A program made the translations under genes and the position numbers. A stretch of DNA of 64,000 bases from Actinomucor elegans (lineage: Eukaryota > Mucoromycota > Mucoromycetes > Mucorales > Mucoraceae). The notes beneath the pieces were generated by a model that searched no databases, was not told the origin of the DNA, and worked only from the letters and a program-made list of their open reading frames with translations. Location of the stretch: contig JAMSLZ010000003.1 of NCBI GenBank assembly GCA_026027325.1, positions 2,356,001-2,420,000 on the forward strand. The letters are read 5' to 3'. Shown here in pieces: positions 1 through 64,000 of the stretch (the first letter of the stretch is position 1; each line of letters opens with the position of its first letter).

Positions 1-1340
1 GAGAATGATAATACTTCTCTACTAGCCTCATCAACAGCGAAAGAGTAATAAGCCTGTTTGAGATCAATTTTAGACATGATTTTTGCCTTTTTTGAGACTC
101 TATCGAAGATCTCAGTAATTTTTGGTACAGCAAAATTTTCTTGTAAGTCTTCTGAAATAGATGCGTTGATTTTTCTCAAATCACAACAAATGCGTAGCTT
201 TGTGAGTTTGTCATTTTCATCCTTTTTAGGTACAGCTAATAATGGTGAATGAAATCTAGCGCTAGGCTTGGATTTTTCAACTATACCGTCGTCCAACCAC
301 TCTTTGAGTTGTTTCTCTATTTCTGCTTTCGCATGAACAGGTAATGGGTATTGTCTTACATAGCAATTAGCGCCACTTTTCATCGGAATCTTCACAATTG
401 ATTCAGGTATAGTGCATACCGCTTTAGGTTTTATAGTAGCATTTTTGTTAATTGAAGCCTGAATCATTTTCATATACTCTTTTCTTTGTTCAGTGTTTCC
501 ATATGGTGCATTGTCAGGGTCATAATGCTTGTCATTATCGAAGTTAACGTTTTCAAACTGTTTACTTTCTTTTGCAATGTCATTAGGCCAGTTAAAAGCA
601 ACGCCTCCAAGATAGATATTCATCTTTGGTAATATATCAGTACCTAAGAGTACGTCAAATTCAGTTTCCATAACGTCACTAAATTCTACGACTTCAAAAG
701 CATGTTTAAAGGATATATTATTTGTGTATGTAACAGTCATAGGTCGTGTTTTACCGATCCTTTTAGCTTTACTATTTTTGCCTTCGTTATTGAGTGCTAA
801 AAAATTTAGATAACCATTCACTTTGTTTATGTGTATATCAGAAAAGTCTTTATTCAATATCTTTTTATTAATACAAGCTACATCACTCCCGCTATCCACC
901 TTGGCAACGAGTCTACGACCCTCTATATAAATGGGTGTCATTAGATTAAATGTACTTCTTGTATTATGTGATTTGTCATCATCAAAATTACAGTCGTAGT
1001 TAAGGTCTTCAAGAGCCTCTTTTACCTTCTTGTCTTCCTCTTCGGAAGCAGAAGTGTTTGTACTATTATTGGCCCTAATGACCAGCACAGAAGGTCCATT
1101 GTTGGCCCTCATTGCTTGATGGTACTCACTGAGTTGCCCCAGAGCTCTCTCAAACTCTCCGGATTCATTCCCCAAATGACCAGCCCCAACACCCTCCAAA
1201 AGGTTCACATACCGTTGAATTACTTCTGATCTACGTGCAGTGAGAGACTTGATGGCGCCTTCATTACATTGATCAGCAATAGCACCGTTCACAGGAGATC
1301 CAGGCATAGTAATAGGAGTAGAGGAATTATTTTGAGACAT
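1..1340 (-). CDS. Ty3/gypsy-like retrotransposon protease-reverse transcriptase, 3' end outside window
   Basis: An uninterrupted reading frame runs from an ATG at 1340 off the left edge (about 446 codons visible). The first ~125 residues are low-similarity and acidic. A retropepsin-like aspartic protease follows, with the active-site triplet Asp-Ser-Gly near residues 149-151. From about residue 330 comes reverse transcriptase fingers/palm sequence: a 'SPLLAVPKKD' stretch, 'RICCDLRKIN', then 'KIDLKQAYYSFAV' with the first catalytic Asp region, as in Ty3/gypsy enzymes. RNase H and integrase would lie beyond position 1. No Gag domain precedes the protease in this frame, so Gag is either a separate ORF or lost. 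The frame is intact as far as visible, so the copy may be fairly young. Class is confident; family is not. Confidence 0.85.
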   Translation of the reverse strand, partial: MSQNNSSTPITMPGSPVNGAIADQCNEGAIKSLTARRSEVIQRYVNLLEGVGAGHLGNESGEFERALGQLSEYHQAMRANNGPSVLVIRANNSTNTSASEEEDKKVKEALEDLNYDCNFDDDKSHNTRSTFNLMTPIYIEGRRLVAKVDSGSDVACINKKILNKDFSDIHINKVNGYLNFLALNNEGKNSKAKRIGKTRPMTVTYTNNISFKHAFEVVEFSDVMETEFDVLLGTDILPKMNIYLGGVAFNWPNDIAKESKQFENVNFDNDKHYDPDNAPYGNTEQRKEYMKMIQASINKNATIKPKAVCTIPESIVKIPMKSGANCYVRQYPLPVHAKAEIEKQLKEWLDDGIVEKSKPSARFHSPLLAVPKKDENDKLTKLRICCDLRKINASISEDLQENFAVPKITEIFDRVSKKAKIMSKIDLKQAYYSFAVDEASREVLSF

Positions 1341-1770
1341 AGTGTGGTTGTAAAGTTTAATCGAAAAAAATGCGGTAAAATTAAAATATAAAAGCAGGTA
1401 GTAAGTCGATTATAACTTGGTTATAGTTTATTCAACTTAAATGTGATTTTTTATTTCTAACTAGTTTTTCTAGCTTGTATTTATACTCGTTGAATTGTGA
1501 CTGAAGGTTATTTACTTGTGTTCATATAAGAAGTATAAGAAGGACGTATCTCTGTTTAAGGACTGTATCACTGTATAAGGTAATCAATGATACTTTAGTA
1601 TGTATGTGCTACAGCTAGGGCGCACAGGCCTCTAGTCTGTCTGTACTTCAATTATGTGGCTATTTCACCACATACAGAATCATTCCTCACATAAAAACAT
1701 TATTTTTCTTAGAATAATCTAAAAGTTTTTAGATAAATCACGAAAAAAAACATTTTTTAATTAAGTATTA
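1341..1770 (-). mobile_element. Leader/LTR-like region upstream of the protease-RT ORF
   Basis: This 430-bp AT-rich stretch has no ORF. On the minus strand it holds a TATA-like box (GAGTATAAATAC, about 1475-1488) roughly 140 bp before the ATG at 1340, as expected of an LTR promoter. A possible LTR start is TGTATGTGGTG at about 1677, followed by a small inverted repeat (TATGTGG...CCACATA). I could not find the partner LTR, which would be off-window, so the boundaries are guesses. Confidence 0.4.
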
Positions 1771-2220
1771 TCACTTTCTAGCCACAGATACCCAATATTC
1801 ATCTAATATATCTTTTTCATTAAAATCACATTCTTTAATCCAACTGTTATGTTCCTTACCATAATTCCTCCATTTAACAAAATATTCATATTTATCATAT
1901 AATTCTTTATGTTTTATTATGTATTGAATTTCGTATGAATTATTATGTAAAGTTTTATTATTTAATGTTGTATCAATATTCATTTCTTGCTCATTTACTT
2001 CTTCATTATCTATTGTTAATTTATTTAAAAAATTTAATTGAAGGTTTTTTATATCATTAATTTTATCTAATTTATAAACAGTTTTTAATGAAACATTTGT
2101 ATTTAATTCTCTATTTTCCGAAAATATATAATCAAAATTTTCTAATCTCCATTTATTATAATGGTTATTATCATTTAATTGAAATAAATCTTTAAAATAT
2201 TTAATATTTAAGGAGGTCAT
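1771..2220 (-). pseudogene. Chromodomain-containing ORF fragment, cut by the 8-kb element
   Basis: A 149-codon frame, far more AT-rich than its neighbours. Its last ~55 residues form a chromodomain: 'YEIQYIIKHKE', 'EYFVKWRNYG', then 'NSWI' and 'DILDEYW'. The aromatic-cage positions (Tyr, Trp, Tyr) are recognisable. The preceding ~90 residues are Asn/Leu-rich and unrecognised. The only ATG lies inside the terminal repeat of the adjacent element (2218-2220). The true N-terminus was therefore probably upstream and has been separated by that element. A chromodomain at the C-terminus is typical of chromoviral integrases and also of the transposase at 2716-4125, so this may be the tail of a retroelement integrase or an older transposase. 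Confidence 0.55.
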
Positions 2221-2493
2221 ACAGATACTCGCAATTGTTGTACAATTACTCGTACAGGTTCTGGGTTAGTGGATGACCGGGTGCAATAGAATGTGGTTAT
2301 ACAATATGTCTCCGGCATTCCAAATATTTCTAGCCGTTTTAAAAATTGGAAATAGCCATTTAAATGGGTACACATATCCAGAGAACATCACAGCAGCCAA
2401 AAATATGCCCATGAGTAAATACCTAAGGTCATCCACTAACCCAGAACCTGTACGAGTAATTGTACAACAATTGCGAGTATCTGTATGACCTCC
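2212..2493 (+). repeat. Terminal module A, left copy (plus orientation)
   Basis: Perfect 67-bp inverted arms (2212-2278 and 2427-2493) begin GGAGGTCATACAGATACTCG and end in its complement. They enclose a 148-nt loop that begins GGGTGCAATAG. The arms contain TTGTACAA. The loop contains the 12-bp palindrome CCATTTAAATGG and an imperfect GGCATTCCAA...TTGGAAATAGCC stem. Single strands of this module should fold into a large hairpin. Confidence 0.95.
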
Positions 2494-2636
2494 TAGTGGG
2501 ATATCTCACCACACACTGGTAGACATACGTTCCATAGCAAGGTAGTAGAGAGGGGGGGGGGGCCAAAAGGGATGATCTTGTCCAGAGACCTGAATAGTTT
2601 CAGCCCCCCTGGGAATGGAAACTAAGGAGCCTAAGG
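2494..2636 (+). repeat. Inverted repeat X, copy 1 (with poly-G tract)
   Basis: This 143-bp repeat begins TAGTGGGATATCTCACC and ends GGAGCCTAAGG, just inside A. It bounds unit U on its transposase side. It contains an 11-G run (10 G in the other three copies) and a CCCCCC run. Inverted partner at 5950-6091; further copies at 6374-6515 and 9827-9968. Confidence 0.92.
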
Positions 2637-2715
2637 CTACACTGTAGGACTGGGAGTGAACAACAGCATTTGGTAGCATACAACTCCTATTATACTACAG
2701 CATTCTTAAATAAAC

Positions 2716-4125
2716 ATGTTTCCGAAAGAAATAGTAGATGCGTTTACGTTGCTTATGGCGACTTACTGGCAGTTTCTTTCTAAAGATTGGCCAGTGTTGG
2801 AAAAGACTAAGTATCACCGGTCTGAGGTTAAGCCTGTAAAAGATATCCAGCATGTAAAAACTTATGTGTTGGAGCATCTTGGCTACATACCTGTTTTTTT
2901 CTTTCTCGTAGAGCTGTTTGCAAACCAAGAATATCCTGGTCCATATTCCAACGTGGACAAAGGATTGTTGATAATCTACCAGCTTCTTACCGGTTGTTCT
3001 ATTGCGCATATGGCACGTTTCATCCCTTCTAGTAGCTACCATGCTATTTACAATGCCTTTTATACAAAATACGGAGAGGAGCTGAATACCTGTTTGGACT
3101 ATTGCCTACGAAAGATGTTCTCCTCAACAAAGCTGCGAATTATGTGTGCTCTTCACCGAAACCCTGAAGATTTTAAGCATGTTACCTTGATGATAGATGG
3201 ACATGATTCTAGAGCAACATATATCAACGCTGCAGATCATGCCATGTTCTATTCGTATAAGCTTAAGAAGTCTGGCTTCCGAACACAAGTATGTACAGAT
3301 GTTAATGGGATGGTGTTGTTTGTCTCCGATGCGGCACCATGTTCAGATAACAACGATGGGTCTATGCTTGCTGATATGCGGTTGAAGAAGAAGATTAGTA
3401 AGTACGATTGTGTTGTCGTTGATGGTGGATACACTACTTTTATAGATCGTATTGTAGCAAATAATCGTCACCTGGATCGCCATAATTTTGTATTCCCTAT
3501 CCGTAAGTCTCGAGGAGTGGGTCTGAAACAAGAAGAAGTTAATTACAACTCCATTCTTGGAAGCTTTCGTTCCTCGATAGAAGCAACGTTTGGAGAGATT
3601 GGAACCTTATTTCAACGATTCAACGGTAAAGGCGTTATTCGAGTTACCGAGATGGAGACATTCACGGTACAGTTCAAGCTTGCATGTCTTCTTGCAAACA
3701 TCAAGAAGTTTGTTAACATTGGGTGTGTTTCTAGCTCTGAACAACATACTTTTTGGATGCAGCCTAACTTCGACTTTCCAAATGGCAGCAGTAAGAATGT
3801 CTATGACGTAGTAAGTACCCTTACAATTGCGGAAAAGTCCCAAGATGCTGAGATGGTAAAAGAAATACAGCAGCAGTTTCTCTCTTTGGGGGTGAACGAA
3901 GATAATGGCTCTGATGACGAACCCATCGACGAGGACTTACCACAAGGACACTACGAGGTTGAGGCCATTGTTGGGCATCGTGGACCAAAGCATCGTAGAG
4001 AGTATTTGGTTAGGTGGGTAGGCTATGATGAGAGTAGCAATAGTTGGCTTTCTCCTAACAACTTCGACGACTCTGATATTATTATCGAGTATGAGAAAGA
4101 CGTTAGAAGAAGGCGGAAGAAGTAG
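2716..4125 (+). CDS. DDE transposase-like protein with C-terminal chromodomain (copy 1)
   Basis: 469 aa, no intron. The catalytic core resembles the DDE_Tnp_4/PIF-Harbinger/IS5-like fold. Candidate residues are Asp161 ('LMIDGHDSRA'), Asp236 ('CVVVDGGYTTF') and Glu289 ('FRSSIEATFGEIGTLFQRF'). The N-terminal ~110 residues are helical and may bind DNA. An acidic linker (about 393-411) leads to a chromodomain at about 412-461 ('HYEVEAIVG', 'EYLVRWVGY', 'SNSWLSP'), with cage-like Tyr413, Trp434 and Tyr437. The tail is basic (RRRRKK). The fusion suggests targeting to methylated-histone chromatin, as in chromoviral integrases (inference). It lies 97 bp upstream of the Rep-like ORF on the same strand. 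The inverted copy at 8338-9747 translates identically. Start chosen as the first ATG after the X repeat. Superfamily is moderately sure; host specificity unknown. Confidence 0.85.
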   Translation: MFPKEIVDAFTLLMATYWQFLSKDWPVLEKTKYHRSEVKPVKDIQHVKTYVLEHLGYIPVFFFLVELFANQEYPGPYSNVDKGLLIIYQLLTGCSIAHMARFIPSSSYHAIYNAFYTKYGEELNTCLDYCLRKMFSSTKLRIMCALHRNPEDFKHVTLMIDGHDSRATYINAADHAMFYSYKLKKSGFRTQVCTDVNGMVLFVSDAAPCSDNNDGSMLADMRLKKKISKYDCVVVDGGYTTFIDRIVANNRHLDRHNFVFPIRKSRGVGLKQEEVNYNSILGSFRSSIEATFGEIGTLFQRFNGKGVIRVTEMETFTVQFKLACLLANIKKFVNIGCVSSSEQHTFWMQPNFDFPNGSSKNVYDVVSTLTIAEKSQDAEMVKEIQQQFLSLGVNEDNGSDDEPIDEDLPQGHYEVEAIVGHRGPKHRREYLVRWVGYDESSNSWLSPNNFDDSDIIIEYEKDVRRRRKK

Positions 4126-4222
4126 GTTCCACAAGGGGATGTTTTTTAAAACTTGTTAAAATATATGGAATATTTAAGCCTTTTAAAGCACATGGTAGCA
4201 TATTCTAAGCATATACTACACA

Positions 4223-5893
4223 ATGCCCCTTAGTAAAATCTTTATAGATTACAACCAATACCTTAGTAATATCTATGGTGTCGATTACACTTGTGGTAGC
4301 GCGACGAGAGAACGTGTGGGCTGGGATTATGTTAGCGCAGTATTCTGCGACAGCATTGTCTTCTGGTGTGCTGTACATTGGGAACAAGAGAAGCTAAGTT
4401 CTGCTGTAGGAATGTACATGAGCATTCTTCGGCTTCTTCTATCCCGTCACCTACAAGTGGAGCAGTTCAAGCTCTTTTACACTGGTAGGGGTAAATGGCA
4501 TGCTGGTGAAGATAAACTTGTCAACGACATCCAACAAAGGGAGGCAAAAGAATCAGGTATTAGCTGGGATAAATACCAGCCAGGCTATATATCGCTGAGA
4601 GTTTCGTTTGAGAATATCAGCTATGGGGAACTGTGGCCAAAGCTTAAGAAGATATGCTGTAAGGTTGCAAAGAATTATATCCTTTTACATGACTTGGATA
4701 TAAGCATCGACTGCGCCTACATATCAACACGCGATATTATTAAGGAGTACATTACTTCTAATGGCGTAGAAGATAAAGATATTGTCAACGATCGTCACTC
4801 AGTCGGTGATAACTGCTTATCATGGAGGCAGCATGATAGTTCTAGTGCTAAGATACCCTTACGAATAAAGATCTATAACAAGTTTGTCCAAATGCTTGAA
4901 AGCCGTGAATTAAGGTCTTTAATCGGCTCCCAATTGCACCACTTGGTTTCTAACCCTGACAAAGATTTTCAAGAGCGCCTTAATAAGTATCGTGGTAATG
5001 GTATGACCAGAATAGAAATTACGTTTTATAACACCCAACTCAAGAAGGAAAGCTATTATACCAAAACTATGTCTAGGGTCCTTGAGTTCCTTGATAATTG
5101 TCCAACATACAAGGTCAGCTTCGACAGACAATGGAAGCAACTAGCTAAGAACCTTACGCAAATGGCAGCTATATATGTTCCCAAAACAAAGACTTTCGCT
5201 TACTGCCATTGGTGGAACTCCCTTACCAAGCGAATGCAAGGCATAATTCATACAAAAGTACCAGAAGAGTACGTAATGCTCCATCTTGCAAACTTTAGCT
5301 TTAACGATAGGCCCATCCACTATCTGGTAGTTAAGTTTGAGAAGAATAGTCATGAATATAAGATACTCGAAGACAGCATATATCGTCGTGAAGAAGGATG
5401 TTCTGCCATCACGTTGGTTCCAGGGATATCTAACTCCTTAACACCCTATAGAAAGGATTTAACCAACAAAGCAGCTTCTTTTGGTGATTTAGGGATTTGT
5501 TCTTTCCGCAACATCACCCTCGAATGGCCAAAAAGTAGACTGCGACCTGAAAGAGGAGATAAACTTGCGACCATCAGGTTGGCCAAGGAGACACATGATG
5601 ATAAACTATTACAGCATCTAGATCCCTTCCCAGTGTCTGGAGCTAAACCAGATTATTCTTTCATGAAAGTAGGTGTGAAGTACCAAGTAACCGGATATGG
5701 TTATGGTACATTCCGAAGTAAGAACTATCTCCACTTACGGCTGTCCAATGGTACCTCAGTCCGTTGCAGTCCAGGTTTAAAACAAGTTGTAGAGAAGCAA
5801 CTAGAGAAGCATACCTTGTTCTATGTTTGTCTAATTCGAGTAAAGAAAGTACGTGGTGTTCGTGATGTAGAATGCGAGATCACCAACGTATGA
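4223..5893 (+). CDS. Rep-like 556-aa protein of the inverted-dimer element (intact copy)
   Basis: Intronless ORF 97 bp after the transposase ORF. I do not recognise the family with certainty. Visible features are a strand 'HDLDISIDCAYIS' with Asp157/159/163, a helix, then 'RIKIYNKF' (YNK at about 218-220) and 'GMTRIEITFYN' (Arg263-Ile-Glu265). This order of acidic strand, YNK strand and R-x-E strand recalls Rep_trans/gene-II-type rolling-circle initiators, but I cannot assign a catalytic Tyr or a clear HUH motif. The last ~75 residues ('KYQVTGYGYGTFRSKNYLHLRL'...) look like an all-beta, possibly OB-fold, module that could bind single strands. Pairing with a transposase inside hairpin-capable termini fits a replication or end-resolution role (inference). 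Alternatives are an accessory transposition protein or an unrelated nuclease. Confidence 0.7.
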   Translation: MPLSKIFIDYNQYLSNIYGVDYTCGSATRERVGWDYVSAVFCDSIVFWCAVHWEQEKLSSAVGMYMSILRLLLSRHLQVEQFKLFYTGRGKWHAGEDKLVNDIQQREAKESGISWDKYQPGYISLRVSFENISYGELWPKLKKICCKVAKNYILLHDLDISIDCAYISTRDIIKEYITSNGVEDKDIVNDRHSVGDNCLSWRQHDSSSAKIPLRIKIYNKFVQMLESRELRSLIGSQLHHLVSNPDKDFQERLNKYRGNGMTRIEITFYNTQLKKESYYTKTMSRVLEFLDNCPTYKVSFDRQWKQLAKNLTQMAAIYVPKTKTFAYCHWWNSLTKRMQGIIHTKVPEEYVMLHLANFSFNDRPIHYLVVKFEKNSHEYKILEDSIYRREEGCSAITLVPGISNSLTPYRKDLTNKAASFGDLGICSFRNITLEWPKSRLRPERGDKLATIRLAKETHDDKLLQHLDPFPVSGAKPDYSFMKVGVKYQVTGYGYGTFRSKNYLHLRLSNGTSVRCSPGLKQVVEKQLEKHTLFYVCLIRVKKVRGVRDVECEITNV

Positions 5894-5949
5894 GTACTTG
5901 TTTTTTAAAAGCTTCGCCCAACTGTCAACACATGTTACTCGTACTACAA

Positions 5950-6091
5950 CCTTAGGCTCCTTAGTTTCCATTCCCAGGGGGGCTGAAACTATTCAGGTCT
6001 CTGGACAAGATCATCCCTTTTGGCCCCCCCCCCTCTCTACTACCTTGCTATGGAACGTATGTCTACCAGTGTGTGGTGAGATATCCCACTA
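5950..6091 (-). repeat. Inverted repeat X, copy 2
   Basis: Reverse complement of copy 1 (142 bp, 10-C run). It closes unit U1 on the Rep-like gene side and abuts the central A module. Confidence 0.92.
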
Positions 6092-6373
6092 GGAGGTCAT
6101 ACAGATACTCGCAATTGTTGTACAATTACTCGTACAGGTTCTGGGTTAGTGGATGACCTTAGGTATTTACTCATGGGCATATTTTTGGCTGCTGTGATGT
6201 TCTCTGGATATGTGTACCCATTTAAATGGCTATTTCCAATTTTTAAAACGGCTAGAAATATTTGGAATGCCGGAGACATATTGTATAACCACATTCTATT
6301 GCACCCGGTCATCCACTAACCCAGAACCTGTACGAGTAATTGTACAACAATTGCGAGTATCTGTATGACCTCC
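6092..6373 (-). repeat. Terminal module A, central shared copy (reversed loop)
   Basis: Same 67-bp arms as the outer copies, but the 148-nt loop is inverted: after the left arm it reads TTAGGTATTTACTC instead of GGGTGCAATAG. This single module serves both units and is the dimer junction. Confidence 0.95.
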
Positions 6374-6515
6374 TAGTGGGATATCTCACCACACACTGGT
6401 AGACATACGTTCCATAGCAAGGTAGTAGAGAGGGGGGGGGGCCAAAAGGGATGATCTTGTCCAGAGACCTGAATAGTTTCAGCCCCCCTGGGAATGGAAA
6501 CTAAGGAGCCTAAGG
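6374..6515 (+). repeat. Inverted repeat X, copy 3
   Basis: Plus-oriented 142-bp copy with a 10-G run. It opens the second, inverted unit U2. Confidence 0.92.
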
Positions 6516-6571
6516 TTGTAGTACGAGTAACATGTGTTGACAGTTGGGCGAAGCTTTTAAAAAACAAGTAC

Positions 6572-8240
6572 TCATACGTTGGTGATCTCGCATTCTACAT
6601 CACGAACACCACGTACTTTCTTTACTCGAATTAGACAAACATAGAACAAGGTATGCTTCTCTAGTTGCTTCTCTACAACTTGTTTTAAACCTGGACTGCA
6701 ACGGACTGAGGTACCATTGGACAGCCGTAAGTGGAGATAGTTCTTACTTCGGAATGTACCATAACCATATCCGGTTACTTGGTACTTCACACCTACTTTC
6801 ATGAAAGAATAATCTGGTTTAGCTCCAGACACTGGGAAGGGATCTAGATGCTGTAATAGTTTATCATCATGTGTCTCCTTGGCCAACCTGATGGTCGCAA
6901 GTTTATCTCCTCTTTCAGGTCGCAGTCTACTTTTTGGCCATTCGAGGGTGATGTTGCGGAAAGAACAAATCCCTAAATCACCAAAAGAAGCTGCTTTGTT
7001 GGTTAAATCCTTTCTATAGGGTGTTAAGGAGTTAGATATCCCTGGAACCAACGTGATGGCAGAACATCCTTCTTCACGACGATATATGCTGTCTTCGAGT
7101 ATCTTATATTCATGACTATTCTTCTCAAACTTAACTACCAGATAGTGGATGGGCCTATCGTTAAAGCTAAAGTTTGCAAGATGGAGCATTACGTACTCTT
7201 CTGGTACTTTTGTATGAATTATGCCTTGCATTCGCTTGGTAAGGGAGTTCCACCAATGGCAGTAAGCGAAAGTCTTTGTTTTGGGAACATATATAGCTGC
7301 CATTTGCGTAAGGTTCTTAGCTAGTTGCTTCCATTGTCTGTCGAAGCTGACCTTGTATGTTGGACAATTATCAAGGAACTCAAGGACCCTAGACATAGTT
7401 TTGGTATAATAGCTTTCCTTCTTGAGTTGGGTGTTATAAAACGTAATTTCTATTCTGGTCATACCATTACCACGATACTTATTAAGGCGCTCTTGAAAAT
7501 CTTTGTCAGGGTTAGAAACCAAGTGGTGCAATTGGGAGCCGATTAAAGACCTTAATTCACGGCTTTCAAGCATTTGGACAAACTTGTTATAGATCTTTAT
7601 TCGTAAGGGTATCTTAGCACTAGAACTATCATGCTGCCTCCATGATAAGCAGTTATCACCGACTGAGTGACGATCGTTGACAATATCTTTATCTTCTACG
7701 CCATTAGAAGTAATGTACTCCTTAATAATATCGCGTGTTGATATGTAGGCGCAGTCGATGCTTATATCCAAGTCATGTAAAAGGATATAATTCTTTGCAA
7801 CCTTACAGCATATCTTCTTAAGCTTTGGCCACAGTTCCCCATAGCTGATATTCTCAAACGAAACTCTCAGCGATATAGCCTGGCTGGTATTTATCCCAGC
7901 TAATACCTGATTCTTTTGCCTCCCTTTGTTGGATGTCGTTGACAAGTTTATCTTCACCAGCATGCCATTTACCCCTACCAGTGTAAAAGAGCTTGAACTG
8001 CTCCACTTGTAGGTGACGGGATAGAAGAAGCCGAAGAATGCTCATGTACATTCCTACAGCAGAACTTAGCTTCTCTTGTTCCCAATGTACAGCACACCAG
8101 AAGACAATGCTGTCGCAGAATACTGCGCTAACATAATCCCAGCCCACACGTTCTCTCGTCGCGCTACCACAAGTGTAATCGACACCATAGATATTACTAA
8201 GGTATTGGTTGTAATCTATAAAGATTTTACTAAGGGGCAT
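6572..8240 (-). pseudogene. Rep-like gene, inverted copy broken by a 2-bp deletion
   Basis: Reverse-complement copy of 4223-5893. The upstream copy reads CTATATATCGC where this one has CTATATCGC (near 7878), a TA loss around codon 122. The frame splits into an N-terminal piece (8240 down to 7854, 128 codons) and a C-terminal piece that stays open to 6572. The downstream piece translates identically to the intact copy, so the break is recent. Only the 4223-5893 copy can make full-length protein. Confidence 0.9.
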
Positions 8241-8337
8241 TGTGTAGTATATGCTTAGAATATGCTACCATGTGCTTTAAAAGGCTTAAATATTCCATAT
8301 ATTTTAACAAGTTTTAAAAAACATCCCCTTGTGGAAC

Positions 8338-9747
8338 CTACTTCTTCCGCCTTCTTCTAACGTCTTTCTCATACTCGATAATAATATCAGAGTCGTCGAA
8401 GTTGTTAGGAGAAAGCCAACTATTGCTACTCTCATCATAGCCTACCCACCTAACCAAATACTCTCTACGATGCTTTGGTCCACGATGCCCAACAATGGCC
8501 TCAACCTCGTAGTGTCCTTGTGGTAAGTCCTCGTCGATGGGTTCGTCATCAGAGCCATTATCTTCGTTCACCCCCAAAGAGAGAAACTGCTGCTGTATTT
8601 CTTTTACCATCTCAGCATCTTGGGACTTTTCCGCAATTGTAAGGGTACTTACTACGTCATAGACATTCTTACTGCTGCCATTTGGAAAGTCGAAGTTAGG
8701 CTGCATCCAAAAAGTATGTTGTTCAGAGCTAGAAACACACCCAATGTTAACAAACTTCTTGATGTTTGCAAGAAGACATGCAAGCTTGAACTGTACCGTG
8801 AATGTCTCCATCTCGGTAACTCGAATAACGCCTTTACCGTTGAATCGTTGAAATAAGGTTCCAATCTCTCCAAACGTTGCTTCTATCGAGGAACGAAAGC
8901 TTCCAAGAATGGAGTTGTAATTAACTTCTTCTTGTTTCAGACCCACTCCTCGAGACTTACGGATAGGGAATACAAAATTATGGCGATCCAGGTGACGATT
9001 ATTTGCTACAATACGATCTATAAAAGTAGTGTATCCACCATCAACGACAACACAATCGTACTTACTAATCTTCTTCTTCAACCGCATATCAGCAAGCATA
9101 GACCCATCGTTGTTATCTGAACATGGTGCCGCATCGGAGACAAACAACACCATCCCATTAACATCTGTACATACTTGTGTTCGGAAGCCAGACTTCTTAA
9201 GCTTATACGAATAGAACATGGCATGATCTGCAGCGTTGATATATGTTGCTCTAGAATCATGTCCATCTATCATCAAGGTAACATGCTTAAAATCTTCAGG
9301 GTTTCGGTGAAGAGCACACATAATTCGCAGCTTTGTTGAGGAGAACATCTTTCGTAGACAATAGTCCAAACAGGTATTCAGCTCCTCTCCGTATTTTGTA
9401 TAAAAGGCATTGTAAATAGCATGGTAGCTACTAGAAGGGATGAAACGTGCCATATGCGCAATAGAACAACCGGTAAGAAGCTGGTAGATTATCAACAATC
9501 CTTTGTCCACGTTGGAATATGGACCAGGATATTCTTGGTTTGCAAACAGCTCTACGAGAAAGAAAAAAACAGGTATGTAGCCAAGATGCTCCAACACATA
9601 AGTTTTTACATGCTGGATATCTTTTACAGGCTTAACCTCAGACCGGTGATACTTAGTCTTTTCCAACACTGGCCAATCTTTAGAAAGAAACTGCCAGTAA
9701 GTCGCCATAAGCAACGTAAACGCATCTACTATTTCTTTCGGAAACAT
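8338..9747 (-). CDS. DDE transposase-like protein with chromodomain (copy 2, inverted)
   Basis: Reverse-complement copy of 2716-4125, 469 aa. The translation is identical, including the three candidate catalytic acids and the chromodomain. The locus therefore has two potentially functional transposase genes but only one intact Rep-like gene. The 5' flank up to the X repeat (9748-9826) also mirrors copy 1. Confidence 0.85.
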   Translation of the reverse strand: MFPKEIVDAFTLLMATYWQFLSKDWPVLEKTKYHRSEVKPVKDIQHVKTYVLEHLGYIPVFFFLVELFANQEYPGPYSNVDKGLLIIYQLLTGCSIAHMARFIPSSSYHAIYNAFYTKYGEELNTCLDYCLRKMFSSTKLRIMCALHRNPEDFKHVTLMIDGHDSRATYINAADHAMFYSYKLKKSGFRTQVCTDVNGMVLFVSDAAPCSDNNDGSMLADMRLKKKISKYDCVVVDGGYTTFIDRIVANNRHLDRHNFVFPIRKSRGVGLKQEEVNYNSILGSFRSSIEATFGEIGTLFQRFNGKGVIRVTEMETFTVQFKLACLLANIKKFVNIGCVSSSEQHTFWMQPNFDFPNGSSKNVYDVVSTLTIAEKSQDAEMVKEIQQQFLSLGVNEDNGSDDEPIDEDLPQGHYEVEAIVGHRGPKHRREYLVRWVGYDESSNSWLSPNNFDDSDIIIEYEKDVRRRRKK

Positions 9748-9826
9748 GTTTATTTAAGAATGCTGTAGTATAATAGGAGTTGTATGCTACCAAATGCTGT
9801 TGTTCACTCCCAGTCCTACAGTGTAG

Positions 9827-9968
9827 CCTTAGGCTCCTTAGTTTCCATTCCCAGGGGGGCTGAAACTATTCAGGTCTCTGGACAAGATCATCCCTTTTGG
9901 CCCCCCCCCCTCTCTACTACCTTGCTATGGAACGTATGTCTACCAGTGTGTGGTGAGATATCCCACTA
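9827..9968 (-). repeat. Inverted repeat X, copy 4
   Basis: 142 bp, 10-C run, reverse complement of copy 1. It ends at the right-hand A module. Confidence 0.92.
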
Positions 9969-10250
9969 GGAGGTCATACAGATACTCGCAATTGTTGTAC
10001 AATTACTCGTACAGGTTCTGGGTTAGTGGATGACCGGGTGCAATAGAATGTGGTTATACAATATGTCTCCGGCATTCCAAATATTTCTAGCCGTTTTAAA
10101 AATTGGAAATAGCCATTTAAATGGGTACACATATCCAGAGAACATCACAGCAGCCAAAAATATGCCCATGAGTAAATACCTAAGGTCATCCACTAACCCA
10201 GAACCTGTACGAGTAATTGTACAACAATTGCGAGTATCTGTATGACCTCC
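9969..10250 (+). repeat. Terminal module A, right copy (plus orientation)
   Basis: 282 bp with the loop in the same orientation as the left copy (GGGTGCAATAG after the arm). A true palindrome would need the opposite orientation here, so this end is flipped relative to its mirror. The module stops at GACCTCC, followed by host or LTR sequence ACTGATTC. Confidence 0.95.
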
Positions 10251-10856
10251 ACTGATTCACTCGCTTTTTATTCAATTTTTACCGCAGTAAAGGTGGTAGA
10301 TGGAGATTTGGAAAGATAGAAATACTTTTAAAACTGTGGGTAGTTTTTATTATAGATCAAGAATTGATTAACTGGTCAAAAGGTGATAAAACGCATCTCT
10401 TATATACTTTTTCACGATCGGCACTTAATTCTAAATTCATATTACGATTTGCCAGGAACAAGGTTGGACTGCGTATAAAGAAGACCAGGGATAATAACCA
10501 AATGAGCGGACCAAGATTAGCGGCGAGGAGTGTCGGGATCAATATATTCAAAGGTAATAGTATTGGATGTAATATTTGGTGTGAGAGATAGTATTTATCA
10601 ATTAGCGTCTACTTGCTCAGGGTGATATATAAATAAAGATATTTTAACATAATCAAATACAGTCATTTACATTCTGGTTCTTGGTAATAATGCTTTATAC
10701 ACTTCTGCAGCTATATATAAGGATATCTATACGATTTTCTATCTGTACAGTATTCTCTTATTAATATAATCATGAGCGTTTACAACACTCTTTAATAAAT
10801 CAATTCGTTTTATCAGTCTGGTTATTTTTACAGTCTTTATTATATTCGATATAACA
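10251..10856 (-). repeat. 3' LTR remnant of the gag element, truncated by the 8-kb element
   Basis: On the minus strand it starts TGTTATATCGAATATAAT at 10856. The first ~64 nt match the LTR end at 12645-12708. It then aligns patchily with the plus-oriented LTR at 12873-13931: a shared TGTTGTAAACGCTCATGATT block, a CATTATTACC..CCAGAAT block, and an ACCCACAGTTTT block near a TATA-like GTATATAAG. It ends abruptly at the right A module; the missing ~500 bp of LTR is not found left of 2212. Confidence 0.7.
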
Positions 10857-12011
10857 CAGATGACGCACGAGAGATAGCCTTACAATTGGCAGTATCATGG
10901 GTATTGACTTTGTGAAAAGAACAATATTTCCCAGTGGAAGCAGTAGAAGAAGAACGTTTGGCAACCTTACCAATAGACATGGCAGAAGAGGCAACACCAA
11001 GAGAAGAAGGAACAGCGTGACGAGACTTATCACTTTCACGGTGCACATAGTTGGCAGCAGAAGGTATGTTTGACACACGCGAAGAAGAACCAGAAGCAGA
11101 AGAAACAGAAGCAGAGACACCAGGAAGACCTTTCTCTTTGTACAAGTCATTGTACAGTTCACGAGCAAGACGCATCACTACATCCACATTCGACTTTTGA
11201 TCCTTTGGTAAGGAAAGACGCGAAGTAATGACCTTGTCAGCAAATTCAGTGGGCAAAGCGTGTAAAAACTTATCCACAAGAATCGAGGCAGGTAAGCACT
11301 GGTCAACAGCACGACGACGAAGATCATTGAAGCGATCAATGAAAGCAAAAAGATATTCACCTTTGGCTAACTTGATGTCAACAAGAGAGCGAGCACAGGC
11401 AGCACGATCTTCATCAACGGTTGTACCAAACCGAGAGAGGAACTCATTCTTGAACATGAGCCAAGTAGGGGAAGCAATACCAGCGGCACGAGCGTTCTGG
11501 TGGAACTCAACTTCATACCAGGTAAGTTGAGCTTGCGACATTTGAGACAACACTAATCTTTCATAGTTGGTGTCAAAGTCTAAACGATGAGCATACATTA
11601 CGTTTTGAAAACGTGTCAAACAAGCAGCAGCATCGATAAAAATATGAGCACTAGGCTCATGGACTTCACCAACCCATTGAAGATAAGGCATGTTGTTGGG
11701 ACACACACTAGAAACCTTGATGGGTGCCTTGGGATCAACAACAGCGCGAGCATACTTGACAGAGTCAGCATTGGATTTCTCAATTAAGGCTTTGGTAGCG
11801 ATAACAGCCTTAAGAACACTATCCTTCTGCAAGTATTCAGCCTGGGAATCATCAAGATTATCACCAGATAAAGGAGACGAGAGACGAGCAGCAAGAATGG
11901 TTAACTCAATAGTGAGTTGGTTGATAGTATCTTGCATACTACGGAGAGATTCTTCAGCTTGCACTTGACGATCACCAAAAGAAGCAGTGCAGAACCAGAA
12001 GATTCTTCCAT
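10840..12011 (-). pseudogene. Retrotransposon Gag, pol deleted, N-terminal frameshift
   Basis: The main frame (11964 to 10840, 374 codons) is a Ty3/gypsy-type Gag capsid region ('LTWYEVEFHQNA', 'FLSRFGTT', 'KGEYLFAFIDRFNDLRRR') with a Ser-rich tail. The tail carries a knuckle-like Cys/His cluster 'CSFHKVNTHDTANC'. A likely start ATG at 12011 is in a different frame ('MEESSGSALL'); the frames would join by a one-base shift near 11985. The C-terminus reads straight into LTR sequence at 10856 with no pol and no polypurine tract, so pol was removed by internal deletion. Transcription would start in the LTR at 12143-12708. Confidence 0.8.
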
Positions 12012-12142
12012 GGATGTATCAAGAACAGGTAAGTTGGCTTGAGCAACAGAAACAGTAGGTTCACCAGAGTGAACATGGAGGCAGCAGGAGAAGACATTGG
12101 TAATAAGATTGTAATTGTTGGAAAAAGCTTGACTCAAAAAAA

Positions 12143-12708
12143 TGTTATATCCGGTGCTAAAGACGAAGGATGTAATTTAAAATACAATAATAAAATAATA
12201 GACAGTAAATGGAATCAGCTATCCTGATAGTAAAAGTTATTCTAATCTTTATTCACAATTCAAAATCAAGTCTTCTTTATAAACATTTCATCAGAGCTTA
12301 ATAGTGCAGCATTCAATCTATCAGCACGCATGGCCGTACAACGGAGTCAAATCCCAGCAGTCACTAATAAGCCTTTCAACCACGCATTGTTGTAATTGTA
12401 TAACCCACGCGTTATTCGATATTCAGGTGTCTTATCTTGAGATACACTTGATACTACTCGATAGTATGATGCCGCGTGTTTCTTGTAAGGATTATTGGCT
12501 AATAGTTCTAAGGATGACACATCGCTTGTATTTATGCAGGCCTCGTTAATCTGATTGGGTTATCAGATAGAGTCCGTGTATGACATAAATGAACAGTTGA
12601 TTCCTTACTATTATGTCGATGCAAAATAGTAGGTGGAATACAACAAATAAATCAATTCGTTTTATCAGTCTGGTTATTTTTACAGTCTTTATTATATTCG
12701 ATATAACA
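12143..12708 (-). repeat. 5' LTR of the gag element (internally deleted)
   Basis: 566 bp with matching ends, TGTTATATC at 12143 and GATATAACA at 12708, the TG...CA and short inverted termini expected of an LTR. About 500 bp (12143-12640) is repeated in inverted orientation at 13436-13931. Relative to the other two copies a middle part is missing between GATTTATT and TGTTGTATTCCACC (minus-strand reading), including the TATA region. Confidence 0.85.
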
Positions 12709-12872
12709 TACGTGTTTAATTAACGAGAGAGATTTATTCTACCACTGCCAGCCTTCTGTTATTAATAGGCTGGGTAGTGGTTACATAGAGTAAATATAAC
12801 TAGTCACGATTAAACACAAGTTAACTATTCAGGTACACTTCTATTACTATTCTATGTAAAGTAGTTATGTCT
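12709..12872. other. Spacer between the two inverted LTRs, with a hairpin
   Basis: No gene. At 12740-12780 CCACTGCCAGCCT and AGGCTGGGTAGTGG form an imperfect 13-bp stem around a TTCTGTTATTAAT-type loop. Confidence 0.5.
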
Positions 12873-13931
12873 GTTGTAAACGCTCATGATTATATCAGTA
12901 AAGAAGAGGTTGTATAGGCTTTGGTAGCCATATGCCCACCTTTATGAATAGCTTGAAGATGTAACTCATTATTACCCGAATCCAGAATATGAACAACTGT
13001 GTAATTATTACGCTTTATTATAAAACAAGAAATAGCAGTAAAAGACAAATTCCTAATCGAGTGTTATGCCGAGATAAAATGCTTACCTTTATTTACAGTC
13101 CGATATGGTACCGCAGTATGTCGGCCATCATCATCATCTTGGAATATCAGCAAGTCACTATGAGCCGCGCAGTCAACAAGCTACTAGCTTACGTATACCC
13201 ATAATATCATTAGTCAACCGCAGCAAGCTGAAAAGTATAAAAGGACGAGCTCTTAGCTGATTAGAAAAAGATTCATTCGAAAATTAATTTTGGAAATAAA
13301 AAGACTTACCACAGTTTTGATATTATTCTTCTGTTCTTCTATTATAATCCTCTTTCTATCCACGTACACAACAATGTCCATTACAATAACAACTTAACTC
13401 TACCTATGCGCGCAATCTCTGTCTCTCTGTTGTATTCCACCTACTATCTTGCATCGACATAATAGTAAGGAATCAACTGTTCATTTATGTCATACACGGA
13501 CTCTATCTGATAACCCAATCAGATTAACGAGGCCTGCATAAATGCAAGCGATGTGTCATCCTTAGAACTATTAGCCAATAATCCTTACAAGAAACACGCG
13601 GCATCATACTATCGAGTAGTATCAAGTGTATCTCAAGATAAGACACCTGAATATCGAATAACGCGTGGGTTATACAATTACAACAATGCGTGGTTGAAAG
13701 GCTTATTAGTGGCTGCTGGGATTTGACTCCGTTGTACGGTCATGCGTGCTGATAGATTGAATGCTACACTATTAAGCTCTGATGAAATGTTTATAAAGAA
13801 GACTTGATTTCGAATTGTGAATAAAGATTAGAATAACTTTTACTATCAGGATAGCTGATTCCATTTACTGTCTATTCTTTTATTATTGTATTTTAAATTA
13901 TATCCTTCGTCTTTAAGCACCGGATATAACA
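12873..13931 (+). repeat. LTR, plus orientation, 5'-truncated
   Basis: It ends CACCGGATATAACA at 13931, the mirror of the LTR end at 12143. It carries a TATA-like box GTATAAAAGG near 13236. The 13436-13931 half is the inverted repeat of 12143-12640. The first 70 or so LTR bases, known from 10794-10856, are absent: it begins directly with TGTTGTAAACGCTCATG. No internal element sequence follows on the right, so it is a solo or broken LTR. Confidence 0.7.
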
Positions 13932-14239
13932 ATCCCCAAGTTTTCATGAATAAAGAATTATCCTATTATACAAAAACATCATTTACTATAAACTATTAAT
14001 CGATTACCTAATCGGACCACAGATATTACAGTAACACCATGGATGTATTATCAAACGTAAAGTGCTTTTTTTAACGTCGTTACTCTTTTACGTGGATTAT
14101 CCATGAGGTTTTACTATACTCTGTTATACGTTATATTATTTTTAATAGCAGCGGTTCAAAGTAGATGTGCCCCAAAAGCTTAGTTAAAAGAAGGTATAAT
14201 ATGTATATAGTATATTACGAGTGAATAGCTCGACTAAAA

Positions 14240-15976
14240 CCTCAGTTTAAAAGATACCCAAATTATTGCCGTTGGCATTGATCTGTCTGCTGTAAAGACA
14301 TTTCCTTCTATTCAGGTTGCAGCTTCCATTGTAAGCAAAAATGGATCAATAGAAAATGAAATCGAGGTTTATATCAAACTTTGTCAATATTGAACCTAAA
14401 TACAATACTTATCTGGCTAGAATATATCAAAATTCATACTCTCTGTTGTGCAAGATGTGGCTTTTCTGCTTTCCATTATCAACTAGCTAATAGTACCAAT
14501 GACAGTTCCTTCTTCGTTGATCAAAATTTGATCGATTTGTTTCGACAAATCAAGTTTGCCACAGAAGAAGCATACTTTGGCTTCATCAATGTAAGAGCAT
14601 TGATGAAGAACTTTATTTTATCTATCTAAATTCGCTCAAACTCCTTTTCTCTATACGTAGGCAACACTACATGCAACAGTTGTTGTGCCAAAAGGTAATA
14701 TATATATATATATCGCATCTTATTTAAGCCCTCCTTTTAATAAGATATTTGTTGTTTCTTCTAGATCCAAGCTTTCGAAAAGTTGCAACCAATGCAATCG
14801 AAAGAGCCGGATTCAAATATCATCAGTTGACCAATAGGCATTATGCTGCACTAGCAACGTGTCCAACAGAACCATACAGCACAACATATTATCTGCTATT
14901 TCATGTCCAAGAAGAAACATTGGTCTCTTTTGTGGAAGATGAAGATTTTTTGTTGTACGATATCCTATTCACCAAAACCTTCAACCTATTGGCATCGTGG
15001 AATCTATACCTGTGATGGTAGAGGATCTGTTCAAAGATTCTGAATACTACAACATGACGGATGTCAACCGAATCATTATCATTTCGTCGCCTTCATTGAC
15101 CGCCAAGAAACAGAGCTTGCCTGATAATATTTGGAATTTCATCAAACAGGACACGCAGTTCAAACATTTAACGTATTGCGAAGTATTTGGTAGAAACCGT
15201 AGCTATACTATACCATATGATAAAAGATTGTGTATGGTGCCGTAAAGCGAGGGATAGAAATAGCTCCTGATCAAATTCTAGTGTGAGATAAAGAGATTAT
15301 CAATTATGGGTCAATCTGAATCCAATGAATCCAATGAATTTTGGAATTGAAGTAGCTGGTAGTCTTGTGTATCCTATGTTAAAGCGGTTCTATAGGGAGA
15401 AAACAAATTCTGTCGTATTTACTACAGTTACTAATGATCAGAAACATATTGAGGTGCCTGTGCATCGAGGGTTGAGATTGGCAAAGAAAATAATACTCAT
15501 GTTGGAACTATATATCTGAATGGTATCTATCTATAAAACATAAAAGAAGATGAATGTAATAAATTAATTGATTGATTGTTACAGATATACAGAAGAGGCC
15601 TCAAGGTGTGCCAAGAATAAGGGTGACATTTGACGTGTCTTTAGAATCTAACTTTCTGAATGTTACAATTCTTGATGAACAAACAGGGCAATACAATAAT
15701 GCTGTTTTTAACAACGAATATGAAGAGATGGTGCCTGAAATAGAAACTTATGAAAACAACTTTAGTCCAGAAAAGCATCAGCAGCATCGAGAATACGATA
15801 AAGAATTGTATATTAAAGCACAAACTCTCATAGCAGAATATGTTGTACCTGGAAGTAACCTGAGCGACAGTGTTTCTAGAGTCATAAGATATCTTTGGCT
15901 ATCAAAGGAATCTAAGAGAGAGATTGATCAATTGAAACTATATTCAAGAAACAAGTTGACTCTATTTACAAATTAG
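14240..15976 (+). pseudogene. Hsp70-like gene relic
   Basis: Hsp70 landmarks occur in order but degraded. 'IIAVGIDLSAVKTF' near 14260 stands where Hsp70 has the phosphate-loop strand. 'ATVVVPK' + 'DPSFRKVATNAIERAGF' (14660-14815) matches the VPAYF...AGxxAGL region. 'MVEDLFKDSEYYNMTDVNRIIII' (15015-15090) precedes the position of the GG motif, which is lost. 'NFGIEVAGSLVYPMLKR' (15340-15390) and 'RPQGVPRIRVTFDV' (15595-15640) match the substrate-binding domain. Frames change near 14990 and again near 15495 ('NNTHVGTIYLN' continues in another frame); most of lobe IIB is missing. Several GT-AG introns remain, for example 15524-15585. Nothing is recognisable at 13932-14240 just upstream. A divergent functional paralogue with sequencing errors is the alternative. 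Confidence 0.6.
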
Positions 15977-16071
15977 TGAAGATAGTGGTAATTTAAAAGC
16001 CAGGCTCATCCATGAACAATAGCAACCTTCTTTTGTTTTAATAATAAAAACCATTTTGCTTGAATCATACT

Positions 16072-17180
16072 ATGCTCCGCAACAAGATCTTTATTACCAG
16101 TCAACCTAATGGAAGCACTTTGCAATTTGTCAAAGGTTTTTATTCTCTAATGCAACTAGTTTCTTATTCATCTGTTGATTTTCTTTTACAGACATTTTCA
16201 AATTGTCGAACAATAAATCATTTCCACAGCCACTTGTCGATACTCGGTTAAAATACACAAACGGCGATCTAGTTGGTGTATGTATACCCTATGAGTTTGA
16301 TACAAAATATTACACAGCCAAAGTGGACTTTTGGTTAGATGAAATTGATCAAACAACATCGAAAGAAACGATTAAAGCATATTGCGAAAAAGAGACCGAG
16401 ATTAGTAAAGTTATTGACGCATTTGTCTTTTTGTTTGATAAAAACAAGGTACGTCCTGTCGAAATCTGGGAGAAAAGGGTTCTAAAGAGCTTTTTTTTTT
16501 TCATTTTAGCCAACGACTTTTGATATGCTGAAAGAATGGGTCACTTTCTTGGACCAAGCAGAACCAGCGATCCGGATCTGCGTTGGTACCTCATCAAAAG
16601 AGCCTTTGAGCATGGAGGTGGATGCTGATATAAACGACTGGTGCTTGTCGCATGGATTCGATTATGTAGATATGGATGAAACGACAGATACACCTATGGA
16701 TAAGGTCGGTATGGCACTGGCCTTGGAAATCCTGCAAACCAATTTTTGGGATGGGATGTTGAAAAAGAGTGCCAGTGGCATTGCCGAAGATGAGGATCTA
16801 CTTCGAGAGATTCAGGAACTAAAGCTTCAGCAAGATAAAGATATCTTAAAGTTGAGCGATAACGACGAGTCTTTAGGTAAAAGCTGGAGAAGCATCTGTG
16901 CTTAAGCAGATACTGACATTTGACTTATGTAGATATGCCCACGCAATCCGAGATTGACAAGATGAGAAATGACCTGTTTAGTGACATTGATGATGAAGAC
17001 GGACTGGATAAAGCATTTGAGGCGATACAAGCCATGAGAGGTAAGACATATGTGTTTTTTTAAAACCTTTTATATTAATCCTTAAGACTTATAGAACACG
17101 GAAAGAACTTGCCAGATGAAGAACGCCGTAAGATGGCCGCGCAAGTAGCTCTTTCATTTGCTGCTCAACTTGGGTTGTAA
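16072..17180 (+). CDS. AAGAB: Alpha/gamma-adaptin-binding protein p34 (AAGAB family)
   Basis: Five exons with consistent phase: 16072-16135, 16192-16448, 16510-16876, 16933-17040, 17095-17180; 293 aa. The N-terminus 'NKIFITSQPNGSTLQFVKDIF' is the p34 G-like domain start. The middle contains 'AIRICVGTS' and 'INDWCLSHGFDYVDMDE', the p34 hallmark. The C-terminal domain has 'DMPTQSEIDKMRNDL', 'LDKAFEAIQAMREHGKNLPDEERRKMAAQVALSFAAQLGL', the helical tail that ends the family. In animals AAGAB is an assembly chaperone for the AP-1 and AP-2 clathrin adaptors, binding alpha and gamma adaptin in the cytosol; yeast IRC6 is a distant relative. ATG at 16072 was chosen because it gives the family N-terminus. 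Neighbours give no functional clue. Confidence 0.88.
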
Positions 17181-17347
17181 TATTTAATAAATAGTTAAAC
17201 CAGAGAGCCATTTTTTGAAATAGCATGTAGAAGACGCTATCGGCAAACATCTGAATCTTCCCTTGTAGTAACGTATGATAGACTATTATTATATACACGA
17301 GTCTTGATTTACTGATATGACCCGGCAAAGAAGATATTATTATTAAA

Positions 17348-17392
<45 letters not shown>

Positions 17393-18737
17393 TCCTTGAA
17401 AAGAAGCAATCGCATCTTATGGATAAGCAATTAAGTTATAAATTTGATTACAAGAAAAACTGTAGAACATAATACTCTTTTTAATGAGTATATTAGTGCA
17501 ATTGGAAACGGTTTTAGCCAAGGATTATAAAGCTCTAATGATATGAGGTTTCTGACATATAGCACTTTATTTTAGTTATTTTTTATATGAACTTATATTA
17601 TCTAAAGGAGCTTATTAATATCTTACAAGTTGAAGCCAAATATAGTCTTTTATAATCATGACTATCATGTTTTGGTATGAAGTTTCAACTTCTGAGCCTA
17701 AAGAATTAATCGGTAGTTATTAAAATAATTCTGTTGCAGAAATCACTAAATTATAAACGCAATGACAATTAAATGACTAGGACTGAACATACTACGAATT
17801 TTCGGAAATACACAGAAGTATTGACGCTTCTTTGAATGCAATAGTTTTAATAGCTGTAAAATATAATAGGAATCATCTACAAAAGACCAGCCAATAATTT
17901 TCACCTTCTGGTGCAAATGTTTTATTTGCTTACAAAATGCACATTGTTCACAAGAAAATTTAATTCTTTTACAACTATAGATTCTAATTGGTGGTTCACT
18001 ATGTTATATATTATGAATTCAATATTTAAAAAATATTCAATAAAAAAAACCCCAGCTTGGCGTTAGGGATTATGCATAAATCAACGAGAAAGGTCGGTCC
18101 AGCGTCGTATCTGGTTAGTATAATTCATATTCATATTAAAGTGCTTTATCCTCTAAAGTCCCAATACAATGCACGTCTTGGTGATATTTGTTTACTTTGA
18201 ATCTTTATTAGTTGAATGTTTTGATTATTGCAATAGACTGCTTTTCTTGTCAGTGTAAGACATATTCTATGCTCGTTTTAAAACATAGAAGCAATAGCCC
18301 AGGAAACATTATGATTAACTATCATTTATGCAAGTAACAATGAGAATGTATGTAGCTTTTGTTTGATGCGCCCTTTTATTGAAGAGCTTTTGACTAGAAT
18401 GGACTATTAACCATTATTACATTTGCCAATCAATGAAACACATGACAGGTACAGTTTCAGAACAAAAGAAGCTCAGCCAGGATTACAGTAAATGAAATAT
18501 AAACCAAAGATCAAGTATGACGCGTTATAATACAGCAAAATAATGGTTCACGTGTATACTCAGTGAGGAGCCAATGAATGATTGGTAGTACACAGCATGA
18601 CTGGATAGAGTGTACCTTGACTGTATCTCCCACGCTTAAAGTCAAACCGTCTATCCATTAGTTCCTGGAGTAGAATATTCACACCGACCTGTATATTCTT
18701 CCTTTCTTTCTTTCTTTCTTTTATCATTATTATTATA
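17181..18737. other. Intergenic, with a 42-nt poly-A tract
   Basis: No gene seen. A run of 42 A lies at 17349-17390 (complement T), 170 bp after the AAGAB stop. Further on there is AT-rich sequence with many stops. A CTTT tetranucleotide run (18706-18722) sits just upstream of the next start codon, within the probable 5' UTR. Confidence 0.6.
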
Positions 18738-19134
18738 ATGGAACTCAACGTTTGCTTGTACTGCGAAAAGAGACTTGCGGACGATGTAAGTTGTAAATAG
18801 CACATATGAAATAGATGACACTAACACTTTATAGAATACGGCATTTTGTTCAATTGCTTGCCAGTCTAAAGAAGCATCCAAATCTTTAACTGAAGTTACT
18901 TATACAACAATGAAATATCACGATACGATCTCTTATCATCGGAGTCCTTCTTTATCGTATTCCACAACCACCAGAAAAAGAAAAGAATCCATATTGTCAT
19001 CTTCGCTATCTCATCGGCCTTATTTTTTAATGCGATCTATATCCACCTCAACTTCATTTTCATCTTCTCTATCCGATATATCTGTTTATTCTACACCGTT
19101 TTCATACGAAGAGAAAGGGAATATTCACGCTTAG
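18738..19134 (+). CDS. ECL1: Ecl1-type small zinc-binding protein (lifespan regulator family)
   Basis: Two exons, 18738-18785 and 18835-19134, phase 0, 115 aa. The N-terminus 'MELNVCLYCEKRL' followed by 'AFCSIACQSKE' gives the C-x2-C...C-x3-C arrangement of the fungal ECL1/2/3 zinc-binding family (fission yeast Ecl1 extends chronological lifespan). The rest is Ser/Thr-rich and low in complexity, with a basic patch 'TTRKRKES', possibly nuclear and phosphorylated. The intron lies between the two Cys pairs, so a single-exon gene finder would miss the zinc site. Function in this fungus is inferred from the family only. Confidence 0.75.
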
Positions 19135-22100
19135 CTTTATGCATTTCATCCATTCATTATTAATATGACTATTATCTATGCCTTTATATACCACTTTATA
19201 CTATGCCTTTCTTTTTTTCTTCTTCTTTCTGCTTTCCTGTTAATATAGATACCTTCCTTTTCTTCAATATAACCTATTCTGCTTTAATTTTACAATAAAC
19301 CTCATAATTATCTACCAGTTCATATATAAAATAAATATCAGATGTACAAAAGTATCACTTGACGTAATTATACATCCGATTATTTCAGGCACACATTGAC
19401 ATTACAACCACGTTTATTTCCTTATTTTACGCGTCATTTGCATAGAAACCAGTCAAAATGGTGATAAACGCGCGCACCATACAATGAATAAAACGCGTAT
19501 TAATGGCCCGAGTTTTTGTTTTTTATGCAGAAAAAGGAACCTATCAATAACAAGAATAGAACATGGTGTCATATTAAAAACGGAGCATGACTCATCCCGG
19601 GCACTAAATCAACCCAGCTCAGCTTTTTTTTTCTTTATTATGTTATTGGTACTCGACTTTATATCGTATGCAGCACACGAGATTTTGACTCGCAGGAATG
19701 CAGTGTTTAGCATATACAATAGTTTACCCGAGCCATTACGCAACAGCCAAAAGGCCTTCTATCGTAATAGGTTATCCATCACCTAATGTAATCATAGATT
19801 AGTTGCATTGAAATTCTAATTGAGGATTTAGCGGATGGAGCAAACTCATTCTAAACGTAAACTTCTCATCAGATGTGCGTGTTTTTTTTGGCCAAAGTGA
19901 GCAGAGATCTTTTGCGATACCTGTTTCTAGACTAAGGAAATTATAATCCCAAAAAAGTTAAAATGAGCTTATCAAAAGATGATGTTTGCATACTATATCT
20001 TGGAATCATTGATGAGAGTAACAGATATTCAGCTTTTCGTTGAATAATATAAGCCATGTAAAGTAACACTAATAAGACTATTGCAGAAGAGCGGTGTTAC
20101 ATAGAGCTATCACACTGACTCGATCCATATGTCAATCACTATCAAAAAGATAACGTTCTGCAAAGCTTCCATATTTTAAAACTTCATTCATGCTGTTTCA
20201 AGCTCCAATAGTAATTTTCTGATTCTGATGATTTTATCAAGCAAGAGGATCGCAAATACCAACGACCATAGAATTCAGGTTTAAAGTATCTTATGTACCT
20301 GAAAATTGAAAACAGCCATACGATGGAACCTTGTGCTTTTAATGAAATATATAAATATTTTAATTTTCTTTTGAATAGTGTAACTGGTATAGGGTATTAA
20401 AAGAGGAGAATATTGCTTTCGCAAGCAAGAAGGATATGGAATCGGAGCTATCTTGGGCTATATAGAGATTTTAGTCATACTAAAATACATTAAAAGGACA
20501 ATAATATTCTATGTGTTTCCGAAAATTCAAATTGTAATCCTCTTTTTTCTGTTAAATAATGAGCAGTTATTTAATACCTACACCATTATATTAGGCAATG
20601 ATGGACCAATGAAATAAACACCAAATACATCCATAATCGGCAAATTTTGGCGCAAGATCAACACAGATCAAAATATTTGGCAAACAAAGCAAGGATGGCT
20701 TTTTACAAGTATGGATCGAGCACCTCAATTGAATTAAAGGGGAGGCGGGGGGGGTTGAATCCGATTCTTTAGACTCATTTCTTCTTACAGAGATCTTGTG
20801 CTGTTCCCTCTCAAGGATCAGAATTCTCTCAGTTCATTCTGAGAAAGGATGATGCAATAGGCCAAAATCAGCAGAGTGATCTGTACATCACTAGACTTAT
20901 AGGTTGCCATGAAATGTACATAATTAATAACTGATTATTGCCAAATACATTATACTGGTTGTAGTTCAATAGAACAAAGGTCTTTTGGGAGATAGTAACA
21001 CGTTAAAAGGATGGAAAGCATATCAGGTAATATAATAGATCTAATGACCTATACACCTATTAGCTGGTATCGGCTTAATGTCTTCTCTGATAAATACTAT
21101 GCGTGTCTAAAATAAACTGACCTATCCATCAAAATAATTGTTAATGGTGTATAATTCATATAACCTAGATGCTATTATCTACATATTCCTTGACAGAACT
21201 CGGCCAATAGTCCTCGTAGCCCAACTAATTGACTTTGCAACCTATTTGAGTCTTAAAGTCGACGTTATTCACCGTCATATAATGTCATTTACTTTATAAG
21301 ATCAAGTGTAGTATATAAAGCGATGCTATTTACTATTCTTTGTTGCTTCTATTGAGCATTCCAAGTGAAACAGAAAGTGTAGAAAGCCACAGTGGCCGTT
21401 ATGAGAAGAGATGTGTCCAAAGAGGAGCGTTAAAACTACGTTAAACCAACCAATTATCCTTTGCAAGCTAATTGAGTATGGCTACGAGAATCCAAAGATA
21501 CATAACTCATAGATGCCGATAGTATTTAATCCCATTACATGTAAAAGAGTTATGATAGTATGCTTTGAAAGCGATAAGGATATGCAAATACGTATGTAAT
21601 AATAATAACATATCATTACATAAAACAATGTATAAGCCTAATGTAATAAACTGGTCTTGTTTTAATGATATTCGCGATCAGTTAATACCTGTTCCGTTTG
21701 AAGCCTAGAAAGCAACAACCGATTGAAATATGCTAAAAATACACTGCATAGGATGTCCGTTATATGATTATATCGAACAGGCTATGGTTTTGAAGCCTTA
21801 CAGTAATCCATATGTTGATATTGAACAACATTATGATTAAATAGTATACTTTTGTCGATTTATAATAAGATACAGAATGCTGGCTGCATTGGTTGATGTA
21901 TAGGAAAGTGATAGATGCTTGGAGCTACAATATATCGTCCAATTCAGATAAAAATTGAGATGAGTTTCATATTCCCAAAGAATATATATAAATGTATATT
22001 GGCGGTAAAGATTGATAGAGGCAGTAGTTAGAAACAAGGTGGCAAATAATAAAATATATAGTAGTAGTAACCCATCTGCTACACTGAATTGCGTATAACT

Positions 22101-23322
22101 GAACAATTAACTGAGTGAAGTTAATGACTTTCGAGAAAAAGATGGACCAAGCTACGTTATTTCAAATGAACTCACTTTTACATTCTTAAACTAGCTATAT
22201 CATACTATAACAATTAGTAAAGGTGGGTACAAGGGAATGCAGAACGGATATCAAACTAAAAGTACACGGATTATCCTTCAGGTAACTCATTTTGAGGAAT
22301 CGCCTGCAGTTCGATTATGGAGCCAAAATAATCCAACAGTTTTCAAGAAAGGTATAGAGAAAAGCACGTGATTTACAATAAGCTAGTGTTTGTAGTGATA
22401 TGCGTTGACGTAAATAAAAATTGATAATCTCTGAAACTGATTTACCGAATGGATTTACTAATCATCTAATCAGCAAAGAATATCTAAATTACTCAATGCA
22501 CAGTTATCATCGATGCTCTTTATCAATCTGTTTCATCCATTGTGTCTCTCTAGAAAAGGAAAAAGCCTTAGATTACATAAAACTTGCTGGATCTCTAGTT
22601 TGAATGAAACGCTATACAAATGCTCTGCATTTTGGAGCATGACTGGTCAGTATATAGCAACAAATAATAATCCTAGATAATCTACTGGAGATAAATCTAT
22701 ATCGCTTGAATTGAACCAATATGGACAAATCATCGAACAAGAAACAAAAGTAGAATCCAGGCTATCGGCAGTGGTAGATAGTGCAATAACACAAGTAATA
22801 CATGAGGTTAAAAGCATATATCTATTATCGAATAGTATCGACTCAAAATAAGGATCATATTATAGACAAATGACACAAGCTACACGACGCTTGACTCGAC
22901 AATGAATTATTATATAATGTTACATGCGAACTGCAGCTTTATAATGCTATAATTATTGGAAAGCAAACACCACTAAGCCCTTATAAACTCAATTAGTATG
23001 GAACCAATGCCTTTAAGTATGAATTCATTATGCGAAAAAGCATTGAAATTTGTAACGAATTAGATCATTTGCTCCCATGATCAGTCAAACTAGTCAGCTG
23101 GATGGCGATAAGCATAGGGAACTATGGTCCAATCAAAAATGCGATAGCTCTAGATTAGTTAAATTGTGATATTTGCTTTTTTCCTTCGTTCGGACCTTTT
23201 TTCTTGTAAACATCACGCGTCGCCCGCGCAATTGAACGTTGATCGTCATGTGTGCGTTGATACAGTATAAATATACTTTTTTTTGTTTTTGATTTTTTTT
23301 TTCTTTTCATTTTATATTTTCA
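19135..23322. other. 4.2-kb gene-poor intergenic region
   Basis: AT-rich; all frames are broken by stops and no homology is recognised. Short frames at 19484-19786 and 21837-22106 show no domain, no codon-like composition and no splice partners. A pyrimidine-rich stretch plus TATA-like 'AGTATAAATATAC' at about 23263-23275 directly precedes the fungalysin start and is a plausible core promoter. Confidence 0.6.
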
Positions 23323-25668
23323 ATGAAATATTCAATTTCATCTGCTGTTTTATTATTATTATTGGGTGTTTCAGGCACTCTAGGTGCTGCCATTAACAAT
23401 GGCGATTTAGCGCGTAAGCAATACCATGCAGGTGTTTCGCGTAGCTTTGGTCCTGAAGTGCCTTATCGGGAATATACAATGCCTACGTATCAACAACGTC
23501 AAAAGGATTATAGCTCATTTACTATGACGGATGATCCACAAGATATTGCCCTGGCCTTTGCCGAAGCGGAACTCACGTCAAGTGAATATGTAGTCCAAAG
23601 TGCTTATAAGTCTGATTTGAATGGCGTCACGCACGTCTATCTTCGTCAAAAGGTGCATGGTTTGGAAGTATTGAACGGTGATATCAATATCAATGTCAAC
23701 CGTTTTGGACAAGTCATTTCTTATGGTGACTCTTTTGCTAAAGGTGTAGCAAAGATTCAACAAGATACTACACTCTTGAATGTTCGTATCATAAACAAAT
23801 AATCATGTTTCTCCTGCATATCAGTTAATCTATTATTATTACAGAGAGTCCAGAAAGGGTTAGGACTAGTTTCAAGCTCTTTTGCTCAAGTCGTGTTGAC
23901 TTCGCCCAACCAAGGACAAGAATCTCAAGTAGATGAATCCTATTATGATATTGCTAATGAGCACTTGGATGTCATTGATCCAGCTGAAGCCGTGCTGGCT
24001 CTTATGGCCTATGTCAAATATTCACTTCCTGATCCCACCGTAGTGGATTATCTGATTCCTCAGAACTTTAACATGGTCACCTCGTTCCAAAAGGATAGCA
24101 ATGAAGCTTTTGTATTTGAAAACGTCCCTTTTGCGCAGTCACCTGTTGAAGTCCGACAGGCTTATATTCAAAAAGAAAACGGCGAGTTGCAATTAGTCTG
24201 GGATTTGCAGTACGAACTGCAGGATAATTGGTACAACGGTCATGTAAATGCACACGATGGTACTATTGTCGGCTTAGTTGATTGGGTCTCTTCGTCTTCT
24301 TCTGCATCCTACAATGTGATTCCTTTTGGCTATAATGATCCTAATGATTCCGAGCGCCAATTGGTCAAGAATCCTCATGACAAATGGGCTAGTCCTGATG
24401 GCTGGCATGCTCAAGGTGTACTTTCCAAGGGTGCCAAGACATACAATGTCACAATTGGTAACAATGCTTATACCCACACAAACCCTGATGGCGGTAATGA
24501 CTGGCAAAGGAACTATCGTCCCCAAGGTGAAGAAGATCAGCATGGTGATCTCTTATTTGATTATCCTGCCAATTTTGAAACGGATGAGCCTCAAGATTAC
24601 GAAGATGCCGCAGTGACCAACTTGTTTTACTGGTGTAACACGGCCCATGATTTCTTCCATAGATATGGTTTTGATGAAAAGGCTGGTAACTTTCAACAAG
24701 ACAATCTAGGACGTGGACGTAAGAACGACGATGGTGCTGGAGATGCAGTCATTGCCAATGCTCAAGATGGATCAGGTAAGAAAACCCTACATGACTTAGT
24801 AATATTATAAAAAAAAAATAAAAAAAAAAACTAACAGCTACTCATGATGCTAGGCCGCAATAACGCCAACTTTGCCACGCCTCCAGATGGAAAACACGGC
24901 AAGATGCGTATGTATGTATGGGATCAAACCAAACCCATGAGAGATGGTGACTTTGAGAGTGGCATCGTGATTCATGAGTATACCCACGGTGTATCCATTC
25001 GTCTTACTGGTGGTCCAATGAACTCCAATTGCTTAGGTTGGGGTGAAGCTGGCGGTATGGGAGAAGGTTGGGGTGATTTTATTGCTACTGCCATTCGTAT
25101 GCGTCCGGAATACAAGCGAGACATAGAATTTGGTATGGGTGATTATTCAAATGGTGGTGATGGTATTCGTAAATACAAGTACTCCACTTCAAAAACTACC
25201 AACCCAAGCACCTACAAAATCATGGATCGTTTTGATTATTGGGGAGTCCATGCCAAAGGTGAAGTCTGGGCTGAAATGCTGTATGAAGTCTATTGGAATC
25301 TAGTAGATCGTCTAGGCTTTACATCTGAATGGTTCCCTCCTACGCCTTCTGATACTTACAAGACAACTTTGAATGATGAAGATCTAGACAAAATTCGTAC
25401 CCATATCACATCATACGGTAATACACTCGCAGTTCAGCTCGTCATTGACGGTCTCAAATTGCAACCTTGTAATCCTACTTTTGTGTCCGCTCGTGATGCC
25501 ATTTTGCAGGCTGAAAAAGAATTGACTGGTGGTAAATACTATTGTGACATTTATCGTGCTTTTGCCAAGCGCGGTCTTGGCCCTGGTGCCAAGCTTCAGA
25601 AAAAAGGATGGATTGAGCAGCGTGTTGAAAGCTACACTCTGCCTTCTCGTTGTGATGGTGAACCATAA
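23323..25668 (+). CDS. Secreted fungalysin metallopeptidase (M36)
   Basis: Three exons (about 23323-23781, 23845-24775, 24854-25668), about 734 aa. Residues 1-21 are a signal peptide (Leu5 core, cleavage near 'SGTLGAA'). The FTP propeptide inhibitor domain includes 'YLRQKVHGLEVLNGDININVN'. The catalytic domain has the zinc site 'HEYTHGVSIRLTGG' (HExxH) and, downstream, 'GWGEAGGMGEGWGDF', where the third ligand Glu lies in GEGWGD. The exon 2/3 join must use the TAG at 24851-24853 to give 'DGSGRNNANFATPPDG'; the earlier AG at 24837 would create a stop. The first donor (GTTCGT) is non-consensus, so that junction is less sure. Fungalysins are secreted zymogens that degrade extracellular protein such as elastin, keratin or collagen. 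The gene looks complete. Confidence 0.95.
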
Positions 25669-25872
25669 GAAAGATATTTTTGTACATTTATTCAATTTTG
25701 ATATATATATCTTGATCTCTTTGCTAGTTTCATTACATACATCCTATTCTTTTTTTTCCCCTCTTTTATTTATCATTCTCTTCTTTTTTTTTATTACATA
25801 AATGTGAAATAAACACAACTTGTTGATATACCATTTTAAACAGACTTTTAGCAAAAAGCATTGGCATCTATA

Positions 25873-28838
25873 TTAAGCAATATTATCCACTGGTGTAGCA
25901 ACTGCTCCCGCTGTAGTAGTCGCACTAGGTGGAGATGAAGACGCAATAGCAGTACTGCTACTATTATTTAGATTCGTAATGCTACCCGCATTAGTAGTGG
26001 CATTCGCCGTTGGTACTGCAACTGTAATAGAAGTAGCAGTAGAAGACGATGTAGCGTAAGCAGGTAAACTAAAATAAGTCCCAACGTCAGCAATGGACGT
26101 TAAGTCGCCTAGCATGGTCACTATTTCAGATGAAACATAGACACTTTCTGGCAAAGGTGGCGAACAAGAAGGAAACGACTATAGAGTTCAAATTAATTGT
26201 GCCTGTTTCTTTCGGTTTTGATATACTACAGAGTTTACCTTTTCATCCTTGAATGAAGAATGATACCTCAAAAAAGTGCCACACAGTACAAAACGAACAA
26301 TAAAGTAATATAAAAAGTCATCAGACATGAACCGTTTTACGTTTTTATCTAAGAGTGTTATTGTCAGTATAAAAAAAATTAATATTGTAACCAAGCTTTT
26401 TTTTTAGCAACTTACCAACGTTAGCATCTGTTAAGAGTAAATCACCAATTGCACTTTCCATGGCAGATATCTTTCGTACGCATTCATCCCACTTTTCTTG
26501 ATCCAGATTACCAATATCAGAGACAGAACAGAATCCAAGTAAAGGTGTATGTAAAAATAGGGTGAATAAGCTTCCAATCTCACTCTTGTCTTGAACAGAA
26601 GATGGGTATTCTAAAGGTGACATGAGACACATGACAGGCTGATCAAACACATTGGTCATATTCCTAAACTCAGTGCTTTTATCACTATCGACAATTAAAA
26701 ACAGCGGCTTTCGGGTAAATGGTATCAAATCAGCTGGATGCAGACAGTGCACAGAAGGTGGTACAATGACCGTTTCTGACGATTGCTGTGCCATAGTGGT
26801 AGATGCGTTGTTCGCAGCATTCGCAGAAGGTGCTGCTGTAGATGCGTTATTGCTTGCAGACACAACAAGAGAGACAGAGGAAGCATTGATGGCGGATGCG
26901 ACAGTGCCTGTAGCCGTAGTTCCTCCAGCTGTCGTAGCGGCCGCCGCATTGTTTGTAGCAGAAGAGGAAACAGCACCAGTACCTGCATTATTATTGGTAG
27001 AGGTCACAGTGGCTGCCGAGCGATCGACGTTGGTGTTGGGCTTATTACGTTGGCTAGTGACTACGCCTCCACCGTATCCGGGCACAGTTTGATCCGTGTA
27101 AGCAAATCCATCAGCAGATAAATAGAGCAGCAAAGCAGAGTTCTCACTGGTATCTTTGAATGCCGTCGAAATATATACAAGAAGCTGGCTTAGAGAAGGT
27201 CTATATAGCAAGTATTTGTGAGGATTCATGGATCTCTTGTTCCCACCTGCCTTGTCTGCTGGGGCGCTTGGTATCTTTGCACTTGTCGTAGTGGAAGGTT
27301 TGGCTGCATACTCTTCTTTACCAGCAAGTTCCTTTTTATCATTAGTATCATTATTGGGTTTGACATGATTGTTCTTGGGATGTGCAATAAATGGTTCTCT
27401 TTCAAGTGATTGAAGCATACGATACATATCCAATGTCAGTTCCGAAAACTTGATTTGCTTTTGATAGTTCCCTACTAGGATGGCTTCTTGTAATTTGAGC
27501 TTTTGGATACTGTTACCAATATTCCTTTCAGCAATATTGGATGATAATCGATGTTCTATTTTATCAGGCGTACGGTCCAAGTTGATAGGAACCAACTTCT
27601 TTTCAGCTTCTGTAAAGGTACTAATTTCTTCCAGTACCATCTGCCATTCTTTAGCATCTGGAGGCTTAAAGCTTTTTGTATATTCCTCTATCAGTCCTTC
27701 TAATTCTGTAATAAGCTGGCGTACATTTTCATCCTTGTTTAATAATAAGCAAACGATGATAAATCGAGCATAGTATCTCATTTTTTTGATCATTAACGCA
27801 GAGCTATGGATATACATGAGCATACGCAAAAAGTGAATTACCGTTTACTTACTTTTTAACCTCTAATATATCCTTAAAGTACTGTCTTTCATGGATAGCT
27901 TCGTAAAACACATAGGCTTCATAAAGGTAATTGGTTTCACTTGTTCTCAGACTATTAAATACTTACATATCAAAATCACTCGCGTATCCATACAAATTCC
28001 AGCACACTTACTAGTAATGATAGTATAGCTGTCCAATCTTACTGGCGATTTCTCCCACTTCCCATCGCTTTAAGCCATAGTTGCTCTTGTCTTCAAGAAT
28101 TGATCGATGTGTTTGTTGGAACTTCCAAAGCTAAAATACAAAAAGCATTAGCGCTATGCATTAACATGGTATAGATTATTGTACCTTTGTGTATACTTCA
28201 AATGTCTTTTCAAAATACTAATAAAAAAAAAGAGGAGGAAGATCAGTATCAATACTACTACTTGTAGTGTCTATTTTTTTTTTCAACTCACAGGTCTCCA
28301 TTGACGGTGACTTCCTGTGGGCGGCAAATCTCTATCCATGCATATAGTTAATACGCATTCTTCCAAAGTCCAGGCCTACTATTTACCTCAATCCACTGAA
28401 TAAACTTTGACTTTTCTCCAAAAGGTACTGGAACTCCTCTACCAACTTTTGATTTCGAATTGTATCTTCGTCTGTATCTGTGTTATTAGTCGTTGTTTCG
28501 GTGGCTCCAGCACTTGCCGTTTGCGAGGCAGAAGTTGAAGCGGCAACTACTGGCGTTGTTGAACTTGTAGCAGCAGCAGCAGTGTTTGTTGTGGTATTTG
28601 TAGGGTTATTAGTTGGTGTGCTAGCTGACGCGTTATTTGCCACACTATCGGTAGGAACTAATTATATAATACTGGTTAGACCTGCACTTTTGCGACTGAT
28701 AAAAACGTTTTATTTTTTACCTGGTGAAGTGGTTGCATTTTTTGCTCCTGCATTACTTACTGTAGTATCCTTTACAGTTTGTGTAGCAGTAGAAGAAGCA
28801 TCAGCAACTTGATTATGAATGGGTGAGCTTGCACTCAT
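25873..28838 (-). CDS. SCAI: SCAI-family protein
   Basis: Multi-exon minus-strand gene. The start is ATG at 28838. An Ala/Thr/Asn/Ser-rich N-terminus precedes 'VEEFQYLLEKSQSLFSGLR'. The family core follows: 'RYYARFIIVCLLLN', 'MNPHKYLLYRPSLSQLLVYISTAFK', 'LLLYLSADGF', 'LHPADLIPFTRKPLFLIVDSDKS' and 'FVLCGTFLRYH'. A low-complexity Ala/Ser/Asn/Thr spacer of ~110 residues splits the core between 'SADGFAYTDQ' and 'LHPADL', and the C-terminus (25873-26100) is another such tract. One downstream junction (about 26180-26245) gives 'FKDEK|SFPSCSPPLPESV'. Animal SCAI represses MRTF/SRF transcription and acts in DNA double-strand-break repair with 53BP1; the fungal role is unknown. Exon ends not all resolved. 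Confidence 0.85.
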
Positions 28839-30070
28839 GGTGTTTCAATCTCGAATCAGAAAAAAAAGAGAAGTGTCTGTTTTTTTCTAAACCCCTACTA
28901 TCAAATTTTGTGCGTTTCACGCGACTTGCAGCAGAAAAGTTTATGCTTTGTTTCACGAACCTAAGAAAGCTTGTTTCCGTATACGTGGCTCTTGGCATAT
29001 ACATTGGTTTATCATAAATAATACGCTTCTGATAGACACAATACATGAAGGTTTTTTGCTGTCGCACTGTTACAGATTCAAAGTCATCCCCAATAATACG
29101 ATCTGCGATTATTCCGGACTGGACTAATAATACACGATATAGAAATTTGGAAAATAATCAATATTGAGAAAAATAAATCAGCTAAATCATCCTTTAATAA
29201 AGTTTTTAATAGATACATCAATTCATCCTTGATGGGTACTACCAATTAGATGTGAAAACAGACCAGGATCGGTCGAGAAATGCATATAGAGGATGTTGAA
29301 ATGAGAAGGCTCCTCCAGAAAAATTTATGAGGTATTATGTACCTTAGTCCTAAAGTTTTAAAGTATTGTTTGTTCTGTAGAGTATAAACGATACATTTAC
29401 AAGCTGTGATTTATCAATAACATAAGTTTCATACATTGGGAGTATGTGATTGCAGTTTTTGTAGATTTTATTGTATAAAAAATATGCAAGTTACGACTGT
29501 ATTATAACAGACTAAACGAAAGGATAAAGGACATTTACATGCTTCAATACACCATTTCAGTACCCACACTAACTGCATTAAACGCTTTACATATATTGAA
29601 TGAACTTGGGAAAGCAGTGTCAAAGGTCTGGAAAATCGTAGTGTTTAGTGTACATTTATACCTTTTTTTTTAGTAGACTTACAGCAATTGTGATATCCTA
29701 TTTTTATGAACAGTAGTAAGTTATTAACATTTAGCTTAGACTTTTTATAAATATAAACTTCTCAACCGATTCTGGATAGATGTTGCATCTGTGAAATAAT
29801 TTACTCTTAGAAACAGCTACTTTATTTGATCAACTTCAAGAATGATAATTATCATCTGGTTATACGCTTTAGCATCTACAAAAAAAAACCAATTGAAATA
29901 GTCTATAATAGTCTATTGACTGTGATTCCTCCCTGAGCTTTGTGCGAGTATATAATTGGTTATCATTCAATTCAAATATCTTCTCCGAACAGTCGAGTTT
30001 CAGTCGTCCCCACTTTGACACCTACTATATTTAGATACAGTACCTGTTCCTTTTTCACTCTACAGTCGCA
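28839..30070. other. Intergenic, one dispersed-repeat copy
   Basis: No gene. 29205-29280 carries a diverged copy of the AGATGTGA/GACCAGGA.CGGTC repeat also found at 39270-39345. Otherwise AT-rich. Confidence 0.5.
29205..29280 (+). repeat. Dispersed repeat R2, copy a
   Basis: ATGGGTACTACCAATTAGATG followed by GACCAGGATCGGTC; aligns with 39270-39345. Confidence 0.5.
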
Positions 30071-31238
30071 ATGACCGAAAAATCAGCAACAGATGCTTCC
30101 AATGACTTTTTTCTCGAGTTTAGAGCAGAAAGACAAGGTAATTCCAGTTAATTTCTCAATGCGATCGATACATCCTCTAACCCAAGTTGTGATCGTAAAG
30201 CTATTCAAGATCAATTAACGAGATCCAAAGACTTGTCAAAAGTTGATCTGCCCCAACATTTCAATGCTATTTTGCAAAATATTAATAATCTCGAGAAAAG
30301 ACTAACCAAAGCTACTGAATACATACCTTCCTATGATGAGCGCCAATTTTCCTTGGTAATTCGTTCATCAAAAGTAATACAAGCATGAGATGGCTGATTG
30401 TCATTTCCTTATAGCAATTAAAAGATTTGACCGAGACCTTGGAGACAACCAAAGCAGAACTCACACCCAAGGCTAAGTTTTCATTCAAGTCACGTAAAAA
30501 GAAGGCTGCAGCAACAGTAGAGGCTACAGCAATGGCAGCGACTGTAGTATCCAAAAATGAAACAGAAATTTTGTCAGATGCCACTGTCTTGTTTAAAGAC
30601 AAAACTGAAACAGTATTGACGTTGAAGGATGCGCAAAATGCTCGAGATCATCAAAAAAGCGTCGATATACTTTTATCTAACCTTAGTTATTGTGTGATTC
30701 TATTGGAAGACAAGGATATCAAGATATCTGCGGTTCATATCAAAAATGTAGATCATTGCTTAATATTTTGTGGCTCAATAGAAGGCTCTGTCCTCATGTA
30801 TGGTTTGAAACATTCTGTGTTATTTGTCGGATGTCACCAGGTAACCCATCCAATGGTTTACAATAATGTAGTATACTGAGTTCTTTGTTATGATTAGCTT
30901 CGTATGCATGAGGCCCATAAAGTAGACATGATGCTTCACGTGACTAGTCGACCAATCATTGAAGACTCGGATGAGATACAGGTTGGCTCTTGGGATATCA
31001 ATGTGAGTGATTTAAACGCAAAAAAAAAGAAAAAAAAAGAAATCAAGTATTAATACTGCTGTAGCCATCAACCAATTATTATGATCAGATGGAAGACTTC
31101 AATTGGCTCAAGAAGCAGGCGTCACCCAACTGGAGAATTATGGATCAGGATAGATATGAGCAGCTGAAACATAAAACTGAGGTATTGAGAAGCGAAAATA
31201 TTGTATTCTCAGAAGAGTTGTGCATATTACCTGCCTGA
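30071..31238 (+). CDS. TBCC: Tubulin-folding cofactor C
   Basis: Five exons, about 30071-30137, 30201-30355/65, 30416-30840, 30898-31002, 31089-31238. An N-terminal helical spectrin-like segment ('FFLEFRAERQ', 'LPQHFNAILQNINNLEKRL') is followed by 'LTPKAKFSFKSRKKK' and a beta-helical C-CAP/TBCC domain: 'LSNLSYCVILLEDKD', 'IKNVDHCLIFCGSIEGSVLMYGLKHSVLFVGCHQLRMHEA'. The Arg in 'QLRMH' is the expected GTPase-activating finger. The end 'EDFNWLKKQASPNWRIMD' is also typical. TBCC completes alpha/beta-tubulin heterodimer folding by stimulating GTP hydrolysis on beta-tubulin with cofactors D and E. The exon 2/3 junction does not phase with the best donor (30356); a weaker one at about 30366 restores the frame. 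Confidence 0.9.
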
Positions 31239-32617
31239 GTGGATGATACATTCACTTTAAAACCTTTATACCACATTTAGATCACTTACATTAACAAATA
31301 AAATTTTAAAAAAAGGAAAAATAATAACACTGTAAAATAAAATTGTATCTTTGTATGATAGAAGAAGTTGCTAGGGTCCAACAAAATAGCTATGTACTTT
31401 ATACACATAAAAGAAACGGACTTGGCAGCAGGTCTCGTGTAATAGTTTTTTTTTTTTTTTTTTTTTGGGTATAAGGGCTGATTGCACCCAGAAAATCTTT
31501 TGGCTTAGATGTAACATGTTAGGATCACCCATTGCAGTCCAAATTCTACTGCATGACCTAGCTGTATCACAACATATTTCTTGATCCAGAATGTAACTGG
31601 GTGATTCAACCCAACAAACAAAAGACCCGAACATATGCGAGAAATATGTCACGATTAACATATTTGAGCATTACTGTTAAATATGGAAAGGATAAGGTCC
31701 ACCTTTGTGCGTAAGTGTTATCTTGCAATTCTATTGTGTATGGTTTTTATATAGCGTTCCTATGGCTGAATCAGCGACCCAATCTATTCTTATAGAAATG
31801 AAAAAGATAACAAACTGATCTACTCTTAGTACTTACATCACGCATTCAGAAACTTCTAGATTGGCTGATGCGATGACAGTTCTTCTTTTTCCAAGTCTCA
31901 TACAGTTTAGCATCTAAATTGACGCATTCAATATGAACTTTTAGAGCAAAGCGGTTGAAATGGAGATTAAATTTTTGAATACTAAGAGTTTAGAAAACGA
32001 GGACTATAGCTTGTTGTATTACATAGATTTATTATATGTACCAGTGGTTGCATAGCAAGTTCTTGAAGCGGTGCTTTGGTTCAATCCGAGCTTCCGCGAC
32101 CGTGACTTTGCTCTGTAGTGTGTGAAAAAGCAATTAAAAGTTTCCAAAACGATGCTTGATCATTGCAACGATGGGTATGGTTGCAAGAAAAGAAAATTTT
32201 TGGTGTTGAACAAGTTTTAGATTACTATCCCCATTCTCACGGCGCCATTCTTGAGTCTGACCCTTTTTACCCTAGAAAAATGAACCGTGGTAAAAAAAAA
32301 TTACGAATATTTCGCCTTGATTTAACATTGGGAGGGCCATCAAGAAGTGTAAAGCGTAAGGTAGCAAAGAAGTTGGTAGTTAGAATCTAGATCCTCATTA
32401 AACGAGAACCTCCTTAGATGAGTTCTCGTGAGAAAATCAAATCATACGCTCAATTCAATACCACTTTTCGACGGTATTATTACGTTGCTCTATGCCTATT
32501 CACTGGCGGTATTATTGCGATGTTTGGCGGTATTCTGGAAAACAAGATACATATAAGCGAACCAAAGAGCCAACAAAATCTTGTAATTATCAATCAATTC
32601 ATACTATCACTACTACT
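31239..32617. other. Intergenic with poly-T tract and an unassigned small ORF
   Basis: A T-run lies at about 31447-31466. A 75-codon frame at 32163-32390 encodes a basic peptide ('MNRGKKKLRIFRLDLTLGG', 'SVKRKVAKKLVVRI'), and on the minus strand near 31860-31960 lies 'NRFALKVHIECVNLDAKLYETWKKK'. Both look like decayed coding fragments of unknown origin. I cannot support a gene. Confidence 0.35.
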
Positions 32618-34499
32618 ATGTTTGCTCTGCGGAATATCAAGCCTGTCTCTAGCTTATTGCGATCAAGAACTATACCGGAATCATTGAAAGCAAGCTCCGT
32701 CTGCCTTCGCAAGTTTTCCCTCCTCACTGAGACCCAAAACCAGGACATTACCCAACAAATGTTCTCTGTTGGAAAAGACAATGGTTTCCTCCCTCGTCAA
32801 GATCCTTTGGTTGAGCTGCCTCAAGAGTTCAGTAGACTGGAATCTCTCTTGCAACGTATGCCAATGCAACTCTTGGATGGTACTCCAGGCCTCTTGGCAA
32901 GCGGTCAGTTTGGTGATGCTGTAAGAGATGAACTTCCCCTTTACGAAATCGATGGCATTACGGACCAACGTCTTTTATCTGGTATGCGCTTTATAATAAA
33001 GCACTTGTAGTCGCTATTGAATAAATCAATTACTTATACAACCTTATCCTTCTTTCTTTTTTATATCTATATCTATAGCTCTCTTCCGTGACTATACCTT
33101 TGCTGCCTCGGCTTACTTGCTTGAACCTTGCGACATTCTCTATCGTTCCAAGAATGACTATGGCCTTGGTAGAAAGGTTTTGCCCATGAACATTGCCGTT
33201 CCTTTGTCCAAGGTCTCCAAGAAGATTCATAGCCAACCCTTTATGGAATAGTAAGTGTTTGAACTGATACAAATGGATTTACATAATTCTAACAAGTTTT
33301 TATTAACTGTTAGTGCTTTGAGCTATGCGTAAGTGGCACTACTATAGACCCAGGTTGATATATTATCATGATATTAATCAACCTCTTTCTTTCGATAGTT
33401 TATACAATTACAAGCGAATTAATCCTTTGGGTGGCCTAACCTATGATAACTTGGCCTTGATCCGTTCTTTTGCTGGTAGTGAATCAGAGTAAGTGCTTCT
33501 ATATCTATATGCCACTTTTATATACTTACTTTATATCTCTCGTTTAATAGGAAAGGCTTTGTCTTGAACCACGTTACCATGGTATCCTACTCTCCTAGAC
33601 TCGTAAGCTATGCCGTAGGTGCTCTTGATGCAGTTGAAGCTAAAGACAGAGCTAAATTCGATTCTCAAATGGCTGGCTTGAACGAGACTTATGAATCTGT
33701 TAACAAGGAGATGGAAATGATGTGGTCCCGTAGTATGCCTGAAGACTACATCAAGTTTAGAACCTTCATCATGGGTACCAAGAACCAGGTAATAGTCCAG
33801 TATTTAAAAGTACATACTATCATACTCAACTACTTGTTTGTTTAGCCCATGTTCCCTGATGGTGTTATCTATGAAGGTGTTAGTGATAAGCCCATTGCTC
33901 ATCGTGGTGAATCTGGTGCAAACGATTCGATGGTTCCTTTGGGAGATAACTTGCTTCAAATCACCGAACTTATGCCTGAAAACCCTTTAACCACTGTCTT
34001 GCGCGACTTTAGATCTTATCGTCCTACTAATCATCGTGAGTTCTTAGAGCACGTTCAAGACAAGGCCAAGAAGGTTGGACTCAAAGAGTTTGCTCTGAAG
34101 GACCCCAATTCGGCTGCTGTCTACTTGTCCAACATTGATCAAATCCGTGCTTTCCGTCATAGACACTGGAACTTTACAAAGGAATACATTATCAAACATA
34201 CTGCTCATCCTGTTGCTACTGGTGGATCTCCTATTGTCACTTGGTAAGTTAAGAATAAATGCGTTGGTAGATCGTGTATTAACCAACTTGGTTATAATCC
34301 TTGTAGGCTTCCTAACCAACTTGGTACTGTATTGGACTTGTTAAACGAAGTCAGCAGTCAAATCGACAAGTCTCAACTTACAGAAAGTAACAAGATTCGT
34401 GTTGATGAAATTACTAAGCGCGCTGTGGCTCAAAAGCGTTTCCTCGACAGAGAAGTCGCTACCCTCAAGGTCAAGTTCAAGGACCAAGATCGTACTTAA
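32618..34499 (+). CDS. IDO: Indoleamine 2,3-dioxygenase-family heme enzyme
   Basis: Spliced gene of about seven exons. The core shows 'LLEPCDILY', 'NPLGGLTYDNLALIRSF', 'RGESGANDSMVP', 'FRSYRPTNHREFLEHV' and 'FRHRHWNFTKEYIIKHTAHPVATGGSPIVTWLPNQLG', the segment with the proximal heme His and the C-terminal TGG loop of the IDO family. The first ~40 residues are Arg/Ser/Leu-rich without acids, like a mitochondrial presequence, ahead of 'PLVELPQEFSRLESLLQRMP', which aligns with the usual IDO start. The family oxidises tryptophan to N-formylkynurenine, the first step toward kynurenine and NAD. A 15-nt exon (33314-33328, 'ALSYA') is needed to keep frame. Start ATG 32618 is the first in frame. Substrate specificity is uncertain because fungi have several IDO paralogues. 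Confidence 0.85.
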
Positions 34500-34717
34500 T
34501 TTTTTTTTTAATAGTGATGAAATACATCAGTACTCTTATTCAATCAGTCTTATCCCTAAAGAATAAAACGATTTTCTTAACAGTATCCATGTTTATATAT
34601 ATATCAAGTAGTATTACAGTTTCTGCAATAGCAACTAGGTGATTGTACACTGTACAACAGTGATATAGTAAATGGCTTCTATTTAATCTATATACAATAA
34701 TCTAAAATAATCAATAA

Positions 34718-35994
34718 CTAATCTCTATGCTTCAAAGATTCAAGCGGCCACACTGGTAACGTGGTAATGGTATAATCATCAACGAGTCCAGCTTGAAATC
34801 TCTCTAGTCCAGCCCAAGCAATCATCACACCGTTATCTGTACACAATTGTGGAGGGGGACATATTAATGGTAAATTGTAAGACTGTGCCAATGCTTCCAA
34901 CCTAATCAAGTACACGTGTTACTTTTCATCTCGTTTCAAACTATATACTTGTATAAATATTACCTGCTTCTAAATAGTGTATTGCTTGCAACTCCTCCAC
35001 TCACCACCAAAGCCGTCAGGGGTTTCTTTAACTGAACAATCTCTTGTTCCAATGCCAATGTCAATTTCTGCTCTATATGGCCAATGCAAGCAAGCTGGAA
35101 AGCAGCCGCCATATCACTAACGTCCTGGGCATTTTCTAAATCAACTAAGCGCTCAGTTTCAATCAATCGTGCCACAGCCGTCTTTAAACCCGAGAAACTG
35201 AACCCGATTACTGACTTGTTTCGCTGACGCATCGGTTTTGGTAAACGAGGTAAAAATCTTGCAGGATCTCCTTGCAATGCAGCTCTTTCCAGTGCAGCAC
35301 CGGGCCCACCTCTTCTACCTTTGATCCATTCCAAATTCAATAGCCGTGCGGTTTTATCTATGGCTTCTCCTACAGCATTATCCAACGTCGTCCCCAGTTG
35401 ATCATAATCCCCAATATTGTTGGCTGTCAATAAAAGCGTATGACCTCCTGATATTAGCAATGTCATAAACGGAAATGCAGGTGAAGGTTGGTTAAGTGCA
35501 TCTTGCGTGGTGAGACGAGCTGTCAAAGCATGAGCTTCCTACTTTTTCAATGAATATGGATATCTACTACAGTGCGCTTTACTTTTTATTTTTACCATAT
35601 GATGCACGCCAATTAAAGGCTTCTTTGATACAGCAGCTAGAGTTTTAGCTGCGTTTAAGCCAACAGGCAGACAGGGAGGTAAACCTGGTCCTCGCGTCAC
35701 AGCAATCGCGTCCAGATCCTGGACTGAGAGACCAGCAAGATCTAAAGTCTCGCAAATGACGCCTGGCAAATTACGCGAATGACCCTTGCTTGCTAGTGTG
35801 GGTACAATACCACCCATGGGTTCATGGAGCTCTTGTTGTCCACGGACCACTTCGGATAGAATTTGTCTGTCAGAGGTGACAATAGCTGCTGACGTATCAT
35901 CACAAGAGGTCTCGATACCGAGTACTCTTATCGGCCGTGTATATGTTGATAATAATCGTTTTGATGATCGAGTAAGCGTACGTATGAAACTCAT
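34718..35994 (-). CDS. QRI7: Mitochondrial tRNA N6-threonylcarbamoyladenosine synthase (Qri7/OSGEPL1)
   Basis: Three exons on the minus strand. A basic, Ser/Thr-rich presequence ([20 protein letters not shown]) precedes '[17 protein letters not shown]', the Kae1/TsaD ATPase start. Then come '[16 protein letters not shown]', '[18 protein letters not shown]' and '[14 protein letters not shown]', where the intron splits the HxxxH metal site. '[11 protein letters not shown]', '[11 protein letters not shown]', '[10 protein letters not shown]', 'VVSGGVASN' and '[10 protein letters not shown]' follow. The enzyme transfers threonylcarbamoyl to A37 of ANN-decoding tRNAs in mitochondria. Length and motifs are complete. 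Stop at 34718; the start ATG at 35994 gives the targeting peptide. Its 3' end faces the IDO gene, 218 bp apart (convergent). Confidence 0.95.
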
Positions 35995-37307
35995 GTCAAA
36001 TTTGAATCTTGTTATGCAATAAAAAAAAAAAAGTATGTGTTTGAACCCTGTTTCTTGAACTGAGGAATAACCCTGCTTGCTGCTTGAATTTAAAGCGGGG
36101 CTAGAATGCGGAGGGAGGAGAAGAAGGGGAGAATTCTGGACTGGTCTTGAAAAGCTGATTCGAAAGATCGCACAAGAAACAGATTTACTTCCCTGTGGCT
36201 ATTTACTGTACTATTGCTAAATAGTGGTCATAGCGAATGAAGCAATGATCAAATGCGACATTAAACTGAGATTGCTTAAGCGATCATATATCTATAGATC
36301 AAACTTCGATGAAGTGTATATAATTGAATCAATAACACATTCACTGTAGTTCCATTAAATAATTACTCTTATAGAATCGATTATTCATTTCCAACATGTA
36401 ATAAACATTAAATGCGACATCAAACAGGAATGAGTCGAGGAATATGATGTTAAGAATGAATAAATTTCAGAAAAATCCCAAGGATATCTTGTTAGATCCA
36501 ATTTTTCCATGCCTTCTTTTGTTTTGTGCAGCGTACGAATGCCATTTTAAAGACAAAGTGTAATGGCATTGTTGTAGCTTGAGTGAATACAAAAAAGATA
36601 TAGATACATTTTTATGACGTACTGAATATAGGGCTGTATGTTTAAAAAAAATCCAAAAATCACTTTTTCTCAGCGATAGATCCATCAATTAAAGTGACCA
36701 ACTTATAATTTATGCATTGTTAAATGTTGCATTTGGCTCTTCAAAAACTTTATTAATTTGCGTTTGTTCAAACAAATTTTTAATAAACAAAAACAATGAT
36801 GTTAGTTTCAGCCGACCAATAAAGAATTGGTATTTTTAGGTAAAACACATGATTATATCACTTCTAGACTTTGTAAAAGACATTCTAGTAGTAGAGGCGC
36901 TGTTTATGAAACAATCATGGGCATTAAGAGCATATGCGAGTATACATATATATATATATATATAATCAAATTGCTGACTGCAAACCAAAGTAAGATATAT
37001 AGACTATCAATGTCTTATCAAGGAAATTATTGTAACTTTAAGGAAAATGTAACATGATCTTTGCTCCATCCAATAAGCAAGTGAGTATATAAATGCTATT
37101 GATGCGCCTTTTGCTGACCAACTATTTTTTTTAAAAAAAAATTTAAAGTCGAATGAAAGAATCAGAGACTTAGGCCTGACACGATCATGTTATCGCCGCC
37201 ACTCGCTAACACCAATTGAGCTTGATGATTAATGAATATATTATCAGTAGTATGTATTATATAATATTTACATAAAAAAACGAAGTATAAGGTTATCATG
37301 TCTAGAT
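35995..37307. other. Intergenic with dispersed repeat
   Basis: No gene. Two heads of the ATGCGACATTAAACTG repeat occur at 36255 and 36409; the second is a longer copy. A (TA)n run lies near 36948-36963 and poly-T/A at 37124-37141. Confidence 0.5.
36381..36570 (+). repeat. Dispersed repeat R1, copy a
   Basis: Head TAAATGCGACATCAAACAGG, then a diverged body with TATCTTG, TTTTGTGCAGC and GCCATTTT. Matches copies at 52150-52310 and 53500-53690 in the same order. Confidence 0.65.
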
Positions 37308-38711
37308 TCAAAAATCGGCAAATAGTTCACGGAAAGGATCACCTTTGGGTTGCTCACTCAGTGCCTCATCGGGATATTTTTCAAAATTACTGGTATCATA
37401 ATCATTAGAATGTGCTGGTATTAATGGTGCCTGAAATGAAAAGAGATGAGTGACACAAGCAAAAAGAACAGACATTTAGACATACCCGCACAGTTTTATT
37501 TAATAGTCCATGCCAATCAGTGCCACGAAACCATTTGTGCTTTTTTATATCTTCGGCGCCACCTTTTAGATTCCCCAACCTTTTTGTGCGATCAATGACC
37601 AATAATTTTCTAAGCAAATCCTTTGCAGCAGTTTCAAAGTAATTGGGATACTGCACTTTACCACCCAAGATATGCTCATAGATGCCAAAGTGATTGTCAT
37701 CGTAGAATGGCGGATAACCAGCCATCATTTCAAATATCAAGATACCCAAGGACCACCAGTCAACGGATTTACTGTGCCCCTTGCTCTGTATAATTTCAGG
37801 TGCCAAGTACTCTGGTGTACCACAAAGAGTCCAAGTTCTATCAATGACCTTTTTGGCGAATCCAAAATCTGTTATTTTAATATAGCCTCGCTGATCTAAT
37901 AGTATATTCTCAGGCTTCAAATCACGATAGATGATATCTTTAGAATGAAGATATTCTAAGGCTAGTACAATCTCGGCTGCATAGAAACGCGCTGTATCAT
38001 TAGAGAATCGACCTGATTTCCTCAAATGTCTAAACAGTTCTCCTCCAATCACATATTCCTGTAACATGAACAGGTTTTCATGATCTTGAAACGTACAGTA
38101 CCTACAATTAAAAAAAAAAAAAAAAAAAAAAGTTAGTCTGTTTGAATTGCTGCAACACAGTCACTTACAATTGCACAATAAACGGAAAATTGATTTCTGA
38201 AAGCACCAGTCTCTCAGAATTAATGTGCTCTACTTGCTTCAATTTCACTATATCCGCCTTTTTTAATACTTTGATCGCATAGTACTTTTTTGTTTTTTTC
38301 TGCTTTGCTAACCAAACACGACCAAAGGTACCAGTACCTGAGAAAAATAACGTTAATTGATTGGCCGGTACTTGTGATAAAGAACTCACCGAGGGTTTCT
38401 ATTAATTCATAATCCTGGATGCCCCAGCTAGGATAAGGGTCAAATATAGGAGGCTGGTTGTGCCAATGAATCAGTTGTTCTTGGTGAGCTGTCCATCTTT
38501 CAATTTCTGCAGACGACTTTATAGTAGCAATATCACTTTGATCGTCTTTTTTGCTCCATAAACCTTGAATTGTAAGTGTAGGACTGAAAGAGATGGAGAC
38601 CAGAGATGAAGATTTCTGCGATGCTGCAATCTCTTTAGACGAACTGTCGATACTTTCGTTATTTCTCTTTATAAACGATGTGACAAAATTGGTTATAAGT
38701 TTTAAGGGCAT
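37308..38711 (-). CDS. cAMP-dependent protein kinase catalytic subunit (AGC kinase)
   Basis: Four exons on the minus strand. A ~100-residue N-terminal extension rich in Ser/Lys is followed by the kinase domain. The Gly-rich loop 'LGTGTFGRV' is split by an intron (38338-38389). Other landmarks are 'AIKVLKK', '[23 protein letters not shown]', the 'YRDLKPEN' catalytic loop, 'DFGFAKK', the activation loop '[15 protein letters not shown]' with the phosphorylatable Thr, and '[20 protein letters not shown]'. The AGC tail ends 'FRELFADF', a PKA-type hydrophobic motif that stops at the C-terminus. These features fit PKA-C rather than S6K or PKC. It acts with a regulatory subunit in cAMP signalling. 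One intron carries a ~25-nt poly-A run (38107-38131). Stop at 37308-37310. Confidence 0.93.
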
Positions 38712-40441
38712 CGTATTCTATAATAGTATAAAGGTCTATAGTGATAAACTAGACTAGTATTCTTCCTATAAAGCTGGAAGTATAAAGTTAAAAAAAAAAG
38801 ACAAGGTACAAAAAGACAAGGAATTGAGGACTATTGTGGACTTTTAATACCACTACTACTAGTAGTAATTTAAAGTTTGGCACAGTGCAAATTGTCCTAT
38901 GATAATTTCAAATATGGACAGTGTCAGACTTGTACAAAAGAATACTATACATAGACCTGCCATGTAGGGATCGATAGGGTCACCGACCCAAAATCAAACA
39001 AACCACCGTAAAAATGCGTTTACATAAATTTTCCCTTACTTCTTCTGAGCGCTTTAAATTACCGCGTTTATTAATGTCGAAACAAGACGTATCAATGGGC
39101 TGTAAAGCCCAAGAATTCTTTTAAATCCAGGCTATACAAACAAACATCGCTTTTTGTTCCATTGGAAAGGAAGAAAGACCCAATTAGTTGAAAGGGATTT
39201 GCTAATGAAGATTGTAATTGAATGATTGTAAAGATGATGCAACTTTGAATAAGAATAAATTATACTAGAAGCAGTAGCTCATTTCGAGCATGGGATCACT
39301 GATTAGATGTGACATTTGACCAAGACCGGTCAAGATCTCACGTGTTAATTAGTGCCCCATACTAATTTCTAAGCTGCTCATTTTGAAAGGTAAAACCGCT
39401 ATCATAAAAGATGAAAAATTTCATATTACATTTTTTAACATGGATAACGTGTCGAGAATTGACTGTTTTTAAAATGGCTTATGTTTGATAAGAACAATTT
39501 AGAAATCTTCTTTTGCTTCAGAAATTAACATACACTATCTTGGGGACTATGTAGGACTTGTTTATATTAATGTACGGCTGTTAAAATGTGTACATTAAAA
39601 CAGGGCACTTTGTTTTATATTTCCTTGAAAATGAAAAGGATATCTTGTTATGATTGAGTGTAACATGGAGATCATCAGTTGCCATCTCAGGCAACCAATG
39701 ACAACGGAAATTTTCAAAGTGATTTTATGACCTAGACGAAAAATAGATGACAAAAATAAGTATCATGGTCATAGGAAAGAAGGAACAAAGACTTGATTTA
39801 TAATTATTAACAAAAATTGTAACGAATTCAATTCTTATTGAATAATGTGTAGAAAAAAAAATACTCAGCATTTGAATCAGCTTGACGCTTGGTTGGAAAT
39901 ATATATATGTATACAACTGTATTCATTCGAAAGCCTACCGTTTAATTTACCTATAACATACAATTCGAAGCTAACACTGCAATATATGCTGATGTACAGA
40001 CAATTGTTTAGTTTATCAAGGGTAACTTGAGAAGACATGTTGAATCCCCGTTTCTCCAATAAAGCTCAGCGATCTGCACAATTCTTCAAATCACTCATTA
40101 AACTAATATAAATTAACATTATGTAAACGAGACAAGAGTTTGTTCAATATAAACAGGAGTGAATGAGATAAAGAGGAAATATAGATACGCTACGGAGAAC
40201 ACGATAAAAAAATCAAGACATTAAAAGTACTTCATAACATTTATTATACCAAGTCTGTGTTTAGCGGGATTTCGCAAGGTTTATGCAACCGCGTTGTATA
40301 TCACTAAGACGTCGACCTAGCGGTATTACGATAAGTCACGTGTATTTATCGTCCATCTTTGACTTGCTACAATGCAGTATAAACAGAGTTTCGATTCTCC
40401 GCTTCTCCTGGTTGCCCTTCAGTTTCAAAGAATATTATACC
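38712..40441. other. Intergenic with dispersed repeat
   Basis: Divergent promoter space between PKA (minus) and VPS13 (plus). 39270-39345 holds a copy of the GAGCATGGGAT...GACCAAGACCGGTC repeat. No gene. Confidence 0.5.
39270..39345 (+). repeat. Dispersed repeat R2, copy b
   Basis: GCTCATTTCGAGCATGGGAT, GATTAGATGTGACA and GACCAAGACCGGTC. Weaker relatives at 51585-51700 and 59577-59620 share AGATGCAACAGTT.ATT.TG.GCATTA. Confidence 0.5.
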
Positions 40442-43400
40442 ATGTTAGAGTCACTCGTGGCCAACATATTAAATAGGTTTCTTAAAAACTATGTATCCAA
40501 CTTGAACTATGATCAGCTCAAAATCGGCATGTGGAAAGGTAACATCACCAAATATTCTCGAAACTGAAACGCGAAACTAACCCAGCCCCTCATTAGGCGA
40601 GGTAAACCTTCGAAACCTCAAGCTAAGAAAAGACGCACTCGATAAACTCGACCTTCCTATCAATGTATCCGAAGGTACTTGTCATGTCACCCGGGATTCC
40701 GCGTAATATCTCGGGATTCTTACTGTTTTGTATTTATAGGCTATTTGGGAGAACTGACACTTATTATTCCTTGGTCCAATTTGGGGACGAAGCCTGTCCA
40801 AGTCGTAATCGATCATGTCTACCTTTTAGCTGAACCAAAGAATGAAGCCACCGTAAGTTCATCATCACAGTGCATAAGGCTCGCAAGCGACTTACTTTAG
40901 CAAGCTGAACAGGTTACTGTTGAAGAAGAGGACGAGCGCGCTCAAGAATTGAAACGCCGTCGATTATCGACAGCTGAAATGCTCGAGTCTCCTGCAGACA
41001 ACGATCAAAAAGGCAGCGACAGCAAAGGGAATGAAGGGTTTATTAATCAACTCACTACCAAAGTCGTGGATAATCTTCAGTTTACTATGAAGAACATCCA
41101 TATTCGTTATGAGGACAAGGTTTCAGACCCAGGCCACCCTTTTGCTGCAGGAATTACGCTAAAGGGGTTGAGTGCTCTATCAACCGATGATCAATGGGAG
41201 CCCAAGTTTATCAGTGAGCATAACACCACTATTAATAAGGTATACCTGATTTGAATAATACTGATGATTAAAACTGAAACAAATGATTGTTTCCGTAGCT
41301 AGTTACGCTTGAATCACTATCAATTTATTGGAACACAGATACTAAGTCGCTTGCTGGCATGCATCATGAAGAAGCAGCTCAAGTCTTTACTGAACTGGTA
41401 AGAATTGATATAAATGCGCCGAGTGATATGTTACTTATATGGATTGATACAGATCCCTACTGCTTCCAATTCGCCTCGAGATCATCAGTATATCTTGAAG
41501 CCTGTATCAGGAACTGGCAAGGTAAGTAAATACACCCATCTAAACGAAACATCAATAATAACGTCTACATTAGGTCAAGTTAAACAAGAACTACGGAGGT
41601 GAAATACCGAAAACGGATATTACCATGCTATTTGATGAGCTCGCTTTTGGTCTTGATGATCATCAATATCGAGATGCCATCTTGATGATTGATCTATTCC
41701 ATGCTAACTTAAAAAAGCGCAAGGTAAATAGAAGACAATTTCACGCATCTATTAAGTAGCTCATGCATTTCTGTTTGTTAGTACTTGAAATACCATCCGG
41801 GAAAAGGAAAGACTGCCAAAAGCCACCCCTATGAGTTCTTTCAGTTCGCAGGAAAGGCCATCTTATCCGAAATTCACGAGAAAAACTACAAATGGACTTG
41901 GGATCACTTCAGAAAGCGACGTGATCAAAGATTACAGTATATTGAATGCTATATGGCTGATAAAACCAAGAAAGCCACCCCTGAGCAAAAGAAGGCTTTG
42001 ATGGAATTGGAGCATGATTTATCATTTGAAGATATACGCTTCTATAGGAGTATTGCTAAATCTAAGCTTCGTCGTGATAAGGTCAGAATAGAAAAAGAGA
42101 ATGAAAAAAAGAAGGCTGAAAACGCTAAAGTTGGCTGGTGGGGATGGCTGAGCGGATCTACAGAGAGTAAACCGGAAGAAAGTCCAGAAGACGATACGGA
42201 CTCAATTCACATGACAGAAGAACAAAAGAAAGAACTCTTTAATGCTATCGAGTATGATGAAGATAAAGCTAGTATTGCGTCTGCTGTTGATGTACCCAAG
42301 GATGTATGTGTATATTTGAGCTGTAAAATTGTCTCTTGGTTACTAATAGTTTAAATAGACTATCAAGTTTGCTTTAAAGACCAAACTCAACCGTGGCTCA
42401 TTTACGTTGAGACAGGATGTTAAAAAGCGCACTGAATTAGAGCTGATTTCCATTATCTTTGATGCGGTAAGCTTGGATGTGACTCAGTATGTGGAGTCAA
42501 TGAAAGTAGCTGCTGCTTTAGGTGATTTGCAACTGTTTGATGGTGCTACCAAGGACACTATCTACCGTCAGCTAATCGGAGTTAAGAAGAAGACTAATGA
42601 GGAGTACGTTAAAACTATATACATACTCTCAAATACTCACCATGTATATTTGTAGTGATTTAGCTGAAAGAGAGAGAATCACTTCTGCTTCCTTGTTTGA
42701 TGCTGCTAATTTGAACGAGAAAGATCCTTTCTTTTCTATATTGTTTGAAAACAAACCGTTGAGTGGGAAAGCAGATAATGCGTTCACGTTGAAAATGAGA
42801 CATTTGGGTATCATTTACAGTCCAGTAGTTATTGCGGGTATTATCAAGTTCTTCAAGCCTCCAAGCTCCAAAATGGAAAGCGTCAACGCTTTGATTGAAG
42901 TAGCCGGTGATACCTTTGAAGGATTTAAACTTCAAACGCGAGCCAGGTTGGAATATGCGTTAGAAACGCACACCACGCTTGATCTCAACGTTGACATGGA
43001 TGCACCCATTATTATCATCCCTGAAAGGTAACCTTTCAAGTCAATTTATGCAGATACAATTACTGAAACAATATATAGCTTAACCAGTCAAGATGCTCCT
43101 GTCATGATCATTGATGCTGGCCATATTAACGTGGATAGCCAGCTGGCAGATAAGGAAGTTGTGAACGATATCAAAAGCAAAGACAAACAGAGCAAACAAG
43201 ATGCAATCACTTTAGAGAGCTTAATGTATGACAAGTTCAATCTGTATTTAAGTCAAACCAAAGTCCTTGTTGGTAGCAATACGGAAGAGTGTCTTTGGCA
43301 ATTGCAAGGCCATTCTCCTCGCAACGGTGTGGATGCTCGCTTTGTGGAGCCTATTGATATGAGCTTTTTGATTGAATTGTGTATCCTTCCAGGCAAAACA

Positions 43401-46400
43401 GAGTTTACAAAGATAAAAGTATCAGGCCATTTGCCCTTGCTTTCTGTCAACCTGTCGGACAGTAAATACAAGATATTGATGAAAATTGTAGACTTTATTG
43501 TCCCTAATACAGACGATGACGATGATGATAAAGAAGTACCTCTTCAGCCTGTAAAGCGGCCTCAAATGCTTACCAGTAGCCAACGCAGCCAAAGCAATAT
43601 CATTACTGAGCGCTTTTGGGGCTACACCAACAGTGATATCCTATTACCGGACTCGGCAAGTGACAAATCGTCGATCAGATCAGACACACCTTCGACTGCA
43701 ACTGCCGGTATTGCGTTATCAGAAGTGGAACAATTCAAATTGTCATTTCACGTCGATAAAGTATCAGCTGCTATCTGCGAAACATCCTCTACTGACCCCA
43801 CCAAAGAATCTTTGCTTTGTGAGGTGCTATTGGAAAGCTTCGCACTCAATGTAGTGACAAGACCTAATGATCTGTTGGTGGATGTCTCTTTGAAAGCACT
43901 CAATGTTGTGGATAAGATAGAACATGTTGGTGATTTTCATTACCTGGTTACATCTGATATTATTGGCAGACATCAAACAGTTGGCCATGCTAGTAGCAAG
44001 AACTTGGTCAATATCAAATACATTAAGGCTTCCAAAGACCACCCACAGTTTATGGAAACGTACAACGGATATGATCAAACAGTTGACGTTGCTCTATCTA
44101 CTCTTACTGTGGTAGTGACTCGTAAATCACTTGTGCGCATTTACAATTGGATCATGAACACGTTCACTGCTCCTCCTTCTTCTTCCCCCGCCAATGGTCA
44201 GGAAATAGTTGACGGCGATGTATTTTATGATAATATACCTAGCCTTGATCATCGGCCATCAGCTACTTCACAGCACAAGCCAATGGTTACTACCCCAGAA
44301 ACCTCGAATAACAACAGTAACAGCAATCGAATGAAAGTTTCTATCCATATGGACAGTGTCGATTTGATTTTGAATAACGAAGGCACACGCATGTGTACAG
44401 GTCAACTAAGTTATGGTCAGATTGTTGTTCTACTCGAGCCCAAAACAATTGAAGTGAATGGCAAGTTTGGAAACTTTACTTTATCTGATGATACCATTCT
44501 AGAAAATAGAATTACTAATGATTATGCTGTAAGTTCAAATGCGGTAGCATCAGAAACATATATCATTAGTATTGTTGGTGAGGAACTAGCCAACTTTACG
44601 TACAAGACTTTTGATAGCAATGCCCCTGGATTTCCTGGCTACACTCAAAAGTTTGGCCTAAGAATGGGTGCTATCCAATTACTTGTAACAGATTCAATTA
44701 AACCAACGCTCATGTTTTTGCAAGAGTTCCTGGATATGAAGAATGTATCAGATGCCGCAAGAAACGCTGCAGTAGAAACTGCACAGCAAGCTCAAGCCGA
44801 AAACAATGGCTTCCACTTTGATATCATTATTAAAAGTCCTGTGTTGATCATTCCAGCTGGAGAAAACAAGAAAACGGATACTCTTGTAGCCTATTTGGGT
44901 GAAATCCGCGCCAACAACAAGTTTATTGATGTTCATCGTAGAGACTTGAATGACGTATCCAAGTCTATCACTGTTCCAGGCTCTCATTTGAGCTGCGGTC
45001 TTTATGATATCAGCCTTCGGTCCACTGCTGAAACGTTCGACAAGTCTGGAAACCCTATTAAACGTGTGCTGCCTATCATTGACGACCTCAATATCGTATT
45101 TGATATCGAAGGACCACTGAAGCCAAAGGAAACATTAGGTCCTAGTACTCGAATTGAGGGAAACATATCTGATGTACGCATGTCACTGACTGAGCGTCAA
45201 TACAAGTCCTTGTTGGAAGCTTGGGAGTTTATTCAGAAGAACTTTTTAGCTACTGATCCCAAAAATGATCTCGAAAGCTCGGACGATAGCCAAGAGACGG
45301 TCAGACCAGAAGAAACGCCCGCTGTTGTTACCTCCTCTGAATCGCAACTATCAATGTCAACACATAAGTCATTAGAATGCAGCAGTGGGGGACAGCCCAA
45401 GATCGATCTTGATCTGGTCATCAAACTCAATACAGTGTATTTGGAAGTACTTAATGGTGAAGAGCTAGATATTGAAAATCGACACAAGCAAATGCTTGCA
45501 AGGTTAGCGTTTGATGGTATTGGTTTAAAGTTGCAAAACATGTCAAATGAAACCATGCTTATGGAAGTCAGTATGCAGTCGGTTAGTTTTGCAGACACAA
45601 GAGAGCAATCCAAATCCAAGTTCAGAGAAATCCTCCCAGCCAATACGCTCGATGGGCCTCAGTTCCAGTTACGATTAAGCACTTATAAGAGAGAAGACAT
45701 ACCCATTATGGACATACACATCACTGTAGATAGCCCCAAAATAGTACTGTCATTGGACTACTTGTTTTTGCTCAAGGACTTCTTTGCTAGCCCATTTGTA
45801 GTGGTTGAGCCAACCGCGGCCCAAAAGTATGCTCAATCACATAGTAAAAAGCAGCAGCAAGATGACATTAAACAAATCCAACGTCCAAACCAACCTCCTG
45901 CTACTATCTCAAAGTATCATATCAACGTCGTTGATTTGGAAGTACTTTGCCTGGCCAATCCTGAGATCGTTTCCTCCGAAGCAGTTATACTTTCATTCAA
46001 CCAACTCACTGTAGATTATGAGCTCGACCTGCAAGTTAATTTAGACGGTATTGGTATGATTTTATGTCGTATGGATAACAGAGAAGAGTCAACCATGCAC
46101 TTTATGGAAGAATTTAGTGTCTTGTTAAAGATGGAAACTGCTTCTACAAACTCTGTACATAACTTGACATCCATTAAGCTGAATGTACAACCAATTATCT
46201 TACGCTTGTCTTATCAAGATGCCATGCTAATTACCAACATTGTCAATAAGGGAGTTGCGCTTATGGGCACTGGTGATACAACCTCGGAACCAAAGCCGCC
46301 TGGATCTGATACATCTTCTGACCTTGATTCCATAGGTTCAGATGCTGTTATTATTAATAGTGATGAGGATAGTGGTCATCTGAATATACCCGGTCCTTCA

Positions 46401-49400
46401 GGCCATCATTCGGAAAAGCCAAAAGGTATCGAACCATTCATTGTCATGTCCAAAGAAACTGTAAGTCCATGTTCATCGCCGTAGTCTCAAGTAGTTTTTC
46501 AAGTATACTGATATTTTTTCCGTTATAGCTATTTGCTTCATTTGAGGGCATTCAAATTATCCTAATCGAAGATTTGCATGAGCTACCATTCATGGATATA
46601 CAAATGCATCCATTTGCTATTAATGCATCCGATTGGTCAAGAGCCGTACAAGCAGATGTAGACTTTGTATTGAAGGCCAACAACTTTAATTTTAAAAACT
46701 CGCACTGGGAACCAGTGATTGAGCCGTGGAACTTTAGTATCAAAGCGTCTCAAGATGCAACAGACAAATCTACAAGCGTCACCGTGCTTTCTAAAGAGCT
46801 CTTGCAACTTAACGTGACGCATACTTTCCTTGAAAGTTTGTTAGCAATCTCTGAAACACTTTCGGAAACGAAGGTAACTCCACAAACGTATGTATTAGTC
46901 AATTCGATCTCTAACCTTTTTTCACTCTAGCCCCTTGCTCAAACTGCTCAGAGTCAAGTGAAGCCCTATCTTATCCGCAATCTCACTGGATATGATCTTC
47001 GATTCTGGAACATGTCCGATGATGTTGAAAAAGGCGATACGCGCATTTACAAGTTGGTACAAGGACAGTCAATGCCCTGGACTTTCCGTGACTGGAAAAA
47101 ACGCAGAGAGGTAAACAAAACAGAAAAATGTACTGTTGCATGAACTGAACAAACAATCTAATATATATATAGAGAATCAATGTAGGAAAAAATCTATTTG
47201 GCGTTCAGATTGATCAATGCGATTGGGAAAGTATTACTCGCATTGCTGTGGACCAAGAAGGCGAACGTGCTTATCGTTTAAGTCCTCCGTCTAAAGAAAT
47301 AGATCACCGTCTCATTGTAGACATTCATCTCGATAATCACGTCAAGACTGTTACTTTTAGAAGTGGACTTGTATTGAAAAACACTTCATCACATGATATG
47401 CAGATAGCCATAATCAATGGGAAGAGACGCATGCTGACAGAAGCGATTGATTTGAAGCCACAGCAGGTTTACAATGTACCGATTCGGTTGTCTTATCACC
47501 GATGGATAGTCGTTCGACCCTCAAGCAAGTATCACTGGAGTGAGAAGATGCTGGCATGGTCTGATGTACTTCTTCCTTCGTCGCCAAAGTTCATCGAGTG
47601 CTCACCTATGGAAGATACAAATGAGCATCTTCTGCCTTATAGATATCAGATCAATGCAGAGTTTGACAAGAAGAATCCATTGGTGAAGCAATATCCATTT
47701 ATGAAGATACAGTTCTGTCCACCTGTTGAAGTTGAAAACTTGCTACCATTTGACTTTGATCTTACTTTGATAGACCAAACTACTAAAGAAAAGATCAATT
47801 CGTTTGTCAAGAAAGGCACTGTCACTCATATCCATACCATGAAGAGCGATACACCTATTGCTATCCAACTTGATATAAAGTCGGATCGATACAAGCCCAG
47901 CGAATTGACTCTCATCAAAACGACGGCCAATTATTGTTCTATTGGTGAAAAACTAGTGATCAACGATCACGAAGGCGTACCAACCAATCTCAGAATGAAT
48001 ATCTCTCGTACAACCAGCACTACAGATGCATTACATATCAGTGTCTACGCTCCTTATCTTGTCTTCAACAAGTATAGCTTACCTATATCCATCAGACACC
48101 GCCAACTCTATCGCCAAACGCGTGCCACAGTTGAACATATTCCTGCTTATAGTGAAGGTGAATGTATTGTACCCTCTATCTTCTCTTATCCTGAAATTGA
48201 TCCCCATAATCGTGTTCAAATTTCGATCAACGAGTCCAAATGGAGTGATCCCATCAGTTTCGAAGCGGTTGGTAATAGCCAAGACGTAACCTTATTCTGT
48301 AAATCAGACGCCTATGCTAGGCACGCAGGAATCAAGGTCGAAGACGGTACTGGGACTTTGCGATTGACAAAATTGGTTACTATTACACCTCGTTATATAT
48401 TGAAAAACAATATGAATATCAAACTCAAATTCCGTGAATTTGGAGGAGAGGATATCACCAACATAGACTCCAATCAAAAGATGGCACTCTATCAAACGAC
48501 CAAGTCAAGCGTGAGATGGCTCTGCTTGCAGGTGCAGGAATTGCATGATAACTGGTCTGCTCCCTTCGATATCCATGAGATTGGTAAGACCTATGTCAAA
48601 GTAGACAAGGGTGACAAGACGATACCTCACCTTGTAAGAGTCTCTGTGCATATCAAAGATTCCACCATCTTTGTTACCTTTAATCAAGATGAAGAATGGC
48701 CATATTATATTGTAAACAAATCAAGTGTAGATGTCCACTTTCGACAAGAGCCTATCGACTTGGGTGATTATGATCTAAAAGACAAACAAAAGAAGTCTTT
48801 CCCAGAACCTCGACGCTTTACGCTTGCACCAAACGAGAGATTGAAGTATTCTTGGGATATACCCATTGCTAAAGAAAAGAGACTCGAGCTCTCTGTAGGT
48901 AATCGACATCGTAGCATCAATTTCCAGGCGATTGGTGCCCAATTGCCCTTCCGTTATATGAAACAGCGCGAAGGTCCTTTAGGTAGTAATACACTTTCGA
49001 TTGATGTGGCGGCAGTTGATTCAGCGCTTGTTTTGCGCTTGACTGATTTCGAACTATCAAAGAGTTTGTATCGACCCAAGTCTTCTGGTACTTCCACATT
49101 GGCTTCTACATCTAGAGAAGGCAGTGTTAAAGAAGCCTTTGAAACGATCAATATCCAGCATGTTATTAATTATATATTTGAGCTCAATCTGGCTGGTTTT
49201 GGTCTCTCGTTGATTGACCGTAATGCTCAGGTAATCATGGCTGCATACTAGAGGTCAATGGAAGACTAATGCTATATCTTTTACAGGAAATGGCCTATGC
49301 TACTGTGAAAGGCTTCGATTTCAAATACATAGATTCAAACATGTATCAATCGGTTCGCTTATGTGCTCAATGGATACAGGTGAGTTGCCAAATGAAAGTG

Positions 49401-51468
49401 AATGTGGAGCGTCCTATTGATGCTAAAAACCCTACGCATTAGATTGATGACCAATTATATGGTTCGACATACCCTATCTTGCTTTATCCCACCACTCTTC
49501 CCAAGGTAGCAAGCGAGCTTGCAACCCATCCAACTTTGCATATTGCGCTTGACAAAGTAAAAGATGATCGTAAGTCATGAAATACATCCTTTATAGACAC
49601 ATAGCTGAATCGTTCTTTTCACAAGGTCATGGCGTATTTTACTTCAAGTTATTTTCTATTCTACTGCAAGAGATGACCTTTGAACTTGATGAAGACTTTT
49701 TATTCGCTTTGCTTGATTTCAGTCAGTTTGATAATGCACCAAAGAAACCAGCAGACGGGTAAGCTCCCTTTAATCATATAGGAATGTTGTAATTTCTCAA
49801 AATTAGTTTTATAGAACTGATCTGTTTACGATGACAATTGAAGAGCCAGTAAATGAAAAAGCGGAGGCCTTGTATTACTTTGAAGAATTCTGTATTCAAC
49901 CCATGCGACTGAATGTATCGTTTGTAAGAACAGAAAAGTTACATAGTGGAGATGCCAAGTAAGTTGCTTGATTGCTTCTATCTTCATAACCTGACCTTAT
50001 TCTTTTCCTTCTCTCCAGGGTTTCTTCACATAGCTCTCCTATGAGTTATGCTTTTAACGTATTTACGATGACGATAGGAAACATGAATGTAAGTTGCTTA
50101 CTGATCTGTATATTAGCTTAGCTTAGGGTTAAAAAATTTTTTTTTAAAAAAATGCATTTTATAGGATGCACCTGTTAAACTGAATGCTTTGATTTTCGAT
50201 AATCTTCGCGCAAGTTCAGAGGATCTTACAGCGCGTATCATGCTCCACTACCGTCAACAACTGATGTATCAAATTCATCGCGTATTAGGTAGTATTGATA
50301 TTCTGGGTAATCCTATCGGTCTTTTCCATACTCTTAGTTCTGGAGTCGGTGAGCTATTTTATGAACCTTATCAAGGTTTCATTATGAGTGATAGACCTCA
50401 AGATTTAGGTATTGGTATTGCCAAGGTAAGAGATTGGTTTCTTTATATATGGCATCTACTGAAAGAAAGAATGCGTAATAGGGAGTAGGAGGGTTTATGA
50501 AGAAAGGTGTGTTTGGTATCACGGATAGTATGAGTCGATTTACTGGAAGTCTGGGGAAAGGTATTTCTGCTGCTACTATGGATAAAAAATTCCAAGATAG
50601 ACGAAGAATGAACATGACTCGTAATAAGCCAACCCATGCCATTTACGGTGTCACTCAAGGCGTTGGTTATTTTGGTAGCAGTGTAGCAAGTGGTTTTGCT
50701 GGTTTAGTGGTAAAGTCAACATTATTTGTCAAGTATTAAAGAAGCTAATCTATTTTTTTTTTGTTATTATTATTATTAGAAACGTCCCATAGAAGGCGCT
50801 GAGTCGGGCGGTGTAGTAGGTTTTGTTGGTGGAGTGGGTAAAGGTCTTGTAGGGTATGTATAGTATAATATTCACAAACGCAACAAATATGCTAATCAAT
50901 CTATCAATCAAATACAAAAGAGCTGTTACCAAGCCTATGGTCGGATTTTTAGATATGGCAAGTAATATCACAGCTGGTATCCGTGAAACAACTACTGTTT
51001 TCGAAGGTGGAGACATCACACGTGAGAGATTGCCTCGATTCACTGGTAGAGACGGCATTGTTACTGTAAGTACATAGATAGCCGAAGTGTAATGAGCTTG
51101 ACCTGACCATACTACAGTCATACTCGCAAAGGGAAGCATTAGGACAGATGTGGCTCAAAGAAATGGAAAGTGGAAAGTACTTTAATGAGAGCTATATAGC
51201 CCATAGTATCGTTGATAATGATGAAACGATAGCCATCCTGACATATACACGTATCCTGATCATTCGGTCCGATAGCTTAAAGTTGGATTATGATATTCTT
51301 TTGGATGACATCATGAGTGTTGAATCTGGTATTGATGGTGTTTACTTGCATTTGCGAACAACAACAGCTCGTGTACTATCCATAGAAGAACAGACAAGTC
51401 GAGATTGGTTTGCTAAGATAATTGATCAAACGCTTGCTTTAAGAAAAGAAGAGCAAAAAAGACAGTAA
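40442..51468 (+). CDS. VPS13: VPS13 bridge-like lipid transfer protein
   Basis: An 11-kb gene with many short introns, encoding roughly 3,000 residues. The chorein N-terminus 'MLESLVANILNRFLKNYVSNLNYDQLKIGMWKGEVNLRNLKL' continues to 'LGELTLIIPWSNLGTKPV', the lipid-entry cap. 'IRYED' and 'KYHPGKGKTAKSHPYEFFQFAGKAIL' (from 41785) fit the extended N-terminal region. The 43104-46484 exon (1,126 codons) is mid-rod repeating beta-groove sequence. The VAB/SHR-binding region spans about 47248-49100. The C-terminal ATG2-like helices include 'LGSIDILGNPIGLF' and 'LGKGISAATMDKKFQDRRR' (50250-51080). The end is a PH-like domain (51120-51468, 'ESYIAHSIVDNDETIAILTYTRILII'). VPS13 moves phospholipids at membrane contact sites (vacuole, mitochondria, ER). 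Complete at both ends; some small exon borders unresolved. Confidence 0.95.
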
Positions 51469-52149
51469 TTGTAACAAATAAATGTACAAATGTATGGTTC
51501 CTTTTGTGCCAATGTCCCGTATAATCTGCAATTAAGCGGAGAATATTATCATAGCAATTATAAATACAGATATGGGACCACTTATTCTTCTGAGCATGGA
51601 ATACTAATCAGATACAGCAGTTGCCCAGGATTTGTTCAGAGATTCACAGATCATTAAATGCAGTAGATGCAACAGTTTATTTTGAGCATTATAGCAGTAA
51701 ATCGAATACAGTATCAAACTAAAATCAGTCTAGAAATCTATAAATCATTAGATCTAGTTCACTGCAAACTAGATGTTAGAACTTGAAGTAATCGGCTGTA
51801 GTGTATTGGATGTTGAAGTTGGTAATAGCTTTAGTTTTGTCTAGATAATCACGAATTAATCCCAAGATTCAACATATACATTAGCCTTAGATCCTATAGG
51901 ACATGCCATATGCTTTTCTTACAGCAAGATATATGCTTAGACTATGAAGCTCGTTTAGCTTCAATAATAGGAAATGCGGTCACTTTCCAATTTTCCATGG
52001 CTTATTGATCCTATAGCAATCCCAAATTTCAGTATATAGACTAAGGAAGGATCCATGTAGTCTCAGTGCATTCCTAAGCCTTAACATACTTGTTATAATT
52101 GCAGACAAATAAAACTTTTAGTAGATTCAAGTGTTTCATTTTAAATATA

Positions 52150-52310
52150 CGCTAGTATTCAGATGCGACATTAAACTGGAATTAGTAGATGAATAGATAT
52201 GTCAAAAATGACTTGACTTTTGAAATACCCAAATTTTTCACAATTTGCTTTATTTCGTAGACCTGGAAACGCCATTTTCAGGGCATACTACTATGATATC
52301 GTAGGTTTAA
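52150..52310 (+). repeat. Dispersed repeat R1, copy c
   Basis: Head AGATGCGACATTAAACTGG; body diverged but retains TTTATTTCG and GCCATTTTC. Confidence 0.6.
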
Positions 52311-53499
52311 TTTATATGTGGATATGCCAGCATATCTTGCGTATAATATAAAATACTTGGGATATGGCTAAATTTCTAAACTATCTCAAAACCATCTCTT
52401 TTTTTTTTTTTCTATGCAGCAAGCAAAATATTAAAACATAATCATGCATCTTAATGCATCATTTAATTTTTTTTTTTTTTTTTTTTTTTTGTCTGTTGAA
52501 ATTATATTTTGTTATTAACAACTAGGTATTTGTGGTTTGAGGAGAAGGAATTGTTCGATCATTATACAAATAATCAATCAAAGCAAGGAATTCAATAGCA
52601 CTCTGCATATGTGTGGCAAATTAAAACATTTAAGAGACATGATTCATAATGTCATTTTGTTTCTTATATTTCCATGTATATACTAGTGTCTTTTTTTTTT
52701 GTCGTATAAAAGCTAATATAGCCCAAATTAGTAGTGAATGTAAGTTTGGTAGGCTATCAAATCAAAGGGCAACAAAATCTGCTATATAGAGTAACAGGTA
52801 GTTAACAAGTCATAGATGCATTTTGCGCGCCCTTTTTTCAGTTCTATAATACTCCTTGTTGTTGACTGAGACTTTCTAATCAGCTGTTTAAAACTGACAA
52901 TCCTTGTTGAAGTGCATAATAGCGCTTAATGGACGAAAAAAAAAAATCGTACGTATGATGAATATCTAATTGTTTATATCTGTTGGGCTGTTCCGGTATA
53001 ATGTTTCAGTATTATTTTTACTGAATCTACTGAAACCTTTTTATTCAGCTGCAATACAATGGATGCATTGCATTGCATTAGGTCTAATTGCAACGGAAAT
53101 GTATGTAATTTACAGCCTACAATTAATGAATTGTATACTCCCTTGTAATTTAGTTAAATAACGGTTTCAGTTGATGAAGTAAGTCATTCTAAACTTGCAC
53201 TAGTAGCCAGATTCGACTTTTGAATCGTCTGAGAGATCTAGAGATCAATAGATCTAGCTACATGAAATGCACGTATTTGATTGTCTGTCATCGGTTTATT
53301 GTATACTCGTAATACTATAAGATAAAAAAAAATATAATAAGACATTCTGAGCATGTTTTTTGTGCTAATTGCGACATCGTACCGGGATTGATCGGGTGAT
53401 TTATGAATCAAGTCTACCTGAACTGCATGTAATTTACAATGCATCTTTAAAACGTAATATAGTCACTGAATTGAAAATTAATGATAACTCCAGTAAATT

Positions 53500-53690
53500 T
53501 AATGCTTTATTCTCAACATGTGTTAGCCATTAAATGCGACATTAAACTGGAATTGGTGAAAGAATGCAATGTTCGAAATGATTCGATTTCAAAAAAAAAA
53601 ATCACAAGCATATCTTGGGCCATTTATTCCATATTTTCGTTTATTTTGTGCAGCTTCAAGAGGATAATGTAGAGGTATCATTCATTCATA
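53500..53690 (+). repeat. Dispersed repeat R1, copy b
   Basis: Head TAAATGCGACATTAAACTGG; body with TATCTTGGGCCATTTATT and TTTATTTTGTGCAGC. Upstream ATTCTCAACATGT also matches copy a. Confidence 0.65.
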
Positions 53691-53769
53691 TTATATATTT
53701 AATATCTATATAGGCATTATATCGTATTTTTATAAATATATAAAATACACAAGTTGTAGGCGCATTTAC

Positions 53770-53800
<31 letters not shown>

Positions 53801-54487
53801 AATCAGCTTCTATCAATGATAGTAAGAAATTATACAAAATGCTGAATAATAGTTACACTATTCATTGTACTATCGGACGCTTCGAAAATATTGTTGTACA
53901 TTATCTAAGTATCGGCATTATTTTGTTATTAAAATCGAGATCAAAATGCAGGCTTCACCATCGTAATCGTTAAACCTCTCACCAGCCAATAAAACTAGGA
54001 GAGAGGGGCTTTTTGTAATTGTCGGAATACCTTTATATTACTTTTTGACATTTTAAAGGTACGGATCTATATTGCAACTTTATTTCTAATCATTAACGAT
54101 ATACATTCCATGCATTGTTCATCGTATAAGAATGAATAAGGTCTCAGTTATCAACTAGATTAAGCAAGATTGTTGGTGCCCTATTCTTACCTGGTGATTC
54201 TTTTTCTATTCCATGGAGCTTTCACAAATCGCGATAGTAAGTTACTCAAACATTTCTTATTATCCCTTTTTCAAAAGTATGTTAGTTCTGAATAAAGAAA
54301 CATAGTATCGACCAGTATGATTCAGTATATAAAAACAATCAACAAATGGTAAGTATCGTCCACTACATCAATCGATACCTCTCACCCGTAGTTCTCTTTG
54401 TTATACAATGATATACTTATTTATTTTAACATGAACAAAGACTTTTTTTTTTGTTAATGAATCTATTAGAGATGCGACAAGATTTAT

Positions 54488-55731
54488 TTAAACAGAGGCT
54501 TGGATAGCGGGTTCAACGAAATCCTTGGAAGCCTTAGCACCAGTATCGTCACCAGCGGCAGCAGCACCACCGTGAAGAGCCAAGAGAGCAGAGACATCAA
54601 ACTTGGGAGCCTTGAGGATCTTGACCTTACGAGTGTAAGTGTTTTGAAGAGGATAGATACCTTGACAGGCCTTTTCAATGCGGACAGCGATAGCATCTTG
54701 AGCGGATTGAGAGGCAGAAGAGGTGACCTTGGCAACCAATTCCTTCAAGTCACAAGCAACAGCTTCTTCGGTCATGATCTCGAACATCTTCTTACGGATT
54801 TGGCGGATTTGAGCAGCTTGAGCGTAAGTAGTCTTCTTGATTTGGTTACGACGACGAGAAGTGAAAGAGACAGCAAAGAGACGGACAAGATAACCATCGG
54901 TAGTCTTGACATCAACAAAGGCCTCAATGAGAGATTGCCACTTCTTGACCATGGAACGGAGCTTGTCGGTGGTCATATCCATGCGGTAGAAGTTGGTGAG
55001 ACAGTTCTTGCCTTGGATTTCGTCAACCTTCAATTGGATCTTACGGAAAGAACGAGATTCGTCCTTGGAAAGATCACCGAGAGACATCTCAACAACACGA
55101 CCCTGAAGAGAGTCGTTGGCGTTACGGAGACCTTGAGTACGGTTGACAAGAGTCTTACCGACTTGACGGACCTCGAACATGGAGGGAGCCTTGATATCAT
55201 ACCAATCCTTACGGGTGAAGGGGTCAACGCTATAATGAACATAATGTTAAGTACAATTGTTTGAATGATTCTGAAAAGAACAAAAGCAAATGAGAGAATA
55301 ATAGCCTGTAGACACGTCAATGTACTCTTTCAAAGTCTATTGTATCGAGATCTATGCAAAAAAAAAAAAGATCTAATGGCGCTGGTAGTGTCGAAACAAA
55401 GTTGGAACATGTTGCTTTAAATGAACTATCGGCCTTTTTTTTTTTTTTTTGTATCAGGTTTATTCTCTCATTTCTTTATTCTTCCTCGTAACTGATTAAA
55501 CCAACTTACACCTTCTTCTTTAAACCCTTCTTTCCTTTTGAAAGACGCCTATAAAGAAAAGTTTCGTGTTAGATTCAATTCAAATGGGTGATCAATTTAT
55601 AGTCAACTTACTTGTTCTTGCCGACAGCTGTTTAATCAAAGAAAAAATGACATACAATAGCAAATCGATTAGTTAACTTGTAGAATGAGTATATCATCCA
55701 CTTGGATGGATGGATGCTTCTACGTACCCAT
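54488..55731 (-). CDS. RPS1: Small ribosomal subunit protein eS1 (S3a)
   Basis: Four exons. The coding start is only ATGG (55728-55731), followed by a small exon 'VGKNK', an exon '[13 protein letters not shown]' and the main exon ('[33 protein letters not shown]' to the stop at 54488). Together these read [19 protein letters not shown], the universal eS1 N-terminus. Later '[28 protein letters not shown]' and '[25 protein letters not shown]' confirm it. eS1 sits on the 40S platform near the mRNA exit. Codon use is strongly biased, as expected of a highly expressed gene. It is divergent from RPS30 across an 818-bp intergenic space. Confidence 0.96.
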
Positions 55732-56549
55732 ATTATCGATTAAGAAGGAGGATTATGATATTGGTAAAGCTCAAGTCTACCTACTGCCAAACTGAAAGCG
55801 GTGTTTGAAGTATGCTAGCTAAGTCACGAGCCAAATGTCCGGCAAACATCCTTTTGAGCTGATTTTTGCTTCCATTTTAAAAGTGCTACTTTGCAATGCT
55901 GTCTCAAATAAAACAGCGTAACGAAAAAGTTTTATATATCAAATTTTTGTTTTAAAACGTATAATATAAGCATTTACTGGCAATAGGCTGATAAAAACAA
56001 AAACCCACAGAAATAAGTGTATCCTGATTGGCTAGTGACGATTAAACAGTATAGATTATTGCAAGCGAATTTTGCATTTCTCATTCATTTCCTTCCTGAG
56101 CTTTTGCAATAATAAAATACAAGGAGCTCCAATGGATCGGACAATGATTGGCTTGTGGAGATTATATAACGATTATTCTTATTTGATCTTAAAAAGGGGT
56201 ACTTTATCACTTTAAAGCTCTTTCCTAATAAATATAAATCTAAAGGTTATTATATATATATGTATATTTTAATCTGGTTTATACACATTTTAATTGTTCA
56301 TTGAGTGGTATCTATAAATAATGTCGCATTGAAGATATAAAAACTAGGAGGGGGGGGTACCTTACCAATTGTTCCTTGAGATTGGAACTCCAACTGAAAG
56401 TAGCAAACAAGCAATTGAAGCCGAGATTCACCCTTTCCGGTCCGAGCAAGTTATTCCGGCACTCATTATTTTTTTTCTTGGGTTATTTCTAGTAAACTAC
56501 AAGTGAGCCCTCTAAAGATCTTTCTCTTTGTAGATTATTATCATTTAAT
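55732..56549. promoter_or_regulatory. Shared divergent promoter region of RPS1 and RPS30
   Basis: An 818-bp interval between two head-to-head ribosomal protein genes. It contains a G8 run at about 56350-56357, and a T-run just before the RPS30 leader. No specific operator could be named from sequence alone. Co-regulation is inferred from the layout. Confidence 0.5.
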
Positions 56550-56815
56550 ATGGTAAATTTCAACAAACAAAACAGCAATCCATCCATCCATCCGATACTA
56601 ATGATGCATCCATGAAATAGGGTAAAGTTCACGGTTCTTTGGCTCGTGCTGGTAAAGTTAAGTCTCAGTGTCCTAAGGTCGCTAAGCAAGAAAAGAAGAA
56701 GCCCAAGACTGGTCGCGCTAAGAAGAGACAAGTCTATAACCGTCGTTTCGTCAATGTCACCACTCAAGTTGGTGGTAAGCGTAGAATGAACCCTGCTCCT
56801 ACTGCTGGTCCTTAA
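56550..56815 (+). CDS. RPS30: Small ribosomal subunit protein eS30
   Basis: Exon 1 is just the ATG (56550-56552). After a 68-bp intron, exon 2 (56621-56815) begins '[16 protein letters not shown]' and continues '[24 protein letters not shown]', the eS30 signature; 65 aa. There is no ubiquitin-like leader, unlike animal FAU. Strongly basic, highly biased codons. Missed by ATG-to-stop ORF scans because no ATG begins exon 2. Confidence 0.95.
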
Positions 56816-57718
56816 ATTGATCAGTACATGTCTTTTCAACTGATATAATCAAGTACATTCGAATCTATGTTTGTGGAATCAACATCTATTGATCAAAAAC
56901 TTTTTTTCGAATAAAAGCTTATTACACCACACTATTATACAGCATATATTTTAGCGGGGAACTTGTAACGAAATGAGAATCTAGAAAGGGTTTTTTTTTT
57001 CTTTTTTTTTTTTTTACAGATTTGAGTTAAATGTGCTGGAGATTGGGCTTCTAAAAACAGGATTGAGTAGTACAATTCCTGCAAGGGAATCTCCTATCTT
57101 TTATTTTTATTTTATTTTTAACAAAAACGCTACGCGTTAATTTGCACGTTAGATAAGGGCTGAGACAAAACGCATGTTCCACGTTTAGACTGTACTCCTA
57201 CAGTTGATCTATAAAAGATCGATTCTTTGCATCTATTGATAATATAATCGATTGAGTTGGACTTGGCAAATGTTTAAGAGCGTTTTCTTTTGAGCATTTG
57301 CTATCCGTCCAGCCGGTTTCTTGTTTCGATATATTTTTTCCTGATATGCATGAAATCGAAAAAACGAGTAATAGAACTACTCTGAATGATAAGAACTCGT
57401 TTTTTTTTTTTGCTGTTATTATTATTAGTTGATCATCGAGACTTATACTAACCGGTATAAACTACAGCTGTCAAATCGTTTGTAATGTAATGTGTTTCTT
57501 GTAACCAATGAAACATGTCGGTTTAGAATCAGCGCGACAGGGCATTTCCAAAACTAAAACTATGAGAAACATTCTCTTTGTGCCTGAAACTTGATCAATT
57601 TTTTTTTTTGGTTCTCGTTTGTTAAGCACCCTTAGCTAAGACATTGATTTACAAAGTCAGATACTCTTATAAATAACATCTCGTTTTCTTTGTTTCTTTT
57701 CTTTTAGTTTCATTGAAA
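56816..57718. other. Intergenic, no gene seen
   Basis: T-rich tracts at 56992-57015 and 57400-57410. Nothing coding recognised. Confidence 0.5.
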
Positions 57719-59027
57719 ATGAACTTGCCTGACACAATCATACTTGAGATATTCTCGCATATTCCGATCCCTGAGCGATGGACTGCAAACAGGTAGAAAT
57801 CCTATAATTCGGTACATGATCCCTTACTGAACTTCCCTATCTAGTGTCTGTAGGTCTTGGTATAGAGTCTGTCATGACCCTTATCTTTACAGGCACGTTC
57901 AATTCAAGAACCTTGAATACAAAACATTGGTGATGTGCCTCAAAAAACTGGTTTCCATTGCGCCTCGAATCAAATCGCTTACTATCGACGGCTGCTATTC
58001 GAACTTTGTGCAGAATACAGTGGTTCCAGTGCATTTTATGAACGGAGGAGGTCCCATGCTCTTTTCACATATCTCTGCCTTGCAACGTCCTAAAAGAAGA
58101 GAAGAATATATCAAACATCAATTCCAGTTACATGACCAGTTCTCAGACTACCTGAACCAATTGCTCGGTATTAACCAGCACCATTTAGCGCAATTGGTTG
58201 TTCGAAACTGCACACTGGATTTGGAAATGACAGAACTGTTCTGTATGATTGCTGGTCACGCGCATTCCCTAGAAACATTTATATATAGCAATAATCACGA
58301 CAAGGGCATCCATTCTTCCGGCTTATTACAAGCCATCGTGATTGCTTGTCCCAAGATGCGTCACTTTCGCGGTCTCCACTCGGGTATGGATGATGCTGTC
58401 TTGCTGACGATGGCACGACATTGGAAATCGCTTGAATCGTTGACCCTGTGTTCGCTGAAATCGCGTGATGTACTTGGACGCGCCGAAATCATGAGCGCTG
58501 GCCGGCACCTGACGGGGTCATCTCCCACTGGCCGTATCTCGAGCCATGCTCTATGGCAGCTTTTATGTAAATGTCACGATCTGCGTACGTTGGAATTGAA
58601 TGATCTCGCCTGCATTACCAACCATGATTTAGAAATGTTTGCGGCCTTGCAGCAACAATCCGAGCCCATCAAAAAGCGTTTTTCACCGTATCCTATACCC
58701 AAGAGCAAATCACCTGGTTCATCCATTCGCCAATTAATCATAACCAAATACATGACTACACCGCTATCGAAGCCTGGATTTGAAAGCCTGTTGAAACTGT
58801 TTCCAAAACTGAATCGGTTGGAATATGAAACCAATTACTATACGTTTGATAATTTGTTCGAGGGTATGTCAAAAGCAACATTTAATGCAGAGTGTGAGGC
58901 TATTCAAGCATGGTGTTATCAGCGTAAATTGGAGTATATTGGGCGCTGGAATGCCAAGGCTACAGCTGAGCAGCGATTGATGGCGGGCATGGCAAGCGTT
59001 TCCTCAGACAATGAAGTTTCTGTATAA
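57719..59027 (+). CDS. F-box/leucine-rich-repeat-type protein
   Basis: Two exons (57719-57792 and 57845-59027), 418 aa. The N-terminus 'LPDTIILEIFSHIPIPERWTANSVCRSWYRVCHDPYLYRHVQF' is an F-box, completed only after splicing the intron at 57793-57844. The rest contains irregular LRR-like segments: 'IKSLTIDGC', 'LAQLVVRNCTL', 'LESLTLCSL', 'LRTLELNDLACITNHDL', 'IRQLIITKY' and 'LNRLEYETNYYTFDNL'. F-box proteins are substrate receptors of SCF ubiquitin ligases through Skp1; the target here is unknown. Gene complete. Confidence 0.85.
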
Positions 59028-62000
59028 AAAAAAATTGATAGATAAAAGCTTATAGTCCATACCCTTTCTTGTTGTTTCAATAACTATTAGCAAATAAAAG
59101 ATTTGACACAATCTCTAAGAATTCGAAATGTATCACTTTATATTCAGGTTTCAGACAGAGGTCTTACATGTAAAACAATTGATTGATAGCCTACAGTCGG
59201 CTCTCGATTTACTGGTGTTGTTATGAATAGCCAATTCATAGTCTAGAACGTGTTACTAGTCTATACGAAAAGCTTCATAAGTAGGTTAATGGAGGCCATC
59301 CATTTACAAATATACACACGATCCCGAATGGAGTAAAGAGGCAAAAAAAAAACCAGAAGGATCTTACTAGATACTGCAGTTCATTTTGATCATAGACAGC
59401 ATTTTGATGCAACATTAGATTAAGAACAATCGGAATCGTGCGTGCTTGATGAATGCGACATTCTGATTTTCTGAGCTGTCCTTTTTTTTTTTTAAAAAAA
59501 AAAAAATAATTATAATAATAACAATAGTGATAATAATAGTAAATGTATACAAGACATGAAATAGGTTCGATGATATTACTAGATGCAACAGTTCATTCTG
59601 CGCATTAATAACTAATCTGATGGTAGATTATATTGAGATTGTACATGTTGATTAGTATGTTGTATTTGCTATTTAGAAAGTATGCGTTTGTTTGGACCAA
59701 AAGAAATGGTTAATTTTTTTTTTTTTTTTTTTTTTTTCAATAGGGATTATGTCTGCCTAAAGATCATATTTTTAACTGGCCAAATCATATTATTGAAACT
59801 GACGGCCTTGGGTTTAAGTATTACTTGTATATATATAATCTATTTCATAATAATATTAGCAGTTTTCATTCAAGTGGTTCAAACAAACAGGCTCATTTAG
59901 AGAATATGCAGCTCCGAAATTATATTAGAAGATTGGAATCACCATCTAGTAAATAAACAATGTCGGTTAGACCCTTGCATTATCAGTGGCAAGCTGTAGA
60001 TCACTCAGCTTTATTTCAGTGATACACATTTCATAGTATGATGAAAGACTTACGAGCAAACATGCAGTATATCCAGAATTTTTTATGGCTACCGTACCGT
60101 CATAACGTATCCGTCAGTGCAAAGAGAAAAGTTGTTCTATATATATGCCAATTTCCATAATAATAAATTTGTTTGTTGTTGATTTAAATATTCTTTGATG
60201 TAATGTGGTCGATGGTGCTAGGAACGCATACACATCAGTCAACCAGCTTGTATTCGCACAACAAAAAGAAGCTAAATACACCATCGTCTAATAGAACATG
60301 ATAAGAGCAAAGTAATAATTCAAATGCTTTATTTGTATGTATATATAAAGAATAGCTATCTTTTAAGATACATTACTGTACAGAGTAAAAGAAAATGTGT
60401 TTCACCAGAGATGTCAAATTTTCAGAATACAGGGTTGGCTCCTGTTGTGAAGAAATAAGCATGCATTGTTCTGAGAGTATACACATCAAAACACGAATTT
60501 GATGTCCTATATGTGTTCTATGTATATTCTATATATATTCAAAGTTTGAAAGCTGCACCTCCGTTGATCCTTGATCTAGTTGGGATATTGCGATTTTAAG
60601 AAGCATATCGAGGGCAAACAAGGAACAATACGTATCAAGTCCGCTAGCCAATGAGATAATGTTATTAAACTCATCCAGGCGCTAGAGCCAGTTTACCGAG
60701 AAATTCGAAATTACCATACAAAAAGGCAATGAATGAGCATTAGACATGTTAGTAATTAATAAAAATAATAAAATATCGGATGCGCTTTCAGATGATATGC
60801 ATTTGCTTTTGTTTTGTAGTAAAATAAATAGAAACTGATGTTCCAGCATTTCCAAAAAAAAAAAAAAAGTGCTCTATTTTTGAGGCTATTTACCACGACC
60901 CTACCATATTAAAAAGAGTAGAAACTGAAAACAAGTCAATTTGGTCTATAACGTATCCGAGAATAATGCGTTCATCCTACCTTTGTACTACTGTAGACCC
61001 GATTTTTCAATTTTTTTGATCGATACGTATCAGGTTATTCCATGTACCTGGGTTTAGGGCACCGCACCAATGAAATCCTATCGATCCACGAATCAGGAAA
61101 TAATGCAGATTTGTTGTACCTGAATATTGGTATTTGCTGATCGCAACTGGACGATGGGAACAGAAGCTATCGGTTTGTGAGCTTAACAAAAGGTGTAGCT
61201 AATTTAATTATTTTTTTAATGATATAAGAATGGCAAAGGGTGAATAAAAAAAAAGTCAAATAATGGATTCTGTTTTTTTTTTTAAAAAAAAGAAAATGAT
61301 ATGTTTGACTCCGTTCATCACGAGCTGTGTCATTAAAAAGAGCATGGTTCGTACTGTGTTCTTTCCCGGTATTTAACAGACCAACAAGTTTCGATGGAGA
61401 TCTAGATACATATGTATTGATTTAAGGACAATGTAACTTCCTCCTTTTTCGATAACCGCCTACCAATAAATCGAGGTGTCCGTAAATGAACAAGTATATC
61501 GACACGAATGACGAGGTGCTGTATCCGATATAGAGACATTAATATGAGGTGGGCCCACCTGCATTTGGAGCGCCTATGCATTAATGATAGTGAAACACTG
61601 TAATGGAAAAGAGAGAACAAAAGAGCAAGATCAGGAAATATATTAGAAGAAGAAATAATAGCAAAAAGTCAAAACTCGATAAAAATAGACTTTAAAAGGT
61701 AGCTCGATAATCTCGATTCATGCGAAGCTATAAAATAGCATTTTTAAGGAGATTACCAACGTGTAGATAGCAAGTTGGATTTAACTCTTGTATGATGTAT
61801 ACATATATATATATATAATGTAGTGAGCAATTTTATTTGTTAAATAGAGCATTATACATACGGTTGATTGTAGCTAACGTAGTTCTAAAAAAGGGATATT
61901 TCGATAGAGTTGAATTTCAGAAGATACGTCAAACTACACATAACGAAAAGGAGCCTCTATGGAGACAGCTCGAGGTTTAATCACAACGATTCCAATTAAA

Positions 62001-62528
62001 GATTTCAGGAAACATTGACAGCGCATCCGAGAATACTTTTTAATTCATTTTCCGGCGGACGATCAAGATGATATCTGAAGCCGTAAAGAACTAATTATAT
62101 ACGCAATGAAAAGGAGAATTTTTTTTTTTTTTTTGATCTGCAACTCGTGTTATTTTTTTATTTTTATTTTATTTTTTTTTGGGTTCGATGTAGCGATACA
62201 TTATTATCAACCAGTTTGTAAGCACAAAATCGCTGATGGTAATTAAAACAGGCTTTGTTCGATATAGTAATTTTGTGTGACTACCGGCCGATAGCCTTTT
62301 CGTCTTTTTCAAACTGTATGAAAGATCAACAAAAAATCACTTACTCCTTAACTTCAGCCTCCCCAATTTATTATATATTTGACAAGCGATAAAAAAGAAA
62401 TAATTTATTGTCATTCTTTTCTTTCTCTTCTCTCTTTCTTGTTTTTATCCCTTCCATTCCTTTTCTCAATAGTAAAAAAAAAAAAAAAAAAAAGACCCTT
62501 CTTTCCTTTAGTCTTTTATTATCATACT
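59028..62528. other. 3.5-kb intergenic region
   Basis: No gene seen. Repeat-like segments lie at 59370-59460 and 59577-59620. Poly-T/A runs are at about 59483-59508, 59715-59737, 60854-60868 and 62119-62134. A purine/pyrimidine-rich leader precedes the next start codon. Confidence 0.5.
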
Positions 62529-62624
62529 ATGTCTTCCTTACATCGCTTTGATTCAATTGAACTTGATCAAGAATTTGATGATAAGCTCATGTATATGTAT
62601 ACTACCTCCAATTCTGATCAGGTA

Positions 62625-62663
<39 letters not shown>

Positions 62664-64000
62664 CAATCCATATAAATTATTATATGCGTATTGACATTTT
62701 GGCTTGCATGATTTTAATCTATCCATTAGTATGACATAGAATCAGAAGAAGAGGAAGCAATCACTGTAGTGCAACACTTGGCACCCGAACAGTACCTTTA
62801 TGAATTCCCCAGCAAGTCTTGCTTGAGAGCATTGGCTTATTTAGACGATGAGCAAGAAGAAAACTCTTTTTTCGATGAATCTTCCTTTGCCAGTTCCACT
62901 ACGGCCTATTCATCGGCATTATACGAAGAAGATGACTGGGAAGAAGAGGATGATCAATTAGTAGAAGATGGCCGTTTATCACCACTAGAACTACCTTCAC
63001 CAAAGACAAACCCATCAACCGCTACTATCACTCAGTCATCAGGCTGCACTCCTGTCGGTCCCTCTTCCTTCCTGCCAGATATTCACAAAGATCAGCTGTA
63101 TCATCATGTTACTCCCCGCCAATCTACAGGTAACATGGCACTGGACCTTTTCTTTGTTTTACTCGATCCTCACCTTTACATCTATAGACCTTGAAGTCTT
63201 CTGCAATGAATCTATACCCATCCTTGACTCTTCTTCTTCTTCTTCCTCTGTCAAGAGCTCAAGCAGCCGAATTGTCTTGATCAGACTCAACAAAATCGAT
63301 GACAGTTGCTCCTCTACTTCTCTCACCTATCTCGCTAGCGATGAAGGGTACGATGATAACGAAGACGAACTCGAATCACAATGCATATTTTATCCTCTCA
63401 GTGACGACGAAGAAACAGAAGACTTGGATATGCAAGATAGAGCGGCAATCAAGATCCAAGCAGCCTGGCGTGGTTTTTGCAGCCGTCGACAAAACAAACA
63501 GCAGTTGGCCTGTTTACGGGCTGACCAACGCGTGATAATGAATCTAGCATATCTTTGCGGTAAAATCCATCGCCGACAAATGACCAGTGTAGATAACCGA
63601 CTAGCTCAATTGGAACAACGTCTTCAAGAAGAGACTGCCATGCGTATCGCCTTTGAAAAAGCAATGGAGGACATGACAGTTGTGATTGATCAGCAGCAAA
63701 AGATTTTATACGATCGACTAGAACAGGAAGTGCATATGCGCCAAGTATACGAAAGCAAGTTTAATGCTGCTTTGGCCCAGTTGCAACCCTTGGAATCTCG
63801 TTTGCGTAAAGAAGTAAACGCTCGCAACAAAATGGAAGAAATGATGACACGCGTTCTAGACCAAATGCATGAAGCTGAAACTTCACGACAGTTGCATCAA
63901 AAGGAGGAAGCAGAATCAAAGAAGTTGATGCAATCCAAACTTGATCAAGCATTAGAAGATATCGCCATGCTAAAAAAATCAAAAGCGGCATCACGACCTT
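62529..64000 (+). CDS. IQ-motif coiled-coil protein, 3' end outside window
   Basis: Three exons are visible (62529-62621, 62730-63129, 63188-64000+), phases 0 and 1. Acidic, Ser-rich N-terminus ('DIESEEEEA', 'DDWEEEDDQL'). A single IQ motif 'AAIKIQAAWRGFCSRRQ' near 63450-63500 should bind calmodulin or a myosin-like light chain. After it the protein is almost entirely charged heptad coiled coil ('LAQLEQRLQEETAMRIAFEKAMEDM' onward) to the window edge. No family recognised; a cytoskeletal or septum/polarity scaffold is possible, but this is inference. The first intron is an AAT microsatellite. Confidence 0.75.
62625..62663 (+). repeat. AAT microsatellite in intron 1 of the IQ gene
   Basis: About 13 AAT units begin two bases after the GTAA donor. 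Confidence 0.9.

Follow-up and report, generated by a model that had tools for sequence, protein, structure and literature searches.

What kind of mobile element occupies positions 2212 to 10250 of the 64,000-nt stretch of the Actinomucor elegans genome analysed here (hereafter, the window; assembly GCA_026027325.1, contig JAMSLZ010000003.1, positions 2,356,001 to 2,420,000), and how did two of its units come to share one terminal module in inverse orientation? The original prediction read this locus as A(+)-U-A(-)-U'-A(+), with a DDE transposase and a Rep-like protein encoded in each unit, and took it for an integrated intermediate of hairpin-primed replication. Repeat analysis of the window confirmed the arrangement (Table 1): both the coordinates and the inverted arms of U and U' (2038 and 1571 nt, 100% identity, with the middle A in common) bear out the layout with one shared A. 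Module A is 282 nt long (GGAGGTC...GACCTCC) and consists of perfect 67-nt inverted arms around a 148-nt centre, which in the middle A is inverted relative to the outer two copies. Folding of A as single-stranded DNA goes far beyond chance (z = -21). A hairpin of its own in the A centre was considered and rejected (z = -0.65; 47 of 200 shuffles fold equally well). U has TA at both ends and an inner inverted repeat of 142-143 nt. Compared with U, U' carries one private substitution, a differing G-run length and a 2-nt deletion that shifts the frame of its Rep-like ORF. Thus, the transposase is intact in both units, as predicted, while the Rep-like protein is intact in U and interrupted in U'.

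Table 1. Features of the dimer locus and its flanks (window coordinates).
Feature	Position	Strand	Remarks
Left flank: chromodomain-bearing 3' part of a diverged DDE gene, broken at the A junction	1771..2211	-	ORF 1771-2220, Chromo E 2.6e-07
Terminal module A, centre (+)	2212-2493	+	arm 2212-2278, centre 2279-2426, arm 2427-2493
Subterminal inverted repeat of U, DDE side, starts TAGTGGGATATC	2494..2636	+	
469-aa transposase, DDE_Tnp_4 (PF13359) and C-terminal chromodomain	2716..4125	+	
556-aa Rep_trans-like putative nickase	4223..5893	+	proposed nucleophile Y218, proposed metal ligands D43, D159, E265
Subterminal inverted repeat of U, Rep side	5950..6091	-	
Middle module A common to U and U', centre inverted	6092-6373	-	probable recombination site joining U and U'
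Second unit U', inverse orientation	6374..9968	-	
Rep-like gene of U', frame-shifted	6572..8240	-	split: ORFs 7854-8240 and 6572-7963
Intact transposase ORF of U'	8338..9747	-	
Terminal module A, centre (+)	9969-10250	+	
Right flank: final 36 nt of a 285-nt LTR	10251..10286		first part of the LTR absent left of the dimer

In the host genome (36.5 Mb, 27 contigs), an A-centre pattern matched at 60 places and a U-end pattern at 42, with zero matches for either reversed control; both counts apply to a tolerance of <=3 mismatches, so that more diverged copies of the family would escape them. The 42 ends make up 21 U units at 20 loci. A search for monomers and further dimers, as suggested in the original prediction, thus returned 19 single elements, some of them broken up by later insertions, and no second dimer beside that of the window. 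Forty-one of the A centres sit in U-bearing loci; the other 19 are solo A's or fragments, including a copied fragment of a broken element (C12:3690303) and a partial A (C21:2323794). Seventeen of these 19 are near-complete and represent 13 distinct loci, when two sets of copies whose flanks are identical, one of four and one of two, are each taken as a single locus. The set of four (C3:76688, C11:18605, C14:19580 and C8:184139) is one solo A with the same flanks, lying in duplicated segments. At 75% and 81% identity, two of the solo A's are old, so that module A has its own history.

Identical 3-bp flanks, interpreted as target duplications, were found at 16 of 19 testable element loci against a chance expectation of 0.36 (the 20th locus, with a truncated end, was left out), and neither TTA nor TAA was among these 16. 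The three loci lacking a duplication are the dimer, C26:38982-41386 (ACT/AAA) and C12:3671855 (ATT/AGT). Likewise, a duplication flanks nine of the 13 distinct solo A loci. In view of these duplications, we regard A-U-A, as the element is called hereafter, as behaving like a product of transposase, and the same applies to A when it stands alone or is left over from an A-U-A. Several derivatives exist as well. Seven copies share one internal deletion (junction at window 4154/5902, within a short repeat) that eliminated the whole Rep ORF, and an eighth copy is of equal length; since five of these eight carry target duplications at different sites (two carry none and one is not testable), the deletion form has spread in its own right. 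A snap-back derivative (C4:61335-62809) has 726-nt perfect arms, a 23-nt spacer and an ATA duplication, and its turn reads as a 5-nt microhomology. Overall, A-U-A, whose architecture was read at the DNA level in one genome, is a young, recently active, multi-copy, composite-like DNA transposon family, and the prediction of a eukaryotic mobile element was well founded.

The 469-aa ORF matched PF13359 (DDE_Tnp_4; E 1e-11, 45.1 bits at a cut-off of 24.8) and PF00385 (chromodomain; E 5.4e-10), and at least 13 full-length open copies exist genome-wide, both window copies included. PIF/Harbinger elements have a DDE_Tnp_4 transposase, a 3-bp TWA-like target duplication and two genes, the second of which usually encodes a Myb-like protein. 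Judging by domain and duplication length, the A-U-A transposase is classified as PIF/Harbinger type, and the likeness extends to the possession of two genes. Nevertheless, A-U-A has neither the TWA-like target nor the Myb-like partner, and differs in the C-terminal chromodomain, the Rep_trans-like partner and the palindromic flip-flop modules standing in place of simple inverted repeats. PIF/Harbinger elements have been reported in Mucorales (available text of PMC7928374). Some of the later insertions into A-U-A elements belong to a related DDE family (35% identity) and to its short derivative with the same ends; the visible ends of this family are without an A module, and its duplications are TTA, TAA and TATT (3-4 bp). 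Altogether, several DDE families in C5, C8, C22 and others, this one included, show 35-46% identity, some with many equal-score full-length matches, and the genome search found no Rep-like gene beside them.

The terminal modules of A-U-A occur in both orientations relative to their own U, in agreement with what rolling-hairpin replication would leave behind. Among 20 units, six have a (+) and 14 a (-) A centre at the DDE end, as against 13 and seven at the Rep end; all four combinations are present (8, 6, 5 and 1). This count excludes the snap-back element and treats the dimer as two units with one common A; neither bias (binomial 0.12 and 0.26) nor linkage (Fisher 0.35) is significant. At the same time, 36 of 43 A copies compared match the window's A exactly (five further copies, four with zero mismatches and one partial, were omitted). 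Because the copies are near-identical yet flipped, inversions of A must be much commoner than substitutions. In two elements, one private substitution is found in both A's, at an identical position; in these two at least, one of the ends is a copy of its partner, in the manner of LTR elements; a third element has a private change in one A only. The termini of AAV and other parvoviruses are composed of an arm-loop-arm' palindrome followed by an inner repeat present once per end, exist in flip and flop orientations and give rise to snap-back and dimer forms. A-U-A resembles them in each of these features, but differs in having 3-bp duplications and a DDE transposase; no HUH Rep and no capsid gene were found in it, and the A centre has no internal hairpins above chance.

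For the 556-aa protein, Pfam gave no match at E<=1, and no named family was obtained by Pfam, NCBIfam, PDB-sequence or a second profile search. The Rep_trans profile PF02486 had zero matches genome-wide at E<=10 and was absent among the 25, out of 44, weak Pfam families listed for 71 Rep-like members. The best matches of its predicted structure are Rep_trans rolling-circle initiators and TBP, and the predicted catalytic fold is a TBP-like crescent. Known Rep_trans proteins (PF02486; RepDE, RepSTK1, RelSt3) are described, in the available text of the respective reports, as combining such a crescent with three acidic ligands and the motifs YxKxxE/Q and RxE (PMC4797284, PMC6499999, PMC5714925). 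The same set can be assigned in the A-U-A protein: the putative ligands D43, D159 and E265 are kept in 70, 69 and 70 of 71 relatives, and Y218, K220, Q223 and R263 in all 71, these residues having been placed by sequence motif and strand order, rather than by superposed coordinates, with conservation already known. As far as the texts describe them, the A-U-A protein thus resembles Rep_trans and Rep-Arvir in the crescent fold, three ligands and both motifs. It differs from them in being fungal and DDE-coupled, in about 250 extra C-terminal residues, in not being recognised by PF02486, and in lacking the motif I Arg and the greater part of motif II. A BFVD search was supportive but weak, with a named inovirus Rep at rank 6 alongside several unnamed and several giant-virus proteins. 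One of the 71 members matched phrog_702, 'replication protein' (E 1.6e-06); scanned one by one, 18 of the 71 and two further proteins did not reproduce this match, and we discarded it. No relatives were found in IMG/VR.

Such evidence suggests that the protein is a remote relative of the Rep_trans superfamily outside PF02486, so the Rep-like second gene of the original prediction can be described more specifically by its predicted fold and catalytic residues. Bacterial Rep_trans and archaeal Rep-Arvir proteins act at hairpin or palindromic origins, according to the portions available of PMC4797284, PMC6499999 and PMC13107129. On our best reading, A-U-A carries an apparently competent Rep_trans nickase, plausibly acting on its palindromic ends. 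Within the genome, the Rep-like gene has 18 matches (95-100% identity), all of them in the A-U-A family. Among relatives, its linkage to DDE genes is visible indirectly: 11 of 108 Rep entries equal one of 119 DDE entries in exact source-sequence size, compared with 0-6 (mean 2.1) when sizes were shifted by 1-10, the DDE list being the best 120 of 213 and entries without a size or from the window itself being excluded. In Rhizomucor, P0087 (DDE and Rep region) and P0046 (chromodomain and Rep region) are each one predicted protein. Residues 325-333 of P0001 and its relatives form a near-invariant FAYCHWWNS motif, which lies in the C-terminal region and not in the Rep_trans domain. The relative P0110 is filed under a Nitrososphaerales MAG, possibly owing to fungal contamination.

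Taken over all four of its steps, the explanation that we favour, and hold to be fairly probable, is a composite-like DDE transposon equipped with a Rep_trans-type nickase, with the dimer made by recombination. Firstly, A-U-A and solo A's lie within 3-bp duplications, as expected of insertion by a PIF/Harbinger-type DDE_Tnp_4-chromodomain transposase. Secondly, the palindromic 282-bp modules are re-copied and flipped while the family amplifies, a step visible as a pattern in the copies. Thirdly, the tyrosine nickase would nick the extruded palindrome, the nick supplying primer ends from which DNA synthesis could start; flips, end-to-end copying and occasional snap-back products may be the consequence. 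It is tempting to go further and suppose a hybrid element, in which DDE cut-and-paste is combined with hairpin-transfer replication of the element or its ends by a eukaryotic Rep_trans nickase, with flip and flop at each cycle, but this we propose only tentatively; rolling-hairpin replication of the whole element is possible but unproven.

The main rival, rather unlikely in our opinion, needs no nicking: after ordinary cut-and-paste, the host would repair the gap from a sister copy, and template switching at the 67-bp arms and long terminal repeats would flip centres, homogenise ends, delete the Rep gene and make the snap-back, leaving the Rep_trans-fold protein as a DNA-binding helper only. 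Target duplications, the single common deletion lying within a short repeat and the apparent microhomology at the snap-back turn all suit this scenario. So do the DDE-only copies, which were also amplified and flipped, the 35%-identity family, which inserts with duplications of its own and no A at its visible ends, and the finding of no Rep relative outside A-U-A copies in the genome. However, the whole catalytic set conserved in 71 relatives points to a working nickase, beyond DNA binding, and flips being far commoner than substitutions would require a very efficient process.

The original statement that no DDE family with such a layout was known was too strong. KolobokP, an animal element of the Kolobok superfamily and the nearest known architecture, is about 4 kb long and encodes a DDE transposase and a His-Me finger nuclease (PMC9587614). 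As described in the available text of that report, it closely resembles A-U-A in composite layout and size: an internal DDE gene and a second nuclease gene lie between two long terminal modules with inverted ends of their own, solo modules occur with short target duplications, and multimers share a module. A-U-A likewise has the composite architecture with solo modules. The proteins do not correspond, as A-U-A encodes DDE_Tnp_4, a chromodomain and a second protein without a Pfam match at E<=1 instead of a Kolobok transposase and a His-Me finger nuclease. Furthermore, in KolobokP the modules repeat directly and have inverted ends of 11-18 bp, in contrast to the 67-bp arms and flipping centres of A-U-A, and its multimers are tandem with target duplications (PMC9587614), whereas A-U-A shows one inverted dimer without. 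A-U-A looks like an independent parallel to KolobokP. No description of A-U-A was found in the literature searched, and in 2026 Rep_trans was described as seemingly confined to bacteria, a single related family, Rep-Arvir, being known from archaea (available text of PMC13107129). Should the hybrid element supposed above be real, A-U-A would, to judge from the literature examined, provide the first eukaryotic Rep_trans enzyme and also be the first DDE transposon with rolling-hairpin-like ends. A protein family with this fold and a nearly full catalytic set, linked to fungal DDE transposases, would carry the enzyme class into the eukaryotes, and a single element would then unite two mobilisation chemistries that are not related. 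The near-identical copies with flip-flop ends make nickase rewriting of transposon ends directly testable.

Finally, we would like to return to the dimer, which is flanked by TAA and ACT. The DDE gene of its left flank recurs with 69% DNA identity at at least 39 other places (40 of 198 candidates scored); the similarity ends 3 nt short of the A junction, and several such places lie inside DDE matches. In the right flank, the last 36 nt of the LTR pass into retroelement sequence. The LTR pattern running leftwards via AAAACGGTTCTAACT occurs at 84 places genome-wide (<=3 mismatches; reversed control 0), and the left side of the dimer lacks this continuation. Inside another element, the 285-nt sequence (TG...CA) recurs with a 5-bp duplication, GGCAG, and was interpreted there as a solo LTR. 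No DDE match was listed right of the dimer among 91 of 425 candidates scored, and the reciprocal recombination product (first part of the LTR joined to A) was not found in 101 loci and the window. Had the dimer entered as one unit, its two flanks would be expected to adjoin one another elsewhere and to show a duplication; in fact, they come from two different sequences and show none. Most likely, two elements inserted in opposite orientation, one into each of these sequences, and were then joined by recombination at one A, the DNA between them being assumed lost. Such a fourth step, in which the dimer would be no replication intermediate, accounts for a single A serving both units, for their opposed orientation and for flanks that do not match.

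Recombination of this kind is documented for Galileo, where target duplications were exchanged afterwards (available text of PMC2775673). Galileo resembles A-U-A in long inverted ends that recombine between insertions, but it belongs to the P superfamily of Drosophila and yields inversions instead of a fused dimer (PMC2775673). For KolobokP multimers, duplications were present and led the authors to exclude such recombination, according to the text available (PMC9587614). It is very improbable that, as originally predicted, hairpin-primed replication produced the dimer and that it was inserted in that form. The layout with its single shared terminus, the flip-flop ends, the Rep-type protein and the existence of a snap-back derivative would all fit, but it is the only dimer in 20 loci, has no target duplication and is flanked by two different sequences; U and U' are also told apart by one substitution and by the 2-nt deletion, a weak point given that all copies are near-identical. 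This prediction was to fall if the other copies proved simple TIR transposons with target duplications and no dimers; duplications they have, and dimers they do not include, so the inference largely fails, yet they are not simple TIR elements. Least credible of all is an assembly artefact mis-joining one element into an inverted pair: near-perfect 3.9-kb inverted arms are indeed hard to assemble, but U and U' differ by the substitution, the deletion and the G-run length, the flanks derive from different sequences, and the 19 other loci were assembled as single units.

The retroelement remains to the right of the dimer cover window positions 10251-13000 and include a gag-like ORF (10840-11964, minus strand) with Retrotrans_gag just below the cut-off. 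Within or near them, a 63-nt perfect direct repeat is present at 10794 and 12646, and beside retroelement sequence lies a 488-nt inverted repeat (12158-12645 and 13428-13915) with 98% identity and 782 nt between its arms.
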